Assembly (NCBI RefSeq): GCF_016406125.1
Contig: NZ_CP066339.1
Span: forward strand, 4,898,001-4,962,000
Direction of reading: 5' to 3'
Length of the DNA stretch: 64,000 bases
Source: Alicyclobacillus sp. SO9
Lineage (GTDB): Bacteria; Bacillota; Bacilli; Alicyclobacillales; Alicyclobacillaceae
The position numbers and the translations under genes were made by a program. Below are positions 1 to 64,000 of the stretch, piece by piece (within the stretch, counting starts at the first letter, position 1; every line of letters starts with the position of its first letter). The notes beneath the pieces were generated by a model. The model worked only from the letters and a program-made list of their open reading frames with translations, made no database searches and was not told where the DNA came from.

Positions 1-101
1 GCTTGAGTCTGATTTTGGCTCTGATGTTGATGGGATGTACCACAACCGTAAAAGAACACCGTCCCCAATAGCAGGGCTGGAATATAAAGCTTTTGGTGCA
101 T
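1..101 (-). CDS. Lipoprotein, N-terminal part only (runs off window start)
   Basis: Only the first 33 codons lie in the window. An ATG at 101-99 (minus) is preceded by GGAGGG (110-115) with 8 nt spacing. The translation begins MHQKLYIPALLLGTVFFYGC, which has a basic n-region, a hydrophobic core and a lipobox-like FYGC with Cys20. The mature part starts with a His/Gln/Ser-rich spacer. This is a classical Sec lipoprotein signal, so the product should be anchored to the outer face of the membrane. The function cannot be read from this fragment. It is transcribed away from the thiamin operon. Confidence 0.7.
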   Translation of the reverse strand, partial: MHQKLYIPALLLGTVFFYGCGTSHQHQSQNQTQ

Positions 102-636
102 GTTTTAAACCCTCCAATAAAGAATGACAAAATCCACTGTGCACTAGACCTCAGGCAAACTCACAAACTTAGAGCAACTGGCGACACTTCTCGATGCCGT
201 ACTGTACGTATTGATAACGACAACCAGACGGAATGTCGTGAGGAAACAGCATGAAGATACGCCGACACTCAGTTAGCAGCATGTCTACCAACCGATATCG
301 CGTACCGCTTTTTAGTTTCGTTTACGGAACATATTTTATTCAGGCATAGCCAATGGAATACTCAAGAATAATCGTAACACATTATCCTTGGAGGCTGTTG
401 GTGAACAAACAGGCGTTTACTGGAAACCTGCCCATCACTTTGGCGTGTAGACTTCAGTCTTGGCGCTGTGTATCCAATGAAATAGAACGCTCTGAGCGGG
501 AATATGCCTTCGCCCTTCTTCGTACCGTCGTCTAAAGGTTCTCGAATCCACTCATCCGAAACGACAGCATGTTCCACTCAAGGACTTGATCCGCGACGGG
601 ATCCCGCAGTCATTACGAGATCCCCTTTAGACAAAT
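102..636. other. Intergenic region downstream of thiE
   Basis: About 535 bases between the lipoprotein start and the thiE stop. Apart from the lipoprotein ribosome-binding site near 110-115 I see no convincing gene. A 32-codon ORF at 251-349 (+) has a GAGGA site but no coding character I can support. No clear rho-independent terminator for the thi operon was found. Confidence 0.5.
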
Positions 637-1359
637 TTACAATTGAGACTTTTGCGTCTCCACCTCGTGCTGATGCGATTTCCATTCATCAACCAGTTTA
701 CGGGCTTCCAACTTTGGATCATCAGCCTCTGACACTGCAGTCACCACGAAAAAACCATTGACGCCGGTCTTGGCAAGCTCTGAGATATCAGCGAGTTTAA
801 CACCGCCGCCGATGACAACAGGAATTGGACTGATTCTAGCCAGCTCGGCAATTTCGTCAAAGCTCCTGGTAACCACTTTCCCGTCTATATCAAGTCCACA
901 GTCCGGTTTGGTTTTTGTTTCATGCAACGGCCCCGCCCCAAAGTAATCCACGTGAGTTACATCCGCCGTTTTGATATACTCAAGCAATTCATGGGTTCTG
1001 GCTGACAACCCGACGATAGCATCTGCTCCTAAGTACTCCCGACACACTTCGACCGGAATGTCTGTTTGCCCGACATGAATGCCGTCCACTTTTATTCCGC
1101 TACTTCTGGCGGCAAGAACCACATCAAGTCTGTCATCCACAAGCAGCGTGACTTCGTCCGACTTGCCAGTTTGCGCAATGACGTCGGCAACCTCACGGGT
1201 TAGCTCTATCAGTTCCCGTGCTGAGGCTGTTTTTGATCGGATTTGCACACATGTAAACCCGGCCTCAATGGCATCGCTGACAATCGGTGCAACTGGACGC
1301 CCCTTTGTATTCTCGGGCCCCACGACAAAGTAGGCAGAAATATCAAGGCGCTTCCTCAT
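637..1359 (-). CDS. thiE: Thiamine phosphate synthase ThiE
   Basis: Joins hydroxymethylpyrimidine diphosphate and thiazole phosphate to make thiamin phosphate in the cytoplasm. The 240-residue TIM-barrel protein shows the family's substrate residues: QIRSK (39-43), VDDR (74-77), HVGQTD (95-100), the GPLHETKTK loop (143-151) and the phosphate-binding IGGGV (183-187). It is about 20 residues longer than usual because of a charged C-terminal tail (about 222-240). AGGAGGG lies 10 nt before the ATG. It is the last gene of tenA-thiM-thiE, 42 nt behind thiM, and should be controlled by the TPP riboswitch upstream of tenA. Confidence 0.93.
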   Translation of the reverse strand: MRKRLDISAYFVVGPENTKGRPVAPIVSDAIEAGFTCVQIRSKTASARELIELTREVADVIAQTGKSDEVTLLVDDRLDVVLAARSSGIKVDGIHVGQTDIPVEVCREYLGADAIVGLSARTHELLEYIKTADVTHVDYFGAGPLHETKTKPDCGLDIDGKVVTRSFDEIAELARISPIPVVIGGGVKLADISELAKTGVNGFFVVTAVSEADDPKLEARKLVDEWKSHQHEVETQKSQL

Positions 1360-1401
1360 CTTGATTTGACCCTCCTAAACTCCCTTAATTTTCGAAACTC
1401 C

Positions 1402-2241
1402 CTAGACTTCTTCAATTTCCAAAGGATTCTCGGCAATCTCCTCTGCAGCGGCTTTATATAGTTCATCAAGGAATGCTATTTGAAAACTCGCCGGAGCGTT
1501 CGCCTTACATTCAGCTCGGCTCGCTGCAAGGTTATACACCGCAGTACCTGTAAGTGCCGCAATAAAAGGCGAGGCAACAGTTGCATAGACAGCGACGACT
1601 CCGCCCAATGAACAGCCCGCACCAGTAATCTTCTCCATAAAGTGAGAGCCTCCCAGAGAGAACGCCACTATGGAACCATCTGTGACTAAGTCTGTTTCTC
1701 CGGATACAGCCACAGCCCCACCTGTCCATTTTGCTAGTGCCACAGCCGCTGTTTTCGCTGTACTCACTGAATCTGTGGAATCGACGCCGCGAACATTAGA
1801 CTCTTTCCCCCCGTCTAATCCCCATAGACCAGCAAGCGCAATGATTTCTGACGCATTGCCTCTGATGACACTTGGCTTGTAAGATTGAAACTGTTGCAGC
1901 AGCTTTGTTCTGAGTGAGCCGATGCCTATGGCAACCGGATCGAGCACCCATGGTTTCTCAGAATTGTACAAAGCTTTGGCTGTACGAGGCAGAGTCTCTT
2001 CATAAATGGGAAACAGAGTCCCTACGTTAATGTAAGTAGCCCCTCCAGCATTTGCCAGAAGTTCACCTTCATCAGGCAAATAAACCATAGCGGCGGACCC
2101 TCCGACGGCAAGTTGTGCATTGGCTACAAAATTAATTGTGACAGTGTTTGTTATGGACCCCGTCATGGGATTTGTCCGGCGTACAGTCTCAACGGCTTGA
2201 ATTATCTGGCTTTTGATATTGTCCTTATTGACGGCTGCCAT
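1402..2241 (-). CDS. thiM: Hydroxyethylthiazole kinase ThiM
   Basis: Phosphorylates salvaged 4-methyl-5-hydroxyethylthiazole so that ThiE can use it. The 279-residue ribokinase-fold protein has the ThiM signatures DPVAIG (101-106), RGNASE (127-132), GETD (181-184) and TGAGCSLGG (206-214), the last including the conserved active-site-loop Cys210. The length is normal for the family. GGAGG stands 9 nt before the ATG. It lies between tenA and thiE in one minus-strand operon; the 137 nt gap to tenA holds no ORF. With tenA and thiE present but no thiC or thiG here, the operon is a salvage module. Confidence 0.94.
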   Translation of the reverse strand: MAAVNKDNIKSQIIQAVETVRRTNPMTGSITNTVTINFVANAQLAVGGSAAMVYLPDEGELLANAGGATYINVGTLFPIYEETLPRTAKALYNSEKPWVLDPVAIGIGSLRTKLLQQFQSYKPSVIRGNASEIIALAGLWGLDGGKESNVRGVDSTDSVSTAKTAAVALAKWTGGAVAVSGETDLVTDGSIVAFSLGGSHFMEKITGAGCSLGGVVAVYATVASPFIAALTGTAVYNLAASRAECKANAPASFQIAFLDELYKAAAEEIAENPLEIEEV

Positions 2242-2378
2242 GTTTAACTTCCTCCCAAAATACTAGTTTTAAAAAGGCGCCAGCAAGATATCTATCCAAC
2301 TAACACCACAACTGCCGATGCGATAAACAAACAGATACGCACTCAGATAAATAAAGAGTGAGTCATTTCTTGCGGCGT

Positions 2379-3068
2379 TTACTGACTTGTCCTTCGAAGC
2401 GCCCAATCTTCAACTTGAAATGCCATATCAAAGAATGCATATTCAAGCCAACAACTCTTCCTATAGGCAGATTGCATCGCACAGAGATACGTCTCATCTG
2501 CTGACTCGGCAAGTTCATCAACTAAGGAAGTTAATACCGACAATCCGGATACCATAGATTCACTGGAATAGAACGTGAGCCACTGGTAGAAAGGATGGTC
2601 TTCGGTTGGACGAATATCCCGCATCATCCGTTGAGCAATATCCACATAGACTTGGTGGCATGGAAGAACCGCGGCAACGATCTCCCCAAGAGTACCTGTC
2701 TGTGCAATAGACAGCAGGTGATTCGAGTAATGATATGCGGTTGGGGCTAATTCAACAGGACGGCGGGTAATTTCCGAATGGACAACACCAGCTGCTGTAC
2801 AGAGGTTTTGATGAGGGATGGTCTCACCTTCCAGGAGAACTCCAATGCGGTTGAAAAACAGACGCAGTTGGTGTGGAGTGCGTGATTTGGCTAAAGCCAG
2901 GCCATAGACTCTACAATACGTATCTAAATACTGCGTGTCCTGTTGTACGTAATGAATTATTGAATTTTGCGGGAGTTTTCCGTCAGCAATCCCCTGCACA
3001 AAGGGGTGTTGATAGATTTCGCGAAAAATGGACTGTTCTTCTTGGCGAAGATAGTTAGAATACGACAT
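2379..3068 (-). CDS. tenA: Aminopyrimidine aminohydrolase TenA
   Basis: TenA removes the amino group from aminomethyl-pyrimidine breakdown products of thiamin, returning hydroxymethylpyrimidine to the pathway. The 229-residue helical protein keeps the family's active-site pattern: Asp44 in QQDTQYLD, Cys137 in VLPCHQVY, and Glu209 in the C-terminal LEYAFFD stretch. It is the first gene of the operon. The start is fixed by GGAGGC at 3076-3081, 7 nt before the ATG. That site can be hidden by an upstream GCCTCC, so translation is probably what the TPP riboswitch controls. Confidence 0.93.
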   Translation of the reverse strand: MSYSNYLRQEEQSIFREIYQHPFVQGIADGKLPQNSIIHYVQQDTQYLDTYCRVYGLALAKSRTPHQLRLFFNRIGVLLEGETIPHQNLCTAAGVVHSEITRRPVELAPTAYHYSNHLLSIAQTGTLGEIVAAVLPCHQVYVDIAQRMMRDIRPTEDHPFYQWLTFYSSESMVSGLSVLTSLVDELAESADETYLCAMQSAYRKSCWLEYAFFDMAFQVEDWALRRTSQ

Positions 3069-3075
3069 AAGAATA

Positions 3076-3096
3076 GCCTCCTTTTGTGGTGGAGGC
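3076..3096 (-). promoter_or_regulatory. Shine-Dalgarno sequestering hairpin of tenA
   Basis: On the minus strand GCCTCC (3096-3091) is followed after 9 nt by GGAGGC (3081-3076), the tenA ribosome-binding site. A perfect 6 bp hairpin would bury the site. It lies between the TPP aptamer and tenA and has no U-run, which fits a translational rather than a transcriptional expression platform. The pairing is seen; the switching role is inferred. Confidence 0.6.
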
Positions 3097-3150
3097 CGCT
3101 TCGGGGAGGTCGAACATCAAAGAAACCCATGACGATCTCTTTGGTGTACG

Positions 3151-3240
3151 CCGCCACTTTCCTCCGCTGGTATTATCCAGGTCAGGTACGAGGGTTCAAG
3201 GATACCTCCTTGTCTCAGCTACTGCTCCCCTAGTGGCTCC
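3151..3240 (-). ncRNA. TPP riboswitch (THI element)
   Basis: Read on the minus strand, the aptamer shows the conserved THI-box blocks. A closing stem pairs GCCACT near 3240 with AGTGGC near 3152-3157. The CTGAGA motif follows (about 3213-3218), then the ACCTG block and the pyrophosphate-binding GGATAATACCAGC (about 3166-3178). It lies 83 nt upstream of tenA in the same direction, as expected for feedback control of thiamin genes by thiamin pyrophosphate. Confidence 0.95.
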
Positions 3241-3306
3241 ATATTCAATAATGTTCAGTCACAATTAATATATCATAGACGACACGTCTGGCATACCATA
3301 GAAAGT

Positions 3307-3334
3307 TTGAGTGAATCCCAAAATAGACTATAGT
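3307..3334 (+). promoter_or_regulatory. Possible sigma-A promoter of hen1-pnkp
   Basis: TTGAGT (3307-3312), a 16 nt spacer, then TATAGT (3329-3334), ending about 30 nt before hen1. Each hexamer differs from consensus at one or two positions. It is the best candidate in the 126 bp between the riboswitch and hen1, but unproven. Confidence 0.35.
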
Positions 3335-3366
3335 GGTGATAATACGTTGTATGAAAGGGACATCTC

Positions 3367-4713
3367 ATGCAAATCACTTTTAGCATTCAAGGTGAGAAAG
3401 CCGACCTCGTATCCTACTTTTTTGGGAAACATCCTGACCATCCTTATCATCGGGATACAGAATTTGGAATCGTTGAATTTAAATTCATTGAATATACCGA
3501 TGCGTTTGTAAAAGGCTTTGTTGCTTTTCATGCCAATGGACTGGCGATGACACAAGACAGCGGCTATAGAGGGCTGGAGCAATACATTACCGACAGGGAG
3601 TTTTCTCTGTCCACCATTTTTCTCACCAGCATTCGCAACAGTATTGGCCATGTGCTGAGTCCGGACTACGATAACATCGACAGGCTCTATAACGTCACTC
3701 TCGAATTTGGCCCCGTATCCACCAAGTTGTCGGACGAAACGGTGCAGGAACTTCTGACCCCCCTTGGATATGAAGTTTCTATTGAGCACATTCAATCACA
3801 TTACGGATTTGTGTCAGACAGCGGTCAAGTCATGGCCATGACCCTTACCAAGGAAACGGACATTGTCTCTGTCTTCAGGCACCTGTATGTCTTAATTCCT
3901 GTCATGGACAACTACAAGCACCACCGCATTGCAACGAATGAAGTAGAAAAACTCGTCCGGTATGGCAGCGGATGGCTTGAAAGCCACCCTTTGCTTGACT
4001 TTATCCTGAAACGATATCTGCGTTATAAGGCCAATCTCATTGAAAGCACAGTTCAGCAACTTGGGGTGCCTGCCGCACAGCAAGGGACAGATTCGGCGCT
4101 CAAATCAGCCTTAAACGACCTTCGCTATGAAACGTTTTTGCGGGAAATTCAAAAGCTTGGTGTCCAGCAGGTGGTAGATATGGGGGCCGGCGAAGGCAAA
4201 CTGCTTCGCCTGCTTGTGCAAAATCAGAACTTAACCGAAATCATCGCGACCGATCCCGCCGAACAAGCCCTCACCAGCATACACTACCGCCTGGCTGAAT
4301 GGCACAAGGATGGATCTGGCACTGTGCTGGTGGAACCGAAAATCCTGCAAAGCTCCCTCTTCTACCGAGACGAGCGGCTCGTTGACAAGGAGTGCATTCT
4401 CTTGTGTGAAGTCATCGAACACATTGACCGCAGCCGGATAGATGAGACGATGAATCTGTTACTGACCTTTTACCACCCGCGCGTTCTGCTGCTCTCGACG
4501 CCCAACCGGGAGTACAACGAGGTGTATGGGATGGGGAGTGAGTTGAGGCATCGGGATCACCGGTTTGAAATGAGCCGACAGGAATTTCACGATTGGATAA
4601 GGATGCACAGCGAACAATCCGGATACGCCTATGAAATTAAGGGAATTGGAGATATGGACCGTGACTGTGGTCAGCCCACACAAATGGCCGTTCTCATCAG
4701 GGAGGTGAATTGA
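3367..4713 (+). CDS. hen1: 3'-terminal RNA ribose 2'-O-methyltransferase Hen1
   Basis: Bacterial Hen1 methylates the 2'-OH at the 3' end of broken RNA before Pnkp seals it, so the repaired site resists re-cutting by ribotoxins. The 448-residue protein has the bacterial Hen1 N-terminal domain (about 1-240). The methyltransferase follows, with SAM motif DMGAGEGK (271-278), metal-ligand motif EVIEH (Glu348, Glu351, His352), STPN (377-380) and RHRDH (394-398), which supplies the further His ligand. A GAAAGGGA site precedes the ATG. Its stop is one base before the pnkp ATG, so the two are surely co-transcribed and probably translationally coupled. Confidence 0.95.
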   Translation: MQITFSIQGEKADLVSYFFGKHPDHPYHRDTEFGIVEFKFIEYTDAFVKGFVAFHANGLAMTQDSGYRGLEQYITDREFSLSTIFLTSIRNSIGHVLSPDYDNIDRLYNVTLEFGPVSTKLSDETVQELLTPLGYEVSIEHIQSHYGFVSDSGQVMAMTLTKETDIVSVFRHLYVLIPVMDNYKHHRIATNEVEKLVRYGSGWLESHPLLDFILKRYLRYKANLIESTVQQLGVPAAQQGTDSALKSALNDLRYETFLREIQKLGVQQVVDMGAGEGKLLRLLVQNQNLTEIIATDPAEQALTSIHYRLAEWHKDGSGTVLVEPKILQSSLFYRDERLVDKECILLCEVIEHIDRSRIDETMNLLLTFYHPRVLLLSTPNREYNEVYGMGSELRHRDHRFEMSRQEFHDWIRMHSEQSGYAYEIKGIGDMDRDCGQPTQMAVLIREVN

Positions 4714-4714
4714 C

Positions 4715-7525
4715 ATGGAATTGGACTTTCAATATAACGAAATCATCATCTTGTCAGGGCCGTCCAGCACGGGCAAAAGCTACTTTGCCAAGTCACACTT
4801 TACGCCTTCGCAAATCTGCAGCAGCGACGAGTTCAGGCTGGCTATATCCGACGAACCCTTTCAGGCTCAAGCCCCGAGAAGCACTAGGGAAAATGACGGC
4901 GACCCCAACCGCGCCCGAACCACCTCCGCCAAAAGGTTTCAAGCCATGTCACAAGATGCCTTTTGGCTGCTGCACCAAACTGTGGCCATTCGTGCCAAGC
5001 ACGGGCAACTCACGGTTATCGACGCGACCAGCCTGTACCTTGAGGACATCGAATCCTATGTGAAGATAGCTCAAACACAGCATATACCTGTCTCTGTCGT
5101 CGTGTTTAACACACCGCTGGAAACTGCCCTGAAGTATGACGCAACGCGACAGTTCCCACGGGGCGAAAAAAAGCTCAAACAACAGTTTCGCGCAATGAAG
5201 CAGCTTCTAAAACGAAAGCGAGACATGAATCAACTGGGTGTGCGGAACATTTACGTCGTGACAGATGCTGCTCACACCAGCCTGCATATCCAGCCAAACC
5301 GCCTCTATGTAAACCTGGCATCAGGCCTCGACGTGATGGGCGACGGCCACGGCTTGCTGGCATCACGAATTGCCCTAATCAAACAGGCTGGATACGTGCA
5401 GGGAGAAGACGGACTGTACCGTCACCCAGACGGACGGAAACTGGTTTATCTGAACGATGAGACCAGCCGCGGGTCGGAACCTGTCGATGCAAAAAACGTC
5501 GAATACGGGCAGTATCCATCCATTGCGATGATAAACATGATGAAGAAACACGTCGAATCAGGCTTGGCGTATGCTGTCGACTCCAACCATAACTACAAAA
5601 TATGGCGCTGGCTTGAAGGCAGAAAAGTGTCCATGAAACATGGTGACGAAGTGTTTGTGAAAGAGATGGAGGCGTTCGAACAGGAGTACGGAGCAGATAA
5701 GACTGCCGTAGTAAAGAAGGAGTGGGCTCAGTTCTTAAAGTCCTTGCCGTCTCACCTGGTCATTGAGGATGACGGTCATGTTCGTGCTGTGGTTGTCCAC
5801 GCGGGCATTCACGACGACATGATGGGCAAAGAGGATGAGACCGTTCGCGATTTTTGCCGGTTTGGACCGACAGATGGATTGTTGGAGAACGGGAAGCCCA
5901 ACCGTCTCGATTGGACCCAAAACCACCACAACGGTGTGCTGGTTATTTGGGGACATGTCCCTCATCCTGAAGCACAGGTCGTTGGCAACACCATCAACAT
6001 TGACCAAGGCGGCTACTGCGGCCATTACCTGACGATGCTCCGCTACCCGGAGATGGACATCGTCCAGGAAAAGGTTGCACAGAGTTTTGTCCCGGATGAA
6101 GATAATCCAATTTTGCAGTATTACCAAAACCGATTTGATGTACCTTTGATCCAGAAATACAATGAAGGCTTCGAGGTTGCTACCAGGTGGAAGAAACTCC
6201 GTGCTCACCCGGATTACGTAAAGTCTGCTATTGAGACCGTGAGCACACACAGCGCAAGGATCGAAGAAATGTTCTATATACCGCCAACCATGTCTCCCCC
6301 GCCAAAGACGTCTACGTTGGAGGACTATCTGGAACATCCGCAGGAAGCCTTCGATTACTTCGAATCCTTGGGCGTGAAACGCCTTATTGTAGAGAAGAAA
6401 CACATGGGAAGCCGGGCAGTTCTCGCATTGTTCCGCACAGAACAAATTGGGAAACGCTACATCAACCGAGCTACACTGGGGACTATTCTCACTCGCACGA
6501 ACGCTAAGTTTTTCAATGACGAAGATGAGCAGCGGATTGTTCATAAACTGGTTGCGGATTTTGCACCGTACTTCGCTGAAATGAACACGGATGTACTGCT
6601 GCTTGATGCGGAAATACTGCCGTGGAACTTGAAAGCAGCTCATCTCATTGAAAACCAGTACGGCCTTGTTGCAGACGCAGCACTGTATACACGTGAGAAG
6701 CACCTGCAGTCGCTCTCGGAGTTTAAGGAAAAACACCAGTCAGACAGGGCGCCGAACGCAGGGGCTGGTCTGGATGACAGTGGAAGGGACGGAGTGCAGA
6801 GACAGCAGGATCTGCAGGATGGGCCACAGGGCGTGCAGGGATCGCTCGGAGTGCCGAAAGGACCGCAGGGTCCGCAAGGCAGGCAAATTGATGTGGAGAT
6901 TGCTGCCGCTGAGCAAAAACTGGACAACGCCCGCCGGTTTCAACGGGCCTTCACCTACTTCTGTTGGAACCTGGACAAGCCTGACGCCATTCAGATTGCC
7001 CCGTTTCACATACTGGGTTTCGACTCGACGTCACACTTCGACAAGACCCACGAATGGCATATGCAGCAAGCACAGCGGTTGGCAGCTCTGAGTGATCTCG
7101 TCATTGACACGCCATACCGTGTGGTCGAAATGTCGGATGAAAAAGCGAAAGCTGACATAATTGACTGGTGGGCGGAAACCACGTCTGAAGGACACGAAGG
7201 CTTTGTGTTCAAGCCGCTCAATTTTATCGCAACCTCTGCACATCGCGATGGCAATAAGGCTGATGAATTGATTCAACCTGCCATCAAAGTTCGCGGACGT
7301 GAGTATTTGCGTATTATCTATGGCATGGATTATTTGGAGCCGGAAAACCTCGAAAAATTAAAAAAGCGCTCCACCAAGAAGAAAATGCGGAACGCCTTGA
7401 ACGAATTTATGCTGTCTATAGAGAGTGTCGAGCGTTTTTTAAAACTGGACAGAGTGGACAGAATTCACGAGTGTGTCTTAGCGGCGATGGCTTATGAAAG
7501 TGAACCCATGGATCCCCGGCTTTGA
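4715..7525 (+). CDS. pnkp: Polynucleotide kinase-phosphatase-ligase Pnkp (RNA repair)
   Basis: End-healing and sealing enzyme of the Pnkp/Hen1 RNA-repair system. The kinase domain carries P-loop GPSSTGKS (15-22). The phosphatase domain keeps metal ligands Asp210 and His212 (GDGHG), Asp248, Arg252, Asn291, His292, His362, His414 and Asp430, but the usual GNHD block reads DSNHN. The ligase has lysine-nucleophile motif KHMG (Lys562), DAEILPWN (631-638), EGFVFKP and the KVRGREYLRIIYG lid. At 936 residues it is longer than the roughly 850-870 usual for the family. The excess lies in a polar insertion in the kinase (about 48-78) and a collagen-like GPQG-rich insertion in the ligase (about 675-727). 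GGGAGG precedes the ATG. Confidence 0.94.
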   Translation: MELDFQYNEIIILSGPSSTGKSYFAKSHFTPSQICSSDEFRLAISDEPFQAQAPRSTRENDGDPNRARTTSAKRFQAMSQDAFWLLHQTVAIRAKHGQLTVIDATSLYLEDIESYVKIAQTQHIPVSVVVFNTPLETALKYDATRQFPRGEKKLKQQFRAMKQLLKRKRDMNQLGVRNIYVVTDAAHTSLHIQPNRLYVNLASGLDVMGDGHGLLASRIALIKQAGYVQGEDGLYRHPDGRKLVYLNDETSRGSEPVDAKNVEYGQYPSIAMINMMKKHVESGLAYAVDSNHNYKIWRWLEGRKVSMKHGDEVFVKEMEAFEQEYGADKTAVVKKEWAQFLKSLPSHLVIEDDGHVRAVVVHAGIHDDMMGKEDETVRDFCRFGPTDGLLENGKPNRLDWTQNHHNGVLVIWGHVPHPEAQVVGNTINIDQGGYCGHYLTMLRYPEMDIVQEKVAQSFVPDEDNPILQYYQNRFDVPLIQKYNEGFEVATRWKKLRAHPDYVKSAIETVSTHSARIEEMFYIPPTMSPPPKTSTLEDYLEHPQEAFDYFESLGVKRLIVEKKHMGSRAVLALFRTEQIGKRYINRATLGTILTRTNAKFFNDEDEQRIVHKLVADFAPYFAEMNTDVLLLDAEILPWNLKAAHLIENQYGLVADAALYTREKHLQSLSEFKEKHQSDRAPNAGAGLDDSGRDGVQRQQDLQDGPQGVQGSLGVPKGPQGPQGRQIDVEIAAAEQKLDNARRFQRAFTYFCWNLDKPDAIQIAPFHILGFDSTSHFDKTHEWHMQQAQRLAALSDLVIDTPYRVVEMSDEKAKADIIDWWAETTSEGHEGFVFKPLNFIATSAHRDGNKADELIQPAIKVRGREYLRIIYGMDYLEPENLEKLKKRSTKKKMRNALNEFMLSIESVERFLKLDRVDRIHECVLAAMAYESEPMDPRL

Positions 7526-8373
7526 TCTGTCAGTCGACCACTTTTTATGGCAATCCAACCCAGACCCGTTCCGATGGCCATGAGCACTATGGCGATGACG
7601 GCCATCGGCCAGCCCACGTCCTGTGACTGAAACAGTTGTCCTGCATTCAGCTTCACTGCCGCGATGAGTCCAACAGACAGCAGTACAGAAGCCGTCATAC
7701 CCGCGAGAATGACAACCTTGGGAATGAAGAGCAGTTGCAATTCTTTCATTTTATATTCCGATCTCTTTACCACAAGGGCCTGCGCCACGGTCCCGCCGAT
7801 GAGCAGCATTGCGGTTAGTACCAAGTAGCCAATCAAGTAGCTGTACACATGAACTTGTGGGTGCCAAAGCGCAACTGTACCCGTTGCCGCTGCAAATAGC
7901 AGCAAAAACAGGACAGCAACAGAGAACGGCCGCAGCACCTCTTTTTGGCGGTTTACGAAAGCCCTTTTTACTGCCGCGTAAGTGAGCGGAAGGCCAACCC
8001 CGAGAAACACGAAAAACCCGATGCAGCCAACAATGAAATTGCTGTCGTACAGCACATTGAAAGCCGGATACTGTTGTGCGGCAGCTTGGTACGTATTCGT
8101 TGGATCAGGCAGCCGCTGCAACAAACTAAAACCAACACCATAAATCATAAACGCACAGAATGCCAAGACAGTACTGCGCTTCAGCTTCTCCACCATCATG
8201 TTCACTCCGTTTCGTATACTCTCATACTCGTAATTCAAATGCGCGTCCAGCGCTCCGAACAACAGACTGATGGCAGTGCGAACAGTAACATCGTGTTGCA
8301 TCAGAACTTCTGTCACTTCATCCTCATACCGATTGCGCCACTGGCGTGGATAGAGTTTTAGCATCCACATCAT
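7492..8373 (-). CDS. Multi-pass membrane protein paired with PadR
   Basis: A 293-residue protein of unknown function. The N-terminus (LYPRQWRNRYEDEV) and following helix resemble the cytoplasmic start of membrane proteins often encoded after PadR regulators. About six hydrophobic segments follow, for example near 70-90, 115-140, 150-172, 180-200, 220-240 and 250-275. Its ATG overlaps the padR stop (TAATG), so the pair is translationally coupled. The 3' end overlaps the 3' end of pnkp by 34 nt on the opposite strand. No catalytic motif is visible; a transport-associated or stress-membrane role is only a guess from the PadR pairing. Confidence 0.75.
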   Translation of the reverse strand: MMWMLKLYPRQWRNRYEDEVTEVLMQHDVTVRTAISLLFGALDAHLNYEYESIRNGVNMMVEKLKRSTVLAFCAFMIYGVGFSLLQRLPDPTNTYQAAAQQYPAFNVLYDSNFIVGCIGFFVFLGVGLPLTYAAVKRAFVNRQKEVLRPFSVAVLFLLLFAAATGTVALWHPQVHVYSYLIGYLVLTAMLLIGGTVAQALVVKRSEYKMKELQLLFIPKVVILAGMTASVLLSVGLIAAVKLNAGQLFQSQDVGWPMAVIAIVLMAIGTGLGWIAIKSGRLTDQSRGSMGSLS

Positions 8374-8693
8374 TAAAAGCCCTCCAGGATTTGCAAGCGG
8401 GATCGGCCCACCGATGAAACCTGTTCCAAAGTCTCCACCTGTTTTTTCAAGGCCGTTGCGCCATCGCTCGTGATTTCGTAAGGTTTCCTCCGTTCCTCAG
8501 AGTCAAGCGCTCTGATCCATCCCCGCTTTTCCAGCCGGGTGATAGCACCGTACAGTGTCCCCGGTTCCAATTGCGTACCGCTGAATTTTAGAATGTCTTC
8601 CATCATGGCATATCCATGCTTCGGACCGCTTGCCAAACTAGACAGAATTAAAAACGATGTATCTGCAAAGCGACCCAATTCACCCGATTTCAT
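8373..8693 (-). CDS. PadR-family transcriptional regulator
   Basis: A 106-residue winged-helix DNA-binding protein. The PadR core is clear: TSFLILSSLASGPKHGYAMM for the first helices, then LEPGTLYGAITRLEKRGWI for the recognition helix and wing. The short C-terminal helix needed for dimerisation is the minimal PadR-s1 type. I prefer the ATG at 8693, with AGGTGA just upstream, over a GTG three codons earlier. It should repress its own promoter and the membrane protein with which it overlaps. Confidence 0.88.
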   Translation of the reverse strand: MKSGELGRFADTSFLILSSLASGPKHGYAMMEDILKFSGTQLEPGTLYGAITRLEKRGWIRALDSEERRKPYEITSDGATALKKQVETLEQVSSVGRSRLQILEGF

Positions 8694-8752
8694 TCTCTTC
8701 ACCTACCGTCTTGTGTTTGCACTTCCACGTGCTACAGCACCCGCACCGCCAC

Positions 8753-8788
8753 TTACTAAGCAGCACGTATTAATTACTAATTACTAAG
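8753..8788. promoter_or_regulatory. Candidate PadR operator, three TTACTAA heptamers
   Basis: Three direct copies of TTACTAA(G) start at 8753, 8774 and 8781. Their spacings of 21 and 7 bp put all copies close to the same helical face or in tandem. They sit 60-95 bp before the padR start, next to a TTGCAC that could be a -35 box. Auto-repression by PadR is inferred from position only. Confidence 0.4.
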
Positions 8789-8819
8789 TGCAACTGAATA
8801 TTAACCTACACTAGGTCAG

Positions 8820-10122
8820 GTGTCAAGGTCCTCGGAGGGCCAGGGGGCCGATCAGGGCGGGCTGGGCGGGCTGGGGGCTTGCGCCGGGGACGTGCGCCGG
8901 GGGCGATTAGTGCCTGAAAAGATCCCTATTCGCGGAGGGGCGATGGAATAGGGATCGCAAAGATCCCTAATGCCACCGGGCCCGAGGCATTAGTGTCATA
9001 AATGGACACTAAGTTGGGGAGCGTCGGGCGGGAGCCTGGGCGTTAGGGTGCAACGGGATCCCTATTGTAGAGGGCCTGTTGGGGATAGTGATCCCATCGA
9101 TCACTATCCTCTGGCGGGTGTCGTAATAGGGAGCAAAAGGATCACTAACCACCGTGACAACGAACACATCCGACGGCCCGGCCGCCCCGCATCTGTACAT
9201 TTTCTGCCAATTGCCCACTCAACGCCAGCTGCAATGGACAATGGGAACTTTTCCGCTTATCTCTATTGCCGATCCCGCTGCTGGCAGGCGAGGCTGGGGC
9301 GTGCGCCGGGGACGTGCGCCGGGGGCGATTAGTGCCTGAAAAGATCCTTATTCGCGGAGGGGCGATGGAATAGGGAGCGCAAAGATCCCTATTGCCACCG
9401 GGCCCGAGGCATTAGTGTCATAAATGGACACTAAGTTGGGGAGCGTCGGGCGGGAGCCTGGGCGTTAGGGTGCAACGGGATCCCTATTGTAGAGGGCCTG
9501 TTGGGGATAGTGATCCCATCGATCACTATCCTCTGGCGGGTGTCGTAATAGGGAGCAAAAGGATCACTAACCACCGTGACAACGAACACATCCGACGGCC
9601 CGGCCGCCCCGCATCTGTACATTTGCTGCCAATTGCCCACTCAACGCCAGCTGCAATGGACAATGGGAACTTTTCCGCTTATCTCTATTGCCGATCCCGC
9701 TACTGGCAGGCGGGACGGGGGCGTGCGCGGGGAGTCGGGAGGCGATTAGTGTCCGGAAAGATCCCTATTCGCGGAGGGGCGATGGAATAGGGAGCGCAAA
9801 GATCCCTATTGCCACCGGGCCCGAGGCATTAGTGTCATAAATGGACACTAAGTTGGGGAGCGTCGGGCGGGAGCCTGGGCGTTAGGGTGCAACGGGATCC
9901 CTATTGTAGAGGGCCTGTTGGGGATAGTGATCCCATCGATCACTATCCTCTGGCGGGTGTCGTAATAGGGAGCAAAAGGATCACTAACCACCGTGACAAC
10001 GAACACATCCGACGGCCCGGCCGCCCGCATCTGTACATTTGCTGCCAATTGCCCACTCAACGCCCGTTGCAATGGACAATGGGAACTTTTCCGCTTATCT
10101 CTATTGCCGATCCCGCTGCTGG
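8820..10122. repeat. Tandem hairpin-rich repeat array, family A (three units)
   Basis: Three direct units start at 8903, 9325 and 9742 (periods 422 and 417 bp). They are nearly identical, preceded by a GC-rich partial unit and ending abruptly at 10122. Each unit is a chain of perfect inverted repeats. In unit 1 these are 8921-8931 with 8946-8956 (11 bp), 8967-8974 with 8986-8993 (8 bp), 8990-8997 with 9005-9012 (8 bp) and 9083-9093 with 9099-9109 (11 bp). Nearly all arms carry a word of the form C(A/C)CTA(A/T) in one or other orientation, about 13 per unit. ORFs inside repeat exactly with the unit and are not taken as genes. A diverged fourth copy lies at 25760-26016. Confidence 0.9.
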
Positions 10123-10144
10123 ATGGGATTTTGCAGGAACTAAC

Positions 10145-10167
10145 AAGAGTCTCCTCGAAGGACTCTT
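10145..10167 (+). terminator. Short hairpin after the repeat array
   Basis: AAGAGTC (10145-10151) pairs with GACTCTT (10161-10167) around a 9 nt loop, followed by only two or three T. It lies 65 nt before the DUF3238 gene. It may stop read-through from the repeat array or act as a weak attenuator. Evidence is limited to the inverted repeat. Confidence 0.3.
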
Positions 10168-10232
10168 TTCAGGAGTGGCAGTCATTGGCCGGAGTTGGAT
10201 CACCACTCGAAGTGACAAAGGAGACAAGTTTA

Positions 10233-10820
10233 ATGGCTGAAATTGTGAAAATAAGGGCCAGCGTGTTTATTGGCGGAATGAACTGGCTTCCGCCGAGAGA
10301 AACTCCCGAAACGAGAGAGATTCATGAATATGCGGCAGACGGACGGTGGTTTACGGCAAATGCTGTAAATACGGGTCGATCCCGCGTTGAGCAGGAAGTA
10401 ACAGTGGATTTTATGAAGCGAAAATTGTTCACATTCGCAAATACGGGAGTCACAACACTTAGGGTGACCGAGGCGGACGGTAGTCAATACTTGAAGGAGG
10501 GCAAAGCAGCTACAGACGGAATTGTCGTGAAAGAGGAGTCGTGGAGCATCCATGAGGTCTCATTTGTGATGAGGGCCAGTGCCCGCAATCCGCTTCGTCT
10601 TGATGCCCCAACTGTAGACTACGAGGTAAATGCAACGGTCCAAGAGAATGGAACGATTCAGGTTTCAGGTTCCCACGATGGTTTTCCGTGTTACGAGTTT
10701 TACAAGCAAGTAGATTTCGGAGAATTTGAATTGATATATGTGCATAACTTTCATGAGACCGGTGACACGCCGGCAGCAATGTCGGGTGATATGGAGTACC
10801 ACTTTGAAAAAACCTGTTAG
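10233..10820 (+). CDS. DUF3238 domain-containing protein
   Basis: A 195-residue protein that I recognise as matching the DUF3238 family of Bacillales, a group without a known function. Shared blocks include IVKIRASVFIG at the start, NTGRSRVEQEVTVDF near 50, a KAATDGIV block, and HDGFPCYEFYKQVDFGEFE near 150. It lacks a signal peptide and membrane segments, so it is probably cytoplasmic. The start is set by AAAGGAGA 8 nt before the ATG. The same reading frame continues upstream into the repeat array, but that extension is repeat sequence and is not part of the gene. Confidence 0.75.
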   Translation: MAEIVKIRASVFIGGMNWLPPRETPETREIHEYAADGRWFTANAVNTGRSRVEQEVTVDFMKRKLFTFANTGVTTLRVTEADGSQYLKEGKAATDGIVVKEESWSIHEVSFVMRASARNPLRLDAPTVDYEVNATVQENGTIQVSGSHDGFPCYEFYKQVDFGEFELIYVHNFHETGDTPAAMSGDMEYHFEKTC

Positions 10821-10923
10821 TCTGTCAAGGCGCGTTCGGGCGTGCAACGACGCATATGACAAGGTCATTGACAAGGTCATCGTATGAGTGACCCAACTCA
10901 GAGACGGGGAAAGGACACTGCCT

Positions 10924-11808
10924 GTGAATCAGCTTGATTTGTCCTTGAATGAATTGGACGCACGAGACATCCCGCAGATTGTCAGGTTGTCTGAAAGAGT
11001 TGGCTGGGACTATGACGAAGCAGAAGTGAGAACCGTCATGGTATCGGGCAAGGTATACGGTCATAGAAATTCCTCGGGTGAAATCGTTTCCTCGGCGGCC
11101 ATCGTCCCGTATACGAATGGTCTCTCGGACGTGAAGTTAGCGTCACTGGGCCTGGTCATTGTTCACCCAGCGTACAGAGGCCTGGGATTGGGCACAAAGG
11201 TCACGCTAGAGTGTATGCAAGGTCTCCCGAAGACTGTACCCATCATGCTGATTGCGACGCCTGAGGGCGAACGGCTGTATCAACGGCTGGGGTTCGGACA
11301 TGTTGGCAGGGTTCAGAAATTTTTATGCGATCACGTTAAATACCAACAAACTTTCAGTTCAGCCAGCACTCACTACATCATTGAACCTTACGTCCCCAGC
11401 GATTTTGCTTATGTTACCAATCTTGATGAAGCTGCTTTTGGAGCACGACGAGATACTTTTCTGTCAGTGCGTCTGCGTCAGGCGAAAGCAGCGGTTGTCG
11501 CCAAGAACAGCGCGAGGAAAATAGTCGGCTATGCTTTATCGATAGAAGGAAGTGTGAATCTGATAGTCGGTCCAATTGTAGCCCCTGACTCAGACACGGC
11601 CCTTCACCTCACAGCTTATCTTGCACACGCATCCAACAAGAGACTTCGTATTGACATCCCTGCCGAGCAAACCAAGTTCGCAGCTGCGCTGCAACAATCA
11701 GGGTTCAGACTTGAGGCCCAGCCGCCGATTATGGCTTTAAATCAGGCTAGTTTGCCGAATCGCCGCAATTCCCATTTATTCTCTATTGCTGCACAAGTAT
11801 TTGGGTGA
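10924..11808 (+). CDS. GNAT-family N-acetyltransferase
   Basis: Uses acetyl-CoA to acetylate an unknown amine. The N-terminal GNAT domain shows the strand LGLVIVHPAYRGLGLGTKVT, whose R/GxGxG/A pyrophosphate-binding loop is clear. ATPEGERLYQRLGF follows, the usual C-terminal GNAT motif. A second, diverged GNAT-like half follows (about 140-295), as in two-domain family members. GTG at 10924 has GGGGAAAGG 9 nt upstream; an in-frame GTG at 10888 is possible but has a poor site. The next gene starts 12 nt later, so an operon is likely. Confidence 0.85.
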   Translation: MNQLDLSLNELDARDIPQIVRLSERVGWDYDEAEVRTVMVSGKVYGHRNSSGEIVSSAAIVPYTNGLSDVKLASLGLVIVHPAYRGLGLGTKVTLECMQGLPKTVPIMLIATPEGERLYQRLGFGHVGRVQKFLCDHVKYQQTFSSASTHYIIEPYVPSDFAYVTNLDEAAFGARRDTFLSVRLRQAKAAVVAKNSARKIVGYALSIEGSVNLIVGPIVAPDSDTALHLTAYLAHASNKRLRIDIPAEQTKFAAALQQSGFRLEAQPPIMALNQASLPNRRNSHLFSIAAQVFG

Positions 11809-11820
11809 GGAGATAATCAA

Positions 11821-12747
11821 GTGAACGAAAATGAGTTCATGAAACAAGCTCAACAACTGATTGTCTTGGCAAGTGCGAAGGACTACTCACAAGCGCAAAA
11901 GCTCATTTCTGGCATGAAGCGGCAGTTCCCCGAGAAAACAGCTTCAATACGACTGTGGCAGGCTTGTCTCTATGCGCTTGCAACAGACTACGAATCAGCT
12001 GTCCGCGAACTGGAGGAGACAGTTGAGAACGGTTATTGGTGGAACCCGGATAGTCTTCGAAACGAGACTGATTTAGTTCCATTGCATGACGATCGCCGTT
12101 TCAAGCAACTCATTCAATTTTGTGAAACTCAGTTGCAGGAAGAAAAAAAACATGCCAAAGCGGTTGTCAAAGAGTTCGGGAACCCAACATCTGATGTCGT
12201 TGTGGTTGCATTGCACTGGCGAGCTTCAAACATTAAATCCTTCTCTGGCTACTGGCTGCATAAGAAAGCTTTAGAGGAGTACCGGTTTGTATTTATTCAG
12301 TCTTCACAGCTGATTGGACCCCACTCATACGGTTGGGATGACCGTAACATCGCAAAGAAAGATATTGCGACTTGCCTGGCTAATATGGACCTGTCAAATC
12401 GGAAAGCAATCTCTGCCGGCGCTTCCCAAGGTGCCGTACTTGCCATAGAAGAAGCTCTGGAACGCGATGAGTCGCCTGGCTTTGTAGCAGTCGTACCGGC
12501 AATTAAGGACATTGCAGAATTACGACAAAAAGCTGAGACGAAGCAGGGGATGAATAAGTCTGGATTTATCGTGACGGGACTGGAAGACCATTTCTACGAG
12601 ATCTCGCGTGAAACGTCATCCGTCTTAACGAGTGTCGGCATTCCCACGGAACTGATTGCTAAAGAGGGGTTAGGACACTTCTCCCCCGCGGATTTTGAAG
12701 AAATTGAGAGTAAAGCAATTTGCAGCCTTGCAAACAGATGGGGCTAA
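11821..12747 (+). CDS. Alpha/beta hydrolase with helical N-terminal region
   Basis: A 308-residue protein. Residues 1-105 are helical and TPR-like (LWQACLYALATDYESAVREL). Residues 115-305 look like an alpha/beta hydrolase: strand VVVVALHW, nucleophile elbow GASQGA (Ser in GxSxG), Asp in GLEDHF and a terminal His in LGHFSP, giving a plausible Ser-Asp-His triad. The substrate is unknown; serine esterase or peptidase activity is the reasonable guess. It starts at GTG behind GAGGAG and follows the GNAT gene by 12 nt. Confidence 0.7.
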   Translation: MNENEFMKQAQQLIVLASAKDYSQAQKLISGMKRQFPEKTASIRLWQACLYALATDYESAVRELEETVENGYWWNPDSLRNETDLVPLHDDRRFKQLIQFCETQLQEEKKHAKAVVKEFGNPTSDVVVVALHWRASNIKSFSGYWLHKKALEEYRFVFIQSSQLIGPHSYGWDDRNIAKKDIATCLANMDLSNRKAISAGASQGAVLAIEEALERDESPGFVAVVPAIKDIAELRQKAETKQGMNKSGFIVTGLEDHFYEISRETSSVLTSVGIPTELIAKEGLGHFSPADFEEIESKAICSLANRWG

Positions 12748-12820
12748 TAGAAACGCCGTCGCGGTTTATTCCGCATAATTAGCGCCGTCTGTGCAAAGAA
12801 ACCAAAGGAGGGAACGACAA

Positions 12821-13309
12821 TTGCCAATGTCCGAGTACTACAAAAAACTACGCCAGAAAATCGGAACCCAGTTAATTTTCAGCCCAAGTGTTATAGGGAT
12901 TATTCGAAACGAGAAGGACGAAATTCTGTTCGTACAGCAGGCTGTTGATACAACGTGGGGGTTTCCTGCAGGCGCCATTGAAATTGGAGAGACACCCTCA
13001 GAAGCTGTCGTTCGGGAAGTCTACGAAGAGACTGGACTGAGCGTCGTACCGACAGGCCTGTTGGGAGTATTCGGCGGGGATGAGTTTCGTTGGGTGTATC
13101 CTGACGGCAATCAGGTTGAGTACCTAAACTTCGTCTTCGAATGCAGTGTAGAAAGTGGTACCCTTCAGCCGGTTGACGGTGAAATTGGAGACTATAAGTA
13201 TTTTCCCGTTGACTCCTTGCCGCCGCTTCAGTTCTCCTATCCCATAGAGCTGTTCAAAGCCAGGACAACGTCACGCACATTTTTTCAGAAACCCGCAAGA
13301 AACAAATGA
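12821..13309 (+). CDS. Nudix hydrolase
   Basis: Hydrolyses a nucleoside diphosphate linked to another group, probably in nucleotide-pool cleaning. The Nudix box is complete: GAIEIGETPSEAVVREVYEE followed by TGL, with Gly, Glu, Arg and the Glu pair that binds metal. TWGFPAG before the box and a YLNFVFEC strand after it fit the fold. The substrate cannot be told. Start choice: AGGAGG (12806-12811) is 9 nt before TTG at 12821 but 15 nt before the ATG at 12827, so the TTG is preferred. About 160 residues, typical for the family. Confidence 0.88.
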   Translation: MPMSEYYKKLRQKIGTQLIFSPSVIGIIRNEKDEILFVQQAVDTTWGFPAGAIEIGETPSEAVVREVYEETGLSVVPTGLLGVFGGDEFRWVYPDGNQVEYLNFVFECSVESGTLQPVDGEIGDYKYFPVDSLPPLQFSYPIELFKARTTSRTFFQKPARNK

Positions 13310-13369
13310 TGCTGTTTTAACTGTTTTGACGTATGGCATCTCCCTGCCACCGATGTCTCTCTTCAAACT

Positions 13370-14413
13370 CTAGATATGTTCGTACACTCTGCGTAAGGGT
13401 TTGATAATTTTGTGCCGAACAATACGTTTCACTCGCCGAGGAACCGACGGTAGATCCGACTCTGCCGATGTTTCGCTGGAAGACTCACTTCCGTTCTTTT
13501 GGCACGCTTCAATCTTCTTCTCTTTATCCTTAATAATTTGTGTCTTTCTCTTATCAGCCTGACCTAAATCCGAGACTAAAGACAAGTAGAACGTGTCGCG
13601 TTCCGATGAAAGCCGGTCATCCAAAACAATGCGGTGTAATTCGTTCATGGAGTCGCGGTAATAGTCAAGGGTATAGTGGACATAAAACGGCCCCCAGGGA
13701 TGGTCTTCAAAGGACACCAAATCCTTGTGAAAAACACTGATGCAATGCACCGGATGGGTTTCGATGACATACCTGTCCAAAGTATCCCACAAGTGATTGT
13801 AGTGCGGGACATCTATCTTCAACACCCTTCCGCTGGTCTCAAATTGCTGACGCCCACCGTCTTTGTTCATATACTCTCCAACGTTTCTGGCCTGGTGCAA
13901 TACAATCTGACAATGCGGTACCTCTGCTTGGAGAAACGCAAACAGTTTGTCAATGGATTGTTTCCACAGTGCTAGATACTCGTCATGGTTGTCACGAAGG
14001 TTCAACCGCCTGACGTTCATATCACCGGAATTCATGTCCTGTACCATGGCTTTGTAAGAGCTTGTCTTTTGAACCATCCAGCGGTTGTCCGTGATAAATT
14101 GATTTGGCCCAAGTTGAAGGCAACCGAAGTGAATGTCCGCAAAGAAATCGAGAATCAAATACGAAGGCTGTTTGTCCTTAAGCTGTTGGAGGAACTCCTT
14201 GGAGAAATCGGTCCGAACATTCCATTCTTGATAAGCAGATAAATTGTCCGCAGCGTCCGGGACATATGGCGTGGATTCGGACATGAGGCTGATGATAGAA
14301 GACTGATTCTGTGTCAAGACACACTGGTAGAAATTCTTATAGTTTGAAACAAACTTTGAATTGAAGAGATCTCTTGAAACACAACTTCCGAGCACAGCAA
14401 CATCAATCGTCAT
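13370..14413 (-). CDS. DUF6270 domain-containing protein
   Basis: A 347-residue cytoplasmic protein beginning MTIDVAVLGSCVSRDLF, the characteristic opening of DUF6270 proteins, which are often found near surface-polysaccharide genes. An SGNH-like GSC motif at residues 9-11, a LILDFFADIH strand and DHPWGPFYVHY near 265 are the conserved patches. The C-terminus (about 300-347) is a charged and Ser/Glu-rich tail ending in a basic helix. The reading frame extends 300 nt upstream, but that part overlaps the XRE gene and has no suitable ribosome-binding site. The biochemical role is unknown; a hydrolase or acyl-transfer function is only suggested by the GSC motif. Confidence 0.65.
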   Translation of the reverse strand: MTIDVAVLGSCVSRDLFNSKFVSNYKNFYQCVLTQNQSSIISLMSESTPYVPDAADNLSAYQEWNVRTDFSKEFLQQLKDKQPSYLILDFFADIHFGCLQLGPNQFITDNRWMVQKTSSYKAMVQDMNSGDMNVRRLNLRDNHDEYLALWKQSIDKLFAFLQAEVPHCQIVLHQARNVGEYMNKDGGRQQFETSGRVLKIDVPHYNHLWDTLDRYVIETHPVHCISVFHKDLVSFEDHPWGPFYVHYTLDYYRDSMNELHRIVLDDRLSSERDTFYLSLVSDLGQADKRKTQIIKDKEKKIEACQKNGSESSSETSAESDLPSVPRRVKRIVRHKIIKPLRRVYEHI

Positions 14414-14547
14414 ACAGAGAACACGCCTTTTAAGTAAGTTTTCACCCTTACTTCCAGTGCGACAGCCGATGGGCTGTTCAAAACTTGATGGACTGCACAT
14501 GGGTTCTCTTTCGACCAGGCTTCCCAGTGGCTTCCCGGTCTGCCCTG

Positions 14548-15105
14548 TTACACTGCCTTTTTTCTGTACATGACATTCGTCAAAGCGATGAGCAGGCCGC
14601 TCAGAACATACCATCCTGCTACCTTTAATTCTAACGGATCGCCGCCTCTTAAAATAATATAAGCGCCAAACACATTCAATATTAAGACGGAGCCGAGATT
14701 GAAAATGTTCCACCGACGCAGATTGCGCAGGGTGAGGACATCGATGAGGGCTGTAGACATAGCGACGTGGACACCGGGATGCGTACTGTAACCGGTGGAA
14801 TATCGAATCATAAGAAAGGTAATGACGAGAATCACGGGATACTGGGCGTAATTGTACAGGGTATACAGGATTTTGAGAAACATTCTGCCTGTAGATGCTT
14901 TGCGATTAGCCGCTTCTTCCGCGGGCCATAACTCATAAAAACCCAGCCCAAGCACGCGCGAAATCTGCCGCGCTGTGTCCAACGTGGGTTCAGCCCTGCC
15001 GTTCATCAGGCGACGCATCTCGCCGCGAGATATGCCTGCCTCGTGTGCCACCCAAGCCGGCTGAATGTCCCGCTCTTCCAAAATCTGCTTCAAAGTTGTT
15101 TCCAT
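14548..15105 (-). CDS. XRE-type HTH protein with C-terminal membrane domain
   Basis: Residues 1-60 form a Cro/C1-type helix-turn-helix (QPAWVAHEAGISRGEMRRLM, then EPTLDTARQISRVLGLGFYEL). Residues 75-180 contain about four hydrophobic helices, so the DNA-binding domain is tied to the membrane. Such one-component membrane regulators sense envelope or small-molecule cues, but the signal here is unknown. GGAGA lies 7 nt before the ATG. It shares direction with the DUF6270 gene downstream (134 nt gap). Confidence 0.75.
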   Translation of the reverse strand: METTLKQILEERDIQPAWVAHEAGISRGEMRRLMNGRAEPTLDTARQISRVLGLGFYELWPAEEAANRKASTGRMFLKILYTLYNYAQYPVILVITFLMIRYSTGYSTHPGVHVAMSTALIDVLTLRNLRRWNIFNLGSVLILNVFGAYIILRGGDPLELKVAGWYVLSGLLIALTNVMYRKKAV

Positions 15106-15407
15106 CTGTCATTCTCCTGGCGAAATAGATTTGAGCCCCTGAATAAAGACGTGTGCGAGCTTGCGGTAGTGACAACAATAGATTTCTACAGTTTACGTTA
15201 AAAGGCAGTGTTTTAACAAACTTGAAGGAGTTTTTCCTAAAAGCAAAAACGGCGATAGACTCGAGACTTGTCGAAACAGGTCCTGTTGTCATCGCCGCAG
15301 TGCACCTTTTGCTAGATTTCTTTTTTATTAGAACCAAGGTCTATAGTGAGGGCCGCGTTCATTCGTCCAGAAATTGCTGATGGGCCCGGAACGTTGCATC
15401 TTTACTG
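15106..15407. other. Intergenic region, one imperfect inverted repeat
   Basis: 302 bases between the DUF2231 gene and the XRE gene. CGGCGAT near 15251 can pair with ATCGCCG near 15291 around a 30-35 nt loop. ORFs here have no ribosome-binding site. It probably contains the XRE-gene promoter, but no clear -35/-10 pair was identified. Confidence 0.4.
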
Positions 15408-15872
15408 TTAACCTGTTACACCCAACGCATGGTGATAGACCATCATTCCGCCTAGGTGACCCGTTAAACTTACCATGATGACTGCTACAACTGTGAAGAA
15501 GAAGGCTGGCAGCGACACTTTAGCGTCCTCGCCTTTGTTCCACCACTTCCACGCCTGAAGCACAAAGCCGATAACAACCAAAACACCTGTGAATTCGCCG
15601 TACTTCTTATGAGTCGCGAGAATTTTTGCGACCGTTGGCGTGATGTGCGCGTATGACTCACTAATCACACCGGCAACTCCGGCAGCCAGTGTTGCCAGAA
15701 TTGAGAACGCCAATAAAATTAAGAACACCCTCGGATACATGTTATCTCTTCTAAAAATCAGTCCCGCCAATCCAGCTAAACCAGCTAAGTAAATGATAGC
15801 AATGGTAAAGTGAACAACCATTGGGTGAATCGTGGCGGGAAACAGATGAATGATGGCCGAAACCATAGCCAA
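15408..15872 (-). CDS. DUF2231 family membrane protein
   Basis: A 154-residue integral membrane protein with four hydrophobic segments (about 5-38, 46-70, 90-110 and 120-145). The N-terminal HPMVVHFTIAIIYLAGL block is the hallmark of DUF2231 (YtvI/rubredoxin-associated type) proteins, whose His residues are thought to bind a cofactor. GGAGG stands 6 nt before the ATG. It is monocistronic, between the XRE gene and the divergent sugar operon. The function is unproven. Confidence 0.75.
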   Translation of the reverse strand: MAMVSAIIHLFPATIHPMVVHFTIAIIYLAGLAGLAGLIFRRDNMYPRVFLILLAFSILATLAAGVAGVISESYAHITPTVAKILATHKKYGEFTGVLVVIGFVLQAWKWWNKGEDAKVSLPAFFFTVVAVIMVSLTGHLGGMMVYHHALGVTG

Positions 15873-16026
15873 CCTCCAGTCAATAAATTCAGGTAATGTG
15901 GGCCTTACTCTAGTGAATTAAATTCAAAGTCACTTCAAATTCTTGTTCACAAAAGGGGTCTGTTATCTCTGAATCGACAAGATTCTACAGCATAAATGTC
16001 ACCAACTTTTCCAAATGATATTTTCA

Positions 16027-16040
16027 TAGAAACGTTTTCA
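16027..16040. promoter_or_regulatory. LacI-type operator O1
   Basis: TAGAAACGTTTTCA, an almost perfect LacI/GalR-family palindrome centred on CG, about 20 bp upstream of the -35 box of the alpha-glucoside operon. It could bind the operon's own LacI regulator or CcpA, since cre sites share this consensus. Confidence 0.65.
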
Positions 16041-16058
16041 TAGAGTTAGTATGAACTA

Positions 16059-16087
16059 TTGACATGATACCGCTTACTGTTTATATT
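16059..16087 (+). promoter_or_regulatory. Sigma-A promoter of the alpha-glucoside operon
   Basis: TTGACA (16059-16064), spacer of exactly 17 bp, TATATT (16082-16087): a near-consensus vegetative promoter. Operators flank it on both sides, so repression by looping or by blocking the initiation region is likely. Confidence 0.85.
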
Positions 16088-16114
16088 TAACGGCAAGAAC
16101 AACTAAAATTTATT

Positions 16115-16142
16115 TTGAAAACGTTTTTATGAAAACGTTCAG
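16115..16142. promoter_or_regulatory. Overlapping LacI-type operators O2/O3
   Basis: TTGAAAACGTTTTTA (16115-16129) runs into ATGAAAACGTTCAG (16129-16142), two LacI-type palindromes 28-55 bp downstream of the -10 box. O3 contains an ATG in frame with the lacI gene, but it lacks a ribosome-binding site and is operator sequence rather than a start. Confidence 0.65.
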
Positions 16143-16155
16143 AGGGGAGGGCAAA

Positions 16156-17190
16156 ATGGAGGTTACCATTAAATCTGTCGCAAAAGAAGCTGGCGTATCC
16201 ATCTCCACAGTCTCCCGAGTCGTGAATGCGCCTGAGGGCGTGCGGGACGAAACCAAAAGACGTGTCCTAGACGCGATGGAGAAGTTGGACTACAGGCCAA
16301 ACGCAGTTGCAAGGAGCCTCAGTTCGAAAAGAACTCGCACTCTGGGGCTGATTGTCCCAAACGTAAGTGATTTTTTCGTGAGTGAACTGTACAAGGGTGT
16401 CAACAGGGCCGCAACCAGCCGAGGAATGAAAGTCATTCTGTATGATTCAGACAGTAACCAAAGCCGTGTCGTGCTCGGTGTGGAATTCATGAAGGAGCAT
16501 CGAGTCGACGGCATTATTGTCTCCAGCGACTACATCCCTTCGGCTCATGACAACATGTTAAAACGGCTCAAGATTCCTGTGGTGCTCACGTTAACAGAAA
16601 GCCCTTCTGCCGAGTTGCCGTCGTTCAAGACAGATGACGTAGGTGCCGCCTTTGACACAGTCAAATACCTTGTCTCACGGGGGCACACGAAAATTGCCAT
16701 GATTTCCGGTCACCTGAAGGATGAAGTTTCTGGTAAATCTCGATTCAACGGATACCAAATGGCTTTAAAACACTTCAACATCAACTATGACGAGCGCCTC
16801 GTGGCATATGGAGATTGGCGCTATCAACACGGCTATGCGGCCATGACAGATTTGTTGGCAAACCGTGCTGAAGTGAAATTTACGGCAGTATTTGCTGCCA
16901 GTGATGAAATGGCCGTTGGAGCCATGCGTTGCCTCTATGACAACAACCTCCGCGTCCCCGAGGACATTTCAGTTGTTGGCTTTGATGATATCGCTATGGC
17001 GGACATGGTTACACCTAAATTAACTACAGTCAGGCAGTCTTTCGAACAAATCGGAAGTGAAGCAGTGCACTACATCATTGATCTCTTGGAAGGTAAGAGC
17101 AGGCCAGCCAACGGCGGGAGCCACTACATTCCTTACCAGGTTATTGGAAGAGAATCAGTGACTGTCATTTCGGATGAAGCTTTAGATTGA
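16156..17190 (+). CDS. LacI-family transcriptional regulator of the alpha-glucoside operon
   Basis: A 344-residue repressor. The N-terminal helix-turn-helix and hinge are standard: TIKSVAKEAGVSISTVSRVV (4-23) and NAVARSLSSKRT. The periplasmic-binding-protein-like effector domain follows (about 60-335), with LGLIVPNVSDFF and VVGFDDIAMADMVTP. The real start is the ATG at 16156 behind GGGGAGGG; an in-frame ATG at 16129 lies within an operator. It heads the operon it is likely to control, 23 nt before the binding-protein gene, so autoregulation is expected. The effector is probably an alpha-glucoside, inferred from the neighbours. Confidence 0.9.
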   Translation: MEVTIKSVAKEAGVSISTVSRVVNAPEGVRDETKRRVLDAMEKLDYRPNAVARSLSSKRTRTLGLIVPNVSDFFVSELYKGVNRAATSRGMKVILYDSDSNQSRVVLGVEFMKEHRVDGIIVSSDYIPSAHDNMLKRLKIPVVLTLTESPSAELPSFKTDDVGAAFDTVKYLVSRGHTKIAMISGHLKDEVSGKSRFNGYQMALKHFNINYDERLVAYGDWRYQHGYAAMTDLLANRAEVKFTAVFAASDEMAVGAMRCLYDNNLRVPEDISVVGFDDIAMADMVTPKLTTVRQSFEQIGSEAVHYIIDLLEGKSRPANGGSHYIPYQVIGRESVTVISDEALD

Positions 17191-17213
17191 AAACTCAGAG
17201 GGGGTCATTTTTC

Positions 17214-18479
17214 ATGAAAAGAGTCATCATTACCGTTTCAGGCTTTCTAGCCTTAGCTACAGCCGTTACCGGCTGCGGTTCCTCGACATCGAATTCTTCT
17301 GGAAACAGTTCAACAGGGAGTTCAGGTGGAAAAGTAACCTTGCAGTTCCTTCAGAACAAAACGGAAGCGGCAGGAGAGTTTGACAAACTCATTAAGCAGT
17401 TTGAGCAAAAGAATCCGAACATCAAAATCACGCAAATTAATCCGCCAAATGCGGATACCGTTTTAAAAACAGACCTAACTAAAAACCAACTGCCTGACAT
17501 CATTTCCATGGGTGCTGATTCCACATTCATTGAGATGGCGCAGACTGGTGTGCTCAAGAGCTTTGCTGGGTCGTCTGAATTGAATAACATCAACCCAACA
17601 TATGTAAAAATGTTGGAGAAAGAAGTAGGTAAAAGTGATCCGTACGGTCTGCCCTTCACTGTCAATGCAGAACCCCTGCTCTACAACAAGACATTGCTGA
17701 AAAAATATAAGCTCACACCGCCAACCACGTGGAGTGAAATGATGTCTGATGCGCAAAAAATTAAGGCAGCAGGAGGAACACCGTTCTATTTTGGATTCAA
17801 GGACTCCTGGACCACAATGGTACCGTGGAACGCGTTGGCCGCCAACCTTCAAGGTCCGAATTTCTTTAAAGACCTGAAGTCTGGCAAAGCCACCTTTAGC
17901 AACTCCTATCAGACCGTAGCAAAACGTATGCAGCAGCTAGCTTCCTATGGTGAACCCGGTGAATTTGGCAAGGGCTACAACGACGCCAACAAGGCATTTG
18001 CAAACGGAAAGTCCGTGTTTTATATCCAGGGGGATTGGGCCATCTCCTCCATCATGCAGGCGAATCCCAAGTTGAAACTCGGTGCTGTCCTGTTCCCGGC
18101 TACAAACAACGCGAGCCAAACCAAGTTAGTCTCAGGTATCGACTCCGTCTTAACTATGACGACAAAGACAAAACACGCAGCAGACGCACAGAAGTTTATC
18201 GATTTCCTTATTCAAAAGAGTGTGGCACAGTCTTATTCCGACAGTCAGAAGCTGTTCTCTGCAGTAACTGGAGTCAAGGATTCCAGCAGCATCGTTGCAC
18301 CTCTGCAACAGTACATGAAGGCTGGGCGTATCTCTGACTACCCGGATCACTATTATCCAAGTGCAATGGATGCGAATGTCAGCAACATGATTCAAGGTTT
18401 CTTAGTTAAAAAGACAGCCCCGGCTACGTTCCTCAAATCACTCGACAGCGCCTATCAAAAGGCGATAAAGCAGCAATAA
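17214..18479 (+). CDS. Sugar ABC transporter substrate-binding lipoprotein
   Basis: Captures an oligosaccharide outside the membrane for the two permeases encoded next. The 421-residue protein begins with a lipoprotein signal ending TAVTGC, followed by a Ser/Gly/Asn-rich linker. The body is a family 1 binding protein (LQFLQNKTEAAGEFDKLIKQ; YGLPFTVNAEPLLYNKTLL; FANGKSVFYIQGDWAISS). The start is ATG 17214, with AGAGGGGG 9 nt upstream. A GC-rich hairpin separates it from the permease genes. The substrate is probably an isomaltose or maltose type alpha-glucoside, judged from the glucosidase in the operon. Confidence 0.93.
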   Translation: MKRVIITVSGFLALATAVTGCGSSTSNSSGNSSTGSSGGKVTLQFLQNKTEAAGEFDKLIKQFEQKNPNIKITQINPPNADTVLKTDLTKNQLPDIISMGADSTFIEMAQTGVLKSFAGSSELNNINPTYVKMLEKEVGKSDPYGLPFTVNAEPLLYNKTLLKKYKLTPPTTWSEMMSDAQKIKAAGGTPFYFGFKDSWTTMVPWNALAANLQGPNFFKDLKSGKATFSNSYQTVAKRMQQLASYGEPGEFGKGYNDANKAFANGKSVFYIQGDWAISSIMQANPKLKLGAVLFPATNNASQTKLVSGIDSVLTMTTKTKHAADAQKFIDFLIQKSVAQSYSDSQKLFSAVTGVKDSSSIVAPLQQYMKAGRISDYPDHYYPSAMDANVSNMIQGFLVKKTAPATFLKSLDSAYQKAIKQQ

Positions 18480-18493
18480 TCTCCAATATCAGC

Positions 18494-18512
18494 CCGGGGG
18501 CCTTGCCCCCGG
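18494..18512 (+). terminator. GC hairpin between binding protein and permeases
   Basis: CCGGGGGC (18494-18501), loop CTT, GCCCCCGG (18505-18512), then TTCATTTT. Such intercistronic hairpins after binding-protein genes usually lower downstream expression and protect the upstream mRNA, giving excess binding protein. It may act as a leaky terminator. Confidence 0.65.
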
Positions 18513-18536
18513 TTCATTTTAGGAGGGAACAGCACC

Positions 18537-19397
18537 ATGAGACGCTCTCTTCCATTTTACTTAATGGCCCTGCCGGCAGCTCTGCTGTTCTTTTTGTTTC
18601 ATACGTACGCGGCTCTAAAGGGCATTTACTACAGTTTTACCAACTGGCACGGTTTTGGCATTATGCATTTTGTCGGCTTAAAAAATTACATCAACCTGTT
18701 TCAGGACCCGCAGGTGCTGCATTCCTATCTGTTCACCATCAAATTTGCAGTTGTGACCGTTATTTTCACGAATATTATCAGTCTGGTGATTGCATTAGGA
18801 CTGAATGCGAATGTGAAAGTACGGCAGACACTTCGGGCTGTCTACTTTCTGCCAAACATCTTAAGCGTGATTGTTGTCTCGTACATCTTTAACTACATTT
18901 TTGCTTACCTGGCACCTTCCACAGCCAAGCACCTTGGGTTTACAGCGCTCGCGCAGAACATATTGGGAAGCCCTCAATATGCGTGGGTTGGAATTGCCAT
19001 TGTGGCTGTATGGCAGGCAGTCGCCTTTAATACCATCTTATATCTTGCCGGGCTTCAGACCATTCCGTCCGATATTTATGAAGCATCGAGTATTGACGGT
19101 GCCAGCACCTGGAGACAATTTTGGCGCATCACATTCCCTCTCATCGCACCGTTTTTTACAATTAATATGGTTCTGGCTTCTACTCAGTTCCTGCAAGTCT
19201 TCGATCAAATCGTTGCCCTGACAGGCGGCGGCCCCGGAGACGCAACAGAATCTATCACATGGCTGATTTACAACAACGGATTCAACGGCGGACAGTTCGC
19301 ATACCAGTCTTCAAACGCGGTTGTGTTCATGATTGTACTTGTGATGATTGCCATCATCCAAGTTCGATTCTTACAGAAACGTGAGGTGCAAATGTAA
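18537..19397 (+). CDS. Sugar ABC transporter permease (MalF/LacF type)
   Basis: 286-residue inner-membrane subunit with six predicted helices. The cytoplasmic EAA loop that contacts the ATPase is clear: YEASSIDGASTWRQFWRITF (about 180-199). GGGPGDAT near 235 is also typical of MalF-like permeases. It is shorter than E. coli MalF, as in Gram-positive members. AGGAGGG precedes the ATG. Its TAA overlaps the next ATG (TAATG), so the two permeases are made in equal amounts. Confidence 0.93.
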   Translation: MRRSLPFYLMALPAALLFFLFHTYAALKGIYYSFTNWHGFGIMHFVGLKNYINLFQDPQVLHSYLFTIKFAVVTVIFTNIISLVIALGLNANVKVRQTLRAVYFLPNILSVIVVSYIFNYIFAYLAPSTAKHLGFTALAQNILGSPQYAWVGIAIVAVWQAVAFNTILYLAGLQTIPSDIYEASSIDGASTWRQFWRITFPLIAPFFTINMVLASTQFLQVFDQIVALTGGGPGDATESITWLIYNNGFNGGQFAYQSSNAVVFMIVLVMIAIIQVRFLQKREVQM

Positions 19398-20218
19398 TGA
19401 ATCGAACAAAGACGAACTGGACCGTAACAGTTTTGCTAATTTTAGGGTCGTTGCTGATTTTGTTCCCTTTATATATGACTATTGCTATTGCGCTGAAGAA
19501 TCCGCAGGAACTTGCCAAATCCGTGCTCTCTTTCCCTGTGCACGCACATTGGAACAATTTTAAGGAAGCCATTCAAGTGACTCACTACTTTCGCAGTTTT
19601 GGCAACAGTGCGTTGATTACCATTTCATCCGTGGTTCTCATCATCCTGACGAATTCCATGGTGGGTTACGCGATTGCGAGAAACATGCATAAACGGTTCT
19701 TCAAGTTCCTGTACTACTACTTTATCAGCGCAATGTTTATTCCATTTCCAATTATCATGCTGCCCGTGGTAAAGGAAATGAGCCAATTACACCTGGCAAA
19801 TCGGATTGGCTTAATTATTCTGTACGTAGTCTACCGACTCTCGTTCAATACTTTTGTATATGTGGGTTATCTCAAGTCGATTCCGATTGAGCTCGAAGAA
19901 GCAGCTTTGATTGACGGCGCCAGTCGATGGAGTGTTTTCTGGCGTGTCATCTTCCCGCTGATGAAGCCGATTAATGCTACAATTGGTATTCTGAACGCGC
20001 TGACTGTTTGGAATGACTTCATGCTTCCTTTGGTACTCTTGTCCAAACCGTCACAGATGACACTTCCCTTGGTTCAATACGCGTTTCAGTCCAAGTTTCA
20101 CACGAACTTCAATCTATCATTCGCGTCCTATTTACTGGCATTGCTGCCGATGATTCTGGTGTACATCTTCCTGCAGAAACGCATTATCAACGGTGTCGTA
20201 CAGGGCAGCATCAAGTAA
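19397..20218 (+). CDS. Sugar ABC transporter permease (MalG type)
   Basis: 273-residue partner permease with six hydrophobic helices and the EAA loop EEAALIDGASRWSVFWRVIF near 165-184. The C-terminal LPLVQYAFQSKFHTNFN and ending RIINGVVQGSIK are typical MalG-family features. It overlaps the upstream permease stop by one base. No ATP-binding subunit is encoded in this operon, so an ATPase encoded elsewhere (MsmX-type) must energise the transporter; this is inference from absence here. Confidence 0.93.
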   Translation: MNRTKTNWTVTVLLILGSLLILFPLYMTIAIALKNPQELAKSVLSFPVHAHWNNFKEAIQVTHYFRSFGNSALITISSVVLIILTNSMVGYAIARNMHKRFFKFLYYYFISAMFIPFPIIMLPVVKEMSQLHLANRIGLIILYVVYRLSFNTFVYVGYLKSIPIELEEAALIDGASRWSVFWRVIFPLMKPINATIGILNALTVWNDFMLPLVLLSKPSQMTLPLVQYAFQSKFHTNFNLSFASYLLALLPMILVYIFLQKRIINGVVQGSIK

Positions 20219-20337
20219 TTCAGTATTTAGTATCGCTGACAAAAGCGGAAGCACACAGTTCAACAAGAACCATACACCTGCCCTTGAGACATCCTTCGAG
20301 ACATGTAAGATGAACATCGGCATAGGGAGAGACAAAC

Positions 20338-22017
20338 ATGAGCAAAGCCTGGTGGAAACAAGCAGTCGTATATCAAATCTACCCCCGCAGCTTTATGGAC
20401 TCAAATCAGGACGGTATCGGCGATCTCGGTGGCATCCGCGCCAAGTTGCACTACCTCCATCAACTGGGGGTCGATGTTCTCTGGCTCTGCCCCATTTACG
20501 AATCTCCAAACGACGACAACGGCTACGACATTAGCGATTACCAGGCGATTCTGCGTGAGTTTGGGACCATGGAGGAATTTGATGCACTGCTGCATGATGC
20601 TCATGCACTCGGGCTCAAAATCATGATGGATCTTGTGGTAAACCACACATCTGACGAACACCCCTGGTTTCAGAATGCTCGCAGTTCGAGAACGAACGCT
20701 TACCGAGACTATTACATTTGGCGTGACAGGCCAAATGATTGGACATCTGTTTTCACCGGATCGGCCTGGGAATTCGAAGAGCAAACAGCTCAATACTTTC
20801 TGCACCTATTCTCAAAGAAGCAGCCTGATTTGAATTGGGAAAACCCCGATGTCCGGCGAGAAGTCTACAATCTCATGCGTTTTTGGCTGGATAAGGGCAT
20901 TGACGGGTTTCGAATGGATGTCATCAACCTCATCTCAAAAGCCTTGAAGTCTGACAACGCCGCAGGCTCCTTCAAAGGCTCTGGAGTCTCAGAAGAATAC
21001 TACGTCAATGGCCCGCGAATTCACGAATTTCTGCGGGAAATGAACCATGAAGTACTCGCTCACTATGACATCATGACAGTCGGTGAAACCCCGGGCGTGA
21101 ATCCGGCGGAAGCACTGCTGTATACAGGTACAGACCGACGTGAGCTAAACATGATTTTTCAATTCGATCACGTTGAGCTCGACTCCGGACCCCACGGAAA
21201 ATGGGACTTGGTCCCATGGTCCCTGTCCGATTTAAAGCAGGTTATGACGATGTGGCAGGATGGTCTCTACAACCGTGGATGGAACAGTTTGTACTTAAAC
21301 AACCATGATCAACCCAGAATGGTTTCGCGATTTGGCGACGACACCAACTACCGCGTTGAATCAGCAAAGATGCTGGCCACATTCCTCCATATGTTGCAGG
21401 GAACCCCCTACATCTACCAGGGTGAGGAAATTGGGATGACAAACGTTGCCTTCGAATCAATTGAAGCATACAAAGACCTAGAAACCTTGAATATGTGGAA
21501 TGAACAAGTGGTACAAGGCAACGCTGATGCCAACCAGGTTTTGCAGGCTGTATATGCAAAAGGCAGAGATAACGCACGTACACCCATGCAATGGGATGAC
21601 TCACCTCATGGAGGATTTACCACAGGAGAACCCTGGATTGCAGTGAACTCTAACTACACCGAAATTAACGTTGAAAAAGCCACTGCAAATCCGGATTCAA
21701 TCTTTTATTACTATCAAAGACTCATACAATTACGTAAACAATACGACGTGATTACTGACGGAAGGTATGAACTCATTCTCGAGAGCCATGAGGAGATTTA
21801 CGCTTACTTGCGAACACTTGAAAGCGAAACCCTGCTTGTCGTCTGCAATTTCTACGAGGGTTCACCTGAGTTCCAACTGCCTGAAAGCATTTCTTCTCAT
21901 TTCCAAGGCGAGTCGGAGTTGTTGATTTCAAACTATGCTGTTGACGATGCCGCAGACATCAACAACTTCAAACTGCGTCCCTATGAGTCAAGAGTCTACT
22001 GTCTCAAGAAAGAATAA
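20338..22017 (+). CDS. malL: GH13 alpha-glucosidase, oligo-1,6-glucosidase type
   Basis: Cytoplasmic enzyme releasing glucose from the non-reducing end of imported alpha-glucosides. The 559-residue protein has the GH13 regions DLVVNHTS, GFRMDVIN (nucleophile Asp194), TVGE (acid/base Glu250) and NNHD (Asp324). Val195 after the nucleophile and QPDLNW (162-167) are the residues linked to alpha-1,6 specificity in this subfamily; alpha-1,4 enzymes usually carry Ala or Thr at the first site. GGGAGA precedes the ATG. The operon has no PTS gene, which argues against trehalose-6-phosphate hydrolase. Confidence 0.9.
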   Translation: MSKAWWKQAVVYQIYPRSFMDSNQDGIGDLGGIRAKLHYLHQLGVDVLWLCPIYESPNDDNGYDISDYQAILREFGTMEEFDALLHDAHALGLKIMMDLVVNHTSDEHPWFQNARSSRTNAYRDYYIWRDRPNDWTSVFTGSAWEFEEQTAQYFLHLFSKKQPDLNWENPDVRREVYNLMRFWLDKGIDGFRMDVINLISKALKSDNAAGSFKGSGVSEEYYVNGPRIHEFLREMNHEVLAHYDIMTVGETPGVNPAEALLYTGTDRRELNMIFQFDHVELDSGPHGKWDLVPWSLSDLKQVMTMWQDGLYNRGWNSLYLNNHDQPRMVSRFGDDTNYRVESAKMLATFLHMLQGTPYIYQGEEIGMTNVAFESIEAYKDLETLNMWNEQVVQGNADANQVLQAVYAKGRDNARTPMQWDDSPHGGFTTGEPWIAVNSNYTEINVEKATANPDSIFYYYQRLIQLRKQYDVITDGRYELILESHEEIYAYLRTLESETLLVVCNFYEGSPEFQLPESISSHFQGESELLISNYAVDDAADINNFKLRPYESRVYCLKKE

Positions 22018-22045
22018 GTCGGTCTGTATTACACCGGGTGGTTGG

Positions 22046-23776
22046 TTACTTTACTTTGAACGTACTTATCAATTGCTGCATTTGCTCAGCCATTGTGCTT
22101 AACTCCGTCGATGACGCCGAAATTTGTTCGACAGCAGCCAACTGCTCTTCGGCGGACGCAGCCACTGTCTGGATCTGAGCATTGGATTGCTTTGATATCC
22201 CTGCCATTTCATTAATGGACGCAGTCACTTGTTCCGTCGATGCACTCATTTCCTCAGCTGCTGCAGACACTTCCATGATTTGACTTGAGACATTCTTGAC
22301 GCTTTCAAGAATTTTCGTGAACGCTTGTCCTGTCTGCTGTACCACTTGAGTGCCTGTTTCCGTCTCTGTTGTAACGTGATGCATCGCAGTCACGGATTGT
22401 GCAGTGTTGATTTCCATTTGCTCCACAATATCAACGATTTGCTTCGCCGATTGAGAAGATTGCTCAGCAAGCTTTCTCACCTCGTCTGCTACCACCGCAA
22501 AGCCAGTGCCATGCTCTCCGGCCCGCGCAGCTTCAATAGCAGCATTCAGTGCCAGTAAATTGGTTTGACTGGAAATTTGAGTGATGACGTCCACCATACT
22601 CCCAATCTGACTTGACTGCTCTGCTAATTGTTCCAACTGCTGTGAAGAAGTTTGAACAGCCGCATGTATGGACTGCATTTGCTGAACCGCTTGCTGCAGA
22701 GAACGCTCTCCTGTTTCGGCTGACTTGGACACACCCACAGCAGAATGTGCAACCGAACTGGACGTTTCCGCAATGCGTTGGACACCTGCTGCCACTTCAT
22801 TCATTGCATGTGCGCTTTCCTCTGCACCTTGGACCTGTGTTTCGGCCCCATCAGCTACCTCCTGGGCGGATGCTGCGACTTGATTCGTTGCCCTCGTTGT
22901 TTCCTCAGCACTCGCGGATAATTCCTGTGAAGCAGCCGCAACTTGTTCCGATGATTGAGACACCTTAGATATCAGTTGTGTCAGCCTATCCATCATGTAG
23001 TTCAAAGCGGAAGCAAGCTGACCCATCTCATCTTTGCTATTGTGACGTACGGCTTCAATCGTGAGGTTCCCATCAGCCACCTGTGTCAGCGCCTTTGTAA
23101 TCTTCGGAATTGGTTTTAATAGATTTCTGATATAGACCAGCGTAAGAATGCTAAGGGCGACCACAATGGCGCCAATCACTGTCGAAATCAAAAAGCTGGT
23201 CCTCGAGCTGCTGCTTGCTGCAGTCGCATGTTGAAGGACACTTTTCTCTCCAAACTTTTTCAGTGTAAGGAGATCGGCTGTAAGATTATTTGAAGCATTT
23301 GCGTTTGATACATACATAATGTGGGCAGCTTTCGCATGGTTGGAGTAATTGTACTGATACACCTGGTTGAAATAGCCCGTGTATGCCTTCGTATCTCTCA
23401 AAGCTTTTTGAATGGTGGATTTCTCCTCTTTGGTAGCGGCGTACTTTTCAGCCGAATCCAAAGATGCAGTTATCTGCTTTTGAGCTGTTCTAACTTGCGC
23501 CAAGGTCTGTGTCACCAATGTAGAATTCTTATTCTGCTGGTACAGTCCTACCCACATGTTCGATTGATCGTCCATCGTCAGAAATGCGTCGTTGGCTTTA
23601 TGTATGTACTGGCTGAAAAGCACATCCTGGCTTTTCAATGTCTTCAAGTTTGAAATTAAAGAATGAGATAAAAAACCGCTCACAACGACTTGGGAGAGTA
23701 TCACCAGTATTAAGATACCCAGTAGTACTGAAATCTTTACGATAAGACTCTTATTTAATTGTACAATCCGACTCAA
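22046..23776 (-). CDS. Methyl-accepting chemotaxis protein
   Basis: A 576-residue chemoreceptor. Transmembrane helix 1 (about 11-35) is followed by a four-helix-bundle type extracellular sensor (about 36-185). Helix 2 (about 190-213) and HAMP (about 214-267, [20 protein letters not shown]) come next, then a long signalling coiled coil. Its tip, [20 protein letters not shown] followed by [15 protein letters not shown], binds CheA and CheW. No C-terminal CheR-tethering pentapeptide is seen. It starts at TTG behind GGGAGG (9 nt). It is transcribed towards the sugar operon and ends 28 nt from it; the ligand is unknown. Confidence 0.93.
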
Positions 23777-24194
23777 GTATTGGAACCTCCCACTATAAAT
23801 TAATGTTTTCTCCTATTTACTCTCTTATTCTCACGATTACGCACCTTGACTATTTGAGAGAGATTACCAGAATGCTAGATGAGCGAATTTTCAAACGGGT
23901 ACTCCGTAGCAGGAACAGAGATTGGTGCTGTTTTACCAATACATGGAACATAAATCTGTTCGCACATTTGGATGTCCACACGTTCCCTTGCGGTTTACCC
24001 TCCCATGTCACACTGGGTCTATGCCCTCACATTCCTTCGTACTACCTCTCAAGGGGTGGATGCCGTTTCTTGCTCCTTTACTGGGTCGTTGCCCTTATGG
24101 TGTGGATACTACGGCTTATCCGTGCTTCTGTTTGTCTTGGCGATTCATCGTGTACAAGCGAGTAAATCGAACTGACGAGTTTGATTCAAATCGG
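23777..24194. other. Gap between chemoreceptor gene and IS110 transposase
   Basis: 418 bases. The first hundred should hold the chemoreceptor promoter. The rest (about 23880-24194) is probably the transposase-distal end of the IS110-family element. Overlapping ORFs on the plus strand (23803-24212) have no ribosome-binding site and resemble no family. The exact insertion edge could not be set. Confidence 0.4.
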
Positions 24195-25493
24195 TTAAGC
24201 TGCCACCTGTAGTTGGGACCTCCGAAGTGGCCCCAGTAAATCCTCAGCGTTGTACTGAACTTGCTTTGTCCCCAATGTGTGTAGAACACGAATGAGTTTT
24301 CCACATAGTGCAATGAGCGACTGTTTCTTCTTCAAGGGATTATGTGCCCGTGTCGTGTAATACTCGTGCAGTGCCTTGAATTCAGCGTTCTTAGCTACCA
24401 TCGGTAATATTGCCCGAAATAGTAATGCCCTCAGCCGAGAACGACCTCGTTTGGTAATGCCTGTTTTTCCTTTTCTTACCCCAGAACTGTTCTCTTTGAG
24501 ATTCAGTCCAGCAAGCCGAATGATCTGTTGTCCATGCTCATATCCCTGTAGCTCACCGACTTCAGCCAAGAATCCAGCAAGTGTCGTAAAACCCATTCCT
24601 GGCACACTGAGCATTTCTTCTGTGCCTGGAATTTGGTTCAGTAGTTGCTCTACCTGAGCCATGATTTCATCACGCTGCCGTGTGAACATGTCGTACTGTT
24701 CCAGCAAAGCTTTCATCTCTATCCTGGCAGCTGTGAGCCCCTCTTTCAGACCAATGGACCTTTCAGCGGTACTGACAAGCCGTATGGCTCGCTTCATACC
24801 GACAGCCCGCTTCACACCATCCTTTTTCCACTGCCTCACAACCTCACTGGCGCCTAGCGAGAGTATGTCCTGCGGAAACGGAGACGTACGCAGTGTAATG
24901 AGTGACGCCTTGCCTTCCCAGTCCTTAAACACCTGGGTGTATTCCGGAAAGAAGCGATCAAGCCAGTTCTGAATCCGCATTTGCACTTGCCCCAAATTCA
25001 CCATGACCTTCTCTCTGAGGTTCATGAGGATTCTTAAATCCGCATAAACACCAGTCGGGAGTTTGGGCTCGGTGTACTTGCCGTCTTTCACGAGATTGGC
25101 AATGACCTTAGCATCCTTGTAGTCGTTTTTCGTCGGTGAGTTATCCTCTAAATCTTTGCTCTTGTTGACGTGATGTGGGTTCACAAGCACGAATCGAACA
25201 TTCAAGTCTTGTATGAAGGCACCTAACGGGAACCAGTAGTGTCCGGTCGGCTCGACGCCAAACACAACATCGGTTTTGCTGTGCAGTTGTTGCAACTCCT
25301 TCATCCACGTTACAAGTTTCGTTAGGCCCTCATCATCGTTACTGAACACACATTCTTTACCAAGCTCAATTCCACGAAAGTCAATGGCTCTTGCAACATG
25401 GGTGTGCTTTGCAATATCAGCACCCACAATGATGGTACAATCGGTAATTTGTTGAATTCGTTGATTTTGTTTCTGCTGCATCTTATACTTCAT
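24195..25493 (-). CDS. IS110-family DEDD transposase/recombinase
   Basis: A 432-residue intact recombinase. The N-terminal RuvC-like DEDD domain shows VGADIAKHTH (first Asp), GVEPTGHYW (Glu) and KNDYKDAKVIANL (two Asp). The C-terminal Transposase_20 domain has SVPGMGFTTLAGFLAEVG and RLAGLNLKENSSGVRKGKTG, which includes the conserved catalytic Ser region. GAGGAGG lies 9 nt before ATG 25493; an upstream TTG or similar start six codons earlier is not needed. It cuts and joins DNA with the help of a structured RNA encoded at the element end. Confidence 0.95.
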   Translation of the reverse strand: MKYKMQQKQNQRIQQITDCTIIVGADIAKHTHVARAIDFRGIELGKECVFSNDDEGLTKLVTWMKELQQLHSKTDVVFGVEPTGHYWFPLGAFIQDLNVRFVLVNPHHVNKSKDLEDNSPTKNDYKDAKVIANLVKDGKYTEPKLPTGVYADLRILMNLREKVMVNLGQVQMRIQNWLDRFFPEYTQVFKDWEGKASLITLRTSPFPQDILSLGASEVVRQWKKDGVKRAVGMKRAIRLVSTAERSIGLKEGLTAARIEMKALLEQYDMFTRQRDEIMAQVEQLLNQIPGTEEMLSVPGMGFTTLAGFLAEVGELQGYEHGQQIIRLAGLNLKENSSGVRKGKTGITKRGRSRLRALLFRAILPMVAKNAEFKALHEYYTTRAHNPLKKKQSLIALCGKLIRVLHTLGTKQVQYNAEDLLGPLRRSQLQVAA

Positions 25494-25510
25494 GTTGAGC
25501 GTCCTCCTCA

Positions 25511-25740
25511 ATTAGGGAATGAATGTCCTGCATTCGGAACCCAGCATACAGGAGGCGCTCTTTTTTGTTCAAACCCGAAATTAATTCATTACAGGAATAG
25601 CTCCTGTTATCCCTGCCCGTTTCGCAACATAGGCTTCGTGTTTTTCTTTCCAAGCATCACTATCACTAATCTTGGTTTAGTCTCTTACAAGGAGTATACT
25701 TTTGTCAACTTATGTCGAATTCTGCCTCCAACTCCAGTCA
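25511..25740 (-). ncRNA. Candidate IS110 bridge-RNA region
   Basis: About 230 bp of non-coding DNA directly upstream of the transposase. In the IS110 group, this end is transcribed into a bridge RNA whose loops pair with target and donor DNA. Several short inverted repeats occur (for example AGGAGCTATTCCT around 25593-25605). The call rests on position and family knowledge; loops and core dinucleotide were not resolved. Confidence 0.4.
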
Positions 25741-25759
25741 AGTATGACTAAATATGTCC

Positions 25760-26016
25760 TCGAAAGATCACTATCGGCGGAGGGGCAATGCCATTGTGAT
25801 CGCAAAGATCCCTAATGCGACCTAGCTCAGTACATTAGTGTCATCAAAGGACACTAATGTGGGGAGAGGCAGAATGGAACGTGGATGATAGGGAGCAAAG
25901 GGATCCCTATTTTAGACGGCCTGTTGGTGATAGTGATCGAATCGATCACTATCATGTGGCGGGCATCATAATAAGGAGCAGAAGGATCACTAACCAACGC
26001 GCCAACGATTAAATGG
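25760..26016. repeat. Dispersed, diverged copy of family A repeat
   Basis: About 260 bp collinear with the middle of the 8903-10122 units: the same order of hairpins, including TTAGTGTC with GACACTAA and GATAGTGATC with GATCACTATC. Many substitutions occur outside the arms. It lies between the IS110 element and pxpC. Arms seem better kept than loops, which suggests that the paired form matters. Confidence 0.85.
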
Positions 26017-26038
26017 GCAATGGGCTTCATTTTGTTAT

Positions 26039-27235
26039 TTAACCGCGCCAGAGAATCCGGATCATCTGCAGCCATTGATGTTGTTCAAGCAACAATGCCT
26101 GTGCCTCCCGCACAGATATTGCTTGGAAACGCACGGCATCCCCCGATCGCAACTGGGCCAATTTAGGAATATCCACCGAGACAGCGGTGGCAATCTTTGC
26201 ATAGCCGCCGACGGTACGGTGATCGGCTAAGAGAACAATGGGTTCACCAGAGGCAGGCACCTGAATAGCGCCTTCAGGAATCGGTTCGGAGAGAATGTCG
26301 GCACCCAATTCATTGTGTTTGAGCATCGGGCCTTCAAGACGCACACCAACGCGGTTGGAGTTTGAAGTGGCTCGATATTCAGAGTGAAGTAAGGTATCCC
26401 AGGCTGTATCCGTGAAATGATGACGCTGAGGACCTTCGAGAATACGTACCGTAACAGGAGCATTCATGTAGGAAACGGTATCCCTGCAAAGGGTCTGTAC
26501 CCGCCGCAGCGGATGAGGAGGTGTTTCATAGAGATGATTGAGGCTTGAACCGGCGTTGGCATACAGCAAGTCTCCTGCACGCAGAGCCCTTCCTGCCAGT
26601 CCTCCGACTCCTAAAGTGACGTCAGTCGAACTGCTTCCCAGTACCGCATCACCATGTAATCCACCTTGAACGCACAAATAGGCACGACATCCGACCGTTG
26701 CTGCAGTTTGGGGCTCTTCTCCGCCTACATGCTGTTGCGCCTGTTGGTTTGGTGGAGCGGTGCCCGTCAATTGAAGGACATCACCCGTGTGAATCGTGAA
26801 GGCAGACCAAGGTGGAATGCTTCTCCCGCCAACCTTCAATCCTAAGTCGGCTCCGGTCACCGCTATGCGGGTTGTCCTCAGGACTTCAAGCTCTGGTCCC
26901 AAGAGCGTCATCTCGAGGGCTGCACACCCGTCGGAGTTTCCCAGAAGTGCATTGCCTGTCTGCCAAGCCAACTTGTCCGCAGCACCGGAGGCGGGAACCC
27001 CAAAAGACTTGTAACCAACGCGCCCGCCGTCTTGTATGGTTGTGAGAAGGCCGGGCTTTCTCACCATGAAGATCGGGCTCTCCGCAGGCTGTTTTTCTAC
27101 GGTATACCCAAAATGGTGCATATCGGCATGCATCTCGGAATGCCTATCAGCGCTCCCATCAGTCTTCCGAGACAGAAACGGTGTATTGACGGTGTTCGTC
27201 GATTGGGGCGGGGATTGGGATTCTTTGTTCGCCAT
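26039..27235 (-). CDS. pxpC: 5-oxoprolinase subunit PxpC (KipA / biotin-dependent carboxyltransferase fold)
   Basis: With PxpA and PxpB forms the ATP-dependent 5-oxoprolinase that opens pyroglutamate to glutamate. The 398-residue protein has the core VRKPGLLTTIQDGGRVGYKS (about 57-76), FGVPASGAADKLAW, ALEMTLLGPEL, and ADHRTVGGYAKIATAV near 345. The ATG at 27235 has GGAGG 6 nt before it. That start gives an unusual polar, Ser/His-rich N-terminal extension of about 55 residues before the conserved domain; a shorter in-frame start (Met near residue 56) cannot be excluded. It is separated from pxpB by a sortase gene. Confidence 0.9.
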   Translation of the reverse strand: MANKESQSPPQSTNTVNTPFLSRKTDGSADRHSEMHADMHHFGYTVEKQPAESPIFMVRKPGLLTTIQDGGRVGYKSFGVPASGAADKLAWQTGNALLGNSDGCAALEMTLLGPELEVLRTTRIAVTGADLGLKVGGRSIPPWSAFTIHTGDVLQLTGTAPPNQQAQQHVGGEEPQTAATVGCRAYLCVQGGLHGDAVLGSSSTDVTLGVGGLAGRALRAGDLLYANAGSSLNHLYETPPHPLRRVQTLCRDTVSYMNAPVTVRILEGPQRHHFTDTAWDTLLHSEYRATSNSNRVGVRLEGPMLKHNELGADILSEPIPEGAIQVPASGEPIVLLADHRTVGGYAKIATAVSVDIPKLAQLRSGDAVRFQAISVREAQALLLEQHQWLQMIRILWRG

Positions 27236-27297
27236 CACTTCCCTCCTTCCATCGTCATACACGCAGATGGAGCACTCCGTCTACAACACGAACCTAA

Positions 27298-28467
27298 TTA
27301 TCTCTTTTTCACAACAAACCCAGAGATAGAAACACTGCTTTGCTGCACCTGGTAGTGCACGGTGATGTCATAGGACAATCCGTTGACTTTAACAGCCGTC
27401 ACTGCTGTCATTTTTTGCAGTGCCTTGCCCTGAACATCCAACGTAACCGTAAAGTTATGAAGATAGTGAATCTGCTTCAGATTTACACCCAAGAAGGGAT
27501 TGGTAGAAAGTGTGGCCGGCAGCAGTTGGTTTAGCGCCTGCGTGTCTTTGTGTGAAGAGGCATGGACCATTGCCAAATACAGTCTCACCGCTGCTGCTGA
27601 GGCTGACAGTGGTGAATTACTCTGTGTAAACTTGCTGCTTGGCGTACCGGAGTAGACTAGTTCTCCCATGGGCAGAGAATTTGTTGTCAGCGTTATCCCC
27701 TGCTTGACGATTCTCTGCGGGATGTTTGTGGTGTACTGAGTTGTGACCGAATCAGAGATACTGGGCAGATTTGCTCCATTGGGTAGGCCGCCTGTGCTAT
27801 TGGCGGTCGATGCGCCTGTGGAGCCTGAGCCCGAGCCCGAATGATTCGTTGGCGCAGTGCCAATTGGGGATGAACTGACCCATTTACCGTACACCAGCAA
27901 CCGATACGGCGTCAGATACAGTGCATTCGTTGGATAACACGTTTCGAGTACAATCGTTGGATTGCTGGAGTTATAGACGGGGCTTCCAGTACGAACGACC
28001 TTGTGCTTGGTCACCTCAAACGTCTGCAATCCGGTTTTTGTTAAGACATCTATTTTTGCACCTGTTTTCAGTTTGTTGATATGACGAAACCAAGTCGCAT
28101 TATGAGCTGCTATCACACTGGTCCCATCTTTGCCTGGCATTACGCTGGTCTTTAAGTGACCGACCCCCACAGCCAGCTGTGTATCCGCTGTTCCTTCAAC
28201 CAGAGGGGCTTTCAGCTGCAAAGCAGGAATATAGACGCGTCCCAGCAGTTCTTTCGGCGGCTTAGCGTTTACCTGTTTGTCTGTCGCTTCCGTTGTAGCT
28301 GTCGCCACAGCGCCCGTATGTGTTGGATTTAGCTGGGAAGACTCCTTCAGCAATTGGTGTCCAACGTGATTGGAATGATAATAGAAGTAAGGAATGCGCA
28401 GCAGCATCGCGCCGCCTGCTCCCACTAATAGGATGCCGCCAACGAGTGCCAATCTTCTTAAATTCAT
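27298..28467 (-). CDS. Sortase with extra C-terminal domain
   Basis: Membrane-anchored transpeptidase that would join sorted surface proteins to the wall. Residues 7-27 form the N-terminal membrane helix. The sortase barrel (about 75-200) shows LGRVYIPALQLKAPLVEG, catalytic His in IAAHNATW, Cys in VLETCYP and Arg in LTPYRLLVYG. This His-Cys-Arg set resembles class D/E sortases. A Ser/Gly/Thr linker and a beta-rich domain of about 150 residues follow, making 389 residues instead of about 200. No LPXTG substrate is encoded in the window. It sits between pxpB and pxpC, same strand. Confidence 0.88.
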   Translation of the reverse strand: MNLRRLALVGGILLVGAGGAMLLRIPYFYYHSNHVGHQLLKESSQLNPTHTGAVATATTEATDKQVNAKPPKELLGRVYIPALQLKAPLVEGTADTQLAVGVGHLKTSVMPGKDGTSVIAAHNATWFRHINKLKTGAKIDVLTKTGLQTFEVTKHKVVRTGSPVYNSSNPTIVLETCYPTNALYLTPYRLLVYGKWVSSSPIGTAPTNHSGSGSGSTGASTANSTGGLPNGANLPSISDSVTTQYTTNIPQRIVKQGITLTTNSLPMGELVYSGTPSSKFTQSNSPLSASAAAVRLYLAMVHASSHKDTQALNQLLPATLSTNPFLGVNLKQIHYLHNFTVTLDVQGKALQKMTAVTAVKVNGLSYDITVHYQVQQSSVSISGFVVKKR

Positions 28468-28550
28468 ACCCCTGCTTCACCTCCACCCTATGGTATCACG
28501 GATTGAAGCCAATGCAGAAAGAAATAGCGCCGTTCTCATCCGTGACTGCC

Positions 28551-29318
28551 CTAAAGAAATCTTTGACAAGTGGCGACCTTTGCAGGCGTTCTCTCATTTT
28601 CCAACGCTATATGGGCATATGTCTCAGCGTCAATGGGTTGAAACCGGAGCCAGTCTCCTGCCTGTAACAGGAAGGGATGTTCCCGCCTCAAGTCAAACAG
28701 GCTGACAGGGGTTCGTCCAATCAGTTGCCACCCGCCCGGACTTTCCACGGGATAAATGCCCGTTTGCTCCCCCGCTATTCCGACCGATCCCGCTGGCACC
28801 CTGGTCCTCGGCCGCCTCAGCCTCGGTGTCGCTATGGCGGGAGACATACCTCCGAGAAATGGGAAGCTGGGAAGAAATCCGGTAAAGTAGATATAATAGT
28901 CTGGCTGGCTGTGAAGTCGAACGACCTCTTCTTGGCTGATCTCGTTGTGATGGGCCACTTGTCCCAAATCCGGTCCAAATTCCTTCCCATGAGTTCCATA
29001 GCACACAGGTATCATGACGCATCTGGAGGATGTCTCTGAGTTCCCTTCCAGCCTCTCAACGCGGTTTGTCGAAAATTGTTCAAAAGCAGATGTCAGCCGA
29101 GCACGAAGTTCGGGCTCTGTGACAATGACAGGATTGTATTCAATGAGTACTGTCGAGTACCCAAAGGACCACTCGACGATTCCGGGGATTCTTGCTTCGC
29201 CCAACCACTGGACCAAAGTCTGAACTCGGCGGCTGGTCTCTATATCTACTTGATGGTGAAACTGCACCAAGAGATTTGTGTCACCACTCGTTTTATAAAT
29301 TACATTTGTTTGCGTCAC
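28551..29318 (-). CDS. pxpB: 5-oxoprolinase subunit PxpB (KipI fold)
   Basis: A 255-residue cyclophilin-like-fold subunit of 5-oxoprolinase. The signature FTGFLPSFPFLGGMSPAIAT (about 146-165) and RTRVPAGSVGIAGEQTGIYP (about 171-190) define the KipI/PxpB family, with GWQLIGRTP after. Its first codon overlaps the pxpA stop by 4 nt (ATGA), so the two are translationally coupled. Bacillus KipI also modulates a sporulation kinase, but no such role can be read here. Confidence 0.92.
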   Translation of the reverse strand: MTQTNVIYKTSGDTNLLVQFHHQVDIETSRRVQTLVQWLGEARIPGIVEWSFGYSTVLIEYNPVIVTEPELRARLTSAFEQFSTNRVERLEGNSETSSRCVMIPVCYGTHGKEFGPDLGQVAHHNEISQEEVVRLHSQPDYYIYFTGFLPSFPFLGGMSPAIATPRLRRPRTRVPAGSVGIAGEQTGIYPVESPGGWQLIGRTPVSLFDLRREHPFLLQAGDWLRFQPIDAETYAHIALENERTPAKVATCQRFL

Positions 29319-30088
29319 AATTCATCACGCTGCTTTAAGACTGCCAGCGGCTGTATTGCAATACCTTCCCTTTCCAGGGCAGTCCGCACGGCTTTTGCCA
29401 ACTCAACAGCGGTTTGTCCGTCACCGTGCAAACAGATGGAGTCGGCCTCCACCGGAATACTCGTGCCGTCTACAGCCACGATTTCATGGTTTTTTATCAT
29501 ATGCAGTACGTGCTGAACAACTTCACTCGAACCGGTGAGTAACGCGTCATCATAGTTGCGGCTGCGCAGTGTTCCGTCAGGCTCGTAGTTCCTGTCAGCA
29601 TACACTTCACTAGCCACTGTCAGTCCTCCATCATCACCCGCTAAGTCCAGTTGACTTCCAAAGGGTGCAAGCAAAATGAGATTGCTGTCATAGTCTTTGA
29701 CAGCTTTCACGACGACCTCGGCCACTCCCCTGTCGACACACGCCAGATTGTTCAGCGCACCATGGGGTTTTACATGCTGCAGCGACAGGCTATGTATACG
29801 TGTGAATGCCTCCACAGCGCCAATCTGGTAGATGATAGAAGCATAGAGGTCGTCAGGCTTCATCTGCATGGGTCGCCGCCCAAAGCCCTGCAAGTCAGGG
29901 AACGATGGATGTGCACCTACGCCGACACCGTGTTGCTTCGCGAGGTGAATGGTGTTGTGGATGACAGCGGGATCGCCGCCGTGAAAACCGCAAGCCACGT
30001 TGATGGAACTGACTAATGGAACCATGTCTTCATCTTGGCCAATGGTAAACGCGCCGTAGCTCTCACCGACATCAGAATTCAGGTCCAT
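29315..30088 (-). CDS. pxpA: 5-oxoprolinase subunit PxpA (LamB/YcsF family)
   Basis: A 257-residue catalytic-complex subunit. The family opening MDLNSDVGESYGAFTIGQDE and the blocks SINVACGFHGGDP (about 28-40), VGAHPSFPDLQGFGRR and HVKPHGALNN are all present, along with SICLHGDGQTAV near 217. AGGAGG lies 9 nt before the ATG. First gene of pxpA-pxpB-(sortase)-pxpC. It is divergent from the polysaccharide kinase operon, with about 136 bp between them. Confidence 0.94.
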   Translation of the reverse strand: MDLNSDVGESYGAFTIGQDEDMVPLVSSINVACGFHGGDPAVIHNTIHLAKQHGVGVGAHPSFPDLQGFGRRPMQMKPDDLYASIIYQIGAVEAFTRIHSLSLQHVKPHGALNNLACVDRGVAEVVVKAVKDYDSNLILLAPFGSQLDLAGDDGGLTVASEVYADRNYEPDGTLRSRNYDDALLTGSSEVVQHVLHMIKNHEIVAVDGTSIPVEADSICLHGDGQTAVELAKAVRTALEREGIAIQPLAVLKQRDEL

Positions 30089-30224
30089 CCAGAAAAACCT
30101 CCTGACAAAGGATATGTCGGAAAAATCTTATACTTTACCTTACTCCAGAAATCACATATTGTGAAATAGAATAGTAGTATCAGCCTCTAGAATCCTGTCG
30201 ATACAGTGTGAAGGAATTCGTCTG

Positions 30225-31001
30225 TTGACGTCGAATCATAATGAGATGTACTCAATAGATACTCATTCACAACCGCACCGGGTTGAAAGGGTGAAAATAC
30301 CAGTGGCACTTTCTAATCGATATCCTCAGCCGATTGCACAGTCCAGTCCAAAATCACCTGTTGCAGAGGCTTTTCGCACGATACGGACAAACATTCAGTT
30401 TGCCGGTGTGGTCCAAGAGACAAAAGTTATCCTTGTAACCAGCAGCCAACCTGGAGAAGGAAAGACTTCTACGGTTTCAAACTTGGCCATTGTATCAGCA
30501 CAAGCAGGCAACCGTGTGTTGCTCTTGGATGCAGACATGCGTAAACCCCAGGTTCATCAGCGGTTTCAAATCTCCAATCTGGACGGTCTAAGCAACGTAC
30601 TGATTAAGGAACGAGCCCTCAAAGATTGCATCAGTACGTCAGAGACTCCTAATTTGTACCTGTTGCCAAGCGGCCCGATTCCACCGAACCCATCAGAGAT
30701 GTTGGCCAGCAAGTCCTTTGCAGCCTTGGTAGAACGATGCCGTGAGGACTTTGACATGGTCTTTATTGACAGCCCCCCCATCCTGGCTGTCACCGATGCG
30801 CTGATTTTAACTCGAATCACAGATGGTACCATTTTGGTTGTAGATGCCCAGAACACGAACCGAAACAGCGCAATCAAGGCCGTCAGCATGCTAAAGCAGG
30901 TAAATGCCCGTATTTTGGGTACCACCTTGAACCGGGTTCCTCGAAAATCCGAAGGTTCCTATTACTATTATTACAGCCATGGTGTCCAGGCCAACGCGTA
31001 G
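30225..31001 (+). CDS. Bacterial tyrosine kinase CpsD/CapB (BY-kinase)
   Basis: Cytoplasmic autophosphorylating tyrosine kinase controlling polysaccharide synthesis and chain length. The 258-residue protein shows Walker A SSQPGEGKTST, Walker A' VLLLDADMRKP, Walker B VFIDSPP and a C-terminal tyrosine cluster YYYYY at about 248-252, the usual autophosphorylation site. The start is TTG 30225 behind GAAGGA (9 nt); the ATG seven codons later lacks a site. It precedes its membrane activator gene by 19 nt, the reverse of the common order. No CpsB-type phosphatase is encoded nearby. Confidence 0.9.
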   Translation: MTSNHNEMYSIDTHSQPHRVERVKIPVALSNRYPQPIAQSSPKSPVAEAFRTIRTNIQFAGVVQETKVILVTSSQPGEGKTSTVSNLAIVSAQAGNRVLLLDADMRKPQVHQRFQISNLDGLSNVLIKERALKDCISTSETPNLYLLPSGPIPPNPSEMLASKSFAALVERCREDFDMVFIDSPPILAVTDALILTRITDGTILVVDAQNTNRNSAIKAVSMLKQVNARILGTTLNRVPRKSEGSYYYYYSHGVQANA

Positions 31002-31020
31002 ACCGTCCAGGAGGTACAGA

Positions 31021-31701
31021 ATGGAAGAACTAGAACTCCGTCAATACTGGAATATCATTCGGAAACGGATGAAGCTTGTTGTATCCATTCCGATTATTGC
31101 TCTCATTATCAGCGGTGTCTTTTCGTATTTTGTCATTACACCCAAATACGAAGCCAGTTCCACACTTTTGGTTAACGAGCGATCCAGTCAGGCGAACAAC
31201 ATCCAAATCAGTGCTATCGATGCAAGCCAAGCTTTAGTAAAAACCTATACCCAGATTATTAAGAGCGCTACGGTTGAAAATGCAGTCAAAGCCGATCTCG
31301 GTCTAAACCTGACGGCAGCCCAGCTTGGGAGCATGATTGCCGTTTCATCCCCAAACCAATCACAAGTGATTCAGGTCAGCGTGACATCGCCAAATGTAAA
31401 ACAAGCCGTCAGAATTGCCAACAGCGTAGCGGCTGTAACACAGCATGAAACAACCAAGATTATGCATTCCAACAATGTTCAAATTCTCGATAAGGCGACT
31501 CTGCCTGCCAATCCATCACCCGTTAAACCAAACAAAAAGTTGAATCTTGCCATCGCACTGGTTCTTGGACTCATGGTCAGTATTGGTTTGGCGTTCCTCT
31601 TGGAGTACTTGGACACCCGGATTAAATCGGAAGAAGATGTAGACAGATACCTGAAGTTGCCGGTACTCGGCACTATTATGGATTACGAGAATGAGGTCTA
31701 G
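31021..31701 (+). CDS. Chain-length determinant / kinase activator (Wzz-CpsC family)
   Basis: 226-residue membrane protein. Helix 1 (about 15-38) and helix 2 (about 176-197) flank an extracytoplasmic Wzz domain (ITPKYEASSTLLVNERSSQ). A PxxP-rich stretch, LPANPSPVKPNKK, occurs before helix 2 as in polysaccharide co-polymerases. The cytoplasmic tail EYLDTRIKSEEDVDRYLKLP would bind and activate the BY-kinase. AGGAGG is 6 nt before ATG 31021; the upstream in-frame GTG overlaps the kinase gene and is less likely. Confidence 0.9.
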   Translation: MEELELRQYWNIIRKRMKLVVSIPIIALIISGVFSYFVITPKYEASSTLLVNERSSQANNIQISAIDASQALVKTYTQIIKSATVENAVKADLGLNLTAAQLGSMIAVSSPNQSQVIQVSVTSPNVKQAVRIANSVAAVTQHETTKIMHSNNVQILDKATLPANPSPVKPNKKLNLAIALVLGLMVSIGLAFLLEYLDTRIKSEEDVDRYLKLPVLGTIMDYENEV

Positions 31702-31749
31702 GCCCCCGTTGGTCTGCCGCATTCAGTACTAAGATAAGCATGACACAGG

Positions 31750-31790
31750 AAAGAAGAAAGCGCAGGAATCGGTCCTGCGCTTTCTTCTTT
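31750..31790. terminator. Strong rho-independent terminator
   Basis: A perfect 18 bp stem, 31750-31767 with 31773-31790, has loop ATCGG, and its arms are A-rich and T-rich at the base. It follows the chain-length gene by about 50 nt. It can work in both directions, also for the convergent zinc-ribbon gene. Confidence 0.9.
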
Positions 31791-31866
31791 GACAATCTAT
31801 GTTTCAAGCGTATAGTTTTCACGTCACAAGTTACAGTTCGTCAAATTCACACGCACCCAGTTGCTG

Positions 31867-32127
31867 TTATCCTCTTCTGCGAAACAGTGAAAATCCTTTT
31901 CGTTTTGGTACGCCTAACGTATGATTTCCGCTCTTACTCAACCACCTGGACCTCAGCATCTCAACTTGTTGCTCAATCTGCTTTGAACTCCATCCCTCAG
32001 CAGACTCATCTACCAGCGTAAATGAGGGTTTCCTCGCATGACAATAAGGGCATGCCGAAACCAATTCATAGGTCGCCGTGTCTCCGCCGCATGAATCACA
32101 AAAGTAGTAGTATGTCCTCGTCGCCAC
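31867..32127 (-). CDS. Small zinc-ribbon protein
   Basis: An 86-residue protein with two CxxC knuckles: CDSCGG near 10-15 and CPYCHARKPSF near 26-36. These form a rubredoxin-like zinc ribbon, followed by a helical region and a basic C-terminus (PKRKGFSLFRRRG). The start is a GTG with a poor GAGGG site, so the N-terminus is uncertain. It converges on the tyrosine-kinase operon across the strong terminator. The function is unknown; a nucleic-acid or protein-binding role is only suggested by the ribbon and basic tail. Confidence 0.55.
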   Translation of the reverse strand: MATRTYYYFCDSCGGDTATYELVSACPYCHARKPSFTLVDESAEGWSSKQIEQQVEMLRSRWLSKSGNHTLGVPKRKGFSLFRRRG

Positions 32128-32565
32128 GAACCCTCATCCCCGTTTCCTCTTTTGCATCTGCGTTCACATGTACAGCTTACGTCTTTTTCCTTTTCACTCT
32201 ATGTTATCAAGCTTTGCCGATAGAATCTAGGTGTGAGTTTGAGTGCATTTTGACATACTCTCACAGATTGTGTCGAAAACATCCGATTTTCTGGGACTGT
32301 CGGCTTGTCAAGTCTCTCGTCTGTCACAGTCTATGCGAGAGACTCCAGTTTCATTCCATCAGGTTTTTGTCACCGATTTTGTAACGCATAGACTGCACAC
32401 ATCGTCTAATGATAAGTGACCCTATTTTAAGACTGACGAAACCCTGGTATATTATTGAAGTATTGCAAAATGTTATTTTGTCGAAATTGGTAATTTGGTA
32501 GATTTATTTGAGTAATCATGAGAAAATAGCTAAGGCTTTGTAGAATATGCAAAGGGAGATTGTGA
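32128..32565. other. Long upstream region of the LCP gene with paired inverted repeats
   Basis: 438 bases without a supported gene. It contains two overlapping inverted repeats (32311-32344 and 32327-32395, listed separately). The last 100 bases are AT-rich and probably carry the LCP promoter, but no consensus pair stands out. Confidence 0.45.
32311..32395 (+). promoter_or_regulatory. Overlapping inverted repeats, possible RNA switch or operator
   Basis: AGTCTCTCG (32311-32319) pairs with CGAGAGACT (32336-32344), 9 bp. CAGTCTATGCG (32327-32337) pairs with CGCATAGACTG (32385-32395), 11 bp. The arms overlap at 32336-32337, so the two stems compete or form a pseudoknot. It lies 170 nt before the LCP gene. 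Whether it is transcribed is unknown. Confidence 0.4.
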
Positions 32566-33579
32566 ATGGCAAAGAAGACTGCAATGGAAAAGGGCTTTAA
32601 AAAACGGCATAGAGGCTTAAAGTATACATTAACGGTGCTTGGCGTTTTGGTTGGCGCCGGAGCTGGGTTTGGCGTGTACGAGTATCAGGCGTTGCAGCCA
32701 ACAACACATTTTAATAATCTAAAAACCATTGGCGGTGCTAATTCCACCGGAAATACTGCAGGTGCAACAAAGGAAAAGGCCGGCATTTTCAACATGTTGC
32801 TGATTGGTTCTGATGCACGACCAGGCCAAAAGGTAAGTCACTCGGATTCCATGGTGCTGATTCACGTAAACCTGAACACACATCAATACAACATGCTTAG
32901 CATTCCCCGAGATACACGTGTCTATGACCCGGGATACGGCTACACCAAGCTGACCAGTGTACAGTATATGGATCAGGTCAACCACGGAACAAAGCACGGT
33001 ATTGTACGAGCCGTTGAATCCATTTCACGGTTAACCGGCGTCCCCATCAACTACTATGCGGAAACAAACTACTGGGGGCTCCAGGATATGGTCAACGCCA
33101 TTGGCGGCATTAACATGACGTTGCCGTTCAACGTCAAGCTCACTCACGCTTGGTATCCACAAGACCAGGGAAAAGTCTTCACGAAGGGGACTCATTTCTT
33201 CAAGGGCCGCGACGTGACAGAGGTCGTTCATGAACGGTATTCTCTGCCTGGAACGGACTACGGAAGACAACGGTTGCAGGAGGAGGCACTGATTGGTATC
33301 GCAAAGGCCATACTGAAACCGGCTAACGTGACCAAACTGCCGAAACTGGCAAACACCTTACCAAAGTTCCTGATTGCAACAAACATGACCAAGAGCGATA
33401 TCATGAGTCTTGCGCTTGGCGTAAAGGGAGACTTCCACCCTCATCAGCAGATTCACTATCGACAGGTCAAGGGCAAGAGCGAAGTACTGTATAATGATAT
33501 TCTGAAGGCCAAGGACGATGAGATTGTAATGAATCCGGGCCAGTTGAAGAGCGTAGTCAAGAACTATTTTACGAACTAA
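32566..33579 (+). CDS. LytR-CpsA-Psr (LCP) family wall-glycopolymer ligase
   Basis: Membrane enzyme that moves polyprenyl-linked glycopolymers onto peptidoglycan. A basic start and one membrane helix (about 16-38) precede the LCP domain: IFNMLLIGSDARPG (about 68-81), HSDSMVLIHVN, MLSIPRDTRVYDPGYGYTKL and VVHERYSLPGTDYGRQRLQE, with the Asp and Arg residues that bind the pyrophosphate-lipid. Length 337 is typical. GGGAG stands 7 nt before the ATG. With the neighbouring polysaccharide cluster it probably attaches that polymer to the wall. Confidence 0.94.
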   Translation: MAKKTAMEKGFKKRHRGLKYTLTVLGVLVGAGAGFGVYEYQALQPTTHFNNLKTIGGANSTGNTAGATKEKAGIFNMLLIGSDARPGQKVSHSDSMVLIHVNLNTHQYNMLSIPRDTRVYDPGYGYTKLTSVQYMDQVNHGTKHGIVRAVESISRLTGVPINYYAETNYWGLQDMVNAIGGINMTLPFNVKLTHAWYPQDQGKVFTKGTHFFKGRDVTEVVHERYSLPGTDYGRQRLQEEALIGIAKAILKPANVTKLPKLANTLPKFLIATNMTKSDIMSLALGVKGDFHPHQQIHYRQVKGKSEVLYNDILKAKDDEIVMNPGQLKSVVKNYFTN

Positions 33580-33595
33580 GCGAAACAAAATTATC

Positions 33596-33628
33596 CAATG
33601 CCCAATCACAGACATGGATTGGGCATTG
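33596..33628 (+). terminator. Hairpin after LCP gene
   Basis: CAATGCCCAATC (33596-33607) and GATTGGGCATTG (33617-33628) form a perfect 12 bp stem with a 9 nt loop, 17 nt after the LCP stop. Only a short AT-rich tail follows, so termination may be partial. Confidence 0.7.
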
Positions 33629-33880
33629 AAACTGCTGTTATATGACCAATGGGAGTGTTTTTGAACCCCATGCTCGGACCGCATATGTTTACTCCCACTA
33701 GCATCCCCTCGTCCCGTTTTGCCCAGCTATGCCCAACAAACCTGCCACAATATTTTCAACTTACTAGCAGGAGATCGGCATATAAGAGAAGAAAAATACT
33801 CTATAGGAATATATTGCTTTTGTCTTCCGATGTCGAGCACCTATCTCCCCGAAATATTATAGCAAACAGGTGATAATTCC

Positions 33881-36652
33881 GTGAAAAATGCAAAACTCTC
33901 TCTTGCCATCTTAGCGTTGGCACTCCCCACCAGCGCTGCGTATTTAGGTCTGCATCCGCAAACAGCGTATGCGCAGTCCTCACCCGCGGCACCAGTATAC
34001 TATACCTACCATAAACCCGGAGGCAATATCGTTGGCGTTTACAATAGTATACAGAAAGCTGTTGCGTCGTTAGCTCAGACCCCTGGGGGGATTGTGAAGA
34101 ACTCTTCTTGGGCAACTCTGTACCAGCAACCCTTGTATCGAACTTATGCCAGTACATCCTCAAGCAACGTTATGGGCACTTATCCAACCCTACCCAAAGC
34201 GGCAGCAACGTTAAGCGGAACGCCGGGGGGAGTCGTTCGAGACCAACAAGGCAACGTTGTATTTAACCAACCAGATACGAGACCCCATTACTACACCTAC
34301 TCCAGTGACAAATCTAATACAATAGTAGGTGTTTTCCGCAATATTCAGCAGGCAGTCAGTTCCCTGCAGGGTAAGACTGGTTACATTGTTAAGAATCAAA
34401 AATGGCAAGTTGTGTACACTCAACCGAAAACGGATAAGTATTTTACCTACCATAAGGCCAGCGGTTCCATTGTCGGCGTTTACAGTTCTTTGAACAGCGC
34501 TGTCTTATCATTGAACGGATACCCAGGCGGGATCGTTAAAAACAGTTCATGGGTTCCCGTGTTTCAGGAGCCATCGCCTTCGGCTTCACCAAAGTACTAC
34601 ACATATCCAAGCTCAAACAGCAACCAGATTATTGGAGCCTTCTCTTCAATAAGCGACGCGGTGGCATCACTTCAAAACAAGCCTGGCGGTATCGTCAAAA
34701 ACCAAAATTGGGTCAAACTCTACACTGAACCAAATCACCAAACATATTTCACCTATGACTCTGCGTCTAGTTCAAACATAACCGGCATGTACAACACGGA
34801 ACAAAGTGCAGTTGCAGTGCTGGCCAATACTCCCGGTGGAATTATTAAAAATTCCAGCTGGCAAGTCGTATACCGTCAGCCGGTGCTACCACACAGTGTC
34901 TACCTTACGTATGATAGTTCTTCAAGCAACCAGATTACCGGAATGTACCCTACTTTGGGCTCAGCAATTACTTCGGTAAGCGCACAACCAGGGGCAATCA
35001 TTAAAAATCAAAACTGGGCAGTTGTATATCAACAGACAACTTACGACACCTACGCTTCACCAGATTCGTCAAAGGTCCTACAAACCTTCCCATCCAGACA
35101 GTCCGCCATCGCATCCTTAACAAATACTTATGGCGGTGTCGTTAAAACGTCGGGAGGGCAGACGATTTTCAGTCAGCCCGAAAAATATTTTACCTACTCT
35201 TCACAAAAGAGCAATACTATTTTAGGAATATATTGGAGTCTTAGAAATGCCAAGGCATCCCTTGGAAGTATCCCAGGGGGAATCGTTAAGAACGCCCAAT
35301 GGCAACAGGTATACATGCAACCGCTGGGTAATTATTATGCCACTGTAGACCTGAGATTTCCAAGTCCAAAATCCGTGACGGCAGGCCAGATTAATAGTTG
35401 GCTGACCAAGAACCCCAATAGCGGAGGGAGTCCATTGCAGGGGTTGGGCAGCGCCTATCTATGGACGCAGTCGCAGTATTCCGTAAACGCCGTGTATCTC
35501 CTTTCACATTCCATTGACGAAACCGGTTGGGGAAATAGCAATTTTGCGCTTGGAAGGAACAATCTGTTCGGCTTTGCAGCCTATACAAACACTCCCGACG
35601 CGGCAGCCAGCTTCCCGTCGGCGGGATACGCTATTGCTTATGAAGGCTGGTTTGTGAAACACCAGTATCTTGATTCGAATGGTGCTTATTATTCAACGTC
35701 AAAAGGACCCACCTTGCTTGGAATGGCCCAAAATTATGCGACCGCCGGTGTTTCTGGATGGGCTGATCCCATAGCTAGCATCATGAACCAGTACGTTACG
35801 TCCACTGCCGGTCCTTCTGGATTTGTGGATTATCCGCAGTATCTAGCGAGCAACCAGCCGCCTGCACCACTTTCTACATCTAATTGGGCCCCAATATATC
35901 ACTTGCAGGACGCTGTCGGTAAAATCACCGGAGGCAGCAACTACTCAAGCGTACCTATTATGCCTGCGAGCTATCAAGGCAGCCCTGGTTACCAACTGGG
36001 TGCTTCGTTGATGTATCAAGGGCCTGTGAAAGAAGGAGACATCAGTGCAGCGGTACGAGAAATGCAGACATTGTTATTAGGAGCAGGATACAGCCCGCAG
36101 GGAATTGACGGCGACTTTGGGCCCAACACCCTGAGTGCACTGCACAGCTTCGAGGCTGCTAACTCGCTTTCGCTTTCTACTGAATGCGATGCAAGCACTT
36201 GGCAAAAGCTTGTCGAAGTCTACGCTTCGAGGCAGGGAATTCCATTAAACTATCTCAATACATCTGATAGCGTGTCTATTGATGGTATTGTTCTCGGAAT
36301 GGTTGGATCCCAATTTGTTCAATGGTACCACGTCCCGAATAAGGGATGGATAGACGCGCAGTACGTGTCCCTATCAAACGTACAGAAGATAGAACCTTCC
36401 TCCTATGTTGACAGTAGCGGCTCTCTCTCTGTTACACCGTCTACAGTACAAATCCCTGTGTATTCTGCGCCTGGGTCAAATGAGATTGGGACCGTACATG
36501 CTGGGGACTACGTTGTTACTTCATCGAGTTCGGCCGGATACGTCGGTGTTTCGGTAGTTAAAGACGATGGAACGGTAATTAGAGGCGTTGTTAAGAGCAA
36601 CATGATTAAGATGCTTGGGCTTCCTGGAATTGCAGTTCCTGCATCAAGCTAA
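33881..36652 (+). CDS. Secreted glucosaminidase with nine novel N-terminal repeats
   Basis: A 923-residue exported wall hydrolase. A Sec signal peptide ends near AYAQ (about 28-31). Residues 39-482 hold nine repeats of about 45-50 residues, consensus YxTY..SSSNxIxGxYxS..xAVxSL.xxPGGIVKN.xWxxVYxQP. A glucosaminidase (GH73-like) domain follows (about 535-640), with HSIDETGWGNS containing the likely catalytic Glu and NNLFGFAAY. A peptidoglycan-binding domain (about 719-781, AVREMQTLLLGAGYSPQGID) and SH3-like segments close the protein. Starts at GTG behind AGGTGA. It probably trims peptidoglycan near the polysaccharide machinery. Confidence 0.88.
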   Translation: MKNAKLSLAILALALPTSAAYLGLHPQTAYAQSSPAAPVYYTYHKPGGNIVGVYNSIQKAVASLAQTPGGIVKNSSWATLYQQPLYRTYASTSSSNVMGTYPTLPKAAATLSGTPGGVVRDQQGNVVFNQPDTRPHYYTYSSDKSNTIVGVFRNIQQAVSSLQGKTGYIVKNQKWQVVYTQPKTDKYFTYHKASGSIVGVYSSLNSAVLSLNGYPGGIVKNSSWVPVFQEPSPSASPKYYTYPSSNSNQIIGAFSSISDAVASLQNKPGGIVKNQNWVKLYTEPNHQTYFTYDSASSSNITGMYNTEQSAVAVLANTPGGIIKNSSWQVVYRQPVLPHSVYLTYDSSSSNQITGMYPTLGSAITSVSAQPGAIIKNQNWAVVYQQTTYDTYASPDSSKVLQTFPSRQSAIASLTNTYGGVVKTSGGQTIFSQPEKYFTYSSQKSNTILGIYWSLRNAKASLGSIPGGIVKNAQWQQVYMQPLGNYYATVDLRFPSPKSVTAGQINSWLTKNPNSGGSPLQGLGSAYLWTQSQYSVNAVYLLSHSIDETGWGNSNFALGRNNLFGFAAYTNTPDAAASFPSAGYAIAYEGWFVKHQYLDSNGAYYSTSKGPTLLGMAQNYATAGVSGWADPIASIMNQYVTSTAGPSGFVDYPQYLASNQPPAPLSTSNWAPIYHLQDAVGKITGGSNYSSVPIMPASYQGSPGYQLGASLMYQGPVKEGDISAAVREMQTLLLGAGYSPQGIDGDFGPNTLSALHSFEAANSLSLSTECDASTWQKLVEVYASRQGIPLNYLNTSDSVSIDGIVLGMVGSQFVQWYHVPNKGWIDAQYVSLSNVQKIEPSSYVDSSGSLSVTPSTVQIPVYSAPGSNEIGTVHAGDYVVTSSSSAGYVGVSVVKDDGTVIRGVVKSNMIKMLGLPGIAVPASS

Positions 36653-36710
36653 GATCTTTAAACACGGTGACGTGTTGTGCCAGTTTCGGTAAGAATGCAC
36701 CAGTAGTATG

Positions 36711-36741
36711 AGTGGACCCAGGGTTAAACCCTGGGTCCACT
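36711..36741. terminator. Near-perfect palindrome after glucosaminidase gene
   Basis: AGTGGACCCAGGGTT (36711-36725) and AACCCTGGGTCCACT (36727-36741) form a 15 bp stem around a single base. It lies about 60 nt past the stop. No U-run follows on either strand, so it may be an inefficient or bidirectional terminator for this gene and for the convergent polysaccharide operon. Confidence 0.65.
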
Positions 36742-36942
36742 GTGCTTGACATGTCATTGGTAGGTTTTGAAGCAATTTTAGCAGGAGTCTCATGGAACGG
36801 ATCAACAGCCGTTGGCATGCGGACCTGACAACTGCAGTGATGATCCAAAACATCGTCTTGAGCCAAAGCACGGAGACGCCGATGCTATACTGCACAGGAT
36901 TGACATGCTCCATTCCCCCTCAGCCATACCCGGTCAAAGTGC

Positions 36943-38097
36943 TTAAGAGTTGATTTTCTCCGCAAAAACCTTGAGTGCCTTTGAAACAACTGCATCCATA
37001 TCATAATACTGATATTCAGCCAGCCGTCCCAAAAATATTACCTTGCGCAGATCCTTCGCACGTTGCATGTACTTCCTATAAAGAGCATGATTCTCGTCAT
37101 TTTTAACAGGATAGTAGGGGATGTTCACACCTGGAACGTAACTCTGCGGGTATTCCCTCACTATTGTGGTGGAAGAACTAGTTTGCGCGGTGAGGTGCTT
37201 GAACTCTGTGATCCTTGTAAAATCGTAGTCGTTCGGATAGTTTACTGTTCCCGTGCTTTGGTAAAATTCGGTCTCATAATGCTCAAATTCAAAGTTTAGA
37301 GAGCGATACGGCAGCTCACCGAATTGATAGTTAAAGAAGCTGTCAATGGGACCAGTGTAAATTACAGTGCCTTGAAAAGGTTGGCCAAAGACAAACAAGT
37401 CGCCAGTCTCTAGATCTGCACGTAGAACTTCCTTATAATCTGTATTTAACAATAAGGAGATATTTTCACGGAAAAGCATCGATTCAAACATCTTTGTATA
37501 GCCTTTTTTAGGCATTGCTTGGTATTTGTCCTGAAAGTACCTGTCGTCCCGACTGAGATAAATCGGCACACGACTTGTAACAGTGGGATCAATCTCCTCG
37601 GGTCTAACTCCCCATTGCTTAACTGTGTAATTCAGGAAGACCTTATTGTAGATATAATCAGCCAAAAATTGAAGGTCTGCGTCCGATTCCTCCAACAACC
37701 TTAAGATTGGTATTTTTGAATTATACTGAAATTGGTGGGTTAGCTTCTCCTCTATTCGTTTGGCAAGGGCTGGAGGGAAGGTTTGATGTAAGGACTCATA
37801 ATTGAATGGAATCGGAACCGTTTTTCCGTCAATGACTCCAAGAACCCGATGGTGGTACGTTGTCCAATCGGTGAATTCAGAGAGATATTCCCAAACGTGC
37901 GGCAACTTGGTGTGGAAGATATGAGGCCCATACCTGTGAATGAGAATACCGTTTTCATCCACAGTATCATAGGCATTACCACCAATGTGGCTCCTTTGCT
38001 CTATCACTAAGACCTTTTTTTTCAACACTGTGGCGATGCGCTCTGCTATTGTCGCACCCGCAAATCCCGCGCCTATCACAACGTAGTCAAATTGCAT
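36943..38097 (-). CDS. glf: UDP-galactopyranose mutase
   Basis: FAD enzyme turning UDP-galactopyranose into UDP-galactofuranose. The 384-residue protein has the FAD-binding VVIGAGFAGATIAERIA (6-22), VIEQRSHIGGNAYD, the substrate loop GPHIFHT (about 58-64), VKQWGVRPEEIDP and the C-terminal FLGRLAEYQYYDMD. It is the last gene of the minus-strand cluster; its ATG is one base past the flippase stop. It implies that the surface polymer contains galactofuranose. The acceptor enzyme may be the GT2 protein two genes upstream. Confidence 0.95.
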   Translation of the reverse strand: MQFDYVVIGAGFAGATIAERIATVLKKKVLVIEQRSHIGGNAYDTVDENGILIHRYGPHIFHTKLPHVWEYLSEFTDWTTYHHRVLGVIDGKTVPIPFNYESLHQTFPPALAKRIEEKLTHQFQYNSKIPILRLLEESDADLQFLADYIYNKVFLNYTVKQWGVRPEEIDPTVTSRVPIYLSRDDRYFQDKYQAMPKKGYTKMFESMLFRENISLLLNTDYKEVLRADLETGDLFVFGQPFQGTVIYTGPIDSFFNYQFGELPYRSLNFEFEHYETEFYQSTGTVNYPNDYDFTRITEFKHLTAQTSSSTTIVREYPQSYVPGVNIPYYPVKNDENHALYRKYMQRAKDLRKVIFLGRLAEYQYYDMDAVVSKALKVFAEKINS

Positions 38098-38098
38098 A

Positions 38099-39358
38099 TT
38101 ATCTCGCCTTTCCTGTAAATGTATTAATACCCCTGATTTGAAGAACTAAAAACATAGTTAACGTGATGACAAATTCAGAGAAGGTTACACTTATTGCCGT
38201 ACCAATTTGATGAAAAAACGGGACCAAGGAAAATGACATCACTAAGTTGCAGGCCGCTCCTATGGAAATTATCACGGTAAACGGTCTCTTCATACCGTTG
38301 TTTAACATGGTTTGAATGCCGAAAATATTGCTTAAGGAAATCAAAAACGGTAGAAGAGCCAATATCCTAAGAACCCCAACGGATGGCCCATATTCGGCAC
38401 CCAAAATCAGCACAATAACGGGCTTAGCGAGCGCTATTATCCCAAGACTTACGGCAAAGGTGGATGGTGCAATGATCGTAATCACCCTTCTAATAAACAA
38501 TAACCCTTTCTCCAGACTGGAATGAAACAATTGGGCAACATGAGGATAGATGGCTTGAAGGACCGCATTGAGAAGCCCTTGTCCTGCGTTAATAAGTTTT
38601 TCAGCAGCAGTATAGTATCCTACAATGGCCGTGTTTGCAAACATCCCCAATATAACGGGATTGCTGGTTGTATAAAGACTAATCGAAATCGTTGATACAA
38701 ACACCAGCCAACCGTCTTTTAACTGGCCTACAATGTCTCTTAAACCAATCTTCGCCAGCCTCAAATTATGCTTTGCGAAGGCTACACCAAAGCTGATACC
38801 ACCGCCCAAAATAGTTGACACGGACATTATTAAGGGAACCATCCAATAGTCGCTCTGATGACGTATCAAGAGAAATACCGCCAGTGTTGACAAGGATTTG
38901 GCTATGACATTGCCGATTGTAATGAACTTCATATCTTCAATCCCCTGTAGCAGCCATATGGGGAATGCGACATCCGCCACAACATAACCAAAACTTCCAA
39001 AACTCAACAACCAATGGATGCGAACAATGGGGACGGCCAAAACGAGTCCGCAAAAGACTATAAGAGATGCTAATAACAATAGGACCTTTGAGAAAAGAAT
39101 TGAAGTAACGACCCTTGAGAGTTCATATGAGTCTTGTCTTTTGATGGCAATTTGTGATGGCCCAGATATATTAAATCCATACCCAGTCAAAAGAACGAAG
39201 TACTGGGCTATGGCCTGAATGAACATTACCAAACCGTATTTGTTTGGGCCTAAGATTCTCACAAGGTAGGGCAATGTAATTAAAGGCAGTATGTAGTTAA
39301 GTAACTGGATGCTCGAGAGTGACAGAACATTAGTAACAAGTTTCCTTCGAACTGACAT
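38099..39358 (-). CDS. Wzx-type polysaccharide flippase
   Basis: Moves the undecaprenyl-linked repeat unit to the outer face of the membrane. About 419 residues with 12 or more hydrophobic helices. The start SVRRKLVTNVLSLSSIQLLN followed by LPLITLPYLVRILGPNKYGL is the standard opening of the polysaccharide_synt/MATE-like flippases. The start is not certain: ATG 39358 has only GGGGA nearby, while a TTG at 39391 sits directly against an AGAGGA. It is followed by glf with one base between. Confidence 0.88.
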   Translation of the reverse strand: MSVRRKLVTNVLSLSSIQLLNYILPLITLPYLVRILGPNKYGLVMFIQAIAQYFVLLTGYGFNISGPSQIAIKRQDSYELSRVVTSILFSKVLLLLASLIVFCGLVLAVPIVRIHWLLSFGSFGYVVADVAFPIWLLQGIEDMKFITIGNVIAKSLSTLAVFLLIRHQSDYWMVPLIMSVSTILGGGISFGVAFAKHNLRLAKIGLRDIVGQLKDGWLVFVSTISISLYTTSNPVILGMFANTAIVGYYTAAEKLINAGQGLLNAVLQAIYPHVAQLFHSSLEKGLLFIRRVITIIAPSTFAVSLGIIALAKPVIVLILGAEYGPSVGVLRILALLPFLISLSNIFGIQTMLNNGMKRPFTVIISIGAACNLVMSFSLVPFFHQIGTAISVTFSEFVITLTMFLVLQIRGINTFTGKAR

Positions 39359-39453
39359 AGTGTTCCCCAATCCGACATGATGGTTGGACAATTCCTCTGA
39401 TGTTTATGTTCCTTCACCGTTCAACGACCTCACGTCACATATTGAACCGCACG

Positions 39454-40371
39454 TCATGGCATATACCGATTTGGCAAGTGATGTCTGAATGAATCAAAGA
39501 GAGCAAAAAGCACCATTTGAGCGTTGCCAAGGCGGTGTTTCCCGCTCACCAACTGTCTGAATGCCTTAAGGGTGAGTAAGACAATTGGAGATGCTTTTAC
39601 GAGAGCATTTTCGCCGTATTGCAGCTTAATAATAGCTGCATTCCTTAATTCATAGTATTTCTTCCAGTTGTATGTGTCATTTGGCTTTGCATTAATCATT
39701 CGATTGATTCTTGCTGATGGGATGAGGACAATTTTGGAGCCGCTGCGCTTTCTGATTCGTAGTGCATACTCCGTATCATCCCCAATTATAAAAAAGTCCT
39801 TACGAGGATAACCAACCTTTTCTATAACAGAACGGTGAAATAAGGGACCCTCGAATGACAAGTCTTCCACCTCTAAAGTCTCCGGATATTCACCTGTCTC
39901 GACGTAGTCTGTATAGATTGAAACGTCTCGAATGAGTCTTTTAAAGGGACTAGACAGGTCGTATCGTAGCGCTGGAAATTCATCTATATTCACAGTTTCT
40001 GAGACTCTCAGTGGGACCAACACGGGCCCACTCATCTTATACTTCAATAGCTGATGTAAACAGTCCCAGTCTGGAGAGACATCATCATCCATGATCCATA
40101 TCCATTCATACCCATTTTCATAAGCCATTTTTACACCTGCATGAAAACCACCCGAACCCCCGAGGTTTGAAGGGAGTCTCACGTATTGTACGACAGAGGT
40201 CTGCAAATACCCGCTGTCACGAATGGTATCCTCAGTACCGTCCGTTGAAGCGTTGTCAACAATGAAGACTCTCGCAACTGGGCTTCTCTGGTCTATAACT
40301 GCTTGCAAGGTTCTCAAGAGCAAATTTTTTCTATTGTATGTCACGATAACCGCAGCTACTTGCTCTGTCAT
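39454..40371 (-). CDS. Family 2 glycosyltransferase, possibly galactofuranosyltransferase
   Basis: Cytoplasmic GT-A enzyme of 305 residues. AVIVTYNRKNLLLRTLQAV and VDNASTDGT are the nucleotide-sugar-binding start, SNLGGSGGFHAGVKMAYENG and WIMDDDVSP include the DxD metal site, and EVEDLSFEGPLFHRSV is the acceptor region. The GGSGGFHAG block resembles GlfT-like and rhamnosyl-type GT2 enzymes. A neighbouring glf makes galactofuranose transfer a fair guess, not a proof. GGGAG lies 7 nt before the ATG. Confidence 0.87.
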   Translation of the reverse strand: MTEQVAAVIVTYNRKNLLLRTLQAVIDQRSPVARVFIVDNASTDGTEDTIRDSGYLQTSVVQYVRLPSNLGGSGGFHAGVKMAYENGYEWIWIMDDDVSPDWDCLHQLLKYKMSGPVLVPLRVSETVNIDEFPALRYDLSSPFKRLIRDVSIYTDYVETGEYPETLEVEDLSFEGPLFHRSVIEKVGYPRKDFFIIGDDTEYALRIRKRSGSKIVLIPSARINRMINAKPNDTYNWKKYYELRNAAIIKLQYGENALVKASPIVLLTLKAFRQLVSGKHRLGNAQMVLFALFDSFRHHLPNRYMP

Positions 40372-40396
40372 ATATTAACTCCCATCTAAAGACGCA

Positions 40397-41539
40397 TTAT
40401 TTTAACAGTGTCTCGTACAGGTTGTTCATTTCAGCCACTTTCCTATCAGTATCGAATTGTTCCCTAACTTTTTCTAGAGCCTTGGTGCCAAATCTGCTCG
40501 CGCGACCATCCACTACAAATGTGAGGGCGTCTGCCAGGGCGTTTGAATCACCAGGAGGAGTGATGAGACCACTGACTTTATGGGTGATCATTTCCGGGAC
40601 TCCACCAGTATCAGAAGCTATAACTATCCGACCTGCCGCCATCGCTTCCAATACCACTGTCGGCAGAGGATCAGGTTCCAACGAGGCATGAACAACAACG
40701 TCAACCCTCGCCAACACATTCGGGATTTCGTCCCGCTGCAACGGTCCAATGAATTCAATAATGTCAGTGAGTTGATACTCGGTTACCTTCTCCTCTAAAA
40801 ACGAATAGTATCGAGTGTCCGCTGCAATCCCGGCAATCATGCAACGCAGTCTTTGTCTGTGCGCTTTATCCAGTTTGCTCAGTGCTTCAATAAGTATATG
40901 GAATCCTTTCCATTTCAGTATGCGGCCATACATCAATAAGATATACCCTTGCGAGACACTAACGTCTTCCGAATTTCTCAAGTCCGAGCCTACTGCAGGT
41001 TTCACACCGTTATAAATTCTTCTCTTTCTGTTGAGCGGTACTTCCGCAAGCATTGGACAGTGACTTACTGCATCGGATACGGGGACAATAGTTATCTTCT
41101 GATTAATACGCATCCCCCACTTAATGACATAGACCCAAAACCGCGAGTCTCGAATGTCATGAATGTGCCATAGCATCGGAGTTTGGGAGACAAGTGACGG
41201 CAACACACAATAGAGTCCTGCTCGCAAGGAATTGGCGTACAGAATGTCCGACTGTGTCCGTCTTAAGGTAATAGGTATCCACCATAAGGTTCTTATAAGT
41301 GAGAACAGTAGTCGCATCATAGCCCTTAAGAGTCCAGAGTCCCTATGCAACTCCGAAATAGGCGATTTGGATACGACCGCCACACCCCTTTCCTTTAGCT
41401 GCCTTTCAAATTCCCCGGGAGGAACCGCGACAATATATTGGTTCTGATCATCTGCCTCTATTAGGTCCAGTAAAACTGTCTCTGCTCCACCAACATACGC
41501 TACGTTATTTATAACAAAAATGTTTCGTGATTTCCCCAT
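40397..41539 (-). CDS. Family 4 glycosyltransferase
   Basis: GT-B retaining glycosyltransferase of 380 residues adding a sugar to the lipid-linked unit. N-terminal NVAYVGGAETVLLDLIEAD is the typical G-G-A-E loop. The C-terminal donor site shows LLMYGRILKWKGFHILIEAL, EFIGPLQRDEIPNVLARVDV and EPDPLPTVVLEAMAAGRIVI, where the E-x7-E motif is kept. The ATG at 41539 follows the upstream stop by one base (TAGTATG), showing tight coupling. The sugar donor is unknown. Confidence 0.9.
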   Translation of the reverse strand: MGKSRNIFVINNVAYVGGAETVLLDLIEADDQNQYIVAVPPGEFERQLKERGVAVVSKSPISELHRDSGLLRAMMRLLFSLIRTLWWIPITLRRTQSDILYANSLRAGLYCVLPSLVSQTPMLWHIHDIRDSRFWVYVIKWGMRINQKITIVPVSDAVSHCPMLAEVPLNRKRRIYNGVKPAVGSDLRNSEDVSVSQGYILLMYGRILKWKGFHILIEALSKLDKAHRQRLRCMIAGIAADTRYYSFLEEKVTEYQLTDIIEFIGPLQRDEIPNVLARVDVVVHASLEPDPLPTVVLEAMAAGRIVIASDTGGVPEMITHKVSGLITPPGDSNALADALTFVVDGRASRFGTKALEKVREQFDTDRKVAEMNNLYETLLK

Positions 41540-41540
41540 A

Positions 41541-42581
41541 CTATCGCTCGCCCAATAAGGTCTTGTAGACATGAAGGGTTTTCTCCGCAACCGCATCCCA
41601 ATCGTACTTGTTGGCCAGCGCCTCGCGGTCGGACTGCGCAGGACGTTTGCTATTTAGCTTGCTTAAGATTGCTTTGCCTAAGTCGTCCACGTCATACGGA
41701 TCAATGTAGGAGGCGTTTGAACCTAAATACTGCTCTGCTCCTCCGTATTTTGTAATCACGATGTTAGCTCCTGCCAAAAATGCTTCAAGGGCTGCAATCC
41801 CCGGTGTTTCTTCTCTCGAGGGCAGACAGAAGACATGACTCGCTGCATATGCACTAGCCAACAAGGGGTCGTCATGGGTAACGGGCCCCAAAAAACTAAC
41901 GTCTGCATTGACCGCTTCATCCCTACACATCTTTACGTACGCTGGATCGACACTGAGGTCTCCAATAATTATTAACTTGAAACCGAACTTTTTAGCTGCA
42001 CGAATGAGTGTAAGTTGATTCTTTCGAGGCTCCAGTCTTGCAACGTTCAGAACGAAATCACCCTCTGGGAGATAGCGTTCATTGAATAGGTTCCCCTTCG
42101 AGTGCAAGAACTTGCGCTCAACGGCGTTGGGAATAATTTCAAATTTATCAGCGTCCAGGAATCTAAATGTATCTAGGACCAGTTCCTGTTCAGCAATAGT
42201 ATTGGGCAACAAAAGGTTGGCTCCCCGCATTAGTTCCGGAAGCCACTTGTATCTCCCCTGAAGCAGGCGTGAAGTCCGTCCATTTCTCATGAGCGAGACC
42301 ATCAGTTTTCTATGGGTCCTGCGCAATGGCGAGGTTCCAGTCGATGCATATATGGTAGATACAACATACGGAATCCCAGCGTCGATACAATAGTCTACAA
42401 TTCCCTTGTATAGTGAACCGTGAGGGCCAAAAAGGTGTACGATATCCGGTGGCGGACCCTTATAAGCCGGGGTTGTAATCACGTCCACTCCCTTTCTCCT
42501 CAGAGCATCCGCCGTCTCCAAGAATTGTATTTCCCCACCCCCGAGATACATGATTGGGTGGGTAAACACTCTCACTTTCAT
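41541..42581 (-). CDS. Family 4 glycosyltransferase
   Basis: A 346-residue GT-B enzyme. VRVFTHPIMYLGGGEIQFLE opens the acceptor domain. LNVARLEPRKNQLTLIRAAK, FKLIIIGDLSVDPAYV and CLPSREETPGIAALEAFLAG form the donor site, with the E-x7-E style motif. GAGGGGG lies 7 nt before the ATG, which itself overlaps the polymerase stop by 4 nt. One of three GT4 enzymes in the cluster, implying a repeat unit of several sugars. Its donor cannot be told from sequence. Confidence 0.9.
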   Translation of the reverse strand: MKVRVFTHPIMYLGGGEIQFLETADALRRKGVDVITTPAYKGPPPDIVHLFGPHGSLYKGIVDYCIDAGIPYVVSTIYASTGTSPLRRTHRKLMVSLMRNGRTSRLLQGRYKWLPELMRGANLLLPNTIAEQELVLDTFRFLDADKFEIIPNAVERKFLHSKGNLFNERYLPEGDFVLNVARLEPRKNQLTLIRAAKKFGFKLIIIGDLSVDPAYVKMCRDEAVNADVSFLGPVTHDDPLLASAYAASHVFCLPSREETPGIAALEAFLAGANIVITKYGGAEQYLGSNASYIDPYDVDDLGKAILSKLNSKRPAQSDREALANKYDWDAVAEKTLHVYKTLLGER

Positions 42582-44008
42582 CGAGCAACCCCCTCTTGTT
42601 CTTTATAACCTCGCTTCAGTTTTCTCAGCTTGTCAGTCCCACTAAGGGTCATCCCTATGAGTATCCAACCGATACTTGCGGCAGTATCCGTTAGCATTTC
42701 CTGAGATATCACTCCCGTAATCACTAGACTGACGACAATTGCAGCTCCCATATAGAAATTATATGGGATTCTATCAATGGTCAAAAATACCTCAATGAGC
42801 CACCACACAAAGGCTGCAAGAATCGGTAAGCCGAATTGCCACCATATTTCCAAATAGGCTCCCTCGGGTCCTCCGCTCGCCCCAACACCGTGTCCAAACG
42901 GTATCCCGAACATAGCTGGAATTTGCAAAAATGCATGTAGGTGGATCAACGTTGAACCATTTTGGAGGGTTATAGTACTTATAATCACCTTTGTGGCTGC
43001 AACGAACAGGATGCCGATAAGGGCTATAAATAACCACTTGGAAATTGGTTTCCCAATTTTCCGCCTGTAAAAGTAGTAGAACAAAAACTCGACAAATACC
43101 ATAATGTAAGCCGCACGAGTGTAAGTCAGAGCTACTGCCAACAGGATTATGAGAACAGAACCCAACCAAAGTGCCTTAGAGCGATAGAAATCTCTTGCGA
43201 AGAGTGCGGCTCCAAATCCGATTGCCATACTGTAGCCTGCGGCCAGAGGGTCACCGTAAATAGACACCACTCTTCGCAGTAATTGGCCCCCATAGTTCTC
43301 ATAAAAGTTTCCAGGTAAGCCGCGATATAGATACCCCTTGGGTAAATGCTTGACGTTTATCCAGTAGTTTCCCATATGCATAATGGCCCAGAAATGCCTG
43401 CCCAGGAAAAGCGCGTCGATGAGTCCAAATACCGCACCAATGGTCGACAATACCGAAACAGACACGAGAACCCTTCTCATCTCGTCCCGGGAGAAAAAAT
43501 AGAGATATCCCAGAAACAGAAACACCATGGGTATAAAAACAGTTCTCAAGTTGTAGACAGCCGAAAAAAGCGAAGACCCTCTGTGTAGGGTAAAAACCAC
43601 CAAGGTAGCTACAACTAGAACAAACGTGGAAATGAGAATAGCCGATCTCAGGTCAAAAACATTTATAGTGCGCAATAATCGTACAGCGAGCAGGATTATC
43701 GCTGTTAACTCGGACATTGACAGAATTACCAGCCACATCGTGCTACCACCGCCAAATGCGGAATACATGGCTGGTATCAAAGTATTTTGAACAGCTATCC
43801 ACGATAGGAGTAATACGAGACTAATGTAAGAATCCAGATATATGATAACGAATGCGAGCAGAACAAAGGGGAGTACAGATAAATAGTGTGCATTGTATAC
43901 TGCGGCGGCCACAAAGAGCACGCATGCAATGGCAGCTACAAATAGAAAGCGGGTGTTTCGGACCGAAGATGTGAGCAGGGAAGACGTGCTTTTCACTGTG
44001 GACACCAC
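42578..44008 (-). CDS. Wzy-type O-antigen/capsule polymerase
   Basis: A 476-residue protein with about 11-12 hydrophobic helices and a large loop near 205-255 (MGNYWINVKHLPKGYLYRGL). The Wzy_C-like signature is ALTYTRAAYIMVFVEFLFYY near 285-304, with GASGGPEGAYLEIWWQFG near 385. It should polymerise flipped repeat units on the outer face. It starts at GTG (44008 or 44005), with GAAAG close upstream. Sequence of Wzy proteins is always poorly conserved; the call rests on topology, the TR(A/G)A motif and context. Confidence 0.85.
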   Translation of the reverse strand: MVSTVKSTSSLLTSSVRNTRFLFVAAIACVLFVAAAVYNAHYLSVLPFVLLAFVIIYLDSYISLVLLLSWIAVQNTLIPAMYSAFGGGSTMWLVILSMSELTAIILLAVRLLRTINVFDLRSAILISTFVLVVATLVVFTLHRGSSLFSAVYNLRTVFIPMVFLFLGYLYFFSRDEMRRVLVSVSVLSTIGAVFGLIDALFLGRHFWAIMHMGNYWINVKHLPKGYLYRGLPGNFYENYGGQLLRRVVSIYGDPLAAGYSMAIGFGAALFARDFYRSKALWLGSVLIILLAVALTYTRAAYIMVFVEFLFYYFYRRKIGKPISKWLFIALIGILFVAATKVIISTITLQNGSTLIHLHAFLQIPAMFGIPFGHGVGASGGPEGAYLEIWWQFGLPILAAFVWWLIEVFLTIDRIPYNFYMGAAIVVSLVITGVISQEMLTDTAASIGWILIGMTLSGTDKLRKLKRGYKEQEGVAR

Positions 44009-44171
44009 CTTTCACTCTCTAAGGAGTCTCTAATAGTTTTGACTAAATCTGTCACTTTGCCATTTACCATACGTAGGATCATCAGCTAAACACAGTGTTT
44101 GGCTCATTTCGTTAGATGTTTACAGATTCCGCTTAGACATTCCAGCCGTTGGCGGCTGGAATGTCCCCCTG

Positions 44172-44936
44172 TCAAGTCTTATCCCCCTTTACGCTCTTGA
44201 TAAACGCCAGAAAAAAGTACTTAAGTATCCGGAAATCTGATAAATACCTTCGCCACAGCCTGCGTGGTTCTGTAATCAGACGGAAGAGCCACTCCAACCC
44301 AACGACCTGCATCCATTTGGGAGCACGCGGAAGCGTTCCGGCGAGAAAGTCAAAGGAGGCCCCAACTCCAATAAGAACAGGAGGTCGTATCTCCTCGCGA
44401 TGTCTATCAATCCATTTTTCCTGTTTGGGAGCCCCAAGCCCGACCAATAGGACGTTAGCCCCAGAATCATTTATTTTATCGACAATTCTCGCAGATAAAG
44501 CACTGTCCATCAACTCCTCAGGAGACGGACAGTACGTAGACACAATATTAGCCCCATGCCATTTCTCCTCTGCGCGATGCTTAGCCAACTCCGCCACACC
44601 CGGATTACCTCCAAGAAAAAATATGGCGAGCCCCGCTTTTTCACTCTCTTTACAGATATCCACTACCAAGTCTGCTCCAGTGACACGCTCCGGGAGGGGG
44701 TTCCCAATCAGCCTTGAGAGCCAGATGATAGGAGTCCCATCTGGTGTAACCAACCACGCATTGTGAATAATTCTAGCCAGTTCTTTGTCACGTTCGGATT
44801 TAAGCAAAATATCAGAGTTGACCGTGACGATCTGTCCCCCACCACACGCCCCGTTCACGCACTCCGAAATAAGTTGCAATACCTCCGCCTTTGTCACCTG
44901 CGAGAAGGCGATGTGTTGGATTCTTGTAGTTTTCAT
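44172..44936 (-). CDS. WecG/TagA/CpsF family glycosyltransferase (GT26)
   Basis: 254-residue membrane-associated enzyme that in teichoic-acid synthesis adds ManNAc to lipid-linked GlcNAc. Signatures are IVTVNSDILLKSERD, LVTPDGTPIIWLSRL with the catalytic Asp, GNPLPERVTGADLV, FFLGGNPGVAE and LLVGLGAPKQEKWI. The C-terminal GLEWLFRLITEPRRLWRRYL is the membrane-binding tail. GAGG lies 5-6 nt before ATG 44936; the longer frame overlaps the upstream gene and is not used. It is the second-sugar candidate in the pathway. Confidence 0.93.
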   Translation of the reverse strand: MKTTRIQHIAFSQVTKAEVLQLISECVNGACGGGQIVTVNSDILLKSERDKELARIIHNAWLVTPDGTPIIWLSRLIGNPLPERVTGADLVVDICKESEKAGLAIFFLGGNPGVAELAKHRAEEKWHGANIVSTYCPSPEELMDSALSARIVDKINDSGANVLLVGLGAPKQEKWIDRHREEIRPPVLIGVGASFDFLAGTLPRAPKWMQVVGLEWLFRLITEPRRLWRRYLSDFRILKYFFLAFIKSVKGDKT

Positions 44937-44982
44937 CTTGACCTCTGAATAAGTGTACGACCTCTCACTACCAAAGTTCATC

Positions 44983-46101
44983 TCATACGACTTCCTGCAC
45001 AATTTTGTCCCACGTCTTCTGAACTGACCGTTTCCAGTCAAATTCCTCCACCCGCTTAAGACCTTTCGCCCTGAACGCACGACACAAGGTCTCGTCAGTC
45101 AGCAATTGAGACATTTTCCGCGCCATGTCTGTAACGGACAATGGATCCGCGTAGAGGCACGCGTCTCCCCCAACCTCGGGCAGAGACGATGTAGCCGCTG
45201 CTAATACCGGTACGCCGCAACTCATCGCTTCCAACAAGGGAATTCCGAATCCTTCATACAGGCTCGGCATAACGAAGAGATGCGCAAACGAATACAACTC
45301 AACCAGTTCCTCATTTGAGACGAATCCGGTGAAAACAATAGCCTCTCGGCAGTTTTCTGGTATAGACAGACTGTCCATCCACCCTTTTCTCCCGACGATA
45401 ACAAGTTTGTATTCCATATTTTCCTCTATCAAGATCGAAAATGCCTCAATGAGCCTCTGTAAATTCTTCCGCGGTTCGAGTGTACCTACCGCTAGTATAA
45501 AACGACTCTCGTACGCATCGCTCAGAGAATTAAGATGCGTTCGCGTCTCTCGGGGATAAAAGAGACTTGGATCGACAGCCAAAGGGAAAACGTGGATGCG
45601 GGAATCCGTAATCCCCTTGTATTTTTGAATATCCTGTTTAGAACTCTTGGAAACAGTCGCCACAAAGCGCAAAGTTCTAGACCTCAAGGCCCTGTTTAGC
45701 TGCGGCCGATAGTATAATTTCATCCCTCGGGACACAGTCTCAGGAAATCTCCATGGCGTCGCGTCATGAACAATAATGGAATGTGGAATAGAACCGTAGC
45801 CTAGCACAGGATAGGACAGCGTCATGTTATAGATGAAATCCATGTCCAACCGAAGCAAAACCAGGGGTGTCCACAATTGATCTGTCAGGATTCTGTTTTT
45901 AAACGGACTAAACAGAACTCTCATCCCAGCGCACACCGGAAGAACAAGGTCCCTCCCCCCCGGATGAGCCAATACCGTTACAGAGGAACGTACACTTTCT
46001 GGAGTATTTTTGAGAAATTCAAGTACATATTTTTCAATACCAGTAACCTTGTCCGAATCAACCACAGTTGCAACGACGCCGAAATTGCGACCCAAGACCA
46101 T
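44983..46101 (-). CDS. Family 4 glycosyltransferase
   Basis: GT-B enzyme of about 370 residues. VVDSDKVTGIEKYVLEFLKN is the acceptor-side loop. LAVGTLEPRKNLQRLIEAFS, LVIVGRKGW and MPSLYEGFGIPLLEAMSCGV, which carries the EGFGxPxLE motif, form the donor site. The start is unsettled: ATG 46101 lies right after AGGGGGG, while a TTG at 46095 is 7 nt from the same site. It follows the priming sugar transferase, so it may add an early sugar of the repeat unit. Confidence 0.88.
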   Translation of the reverse strand: MVLGRNFGVVATVVDSDKVTGIEKYVLEFLKNTPESVRSSVTVLAHPGGRDLVLPVCAGMRVLFSPFKNRILTDQLWTPLVLLRLDMDFIYNMTLSYPVLGYGSIPHSIIVHDATPWRFPETVSRGMKLYYRPQLNRALRSRTLRFVATVSKSSKQDIQKYKGITDSRIHVFPLAVDPSLFYPRETRTHLNSLSDAYESRFILAVGTLEPRKNLQRLIEAFSILIEENMEYKLVIVGRKGWMDSLSIPENCREAIVFTGFVSNEELVELYSFAHLFVMPSLYEGFGIPLLEAMSCGVPVLAAATSSLPEVGGDACLYADPLSVTDMARKMSQLLTDETLCRAFRAKGLKRVEEFDWKRSVQKTWDKIVQEVV

Positions 46102-46237
46102 GCCCCCCTGCAGAATAATAAGAGTTCGAGGCATTAGAGCAAAAGGAGAGCACTATGCAGTCCCAATTGGGATACAAAAATCCAACAACCCACGAGATTT
46201 TTGCTCCACATTCATCCAGAATTGCACGTTTCAAAAC

Positions 46238-47638
46238 CTAGAAGGCTCCATGCTTTTTGAAGATAGCGGGAATCGTTTTAAACAATATAACCACATCGCT
46301 AAAAAACGTCCAATTGTCAATATATGCGAGATCCAAACTCATCCACTGCTCAAAATCAATTTCGTTTCGACCGCTAATCTGCCATGTGCAGGTAATTCCC
46401 GGTTTGACACTCAGCCTGCGCAAATGCACATAATCGTAGTCGTCGACTTCACTAGGAAGAGGCGGCCTCGGTCCTACAAGACTCATATCGCCTTTAAGCA
46501 CATTAAAGAGCTGGGGCAATTCATCAAGACTTGTTTTTCTTAAGAAGCGACCCATGCGGGTGATACGCGGATCATTTTTCATCTTAAAGACGGGACCAGA
46601 CATCTCGTTGTATGCCTGCAACGCCTTTTTCCTTTCCTCGGCGTCTACGACCATGCTTCTGAACTTAAACATTTTAAAGGACTGCTTATGCAACCCGACT
46701 CGGTTCTGCGCAAAAAACACTGGCCCACCGTCGTCCAGTTTAATCGCCAAAGCGATAACCAGCAGAACCGGAGACACCACAACCAGGCCCACAGTAGCCA
46801 GAGCCACATCTGTTGCCCGCTTCAGAATCAAGCCGCTTGCTGAATGGGGAATTCCTGAAAGCACTAGCCGCGAAACTCCCATGCCGTGAACAATTTCGCT
46901 GGATGCAATCTTTGAAGATAAACCATCTAGAATGAGTTCCGTTGTGATGCCGTGCATTTCGCACACTTTAATAACCCGCTCTAAATACGGGTGGTTTGCA
47001 GGAAGAGCAATCACCACTCCGTCGACAACATTGGCTGTCAATACAGACTCCAAAGTGGACGTGTTGCCTAAAAAGAGGGAGCCGAGATTTTCGAGATCGA
47101 CCTCGTCCGTGACAATCCCTAATACCCTCAATCCAAACCGGGGATTCTTCTCAACATTTTCGATATATCTCAGCGCGGCTTCACCGGAACCCACGACAAT
47201 TCGGGTTCTGGCATCCCAGCCGGCCCTTCGGATCCTTGCAAGGTACAAGCTGACAAGGACTCGTGTCCCCATCATATAGATAATAGAAGTCAAAAAGAAG
47301 AGACCTATAAACAGTCGACTGAAGTGACCCAGTTTTAACACAAACGCTAACAGCGAGAAGAACAGCAGTGCTAATGCGTTCACTCGCAAGACCACCCACA
47401 GTTCGGTTTTGAATCCAAACAGCCGGCGTACTGGATATTCGCTGAACAGAACCAGGGATGACATCCACGCCAAAGACGAAAATAACAAAGTCTTAGTATA
47501 GATCGGCTCTGCGACACTAAATGGATAATTTCCACGAAGGCTGCCGAAAATATGGTAGGCGGTATAGAACGAAAATATCACGACGAGGATATCAAGGAAA
47601 AATCCCAGTCTGCGACTGTTGTCAGCCAGACGATCCAA
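46238..47638 (-). CDS. Polyprenyl-phosphate sugar-1-phosphate transferase (WbaP/CpsE type)
   Basis: Starts the repeat unit by moving a sugar phosphate, often glucose or galactose, onto undecaprenyl phosphate. The 466-residue protein has four or five N-terminal helices, a Rossmann-like CoA-binding segment (RIVVGSGEAALRYIE), one membrane hairpin (KRATDVALATVGLVVVSPVL) and the catalytic domain with KMFKFRSMVVDAEERK, TSLDELPQLFNVLKGDMSLV and GPRPPLP. GGAGGGG is 6 nt before TTG 47638, the chosen start. First gene of the nine-gene cluster. Confidence 0.93.
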   Translation of the reverse strand: MDRLADNSRRLGFFLDILVVIFSFYTAYHIFGSLRGNYPFSVAEPIYTKTLLFSSLAWMSSLVLFSEYPVRRLFGFKTELWVVLRVNALALLFFSLLAFVLKLGHFSRLFIGLFFLTSIIYMMGTRVLVSLYLARIRRAGWDARTRIVVGSGEAALRYIENVEKNPRFGLRVLGIVTDEVDLENLGSLFLGNTSTLESVLTANVVDGVVIALPANHPYLERVIKVCEMHGITTELILDGLSSKIASSEIVHGMGVSRLVLSGIPHSASGLILKRATDVALATVGLVVVSPVLLVIALAIKLDDGGPVFFAQNRVGLHKQSFKMFKFRSMVVDAEERKKALQAYNEMSGPVFKMKNDPRITRMGRFLRKTSLDELPQLFNVLKGDMSLVGPRPPLPSEVDDYDYVHLRRLSVKPGITCTWQISGRNEIDFEQWMSLDLAYIDNWTFFSDVVILFKTIPAIFKKHGAF

Positions 47639-47977
47639 CTCGCACCCCTCCAAATAAACTGCGCAAAGGCCTCAACTCTACTCCCTAGCGCCCAAGTACA
47701 TTACTATATTTTTGCCATCGGAACATCAAATATACTTCAGATGGAATATAATGTCGTCGGCCCATTCCCTAGATTCTACAATATAACACTTGCTGAAACG
47801 CCTTACAGTGACTATTTTCAACATCTATCAACTATCTTTTACATCTATCAGAGCAACAAACATTATAATAACAGGCTAATGTTAAGAATGTATTAATCCA
47901 CAAGCATTAGACGAGAGTAACACAAAACTTGTTACAATAGTGGCAGGACACACAGATTGACACGGAGGGAGTATATC
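47639..47977. other. Divergent promoter region of the polysaccharide cluster and yigZ
   Basis: About 340 AT-rich bases between two divergent starts. Promoters for both directions must lie here; TTGTTACAATAG near 47928-47939 has a TACAAT that could be the yigZ -10 box. No hairpin or known leader RNA was recognised. ORFs in it are extensions without ribosome-binding sites. Confidence 0.45.
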
Positions 47978-48646
47978 ATGCCAGGTACAGACTCATTTCT
48001 CACCCTTGTTTCCCCTTCAGAAACTGAGGTCATCATTAAAAAGTCCCGGTTCATCGGCGGCTCCTATCCCGTTACAACGGTAGATGAAGCTGATTCAATA
48101 CTGAATGAAGTCAGGACGACACATAAAACAGCAAACCACAACTGTTTTGCCTATAGCATTGGGCTCAATGTTCCCATTGAGAAATCATCCGATGACGGAG
48201 AACCGTCAGGTACTGCCGGCCGGCCAATTCTCGAGGTTCTTCGACAAAAGAAACTCAATAACGTGTTAGTTATTGTAACACGTTATTTTGGCGGCACATT
48301 GTTAGGTGCAAGCGGCCTAGTACGAGCATACACCGATACAACTGCAAAGGCTATAGAAAATAATAGTTTCGTCAGATGTTTTCTCATGTCCCGATTGCAT
48401 ATTATTACAGATTACACTCAGTTTGGCAAACTGGAACATGAGCTTTCTCAGGCAAATGTAGCAATTTTCGACAAACAGTTCACAGATGCCGTCAGTCTGG
48501 CTATCTACATCCCTGCGTATGATGTAAAGCACTGGCTGGAGCAACTGGCCGACTGGACAAACGGCCGTGCTCACGTCGATGTAGGAGAGCCAGAGTACGT
48601 CGGTGTAAAGGAAACCGGGGACTTTGTCTTTGGAATCTATCCATAG
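47978..48646 (+). CDS. yigZ: YigZ/IMPACT family protein
   Basis: A 222-residue protein of the conserved YigZ family, whose eukaryotic relative IMPACT regulates a translation-stress kinase; the bacterial function is unsettled. Features seen: IIKKSRFIGGSYPV near the start, HNCFAYSIG, SSDDGEPSGTAGRPILEVL (about 69-87) and TRYFGGTLLGASGLVRAYTD (about 99-118), then a C-terminal DUF1949-like ferredoxin fold (about 137-195). GGAGGG lies 8 nt before ATG 47978, which is preferred to the upstream TTG. Confidence 0.93.
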   Translation: MPGTDSFLTLVSPSETEVIIKKSRFIGGSYPVTTVDEADSILNEVRTTHKTANHNCFAYSIGLNVPIEKSSDDGEPSGTAGRPILEVLRQKKLNNVLVIVTRYFGGTLLGASGLVRAYTDTTAKAIENNSFVRCFLMSRLHIITDYTQFGKLEHELSQANVAIFDKQFTDAVSLAIYIPAYDVKHWLEQLADWTNGRAHVDVGEPEYVGVKETGDFVFGIYP

Positions 48647-48841
48647 TAAATGCATCGTATTCAATGCACCCTAAGACTGTGCAGAAAACCAACTCAATGC
48701 TATCGGATAAATTTGTCTTTTGTTTCACAACTTTCTATATTATGATGTGTGGAATTGCACAACTATTTATTTCCTTATGCTGCAGCTGATAGAATAGATT
48801 ACAATTACGTTACATAAGTTTCGTCATAGAGGTGACCTACG

Positions 48842-49729
48842 TTGAAAAAAGTGCGGAAAGCTGTCATCCCGGCGGCAGGGTTCGGAACGCGAATGCTGCC
48901 GGCCACCAAGGCTGTTCCGAAAGAAATGTTGCCCATTTTGAACAAGCCCTGCATTCAATACATTGTTGAAGAGGCTGTGTACGCCGGAATTGAGGAAATC
49001 CTCATTATCACAGGACGTGCAAAAAAAGCGATTGAAGATCACTTTGACAGGTCTCCGGAGCTTGAACTCCACCTAGAGCAGAGCAGGAAATCCTCTATGC
49101 TATCTGAAGTAAAGGCTATTTCCGATCTCGTTGACATCCACTACGTCCGCCAAAAGACGGCCATGGGACTGGGTCATGCAATTTTGTGTGCGAGATCGTT
49201 CATTGGGGACGAGCCCTTTGCCGTTCTCCTCGGAGATGACATTATTCAGTCTGAGGTACCTGTCACAAAGCAACTGATGGATGAGTACGTGAATACACAG
49301 TCAGCCATGGTAGGTGTACAGCGAGTGCCAAACGAGAACGTTTCGAAATACGGCATCATTAACCCCGGGCCACACTCTGAAGAGAGTCGGCACATCCCAG
49401 TGCAGACCATTGTTGAGAAGCCTGCCCCACAGGACGCACCATCAAACTTAGCGGTCTTAGGGCGATACATTCTTCCCGCCACCATTTTCAATCAGTTGGA
49501 GAACATTCCCGTCGGCCACGGCGGCGAACTCCAATTAACCGACGCCATCGCGCGCCTTGCCGAAACCGGCCAAACCACTGCCCTTCAGTTTGAAGGAGTG
49601 CGCCATGACATCGGCAATCTGGAAGGATGGCTGCGGGCCAACATGTCTTTCGCAATGGAGCGCCCAAACCTGGCTGCATCACTAATGGCACAACTGAAGA
49701 AGGAAAATTTGCAACGACGGTTAAGCTAA
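48842..49729 (+). CDS. galU: UTP-glucose-1-phosphate uridylyltransferase
   Basis: Makes UDP-glucose, the likely sugar donor for the adjacent polysaccharide cluster and a precursor for UDP-galactose. The 295-residue protein has the nucleotide-binding AVIPAAGFGTRMLPATKAVP (7-26) with KEMLPILNKPCIQYIVEEA, VRQKTAMGLGHAILCA, FAVLLGDDII with the metal-binding Asp, GGELQLTDAI and the C-terminal GxRxDIGN-like VRHDIGNLEGWL. It starts at TTG behind GAGGTGA. A strong terminator follows. Confidence 0.95.
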   Translation: MKKVRKAVIPAAGFGTRMLPATKAVPKEMLPILNKPCIQYIVEEAVYAGIEEILIITGRAKKAIEDHFDRSPELELHLEQSRKSSMLSEVKAISDLVDIHYVRQKTAMGLGHAILCARSFIGDEPFAVLLGDDIIQSEVPVTKQLMDEYVNTQSAMVGVQRVPNENVSKYGIINPGPHSEESRHIPVQTIVEKPAPQDAPSNLAVLGRYILPATIFNQLENIPVGHGGELQLTDAIARLAETGQTTALQFEGVRHDIGNLEGWLRANMSFAMERPNLAASLMAQLKKENLQRRLS

Positions 49730-49794
49730 CCGTTCGCACTTATATAACTGGTTCATCCGCTCTGAAAACTCTAATTTCATGCGTGCTCCAACGT

Positions 49795-49826
49795 CAAAAG
49801 AGACCCGGCATCCCGGGTCTCTTTTG
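49795..49826. terminator. Strong bidirectional terminator after galU
   Basis: CAAAAGAGACCCGG (49795-49808), loop CATC, CCGGGTCTCTTTTG (49813-49826): a 14 bp stem with A-rich and T-rich outer ends. It separates galU from a convergent gene and can serve both. Confidence 0.92.
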
Positions 49827-49832
49827 CAGTCA

Positions 49833-50507
49833 CTACATAATTCCATCTCGATGGAGCATAAAGGCAAACAACTCCGCCGTACTCTTTCGCTTGCGTACTG
49901 CGTCTGCGGACATGAGGACATCCATGTGCTGACCTGTCTCCAGTTGAATACGGCTTTTCTTGTGGCTGATAAATTCGATGGTTTGAACGGCTGTGTTGGC
50001 AACAAACCCTGTGGCGCCGTCATTGTGGTGCTGCGGAATTCGGGTTTTTACGGCGAATAGAACCAAATCACGACGGGGAACAATAACGGGGACCGACTGA
50101 TACATATTGACGTAGCGCTGGAACTTGCGGCGAATTTCTGTTTCATCAATGCCGTGATAGCGGTGAATTTCTCTCTGAATCCAGGAGACCCCGCGCCCGA
50201 ACACCTTCTGTGCTGCATTGTCCAACGTAATCAGCGCCGCGTTCCCATATCCCGCGAGATAGACTGGCTCACACCCAATAATATGAGGCACCCAATCTTC
50301 TGCCGGGGGCATACCGTGTGTATGCAAAAAGAGAGGTACACCTCTCGGCGGGGTGTAGACTGTCATGCGTGATGCCTCTCGCAGGTGCAGTCGATTGCCT
50401 CTTTGTACGGGGTTCACTTCATCCGAGTTCATCTCATCCGAGTTCACTTCATCCGGCTTTCTACGGCCCTTCTGATTAGGATTTCCATACCCGTCCGAAC
50501 CTTCCAC
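49833..50507 (-). CDS. Hypothetical protein, weakly ComK-like
   Basis: A 224-residue protein that I do not firmly recognise. Residues 1-48 are polar with an imperfect duplication (PDEVNSDEMNSDEVNP). Residues 80-205 follow a pattern reminiscent of the competence factor ComK: a VPVIVPRRDLVLFAVKTRIP strand pair, GFVANTAVQTIEFIS, and a turn before RIQLETGQHMDVLMSADAVR. Resemblance is to the spacing of beta strands and the basic C-terminal segment, not to strict identity. GGGAGG lies 7 nt before the GTG start. If ComK-like it would be a DNA-binding regulator; confidence in that is low. Confidence 0.6.
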   Translation of the reverse strand: MEGSDGYGNPNQKGRRKPDEVNSDEMNSDEVNPVQRGNRLHLREASRMTVYTPPRGVPLFLHTHGMPPAEDWVPHIIGCEPVYLAGYGNAALITLDNAAQKVFGRGVSWIQREIHRYHGIDETEIRRKFQRYVNMYQSVPVIVPRRDLVLFAVKTRIPQHHNDGATGFVANTAVQTIEFISHKKSRIQLETGQHMDVLMSADAVRKRKSTAELFAFMLHRDGIM

Positions 50508-50810
50508 TAAACCGCCTCCCCATAAATATCAAATGTTTCCATTGGAGAAATCTGCGAATACTATATTACACGTTTGTGGACAAAGCAATAGCAAAGCTCT
50601 GAAACTTACAATTTGTTCAAGGACTTATCATAATCTCTTGATTTCCTGTATATGTAACATAACGTAAGTCAAGGAGTTTTCGTCATAGCGAAGGACTTGG
50701 ACAGATGTCTGAGTGTTGATTCTGCCTTCGCCGACTCGTCCCCCTGGACGTATGGTGGATTTGCGCGTAATAACCAGCGAGATCGATCTCCGTCAAGGAG
50801 AATTCCGCTT
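50508..50810. other. Intergenic region before the sigma-factor gene
   Basis: 303 bases between divergent genes. Near 50664-50698, AAGTC and GACTT flank an inner TTTTCG/CGAAG pair and could form a broken hairpin. Its relation to the downstream gene is unknown. No known riboswitch class was recognised. The frame of the sigma gene runs back into this region but without a start site. Confidence 0.4.
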
Positions 50811-51434
50811 ATGCCTACAACAGCAGAGCAACCTGAGTTTGAAACCCGTAACAGGAGACTCGCGACACTCGTCAAAGCAGCTCAGAGTGGAGATATGGAG
50901 GCGACACAAGAACTTATACGTCAATTTCAACCGTTGATTTCGTCGTTGTCAAAGCGCTACTACAGTGTGTCTCGGGAGGACGCAGCGCAAGAGGCGTATT
51001 TGTCCCTGATGGAGTGCATCGCGCAGTTTGATGCATCGAGAGGGATTCCGTTTACGGGCTACGTGAATTTAAAGCTGCGAGGTGATGTCCGGTCTGCAAT
51101 GAGGAAAATATGGCGGTATGACAGTCGAGTGGCCCTCTCTAAGGAGGATAGAGAGGGAAACGAACTCAATGCGCTGCATCATCTGGACACCGCTGTTGCT
51201 GCGTCAGCAACTGAAACGATGACGGATTTTGATAGGGCTGAATGGAGAATCCTGTTGCACAGCGCCCATCTGTCAAGTCGCGAGTGCCTGGGTATCCAGA
51301 GTCTTGCACGGGGCTGGTCCTCTACGGAAATTGCTCGAAGGGTTGGTGTTTCTCCGGACACTGTTAAGACCTGGCGAAAAAGAGCGGTTCGTAAAGTCCG
51401 CAACATGTTCTCCGAGGTTTCACATGACAAGTAG
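50811..51434 (+). CDS. Sigma-70 family RNA polymerase sigma factor
   Basis: A 207-residue alternative sigma factor. Region 2 (about 25-110) has LIRQFQPLISSLSKRYY, EDAAQEAYLSLMECIAQFD and FTGYVNLKLRGDVRSAMRK. Region 4 (about 145-200) has a helix-turn-helix, WSSTEIARRVGVSPDTVKTW, followed by RKRAVRKVRNMF. Region 3 is reduced, as in small sporulation or stress-type sigma factors. AAGGAG lies 10 nt before ATG 50811; the upstream frame lacks a good start. No anti-sigma gene is adjacent. The regulon is unknown. Confidence 0.85.
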   Translation: MPTTAEQPEFETRNRRLATLVKAAQSGDMEATQELIRQFQPLISSLSKRYYSVSREDAAQEAYLSLMECIAQFDASRGIPFTGYVNLKLRGDVRSAMRKIWRYDSRVALSKEDREGNELNALHHLDTAVAASATETMTDFDRAEWRILLHSAHLSSRECLGIQSLARGWSSTEIARRVGVSPDTVKTWRKRAVRKVRNMFSEVSHDK

Positions 51435-51487
51435 AGACTTCCTGTTTCGAGAGGACAAAGAACCGCCAGCGACTGTGAATCACTCTC

Positions 51488-51512
51488 GGGAACTGTCGTT
51501 AAAACAGTTCCC
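51488..51512. terminator. Hairpin between convergent sigma and YheC/D genes
   Basis: GGGAACTGT (51488-51496) and ACAGTTCCC (51504-51512) form a 9 bp stem over a 7 nt loop. It overlaps the stop codon of the YheC/D gene. No clear U-run, so termination is only likely. Confidence 0.45.
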
Positions 51513-52338
51513 TCAGCAAAGCCTGACCCCTTCTGTTCCGTGTTGCGCGATGGCGATTTTGAATCTCGTCATATAAGTCTCGATTCGGAAGCTGGGCAAA
51601 CAGTTCATGACTCGGACCGCCTAAAGCGTCGTCTGTGTTGACCTCAATCAGCCACAGCGACTTGTTGGAACTGAGTCCGACATCAATTCCGATATCGAAG
51701 AAATCTCTGTACTGTTCAACGATTTTTGCAATAGCGTAGCCTGTTTCCTGCAGGTTTTCAGACAGTGTTTGCTGCACTTTCTGTTTGCAATTTAGTTCGT
51801 GACAAAGCTCCTTCAGGTCCATTACATGACCGCGGCTGAGGGCGATGTTGGACACGACCGATCCCGCCCCTCCAACACGCCCGACAGCACCGCTGTAAAC
51901 CCAGTCCTCCTCATCGTTTCGCTGCATCAATACACGAATGTCAAACGGTCGCTCGTCGAGGGTTGCAAGGGGTGCCCCAGCTTGAACAATGACAGGCTGG
52001 GCTGTATAGCTGGAGAGAAACCTTTCGATAACCTTACCGACGGAATCGATGTGCAAAACCTGCTTGTCGCCTTGTTTGTGCCAACGGTAGAGTACCGGAT
52101 GGGAAGTGTCTACGTCGACTCTGGTAATACCGGATCCTCCCCAGGCATTGACGGGTTTAATAAATACAGTCTGGTGGTTGCGCAGCATATCTGCGAGGTT
52201 TCCGGGTGTACCAAGTTTCGTTTCAGGGATGCGAAAACTGCTGCAATCTGTTTTGTTGGAGAGGCCGTTCAGTAAAGCCTTGTGCATTTCCCATTTGTTT
52301 AACCCTTGTCGCTGTACATCTAATTGAGCTCTAGGCAT
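51499..52338 (-). CDS. YheC/YheD family ATP-grasp protein (spore-coat associated)
   Basis: A 279-residue ATP-grasp protein of the YheC/D group found in endospore formers and linked to the spore coat; the ligated substrates are unknown. HQTVFIKPVNAWGGSGITRV is the ATP-binding lysine and glycine loop. DERPFDIRVLMQRN, VGRVGGAGSVVSNIALSRG and the metal-binding WLIEVNTDDALGG complete the ATP-grasp pattern. The start is ATG 52338, with GGAGGGG 6 nt upstream. Confidence 0.88.
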   Translation of the reverse strand: MPRAQLDVQRQGLNKWEMHKALLNGLSNKTDCSSFRIPETKLGTPGNLADMLRNHQTVFIKPVNAWGGSGITRVDVDTSHPVLYRWHKQGDKQVLHIDSVGKVIERFLSSYTAQPVIVQAGAPLATLDERPFDIRVLMQRNDEEDWVYSGAVGRVGGAGSVVSNIALSRGHVMDLKELCHELNCKQKVQQTLSENLQETGYAIAKIVEQYRDFFDIGIDVGLSSNKSLWLIEVNTDDALGGPSHELFAQLPNRDLYDEIQNRHRATRNRRGQALLRELF

Positions 52339-52438
52339 AACAATCCCCTCCATCTGTTCTCACTACACCATATGGAGGGGAAAGGGTTCCGGAATAGGCT
52401 TTTGACTTGAATTGGGCAATTTGAATTTGATGGTGTCT

Positions 52439-54088
52439 TTAGTACATCCGGCGCACTGCAGTCATGTGTTTCGCCCAGTAACTGTTTGCACCCAGACCCA
52501 AGTAACCGCACTTACCAAGGCCTCCGCCTTCCTGAATCATGCGGTTGTTGCCAGCATAAATACCGACGTGTTTGCCTTTCTCAAAAATCAGCAAATCGCC
52601 TGGTTTCATGGCTGATTGCGGCACCGTCTTCCCAACATACCGATACTGCCCGCGGCTTGACGTTGTGAACTTGTATCCAAGCGCATGGTGATACACGTAT
52701 TCCGTGTAGTTGCTGCAGTCAAATCCGTATTGGCCCCGGTCTTCATTGTGACCCCAGATGTATTTTGTCCCCAGTTTGCTTTGCGCCACAGACAGCACAG
52801 CATTTGTTTTCGCTTGGATGCTCGCATTCCGTCCAGCTTTCGGAGTAATCGACGGGTCCCACTGAACGCCCGGAGGCGGCAGTTGAATTCTAGCCGATCC
52901 CGTTGTCTGAGGCGGCGTCGCCGGAACAGGCTGCTGTATGCTCTTAGGGACTGAAACCGTCTTGGATGTCCCTGTTGTCCCCGTTTGTGTTCCTTGGCCC
53001 GTACCTGAAGTAACCACATGCGTGTACTTAGAGTCGGTCGTGATATAGACATTGCGTCCATGCCAGCGTATCTCATACCACCATTTGTTGACCTTCTTAA
53101 TCAGCGGTGCCTTGTCTCCCAATTGAAGCCGTCCCAACACAGGACTGTTCAGTTTTGCCTGTGAGTGATAGCTCACCCAACCATGGTTTGCCTCGACGTA
53201 CTGCTGTGTCGAATTTGTAGCCGCTGTAGCTGCTGTACCTCCAGTTGCCGCGCTCCCCTTGGTTCCACCAATGGTAGCCACATGTGTGTACTTGGAGTCA
53301 GTCGTAATGTACACATTGCGGTTGTGCCACCGAATTTCATACCACCATTTATCAGCCTTTTGCACCAATGGAGCCTTGTCACCCAGATGCAGTTTGCCAA
53401 GAACGGGACTGTTTAAACGTGGAGCAGAGTGGTAGCTGACCCAGCCGTGGTTCGTCTCCACATACTGATTGCTGCCCGTTTGGCTGCCTGTTGCGGCGGC
53501 TGCCACTCCTGCAGTTCCGACAGCTCCTGCAGTTCCGGCAACTCCTGCAGTTCCGACAGCTCCTGCAAAAACTCCGACGGACGCCTTTGCCTCGCTAGCG
53601 AGGGCCCCTACGGAACCGCCTTTGCCTCCGCCAGCAAAGGTTATGTGTACAAACCGCACTGTCTCCGTGGGATACATTGCTGTGGCGAAGTTGGAAATGG
53701 CTGCGTCACTGTTCGTGTCAATCAGGTCTTCTACTGTGCCTGTCCCGGTTTTGGAATTTTCATTTCTCCCAGATATATCCTTAACCCTGCGCACAGTGAT
53801 GTACACCGTCTGTGTACTTGGGTTGTAGCTGTGGGAAACAATGCGCTGAACATGTGTGGCCGCAGCACTTTGCGACTGCGTGGTATTGTGGACATAGGTA
53901 GCTGTTTGACCGCACCCAGCCAGTGTCATAGTACCCGCCAGGACAACGGCAACCACGACACCACTTTTACGCATTGTACGCAGAACAGGCCGCCGTGCAT
54001 TGATTCCGGACAGTGTCTGCGAACCCTTGGAGCCATCGCCTGATAAAGGGCGGTTGATCTCTTTACATACTTGATGGTTTCGCGCCAA
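52439..54088 (-). CDS. Lipoprotein NlpC/P60 peptidase with two SH3 domains
   Basis: Wall-peptide hydrolase of 549 residues. A 38-residue polar leader comes before a lipoprotein signal whose lipobox LAGC has Cys59; that is long for an n-region. Residues about 60-160 are unlike known domains. Two SH3_3 domains follow, nearly identical (YVETNHGWVSYHSAPRLNSP and YVEANHGWVSYHSQAKLNSP), joined by Gly/Thr/Ala repeats. The C-terminal NlpC/P60 domain has catalytic Cys in YGFDCSNYTEYVY and His in GKHVGIYAG. TTG 54088 is preferred since AAGGAGGG is 7 nt upstream; an ATG at 53974 has no site. Confidence 0.9.
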   Translation of the reverse strand: MARNHQVCKEINRPLSGDGSKGSQTLSGINARRPVLRTMRKSGVVVAVVLAGTMTLAGCGQTATYVHNTTQSQSAAATHVQRIVSHSYNPSTQTVYITVRRVKDISGRNENSKTGTGTVEDLIDTNSDAAISNFATAMYPTETVRFVHITFAGGGKGGSVGALASEAKASVGVFAGAVGTAGVAGTAGAVGTAGVAAAATGSQTGSNQYVETNHGWVSYHSAPRLNSPVLGKLHLGDKAPLVQKADKWWYEIRWHNRNVYITTDSKYTHVATIGGTKGSAATGGTAATAATNSTQQYVEANHGWVSYHSQAKLNSPVLGRLQLGDKAPLIKKVNKWWYEIRWHGRNVYITTDSKYTHVVTSGTGQGTQTGTTGTSKTVSVPKSIQQPVPATPPQTTGSARIQLPPPGVQWDPSITPKAGRNASIQAKTNAVLSVAQSKLGTKYIWGHNEDRGQYGFDCSNYTEYVYHHALGYKFTTSSRGQYRYVGKTVPQSAMKPGDLLIFEKGKHVGIYAGNNRMIQEGGGLGKCGYLGLGANSYWAKHMTAVRRMY

Positions 54089-54144
54089 TTCGGCTCCCTC
54101 CTTGTTGTTTATGAGGGTCTCCAACCTGGCAGCGAATATGTATA

Positions 54145-54171
54145 GGGAGTTGGCCTTGTTGACCAACTCCC
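54145..54171 (-). terminator. Hairpin downstream of the cytochrome b operon
   Basis: GGGAGTTGG (54145-54153) and CCAACTCCC (54163-54171) pair over 9 nt, 29 nt past the last operon gene and before the NlpC/P60 gene. The tail is AT-rich rather than a U-run. Confidence 0.55.
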
Positions 54172-54199
54172 CAGTGTTTCATCTGTCTCTTAGCAGCAA

Positions 54200-54421
54200 C
54201 TATTTACGCCGCTTGTTTTTGGCTTCCCGGCGAACGTACTGAGCATAAGCGAGAGGTGTTCCTACCACAATGACTGCAGCAGTGAGCAGGACAGCTCCGA
54301 TGAGCCCCATAACCACCCATCCTTTTGTAAATGCTCCGTACAAAAGCCTCATCCCAATGATTCCAACCACACTGACAAGTGCTGCGAACCAGAGCGGTGG
54401 AATCCCCCGGTTCCGGTTCAT
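54200..54421 (-). CDS. Small two-helix membrane protein in cytochrome b operon
   Basis: 73 residues, two hydrophobic helices (about 9-29 and 34-56) and a strongly basic C-terminus (REAKNKRRK), which would stay in the cytoplasm. It overlaps the preceding gene by 4 nt (ATGA), so it is part of the cytochrome b operon. No family recognised; probably a small assembly or accessory subunit, from context only. Confidence 0.7.
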   Translation of the reverse strand: MNRNRGIPPLWFAALVSVVGIIGMRLLYGAFTKGWVVMGLIGAVLLTAAVIVVGTPLAYAQYVRREAKNKRRK

Positions 54422-55488
54422 ATTTTCGTCCCCTTGCCAGCACTGTTATTCGGATCCGAGTGACCATTACGGCGACGTAAGTCACGGTAGTAGTCCCGCC
54501 AAATCAGACGGTAGATTTTCAGTCCTCGCGGTATGGAACGCAGCCCCGGAATAAACGGAATGAGCATCAAAATTAGTGTTACAAGGAACGTAGCAAGAAC
54601 AACCCACAAGTCGGCGGAATCTGATGAAGAAAAGGGAGGAACTTGGTACAAAAGTGTGTAGTACCAGAGCCACACTGCACCCGGGTAGTTCCCTGTTTCT
54701 TTAATGACGCCCCATTCATCACCGGTCATGTTCAATTTGTCAGCGTAATTCGCATCGGGAACATCCTGCAACAACAGCAAGGAGTCCATTCGGTTAATCA
54801 ACGGCATGGGACCGCTCTCGCCGTCGATTGCCGCTTCCAGTAGCCCACTGTTCCCAAGGCCAAGGTAAGCGTCCATCAGTTTCGGTACCGGCCCATACCC
54901 CGCCGATGCCGCTGGCAACACCAACTTATTACTGTTCACGCTCCCGTGCTTCAAACCAGATTGAACATGCTTTACCCAGGCAGCCTGCTGGCTGGGTGTT
55001 GCGCTGTTCCACTGTGCCAGACTAGCCTTGAGGGCCGGATCAACATTGGTGATTTTCTCAAGCGGTTGAATTACATTCGTCTGCTCAGAATTCACCGGCA
55101 GCGTCACTCCAACCCAGCGTTGAGGTGAGAGGAAACCAAGCTTTTGGGCAGCCCCTTTAGTGTGGCTGTAAGGCGGCCCATAGGTACTGATAGCGTCAGT
55201 CTTCGTCAGGTCCTGCAACGCAGTCTGAACCAACAGCTTCGGATTCTGCTTCACTACCTGCTTGGCAGACAAGGCCGGTACATCCGGCGTAGAAAATACA
55301 GCAGCCAGCACCAACACCAAGGCGCCGATGATGCCGAGGGCGATGAACATTTCTTTGACGAGATCGTACGACTGTTGCGGAAAGCGATGATTTCTGTTGT
55401 ATCCCCGCACATTTGCTGCAAGGCTGTGGGCCGAACTGCCTTGACCCGAGGTGCCTTGACCCGAGGTGCCTTGATTAGAAGTCGCCAC
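54418..55488 (-). CDS. Membrane partner subunit of cytochrome b (heme-free QcrC-like position)
   Basis: A 356-residue protein with helix 1 (about 46-66), an extracytoplasmic domain of about 220 residues, and helix 2 (about 296-318). It ends in a basic tail, IYRLIWRDYYRDLRRR. A Ser/Gly/Gln repeat, GTSGQGTSGQGSS, is at the N-terminus. The C-terminal WYYTLLYQVPPF and IPFIPGLRSIPRGL resemble the end of cytochrome-b partner subunits. There is no CxxCH motif and no cysteine that I can find, so it does not bind heme c. It occupies the qcrC position after cytochrome b (2 nt gap). Confidence 0.72.
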   Translation of the reverse strand: MATSNQGTSGQGTSGQGSSAHSLAANVRGYNRNHRFPQQSYDLVKEMFIALGIIGALVLVLAAVFSTPDVPALSAKQVVKQNPKLLVQTALQDLTKTDAISTYGPPYSHTKGAAQKLGFLSPQRWVGVTLPVNSEQTNVIQPLEKITNVDPALKASLAQWNSATPSQQAAWVKHVQSGLKHGSVNSNKLVLPAASAGYGPVPKLMDAYLGLGNSGLLEAAIDGESGPMPLINRMDSLLLLQDVPDANYADKLNMTGDEWGVIKETGNYPGAVWLWYYTLLYQVPPFSSSDSADLWVVLATFLVTLILMLIPFIPGLRSIPRGLKIYRLIWRDYYRDLRRRNGHSDPNNSAGKGTKI

Positions 55489-55490
55489 CT

Positions 55491-56186
55491 TTACTCACCC
55501 CCTCTCTGCGAAACACTTGCATCAGGGTTCGCTGATGACTGGTTTACGCTTGCTTCGTCGTGCAGAGCGGGATCGTGCTCATCTTCAAAAGGCTCAACCA
55601 CTCCATGTTTCCGTACGAGGAAGAGGTGCCCCATAAGTAAAACCACAAGCACCATCGGAATCACAAAGATGTGCAGACTGTACATCTGGCCAAAGTTAAG
55701 CAGGTTAAAAAATCCGCCAAGACCAGTCGAGTTAATGGCGTCCTTCCCTTGCAGACCAATCCACTGTGAGTCAAAGTTGTTCTGTGAAAGGTATCCCGTC
55801 AGCCCGGCCACGATAGAGACGAGAAACAGAACCCATCCGCCTATCCAGGTCCAATGCCTTCCCCCGCGCCAAGAGGCCATCAAAAACTGGGCCCACAGAT
55901 GCAGCACCATAAAGAAAAAGAAGGCCTGTACAGACCAAAAATGCATACTGTTAAAGAAGTGTCCAACGGACGAAACATGCCACCAATCCGGTCCAAATAT
56001 GGCCAGCACGGTGCCCGTTATAATGAGCCACAAAAAGGATGCCAAGGTTAAAATCCCAAACAAGTATACGTACGAGTGAACGTAGGTTGGAAGGGTATCA
56101 GGCAGGAGATTTTCCATAGGAATGGTCCGGATGAGCCAATCCCGCATCCCGCGAGTCCAGTTCTTGCTCTGTTTGTCGGAACTCAT
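55491..56186 (-). CDS. Cytochrome b6-type subunit of a quinol oxidoreductase
   Basis: A 231-residue membrane protein with four helices binding two b hemes. Ligand pairs are His82-x13-His96 and His172-x14-His187; the 14-residue spacing of the second pair is the b6/QcrB type. SVGHFFNSMHFWSVQAFFFF and GLTGYLSQNNFDSQWIGLQG are well conserved. It should oxidise menaquinol in the membrane. Its ATG overlaps the small upstream gene by 4 nt. Unlike the usual qcrABC, no Rieske gene is present beside it. Confidence 0.92.
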   Translation of the reverse strand: MSSDKQSKNWTRGMRDWLIRTIPMENLLPDTLPTYVHSYVYLFGILTLASFLWLIITGTVLAIFGPDWWHVSSVGHFFNSMHFWSVQAFFFFMVLHLWAQFLMASWRGGRHWTWIGGWVLFLVSIVAGLTGYLSQNNFDSQWIGLQGKDAINSTGLGGFFNLLNFGQMYSLHIFVIPMVLVVLLMGHLFLVRKHGVVEPFEDEHDPALHDEASVNQSSANPDASVSQRGGE

Positions 56187-56425
56187 GAAAGACCACCTCC
56201 GTTGGGCTTATCATCGCTGGATACGGAGGCCCTATCGCCATGACCCGGCTGTTCATCCGACACCTCTGTTATTTGCTCCTTATGCCCAGGAAACGGGAGA
56301 AGTATAGCGAGGGCAAAGACCACAATCATAAGGCCAACAACAATCATGTCTGCGACAGACAGGTTAAGGAAGTGATACTGCCATGCAGGACCTGCATGGA
56401 TTGGAGGTACAAGCTGATGTTTCAA
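56183..56425 (-). CDS. Small single-helix membrane protein, first gene of cytochrome b operon
   Basis: 80 residues with one hydrophobic helix (about 25-45, MIVVGLMIVVFALAILLPF) and an acidic, polar C-terminal tail. It contains no Cys, so it cannot be a Rieske protein although it occupies that gene position. It starts at TTG behind AGAGGAG (8 nt) and overlaps the cytochrome b start by 4 nt. No family recognised. Confidence 0.72.
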   Translation of the reverse strand: MKHQLVPPIHAGPAWQYHFLNLSVADMIVVGLMIVVFALAILLPFPGHKEQITEVSDEQPGHGDRASVSSDDKPNGGGLS

Positions 56426-57101
56426 ATGAAGACTCCTCTCTGAATGTAGTTACGAGCAAGGCTGCCCTGTTGCCGGTCATCCGTGCAGCATTGGCCCCCT
56501 TCTGCATACGTTCTGCGTAGAGCACAATGCACACTTGCAGTACACATTGATCCCTTGTTCGGAAGATGTAGGTCGCGGCTATTTTCTGCAGATTTTGAGA
56601 AATAAGCAGGTAGCTGAAAGGACTAAAGAAAATTCACACCATAGCCCGGACTACCCAAGACGACTCTGTTTGAGCTGTGACAAACCGAGACGTAGCGACA
56701 CAAACTCAGAGACGTCCGGAACAAGGAACAAGGAACAAGGGGCAAAAGAAGGGACACAAATAGACTGTACCCCAACGAATATTCGGACTTATCCGATACC
56801 AGATGTCCGCTACTCGGTGGTACAAGCTTGCCTCCTTCCAGACTCGCTTACGTTGAAACCGGCTTTCGTCCGCAGGTGGGAAAAAGGTGCTTAATGTGGT
56901 ACCACAAGGATCTGTTTACATTTATGATAATAATAAGTTGCACGAAATATTTCAAGAGTCCCTTTTTTGTCACATTTGTATTTTTACCATGTGTGTGACT
57001 TTATGGATGTGACTGGAGAGGGCTGGAGGGCTCAAAGGCTCAAAGGCTCAAAGGCTGAAAGGCTGAAATAGGGGGGGCGCGGGCAAACGGGGCACGGGGG
57101 C
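56426..57101. other. Intergenic region upstream of cytochrome b operon
   Basis: About 675 bases. It should contain the cytochrome operon promoter (minus). Short direct repeats occur: GGAACAA three times near 56719-56741 and a 10 bp GGCTCAAAGG-type repeat four to five times near 57028-57064. A GTGGTACCAC palindrome lies at 56896-56905. No gene is supported. Confidence 0.5.
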
Positions 57102-58925
57102 GAAATAAGGATCCCAGACGAGCTTATTTCTGCAGGGCACGATGCGCGGCATTAAATAAGCTCCCGAAATGAGCTTATTTGCGTCAAAATGGCTCTTTCG
57201 CAGCCAAATTGGGAGATTAAGCACTTGGGAAGGGCTTATTCACGTCGATTTGAGGCCATAGTTGCAAATAAGCGCTTCAGGGATCTCTATTCGCAGGCCT
57301 GCCTGCCCAAAACCCCCAGCCCGCATCCTCCGGGTCCTTCGACTTCGTTTTAGGTAGTGGATAAACGGGTCACCCCGTTTATCTTCCTTCTATGGTTCTT
57401 CATTTGTCTACTCGAAGACCGCGACCTAACCGCCTCGAATGGTGCCGGTTTAAGGGGATTCGGGGCGCGGGCACACGGGGCACGGGGGGCGAAATAAGGA
57501 TCCCAGACGAGCTTATTTCCACAGGGCACGAGGCACGGCATTAAATAAGCTCCCGAAATGAGCTTATTTGAGTCAAAACGGCTCTTTTGCAGCCAAATTT
57601 GCAGATTAAGCACTTGGGAAGCGCTTATTTGCGTTGATTTGAGGCCATAGTTGCAAATAAGCGCTTCAGGGATCTCTATTCGCAAGCCTGCCTGCCGAAA
57701 CCCCCAGCCTGCATCCTCCGGGTCCTTCGACTTCGTTTTAGGTAGTGGATAAACGGGTCACCCCGTTTATCTTCCTTCTATGGTTCTTCATTTTGTCTTA
57801 CTCGGAGACCGCGACCTAACGGCCTCGAACGGTGCCGGTTTAAGGGGATTCGGGTGCGCGGCACAGCGGGGCACCGGGGCGAAATAAGGATCCCAGACGA
57901 GCTTATTTCCACAGGGCACGAGGCGCGGCATTAAATAAGCTCCCGAAATGAGCTTATTTGCACCAAAACAGCCTGTTTGCAGCGAAATTTGGAGATTAAG
58001 CACTTGGGAAGCGCTTATTTGCGTTGATTTGAGGCCATACTCGCAAATAAGCGCTTCAGGGATCTCTATTCGCAAGCCTGCCTGCCCAAACCCCGGGCCC
58101 GCATCCTCCGGGCCCTTCAACTTCGGTTTAGGTAGTGGATAAACGGGTCACCCCGTTTATCTTCCTTCTATGGTTCTTCATTTGTCTTACTCGGAGACCG
58201 CGACCTAACCGCCTCGAACGGTGCCGATTTAAAGGGATTCGGGTGCGCAAATAGGGGCTGGCCGCGGCGGGGTAAGGCACACGGCGCACGGGGGGCGAAA
58301 TAAGGATCCCAGACGAGCTTATTTCTGCAGGGCACGATGCGCGGCATTGAATAAGCTCCCGAAATGAGCTTATTTGCGTCAAAACGGCTCTTTTGCAGCC
58401 AAATTGGGAGATTAAGCACTTGGGAAGCGCTTATTTGCGTTGATTTGAGGCCATAGTCGCAAATAAGCGCTTCAGGGATCTCTATTCGCAGGCCTGCCTG
58501 CCCAAACCCCCGGCCTGCATCCTCCGGGTCCTTCGACTTCGTTTTAGGTAGTGGATAAACGGGTCACCCCGTTTAGCTTCCTTCTATGGTTCTTCATTTG
58601 TCTTACTCGGAGACCGCGACCTAACGGCCTCGAACGGTGCCGATTTAAAGGGATTCGGGTGCGCAAATAGGGGCTGGCCGCGGCGGGGTAAGGCACACGG
58701 CACACGGGGACGAAATAAGGATCCCAGACGAGCTTATTTCTGCAGGGCACGAGGCACGGCATTAAATAAGCTCCCGAAATGAGCTTATTTGCGTCAAAAC
58801 GGCTCTTTTGCAGCCAAATTTGCACATTAAGCACTTGGGAAGCGCTTATTCACGTTGATTTGAGGCCATAGTCGCAAATAAGCGCTTCAGGGATCTCTAT
58901 TCGCAGGCTGGCCTGCCAGCCGCAT
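57102..58925. repeat. Tandem hairpin-rich repeat array, family B (five cores)
   Basis: Cores begin at 57102, 57491, 57881, 58297 and 58712; spacing is 389, 390, 416 and 415 bp. The last two intervals carry an extra block of about 26 bp (GCAAATAGGGGCTGGCCGCG and onward). Each core is a row of inverted repeats based on GCTTATT/AATAAGC. The longest, in core 4, pairs 58424-58439 with 58458-58473, 16 bp without a mismatch. Another 10 bp stem, GATAAACGGG with CCCGTTTATC, lies in the linker. ORFs repeat with the unit and are not genes. Confidence 0.9.
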
Positions 58926-59025
58926 TCGCCGGTCCTCATCCACCCCAGCCTGCAGCCACCCCAACCGCATCCCCGCGGCCTGCCAGCCGCATCCCCGCGC
59001 CCACCCTGGCCCGCATCCGCTCAAG

Positions 59026-59547
59026 TCAGCCTAACGCGAAGACGATGCTTCCTTCGCACACCACTTCATCGTTCACTTTTGCAATGCCGTGACCGCGGCC
59101 CATGGTTCCGCGCAACCTGTCGATGGTTACTTCCATATCAAGCTTGTCCCCTGGGCGGACCTGCCCGCGAAAACGAATGCTGTCAAGACCGGCCAACATT
59201 GGCATCTTGTTCTTCATCTTGGGCAGGGTGAGTACGGCAATGCCGCCCAGTTGTGCCATTGCTTCCGTTATGAGGACTCCGGGCATCAAATTGTATTCTG
59301 GAAAGTGACCGGTGAAATGGGGTTCATTGGCTGTCACAAGTTTGTAGCCGGCGGCGTGTTTGCCTGGGGTCAGATCGGTGACGCGATCGACCAGGAAAAA
59401 CGGGTACCGGTGGGGCAAGATCTTCCGGAGGTCTTCAGCGTAAAGGGGCAACTGAATTTGTGGTTCGGGCGTGGGTTCCACTGCCTGCTCGGCGCCCTGA
59501 TATGTACTTTCTGCTGTGTCTTCGGACGTGAATTTACCTTCAGACAT
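59026..59547 (-). CDS. fabZ: 3-hydroxyacyl-ACP dehydratase FabZ
   Basis: Removes water from 3-hydroxyacyl-ACP in fatty-acid synthesis. The hot-dog fold core (about 45-173) has LPHRYPFFLVDRV with the catalytic His and the helix MPGVLITEAMAQLGG with the catalytic Glu, then FRGQVRPGDKLDMEV. ATG 59547 has AAGGAG 7 nt upstream. This start gives an acidic, Glu/Pro/Thr-rich N-terminal extension of roughly 35 residues, beyond the usual 140-150 residues. Gene order flhO-flhP-...-fabZ matches that near mbl in Bacilli. Confidence 0.95.
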   Translation of the reverse strand: MSEGKFTSEDTAESTYQGAEQAVEPTPEPQIQLPLYAEDLRKILPHRYPFFLVDRVTDLTPGKHAAGYKLVTANEPHFTGHFPEYNLMPGVLITEAMAQLGGIAVLTLPKMKNKMPMLAGLDSIRFRGQVRPGDKLDMEVTIDRLRGTMGRGHGIAKVNDEVVCEGSIVFALG

Positions 59548-59625
59548 AAAAAAACTCCTTTGCATAGGCAATTCGCTTAGCAAATGATACCGACATAACT
59601 CTAAGCGTTCCGTCGCACAATACGA

Positions 59626-59790
59626 CTACTCCTCGCGCGCCGGCGGTAAGACGGGGTTAGGATAGGTGTTGGGCTGTCTGGCAGAATCTTTCACCACCCG
59701 GCGAGAGCGGTTCGGGTTTCCTGTCACCAGGTGAAAGTCATCGCAGGCAGCTACAACACCGATTGGTTCAAACAGTAAAAATGCAGTCAC
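59626..59790 (-). CDS. Small ORF between pgsA-like gene and fabZ
   Basis: A 54-codon frame starts GTG at 59790, 6 nt after the upstream stop, and ends TAG at 59628-59626. The translation begins MTAFLLFEPIGVVAACDDFH and ends in a Pro-rich tail, PNPVLPPAREE. It fills most of the gap between the two genes. No strong ribosome-binding site is seen (translational coupling would be needed) and no family was recognised, so expression is uncertain. Confidence 0.45.
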   Translation of the reverse strand: MTAFLLFEPIGVVAACDDFHLVTGNPNRSRRVVKDSARQPNTYPNPVLPPAREE

Positions 59791-59796
59791 AGTGCT

Positions 59797-60336
59797 CTAC
59801 AAAACTCTTCTCCGCACATCAATAATTTGCATGTTCGTCAAGTACACAAACATTGCGAAGTAGGAGAAGATAAGGGTGATAATCAGCAGCCAGACAGCAA
59901 CGGTGGCACTAGGCCACGCCAAAATGACTGCACATATGCTCATATAGTATAAGACCGTTGTAATTTTTCCCCAACGATTCGCTTTAGGTACCGCCCTCTT
60001 GCCTTGAAAATAGAAAAATGTGGCCCCTACAATCATGGACGCATCCCGCAGCAAAAGCAATCCGGCGATAATCCAAGAGACACGGTTGGACTGAATCAAT
60101 GAAAATAGCACGGCTACCATCATGAGTTTGTCCACGAGCGGATCAAAGAGTTGTCCCGTTTGTGTGACAGTACCCGTGCGCCGCGCAATGTATCCATCCA
60201 AAATATCTGTTAGGCCTGCAAGCAACAGGATAAGCAGTGCGCCTACCTTGTGCTCGCTGGACACACCGTAGAATGCCCACAAGTAAAGCGGAATTAGTAT
60301 AAAGCGAAACAGGGTTAGCGTATTTGGAAGATTCAC
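59797..60336 (-). CDS. CDP-alcohol phosphatidyltransferase (PgsA-like)
   Basis: Membrane enzyme of 179 residues moving a phosphatidyl group from CDP-diacylglycerol to an alcohol, probably glycerol-3-phosphate. The full signature D-x2-DG-x2-AR-x8-G-x3-D-x3-D is visible in DILDGYIARR and GQLFDPLVDKLM. Five to six helices follow the NLPNTLTLFRF opening. GTG 60336 with GAGGGGG 9 nt upstream is chosen; the longer frame (to 60510) has a basic segment without membrane character. Head-group specificity (PgsA or cardiolipin type) is not proven. Confidence 0.88.
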   Translation of the reverse strand: MNLPNTLTLFRFILIPLYLWAFYGVSSEHKVGALLILLLAGLTDILDGYIARRTGTVTQTGQLFDPLVDKLMMVAVLFSLIQSNRVSWIIAGLLLLRDASMIVGATFFYFQGKRAVPKANRWGKITTVLYYMSICAVILAWPSATVAVWLLIITLIFSYFAMFVYLTNMQIIDVRRRVL

Positions 60337-60526
60337 TCTCCCCAGCCCCCTCACTCTGCCATGGAGATTATACCGCCTAGTCGAGAATAGGCGCAACCTC
60401 TTGTACCTTTCGCGATCCGGCCGGACCATCCGGCACACCCAGGCTACGAGTGGTATAAGTATATCATGCGCGACCCCTTGCTCGCCGTCAACCACAGCTG
60501 GTAAAATCATCCGAAATACTACAACA

Positions 60527-61366
60527 TTACCGAATTGTGGCTGCTATCTGCATCATTTGGCTGCTAAAACCTACAGCTTTACTGTTTAGGTCAAACATGT
60601 GCTGGGCCTGCAACATATTCACCATGGCTGTTGTCAGGTTTACGTTGCTCATTGCCAGTGATCCCTGCTTGATCCGAGATTGACCCGCCGCAAGCTGTCC
60701 GTTCGCACCGTTCCCGAGAGCCTGTCCATTCACCAGCCGCGGCGACGCTCCTGCGCTTGCAGTATAGGTGTTGTTGCCGGCTGAACTGAGCGACTGTCCT
60801 GGGTTTGCAATATGCACTAATGCAATTTTGGGTCCCCCAACCGTCTGACCGTTCCCCGTCGTAAATGTAACCTGCCCATCAGAAGACACGTTCATCGTTG
60901 ATCCCGGTGCCGCAGGCTGAAGAATCGCCTGTCCCTGCGTGTCGAGGACTGGTTTCCCGTCCGTGGTACTTAAGGCATAGCGGCCGCTTGGTTGGCGACT
61001 CCAGATGAAGTTTCCAGCCTTTGTATATTCTGTTTGACCGTTGTGACCCGCAACCTGAAAGAATGCAGAACCTTGAATCGCCAGGTCTGTTGGATTTCCG
61101 GTTTGCTTCAGGGACATTTGAGAAAAGTTGTTGCCTGTTGACGTGGCCATCACGCCCGTCCCGCCGTTCCAGCCTTGGGGCGTGTACCGGCTTGCAACGC
61201 TTGGTGCCGTCGCATTTCCGGATACGGCTGATGTCAAGGTATCTGCGAACGATCCCGTTTGACTCGCATACCCAGGCGTACTCTGATTGGCAATATTATT
61301 CCCAATCCGACTCATCCATTCATTGCTGGCGTTGAGTGCAGATAGACTAGACCATATGGCTTGCAT
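60527..61366 (-). CDS. flhP: Flagellar basal-body rod protein FlhP (FlgG family)
   Basis: A 279-residue axial protein of the flagellar rod. The N-terminus WSSLSALNASNEWMSRIGNN with IANQSTPGY is the rod/hook start motif, GNPTDLAIQGSAFFQV is the FlgF/FlgG core, and the C-terminal QGSLAMSNVNLTTAMVNML is the coiled-coil end. AAGGAGG is 6 nt before the ATG. Order mbl-flhO-flhP is as in Bacillus subtilis. Confidence 0.92.
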   Translation of the reverse strand: MQAIWSSLSALNASNEWMSRIGNNIANQSTPGYASQTGSFADTLTSAVSGNATAPSVASRYTPQGWNGGTGVMATSTGNNFSQMSLKQTGNPTDLAIQGSAFFQVAGHNGQTEYTKAGNFIWSRQPSGRYALSTTDGKPVLDTQGQAILQPAAPGSTMNVSSDGQVTFTTGNGQTVGGPKIALVHIANPGQSLSSAGNNTYTASAGASPRLVNGQALGNGANGQLAAGQSRIKQGSLAMSNVNLTTAMVNMLQAQHMFDLNSKAVGFSSQMMQIAATIR

Positions 61367-61383
61367 GCAAATCCTCCTTTGTG

Positions 61384-62598
61384 CTACAGCTTGACCTTGC
61401 CGATTTGCGAAACAGCTTCATTTAACATCTGGTCTTCTGCCTGAATCATCTTCTGGTTGGCCGTGTCCTGATTGACCAGTTGGATCATCTGTGTCATCAC
61501 TTGGGTGGGGTTGACGCCGCTTTGTTCAAGACTTCCGGGTTGGATGCTTCCAGTCCCTGCGGCCAACTGGGGCAGCACAGTCGTTGCATTGAGCGAGTTA
61601 CCCACTTGAAACTCTGTAGCCCCCAAGGGCTTCAGAGTGTTGACGTTCGCATCCACCAGTCCCAGGTGCCCCTGTACAGGTGTTCCGTTCGTGTTGAGCA
61701 CCTGATATGAAGGTTGTCCATTCGCATCCGTCACTGGCCCGCCCTGTGAATTAAACAGTGTCTTTCCGCTGTAGTTGGGATTCATGACAATTCTGCCGTT
61801 CGCTATGGGCCTGCCATTAGGACCTACAGGAAGAATGGGATGTCCCGCTGTGTCTGTCAGTTGATGCTGACTGTTTACTTGGAAGTGGCCGTCCCTGGTT
61901 AGCGCTATGCCTTTTGGCCCTTGATTTGAAGAATACGCAACTGCGTAGAAGCTGTGGTCCCCCATGTTATTGCTTGTCCCAACTCGGACGGCCCAACCAC
62001 TGTAGGCAGCATTTGCGGGTGTCCCGACAATCTTTCCGGCGGCATTTGCGAACAGATAGGATGGATGACCTGCCTTGTCATAGTCTGGCTTACCGTCAGC
62101 AGCAGTCAGGGCTGTCCCTTTGTACGCAGGGTTCTTCACAGCATACATCCCTTGTACCGGTTTCCCGTTGCTGTTCAGTACCGCCAATGGCTGTCCTGCA
62201 ATTTGAAGACGACCACCAGGTGCAGCTGAAATCGTGCCGTTTACAGCTTGAACCTGGTTATTGGGCCCTGTCACATCAGCAAAGGTTCCCGGTCTGGCCT
62301 TGTCCACAATGGCTGCGTCTAGAGCACGGCCCGTGCTTTGTACCGGACCTTCCGCAAAATTCGGGACGCCTTCCTGAAAATCAACGCCAGAAGAGATACT
62401 TCCAATCGGAGTGCCTGTATTGAAGTTCTCGTGAGTGTAACCCATCATCCGAATGAGTTCCTGAGGAAAAGACAATAGGGCTCCGTTGGAAGCCTTAAAC
62501 CCCGGTGTCTGAGCATTTGCCAGATTATTGGTCAGAAGCTGCTGCATTCGTTCGTCCGCCAACATGCCGGACGCGGAACTTGTGAGTCCGCGAAGCAT
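61384..62598 (-). CDS. flhO: Flagellar basal-body rod protein FlhO (FlgG family), enlarged
   Basis: Rod protein with the usual ends: MLRGLTSSASGMLADERMQQ with NNLANAQTPGFKAS at the N-terminus and PGSLEQSGVNPTQVMTQMIQ at the C-terminus. At 404 residues it is about 130 longer than the family's usual 260-280. The excess comes from an inserted module present twice: NPAYKGTALTAADGKPDYDK with AGHPSY (about 155-180) and NPNYSGKTLFNSQGGPVTDA with NGQPSY (about 278-303). GAGGTGA precedes the ATG. It follows mbl and precedes flhP by 17 nt. Confidence 0.9.
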   Translation of the reverse strand: MLRGLTSSASGMLADERMQQLLTNNLANAQTPGFKASNGALLSFPQELIRMMGYTHENFNTGTPIGSISSGVDFQEGVPNFAEGPVQSTGRALDAAIVDKARPGTFADVTGPNNQVQAVNGTISAAPGGRLQIAGQPLAVLNSNGKPVQGMYAVKNPAYKGTALTAADGKPDYDKAGHPSYLFANAAGKIVGTPANAAYSGWAVRVGTSNNMGDHSFYAVAYSSNQGPKGIALTRDGHFQVNSQHQLTDTAGHPILPVGPNGRPIANGRIVMNPNYSGKTLFNSQGGPVTDANGQPSYQVLNTNGTPVQGHLGLVDANVNTLKPLGATEFQVGNSLNATTVLPQLAAGTGSIQPGSLEQSGVNPTQVMTQMIQLVNQDTANQKMIQAEDQMLNEAVSQIGKVKL

Positions 62599-62718
62599 AC
62601 CTTCACCTCATTCTTCCTTCAGTTTGCCCATGTGTCTGATCGCCGGGCAAAGGACCGCTTATCTGTGTCTAGATGTGGCGTATGTCGGCTGCGGCCTTCG
62701 CTGTTCCTGTATCTTCGT

Positions 62719-63741
62719 CTACCTGTAGCCTCGGGCAGCCTTTTGGTTTTTGGCAGCTCGCCTGCGATACGGGCTCTCCAGGTACATCCCGGTACCTTCT
62801 ACGACACAGTGCATGGGATCTTCTGCAACATGGACAGGAATCTGCAGTTCCTGCATCATCAGCTTGTCCAAACCGTCTACGAGTGCTCCGCCGCCAGTGA
62901 GGATGACGCCTTTGTCAAAAATATCGGCCGCCAGTTCTGGAGGCGTCTTTTCAAGAACGGACTTCGTAGCTGCAATGATTGAACTAATTGGTTCTTCCAA
63001 CGCAATGCGCATCTCGTCAGCTTCGATGGGCACGGTCTTTGGCAGACCAGTCATCATATCACGGCCGCGTACGTCCTGCTTTCCTGTTCGGCTGTCTGGG
63101 AATACAGTCGCAATTTCCATCTTCAATTCTTCTGCGGTTCGTTCTCCAATCAATAAGTTGTACTGCTTTCGGATGTAGCTGACGATAGCTTCGTCCAGCT
63201 TGTCCCCAGCAACACGAAGAGAATCGGAGGTCACAACATCGCCGAGAGACAAGACGGCGATATCAGTGGTTCCTCCGCCGATATCCACAACCATACTTCC
63301 ACTTGGCTCGAAGATATCCAAGCCGGCGCCAATGGCAGCAGCTTTTGGTTCCTCAATTAAATCTACATGTCTTGCCCCGCAAGCTTCGGCCGCTTCCCGT
63401 ACCGCCTTTTGCTCAACCGATGTGATACCGGCAGGCACACAAATCATGAGCTGGGGACGTGCCATTAAGGTACGTCCAATGGTCTTGCGAATAAAGTGAC
63501 GAAGCATAATCTCCGTAACTTCAAAATCCGCAATGACACCTTCGCGGAGCGGCCGAATTGCAACAATATTCCCAGGCGTCCGGCCTAGCATACGACGTGC
63601 TTCTTCTCCAACGGCGACAACCTGTTTAGAAATTTGATCGATAGCGACTACTGCTGGTTCATCAAGTACAATACCCCGTCCCTTAACATGAACAAGTACG
63701 TTGGCTGTACCTAAATCAATGCCAATCTCTCTAGAAAACAT
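62719..63741 (-). CDS. mbl: MreB-like cell-shape protein Mbl
   Basis: Actin-like filament protein guiding lateral wall synthesis. The 340-residue protein has GIDLGTANVLVHVKGRGIVL (phosphate 1), IRPLREGVIADFEVTE, VVDIGGGTTDIAVLSLGDVV (phosphate 2) and GVILTGGGALVDGLDKLMMQ (adenosine site). Position between spoIIID and flhO is the Bacillus mbl locus, which favours Mbl over MreB. GGGGAGGA lies 10 nt before the ATG. Confidence 0.94.
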   Translation of the reverse strand: MFSREIGIDLGTANVLVHVKGRGIVLDEPAVVAIDQISKQVVAVGEEARRMLGRTPGNIVAIRPLREGVIADFEVTEIMLRHFIRKTIGRTLMARPQLMICVPAGITSVEQKAVREAAEACGARHVDLIEEPKAAAIGAGLDIFEPSGSMVVDIGGGTTDIAVLSLGDVVTSDSLRVAGDKLDEAIVSYIRKQYNLLIGERTAEELKMEIATVFPDSRTGKQDVRGRDMMTGLPKTVPIEADEMRIALEEPISSIIAATKSVLEKTPPELAADIFDKGVILTGGGALVDGLDKLMMQELQIPVHVAEDPMHCVVEGTGMYLESPYRRRAAKNQKAARGYR

Positions 63742-63836
63742 TTGCGGCGAGTCCTCCCCAACTGAGCGTGCATCTGAGCGTATCCCCTGGTACGGTGTCG
63801 TCTTGAAGTAGAAATGGATACGAATAGGAAATAGTT

Positions 63837-64000
63837 CTACAGTCCGCTCGAAACTCCTTTCTCAAGCCCGTAGTTTTTTGTAGATTCTTCTGGATCCTTG
63901 TTGTATTTCAGCTTCGTGGCTTCTCCACCTCGCAGGTGACGAATGGACTTGTGGTAATCCAGAATAGTTTTTACTCGCTCTGCCAAGTCCGGGTTAATAT
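63837..64000 (-). CDS. spoIIID: Sporulation regulator SpoIIID, C-terminal part (runs off window end)
   Basis: 53 codons and a TAG are present. INPDLAERVKTILDYHKSIR and HLRGGEATKLKYNKD match the C-terminal half of SpoIIID, the mother-cell DNA-binding regulator that follows sigma-E in sporulation. The helix-turn-helix lies beyond the window. It is directly upstream of mbl on the same strand, as in Bacillus. This is one of the clearest signs that the organism forms endospores. Confidence 0.92.
   Translation of the reverse strand, partial: INPDLAERVKTILDYHKSIRHLRGGEATKLKYNKDPEESTKNYGLEKGVSSGL

Follow-up and report, generated by a model that had tools for sequence, protein, structure and literature searches.

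What are the three near-identical tandem units at 8865..10122 (+ strand), and what could they do for the chromosome that carries them? The window, that is, the whole stretch of 64,000 nucleotides analyzed here, covers bases 4,898,001–4,962,000 of the 5.196-Mb chromosomal contig of Alicyclobacillus sp. SO9; the genome has one more contig of 90 kb, and dnaA lies at base 367 of the chromosomal contig. The first-pass annotation had described three units in which nearly all short inverted repeats use one word, CMCTAW, about seven times forward and six times reversed, and it had offered a protein-binding array, a non-coding RNA, and a mobile unit as possible roles. The units are indeed present as a tandem array of cores and linkers. 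The copies begin at 8865, 9287, and 9704, with periods of 422 and 417 bp, and over 300 bp copies 2 and 3 are 97% and 90% identical to copy 1. The word count was also near the truth: CMCTAW occurs 6, 5, and 6 times in units 1, 2, and 3, and the reverse word WTAGKG 6 times in each. Together they amount to 11–12 per unit; in 200 shuffles the joint count of the two words averaged 0.6 and never exceeded 4.

Each unit contains six 21-bp dyads of the form TARKGATC-N5-GATCMYTA (half-site matrix WTARKGATC) at fixed spacing, a feature that the annotation had missed together with the occurrence of the unit across the chromosome. The dyad start-to-start steps of 41/42/53/42/41 bp give a 245-bp core with mirror-symmetric spacing. 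All three cores lie on the + strand: core 1 at 8906..9150 (dyad starts 8908, 8949, 8991, 9044, 9086, and 9127), core 2 at 9328..9572 (9330, 9371, 9413, 9466, 9508, and 9549), and core 3 at 9745..9989 (9747, 9788, 9830, 9883, 9925, and 9966). The linkers between cores 1 and 2 (9151..9327) and between cores 2 and 3 (9573..9744), as well as the trailing linker after core 3 (9990..10122), are common, among the compared loci, to an array at 4.968 Mb (L068). Dyad 5 of core 1 (TAGTGATCCCATCGATCACTA, 9086..9106) is the best-conserved dyad, with 92% of cells paired in helix 5, and its counterpart at other loci is an insertion point of IS110. Of two overlapping stems described earlier, that at 8990–9012 is a true dyad; the one at 8967–8993 (CTAATGCC...GGCATTAG) is an accidental pairing of two adjacent dyads, and most other copies do not keep it. 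The window holds one additional single core of the same family (25751..25995, + strand), in which dyad 1 has decayed, and a second array of another family, B (57073..58917, + strand). Family B comprises approximately 4.6 units of about 416 bp with four 21-bp dyads per unit, the half-site TAAGCKC, and symmetric spacing of 51/61/51 bp, the outer 51-bp steps being taken from inspection of the sequence itself.

The genome contains many further copies. With a single unit as the query, the genome gave 80 matches that were 72–98% identical. A search model that uses sequence only and was built from 50 copies found the core at least 113 times, partial copies counted, among the best 150 of 911 first-look candidates that were scored. 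The 113 copies group into 62 clusters, or 59 loci once neighbors within 5 kb are merged; at six phased dyads per core, the family has roughly 600 dyads per chromosome. Since this model tracks the A-type word, the word of the array described above, both the locus count and the occurrence of arrays in relatives are minimum estimates. A strict dyad pattern matched 167 times in the genome and not once in a reversed control or in 60 relatives, and the exact 22-base dyad had no match in a collection of 85,000 genomes of other species. A recent amplification or assembly artefact, which the annotation had raised against the units, is excluded, since the copies have diverged by up to 28% from the query; the position of dnaA at base 367 of a 5.2-Mb contig also speaks against it. 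A phage or plasmid origin was rejected, as plasmid and phage records gave no match to the array and viral contigs lack the two-dyad pattern of the A word. We found no description of such arrays in the open PMC literature.

The geometry is the conserved trait of the arrays. When all dyad-to-dyad distances of up to 130 bp in the whole genome were collected, 433 fell at 40–43 bp and 102 at 51–53 bp. The individual values are 41 bp (n=273), 42 bp (n=156), 53 bp (n=88), and 52 bp (n=13), with few others. Linkers between tandem copies vary widely, from about 104 to 889 bp. Comparison of 33 loci showed mean identities of 87% in the arms and 61% in the spacers, and in all 528 pairs from these loci each spacer length was equal within 1 bp. 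Even in the most diverged pairs, in which the spacers are 40–50% identical, the arms average 85%. At 10.4–10.5 bp per turn, the six sites deviate from a common helical phase by no more than about 1.8 bp and, as judged by distance alone, appear to share it. A protein-coding repeat is excluded, as the 41-bp spacing is no multiple of three, and the earlier statement that no gene family explains the units stands.

Gene context was taken from a codon-usage gene caller, the calls of which are heuristic. The 53 intergenic regions that hold arrays comprise 22 convergent, 29 co-directional, and 2 divergent gene pairs; the background, formed by the remaining gaps of 150 bp or more in the same stretches, has 5, 24, and 10. 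The convergent excess and the divergent deficit each have a Fisher p of 0.003. The array in the window is one of the two divergent cases and lies between a PadR gene and a DUF3238 gene. Beside co-directional genes, the array strand is the same in 17 cases and opposite in 12. With dnaA as the reference, 28 of the 59 merged loci fall within 0.5 Mb (11.4 expected, p=9e-7). The array strand seemed at first to go with the replication arm, but this impression became weaker when the full set of loci was considered. A survey of 106 flanking proteins matched 177 Pfam families, none in more than four members, so no recurring neighbor gene was found. Genes that flank the arrays of relatives do not mark equivalent places in the SO9 genome. 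Both results reject a common neighbor gene or a conserved chromosomal position.

On balance, we lean towards reading the arrays as dispersed, DNA-level protein-binding arrays that may act as architectural nodes. The part of this reading that concerns binding is probable. A dimer of a putative sequence-specific protein would bind each 21-bp dyad, in which two TARKGATC half-sites face each other across 5 bp. Because neighboring dyads are four or five helical turns apart, the dimers would all occupy one side of the DNA and could assemble there as a single mirror-symmetric complex of six (3 + 3). Changes in the arms are single-sided, like those of degenerate operators, and the half-sites vary independently. 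Such independence, together with whole-turn spacing, mirror symmetry, indifference to strand, and arms that are kept in diverged copies, argues for a dimeric protein that reads double-stranded DNA and assembles on one face of the helix. Of the three roles first proposed, a binding array is therefore the best supported, by the fixed spacing, the independent half-sites, and an array strand untied to neighboring genes. Selection on spacing could, on the other hand, serve a transposase or recombinase and not a host protein. No gene recurs among the neighbors, and the binder is putative.

The architectural part is tentative. Complexes at about 60 intergenic places would anchor, bridge, or compact the chromosome, being placed so that promoters are left undisturbed and lying more densely near the replication origin. 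We infer this role, like the protein and its binding, from the pattern of sites; dispersal, promoter avoidance, and origin bias suggest it. Against promoter avoidance, the window's own array sits in a divergent pair. Origin clustering may be due, at least in part, to short-range spread, and the six arrays of the relative Alicyclobacillus sp. ALC3 (G020) are only weakly biased to the origin. If the arrays are docking sites, some 600 phased sites per chromosome would form an unusually dense sequence-specific scaffold for a bacterium.

The architectural logic may be comparable to that of the sites of Noc (NBS), SlmA (SBS), and RefZ (RBM). These are palindromic or near-palindromic protein sites, dispersed over the chromosome and uneven along the origin–terminus axis, as are the arrays here, which share with them a degenerate dyad with independently varying half-sites and the bias towards the origin. 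However, each of those systems uses individual sites, numbering about 5–70 in a genome, and the arrays, with six phased dyads per core, are much larger and more regular. Noc is ParB-like; an expanded ParB/Noc family was rejected, as the SO9 genome has only two genes of the ParB type (ParB_N). In plasmid iteron or centromere-like arrays, one protein likewise has several sites at helically regular intervals, usually at one locus per replicon; this possible likeness is limited by the approximately 60 chromosomal loci found here. CIRCE (HrcA) and CRP operators resemble single half-sites and differ in arm spacing.

The same geometry occurs with other words in relatives. Four array-bearing relatives were found with the A-type search model. 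Alicyclobacillus sp. ALC3 has 21-bp dyads with the word TAWGYGATC every 42 bp in about six arrays, and Alicyclobacillus sp. HOT.MB2.91 (G005) has 21-bp dyads AAAGCGATC...GATCGGAAT every 42 bp. In the other two, 21-bp dyads recur every 41 bp (TAGCGGTC...GGGCCTTA, G006) and every 53 bp (TTAAGGAAC...ATGCCTAA, G007). The genes next to these arrays are likewise unrelated to each other. With the family B array included, at least five different words are found at distances close to four, five, or six turns; geometry that is kept while the word changes separates geometry from sequence. A GATC-N5-GATC pattern at 42 bp was searched in the 85,000 genomes, and among the matches listed outside Alicyclobacillus most are single or resemble coding repeats, with the exception of one Bacteroidales contig. 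This metagenome-assembled contig (L146, JAISDP010000049.1) carries at 1–300 a tandem array with a 41-bp period, the dyads of which read AACAGATC-TTTCG-GATCTGTT; it would place the array geometry in another phylum, and mis-binning is possible.

A broader reading, which we regard as possible and rather doubtful, is that the arrays belong to a lineage-specific chromosome-organizing system of the Alicyclobacillaceae. A dimeric protein family would then dock on satellite-like arrays whose word changes between genomes and array families, with the spacing rule of four or five turns and mirror-symmetric cores being kept. Such a system would be akin to eukaryotic centromere satellites, which evolve rapidly.

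The main rival to the binding-array reading is purely selfish spread, which we consider somewhat unlikely. The arrays would be non-autonomous REP/BIME- or MITE-like repeats, the unit being copied by a transposase or recombinase and its intergenic placement reflecting tolerance. When the cores were masked and the flanks compared, linker sub-families common to distant loci appeared, so whole units, linkers included, have moved or been copied between loci, without established end sequences or target duplications. To this extent the mobile-unit proposal of the first-pass annotation gains support; against it, no transposase is linked to the arrays and no recurring gene adjoins them. PF01797 (Y1/RAYT transposase) had no match in the whole genome in a search of which the control was positive in 5 known genomes, and a REP with its RAYT is thereby ruled out. 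In other respects the arrays do look like REPs/BIMEs: many extragenic palindromes per genome (113 copies at ~60 intergenic loci), arranged in arrays, with a species-specific word, and entered by IS110-type elements as REPs are. Most lie downstream of genes, beside convergent or co-directional pairs, just as REPs lie between unidirectional and convergent ORFs (PMC3733652). The REP definition requires, however, that the palindrome carry GTAG or CGTC as a tag at its foot (PMC3733652), and the WTARKGATC half-site has neither. REP palindromes are maintained through complementary mutations (PMC2817692); the array dyads are not, as covariation falls below that of shuffles. Unlike REPs, the arrays have a fixed, mirror-symmetric 41/42/53-bp spacing, which is undescribed in the REP literature cited here. 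Furthermore, the most divergent copies keep arms and spacing, whereas decayed copies should be numerous if the family were purely selfish. Selfish spread and host use are not mutually exclusive, as a repeat may spread and yet be used. If the arrays are selfish, they represent a class of REP-like repeats that spread although the usual REP transposase is absent.

Less probable is an insulator or roadblock, in which an array-bound protein halts RNA polymerases or takes up supercoils between convergent genes. The enrichment of convergent pairs (22/53 against 5/39) and the rarity of divergent ones fit this proposal, but convergent pairs account for less than half of the loci, the array strand is untied to the gene strand, and six phased sites seem beyond the need of termination.

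That the arrays are transcribed, structured RNAs that fold through many equivalent arms is very improbable. One unit alone does fold better than dinucleotide shuffles (z=−4.65), as would any DNA so rich in inverted repeats. Nevertheless, over 50 distinct copies, 76.6% of the cells in the six stems are paired against 76.9% in shuffles, and the Watson–Crick fraction equals that for independent columns. Double-change pairs number 8 against 12.9 in shuffles, and the covariation score is 0.040 against 0.047, with 500 of 500 shuffles scoring at least as high. The RNAalifold consensus reaches −2.1 kcal mol−1 over 247 columns, and cross-pairing between the arms of the first four dyads gave no clear signal. 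Rfam holds no family for the arrays; its only match in the window is a TPP riboswitch elsewhere. The indifference of the array strand to neighboring genes points the same way. We rejected both the non-coding RNA option and its alternative-pairing form, since the arms do not covary across the 50 copies and there is no shared fold. Streptococcal BOX repeats, which are regarded as RNA stem-loops, are similar modular intergenic arrays with a tandem unit of about 42–45 bp, but RNA pairing is rejected for the arrays here. Nor are the arrays CRISPR arrays, judged on the spacers, which are homologous between copies and not unique. Whether docking sites or selfish repeats, such arrays can readily be taken for RNA genes or CRISPR arrays.

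The idea that the arrays are landing pads selected as targets of a resident IS110 element is barely credible: an IS110-family element does sit at one identical base of dyad 5 at three loci (L068 3287–4507, L065 3096–4376, and L050 2243–3553, the last inversely oriented and within the mirror half-site), but it is known in only three of ~60 loci, and IS110 elements target REPs without having made them.

Another array copy is split by a Mutator/IS256-type transposase gene (L043, 2480–3676). At 227.9–232.3 kb of the chromosome (L046), two near-identical two-core arrays stand 3.7 kb apart with genes between them, which suggests a recent local duplication. Minisatellites with a period of 5–17 bp directly precede or follow many arrays, nearly every locus having a different one; examples are L053 1464–1560, L114 2176–2358, L126 2183–2303, and window 8855–8905 and 57029–57068, among others. 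The TPP riboswitch lies at window 3142–3241 on the − strand and exceeds the Rfam gathering score. At window 4715–7525 (+ strand), a gene encodes a 936-residue protein that combines PNKP ligase and AAA_33 domains, with a gene for 448 residues (3367–4713) immediately upstream. The pair looks like a bacterial RNA-repair operon.

Follow-up and report, generated by a model that had tools for sequence, protein, structure and literature searches.

What is the tandemly repeated DNA between a fabZ-like ORF (59026-59583, minus strand) and a cytochrome b-like gene cluster (whose first ORF, also on the minus strand, ends at 56425), and in what form might it work? The locus lies in the window, the whole 64,000-nucleotide stretch of the Alicyclobacillus sp. 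SO9 chromosome analysed here. Both gene names rest on a first-pass annotation and on the translations as read rather than on a family search. That annotation had described a regularly spaced array of five copies, and this was borne out. Positions 57102-58903 comprise five tandem units with in-register copy starts at 57097, 57486, 57876, 58292 and 58707, that is, at spacings of 389, 390, 416 and 415 bp, and TRF returned 57073-58917 as 4.6 copies with 90% matches. The wider spacing of the last two intervals (416/415 versus 390) is due to the same ~26-bp insertion, present in both. Together with the 91-95% mutual identity of the units, this common insertion supports the growth by unit duplication that had been proposed. 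The expected stems of up to 16 bp were found as well: unit 4 has one of 16 bp with 100% complementarity (58424-58439/58458-58473), which recurs unchanged in unit 3 and at 15 bp in unit 2. The linker stem also held up, as a palindrome (GATAAACGGGTCACCCCGTTTATC) found in four inter-unit intervals, with a TA..TA width of 20 bp and further copies scattered elsewhere in the genome. Two other claims had to be revised. The array does not fill nearly all the space between the fabZ-like ORF and the cytochrome b-like cluster but ~1.85 kb of ~2.6 kb (71%), and each unit holds not one core but four quasi-palindromic sites, called joints below, in an element of 192 bp. The minus-strand orientation of these elements (family B) was assigned by comparison with other copies. 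The features of the array are, in window coordinates:

57071..57101, no strand: left array flank, rich in G runs, mirrored by the C-rich right flank 58904-59020
57102..57293, minus strand: B element 1, 192 bp, with joints at 57106-57126, 57157-57177, 57218-57238 and 57269-57289
57360..57383, no strand: linker palindrome GATAAACGGGTCACCCCGTTTATC, copy 1, 20-bp TA..TA width
57491..57682, minus strand: B element 2, four joints at offsets +4, +55, +116 and +167
57748..57771, no strand: linker palindrome, copy 2
57881..58072, minus strand: B element 3
58138..58161, no strand: linker palindrome, copy 3
58249..58275, no strand: ~26-bp insertion, first copy, read from the sequence
58297..58488, minus strand: B element 4, carrying the 16-bp stem 58424-58439/58458-58473
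58554..58577, no strand: linker palindrome, copy 4, with one mismatch
58665..58691, no strand: ~26-bp insertion, second copy, read from the sequence
58712..58903, minus strand: B element 5

The joint is a quasi-palindrome of two inverted half-sites, 21 bp long from outer TA to outer TA (first T to last A). About 600 joints were scored within the fetched stretches of the strain's own genome, with the reversed sequence as a control. Width 21 was found in 569 of them and width 20 in 18 (the linker type), whereas the reversed control gave about three joints of width 21. Each B element is made of four joints with a spacing of 51-61-51 and a total length of 191-193 bp (26 copies), and the spacing tuples are limited to 51-61-51, 51-62-51 and 50-61-51. 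At some loci the B joints run on as continuous arrays of up to 16, alternating 51 and 61/62. The first-pass annotation had considered the array unrelated to another repeat of the window, family A, yet both families are built from the one 21-bp joint module. A elements have six joints spaced 41-42-53-42-41 over 250-253 bp (63 copies). Both layouts are mirror-symmetric, and the T/A borders of the half-sites are invariant in them, 12/12 in the 63 A copies and 8/8 in the 26 B copies. The A elements of the window are:

8902..9153, plus strand: A element, copy 1 of a three-unit array, six joints, 41-42-53-42-41
9324..9575, plus strand: A element, copy 2 of the same array
9741..9992, plus strand: A element, copy 3 of the same array
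25747..25998, plus strand: A element, single diverged copy

The geometry of the elements is more conserved than their sequence. Among six B subfamily representatives the spacers average 32% identity, which is near random, versus 75% for the joints; nonetheless, spacer length is constant to +/-1 bp. When the spacing classes (41, 42, 51, 53 and 61.5) were scanned for a common period between 8 and 14 bp, the best was 10.3-10.4 bp, matching the B-DNA helical repeat. That the joint spacings follow the helical period is suggestive: there are only five classes, all from a single family of organisms, and at 10.5 bp per turn 51 and 61 fall a little short of 5 and 6 turns.

The genome-wide search for the core that had been proposed found the paired half-site spacing of the array at more than 60 positions on this chromosome. 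The exact site words occur 112, 121 and 174 times in the 5.29-Mb genome, while the reversed controls gave 0-4, and five 20-kb stretches of this genome chosen regardless of matches contained no joint clusters. The distribution in the family was also surveyed and turned out to be patchy, most relatives being without such sites. No exact B joint was found in any of 60 relatives, 36 of them from the same family, and no A site word in 40 family genomes. A search of 84,980 other species genomes (the own genome was perhaps left out) gave two single matches to the exact B joint, which we estimate to be about as many as 257 Gb should yield by chance for a motif with 19 fixed bases. A looser S-S pattern, WTAAGC N11 GCTTAW, detected 303 sites in the genome G061, 27 in G006, 22 in G015, 19 in G020 and 7 in G001, with 0-3 in the rest. 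Carriage is patchy even at close range, since the congeners of G061 have 0-1 sites. All 54 joints examined in G061 were 21 bp wide, successive joints were 50-52 or 62 bp apart and thirteen complete four-joint elements were present, with a different GC-rich palindrome (ATAAGCGGCCnnnGGCCGCTTAT) as joint centre. Of the single arrays read, that of G015 spaces its eight joints exactly 52 bp apart, and in that of G006 the matched joints recur every 113-114 bp, the sum of two spacings; that of G020 has joints ~280-330 bp apart, outside the grammar. The 51-52/62 grammar recurs with other letters in other genera, the cases of G015 and G006 being single arrays.

The joint clusters of the own genome are intergenic, sitting between long ORFs, and few are found between divergent genes. 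Taking ORFs of >=150 aa as rough gene calls, 27 clusters have convergent, 31 tandem and 11 divergent flanking genes (convergent versus divergent, p 0.014). A B element follows the 5S gene, ~340-510 bp 3' of it, in 7/7 rRNA operons (loci L147, L164, L169, L174, L176, L191 and L193), a placement that can be explained without function by copying of the operon together with its flank. Both here and in G061, i.e. in two genera, the flanks are G-run-rich before the core and C-run-rich after it, whatever the gene orientation. Short tandem repeats with periods of at most 20 cluster within ~100 bp of the array edges, for instance at 57029-57068 of the window and at L158:1750-1875. They account for 13-15% of the bases at the own array edges versus 2-5% in other intergenic DNA, and for ~40% at the G061 array edges versus 0 in a 20-kb stretch.

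Some further observations concern the copies themselves. In a by-eye count per locus, A elements tended to lie on the plus strand up to the middle of the chromosome and on the minus strand beyond it, a bias that perhaps tracks gene or replication direction. Near-duplicate A-type pairs flank a few kb of genes at L155 (9541-9779 and 14881-15117) and at L153 (two pairs, 3.7 kb apart). At L183 an ORF of 555 aa (3315-4982, minus strand), read from its translation as an IS1182-like transposase, interrupts a B-type array. This transposase looks like a passenger, since the array is split by it.

The reading that we favour, with a probability of roughly 55%, is that the array is a composite intergenic repeat present five times in tandem, each copy with four candidate double-stranded protein-binding sites in helical phase. 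As far as sequence can tell, it looks like a family-wide, probably undescribed kind of intergenic element that is putatively protein-bound. A dimer of one putative DNA-binding protein would read the two inverted half-sites of each joint, and with sites ~4, 5 or 6 helical turns apart the dimers would be placed on one face of the DNA, where several of them might assemble into one complex per element. Such a complex may sit behind genes, all rRNA operons among them, and act there as a nucleoprotein clamp, pause, anchor or boundary. Single elements would have spread first and the arrays would then have lengthened by unequal recombination. Chromatin-protein binding maps were among the checks proposed by the first-pass annotation, and the idea of a DNA-binding protein, itself still putative, has gained support from the geometry (a fixed-width module, two symmetric grammars, a layout constant despite varying spacers and its recurrence in other genera). 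That a single protein reads all the half-site words is an assumption, since the words differ between families. A wider version, which we regard as possible but tentative, is a chromosome-wide nucleoprotein system of Alicyclobacillaceae, in which a dedicated undescribed protein, seated on phased blocks of four or six sites that follow genes and rRNA operons, would organise, insulate or pause, the site words and the specificity of the protein co-evolving between genera.

The elements might instead be non-autonomous, MITE-like mobile DNA with the joints as transposase sites and no host role, which we consider unlikely. Like bacterial MITEs they are short, non-coding and dispersed and have defined inverted ends (TAGnGATCC / GGATCnCTA); terminal inverted repeats are indeed present, the outer half-site helix of B being 92% paired over 11 columns, and the patchy distribution, with its single rich genome among near-empty congeners, would also suit mobile DNA. 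Set against bacterial MITEs, they gave no target-site duplication signal, with no peak at the element ends of 81 own and 15 G061 loci (one could be concealed where arrays have grown at their edges), and no autonomous parent carrying genes between the same ends was seen among the stretches read. The Y1/RAYT transposase family (PF01797) had 0 matches in the main carriers G000, G061, G006 and G015. Mobility of this kind is compatible with the explanation by protein sites, as the route of spread.

The comparison extends to other known repeats. REP and BIME sequences are palindromes tagged by GTAG or CGTC and associated with RAYT. The elements described here resemble them in being abundant, species-specific intergenic palindromic units, 20-40 bp long and of high copy number, that form composite arrays with regular spacing, and the likeness to BIMEs lies in the composite array of palindromic sites (PMC2817692). 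They differ in the absence of a GTAG or CGTC tag, neither of which appears in the half-site consensus taken with four outer bases, and of a Y1/RAYT gene (compare PMC2817692, PMC3733652). Moreover, their unit is made of two half-sites, often different words, with a fixed 21-bp width and in blocks of four or six. Because the two defining features, tag and Y1 gene, are absent, we have not filed them as RAYT-associated REPs. In the pneumococcal BOX elements the number of boxB units varies between boxA and boxC (PMC3049150). These too are modular, composite repeats that lie between the genes of a Gram-positive host and grow in tandem, but in the present elements the site geometry is constant; the two are set apart by description, not by sequence comparison. 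In the papers searched, nothing relevant turned up on repeats of this type in Alicyclobacillus. What we describe is a real, geometry-conserved repeat superfamily, apparently undescribed.

The main rival to double-stranded sites is a hairpin role in B. In general form, this explanation holds that the units act as hairpins, i.e. as four-arm (B) or six-arm (A) RNA, single-stranded DNA or cruciforms in which neighbouring half-sites make the arms. We judge it improbable. As single strands the two elements fold strongly (z -3.5 and -5.5), the B unit (z -3.5) better than 200/200 dinucleotide shuffles, but this is expected of any array of inverted half-sites. In the own B copies the arms are 72% Watson-Crick paired versus 47% for the joints, and the B alignment has 40 two-sided changes in the arms versus 27 in shuffles (0 of 500, which is not a probability, as the copies are related sequences), with no excess in the joints, which, sharing the same kinship, act as the control within the alignment. 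B may be under some hairpin constraint, as its arms covary modestly but its joints do not. On the other hand, in the alignment of 63 A copies arms and joints both pair at the shuffled level, without compensatory excess, and mutual information gave no helix pattern; arms and joints pair equally well in A and in G061. In continuous arrays, e.g. L158, a g half-site faces an S half-site over the spacer and arm pairing is broken. On either strand the spacers pair only weakly (mean z -0.1 to -1.0), and G-T is not markedly in excess over A-C, as would point to RNA. The Rfam scan of the window returned only a TPP riboswitch (3142-3241, minus strand) and no match at the array. The absence of covariation in A, pairing at shuffled level and the broken arms of continuous arrays lead us to prefer double-stranded sites. 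The name of hairpin array was right about the complementarity, but the hairpin is probably not the working form, given the lack of compensatory changes in A and the mismatch of facing half-sites in continuous arrays.

Very unlikely in our judgement are replication or transcription roadblocks (fork barriers or terminators) at gene ends, like ter/RTP or rDNA barriers: the location behind the rRNA operons, the depletion between divergent genes and the tandem repeats at array edges would agree with them, but no RTP family protein (PF02334) exceeded the cut-off in the 14 genomes tested and the own B joints are too imperfect for intrinsic terminators.

Most bacterial intergenic repeats have been described by their sequence and hairpins, whereas in the elements favoured here as double-stranded protein sites it is the site width and distance that outlive the letters over genera, a claim that is directly testable. 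They provide a handle on how Gram-positive genomes gain and retain composite palindromic repeats when no RAYT transposase is present. Should a binding protein come to light, acid-loving bacteria would have a new factor for chromosome organisation or boundaries.
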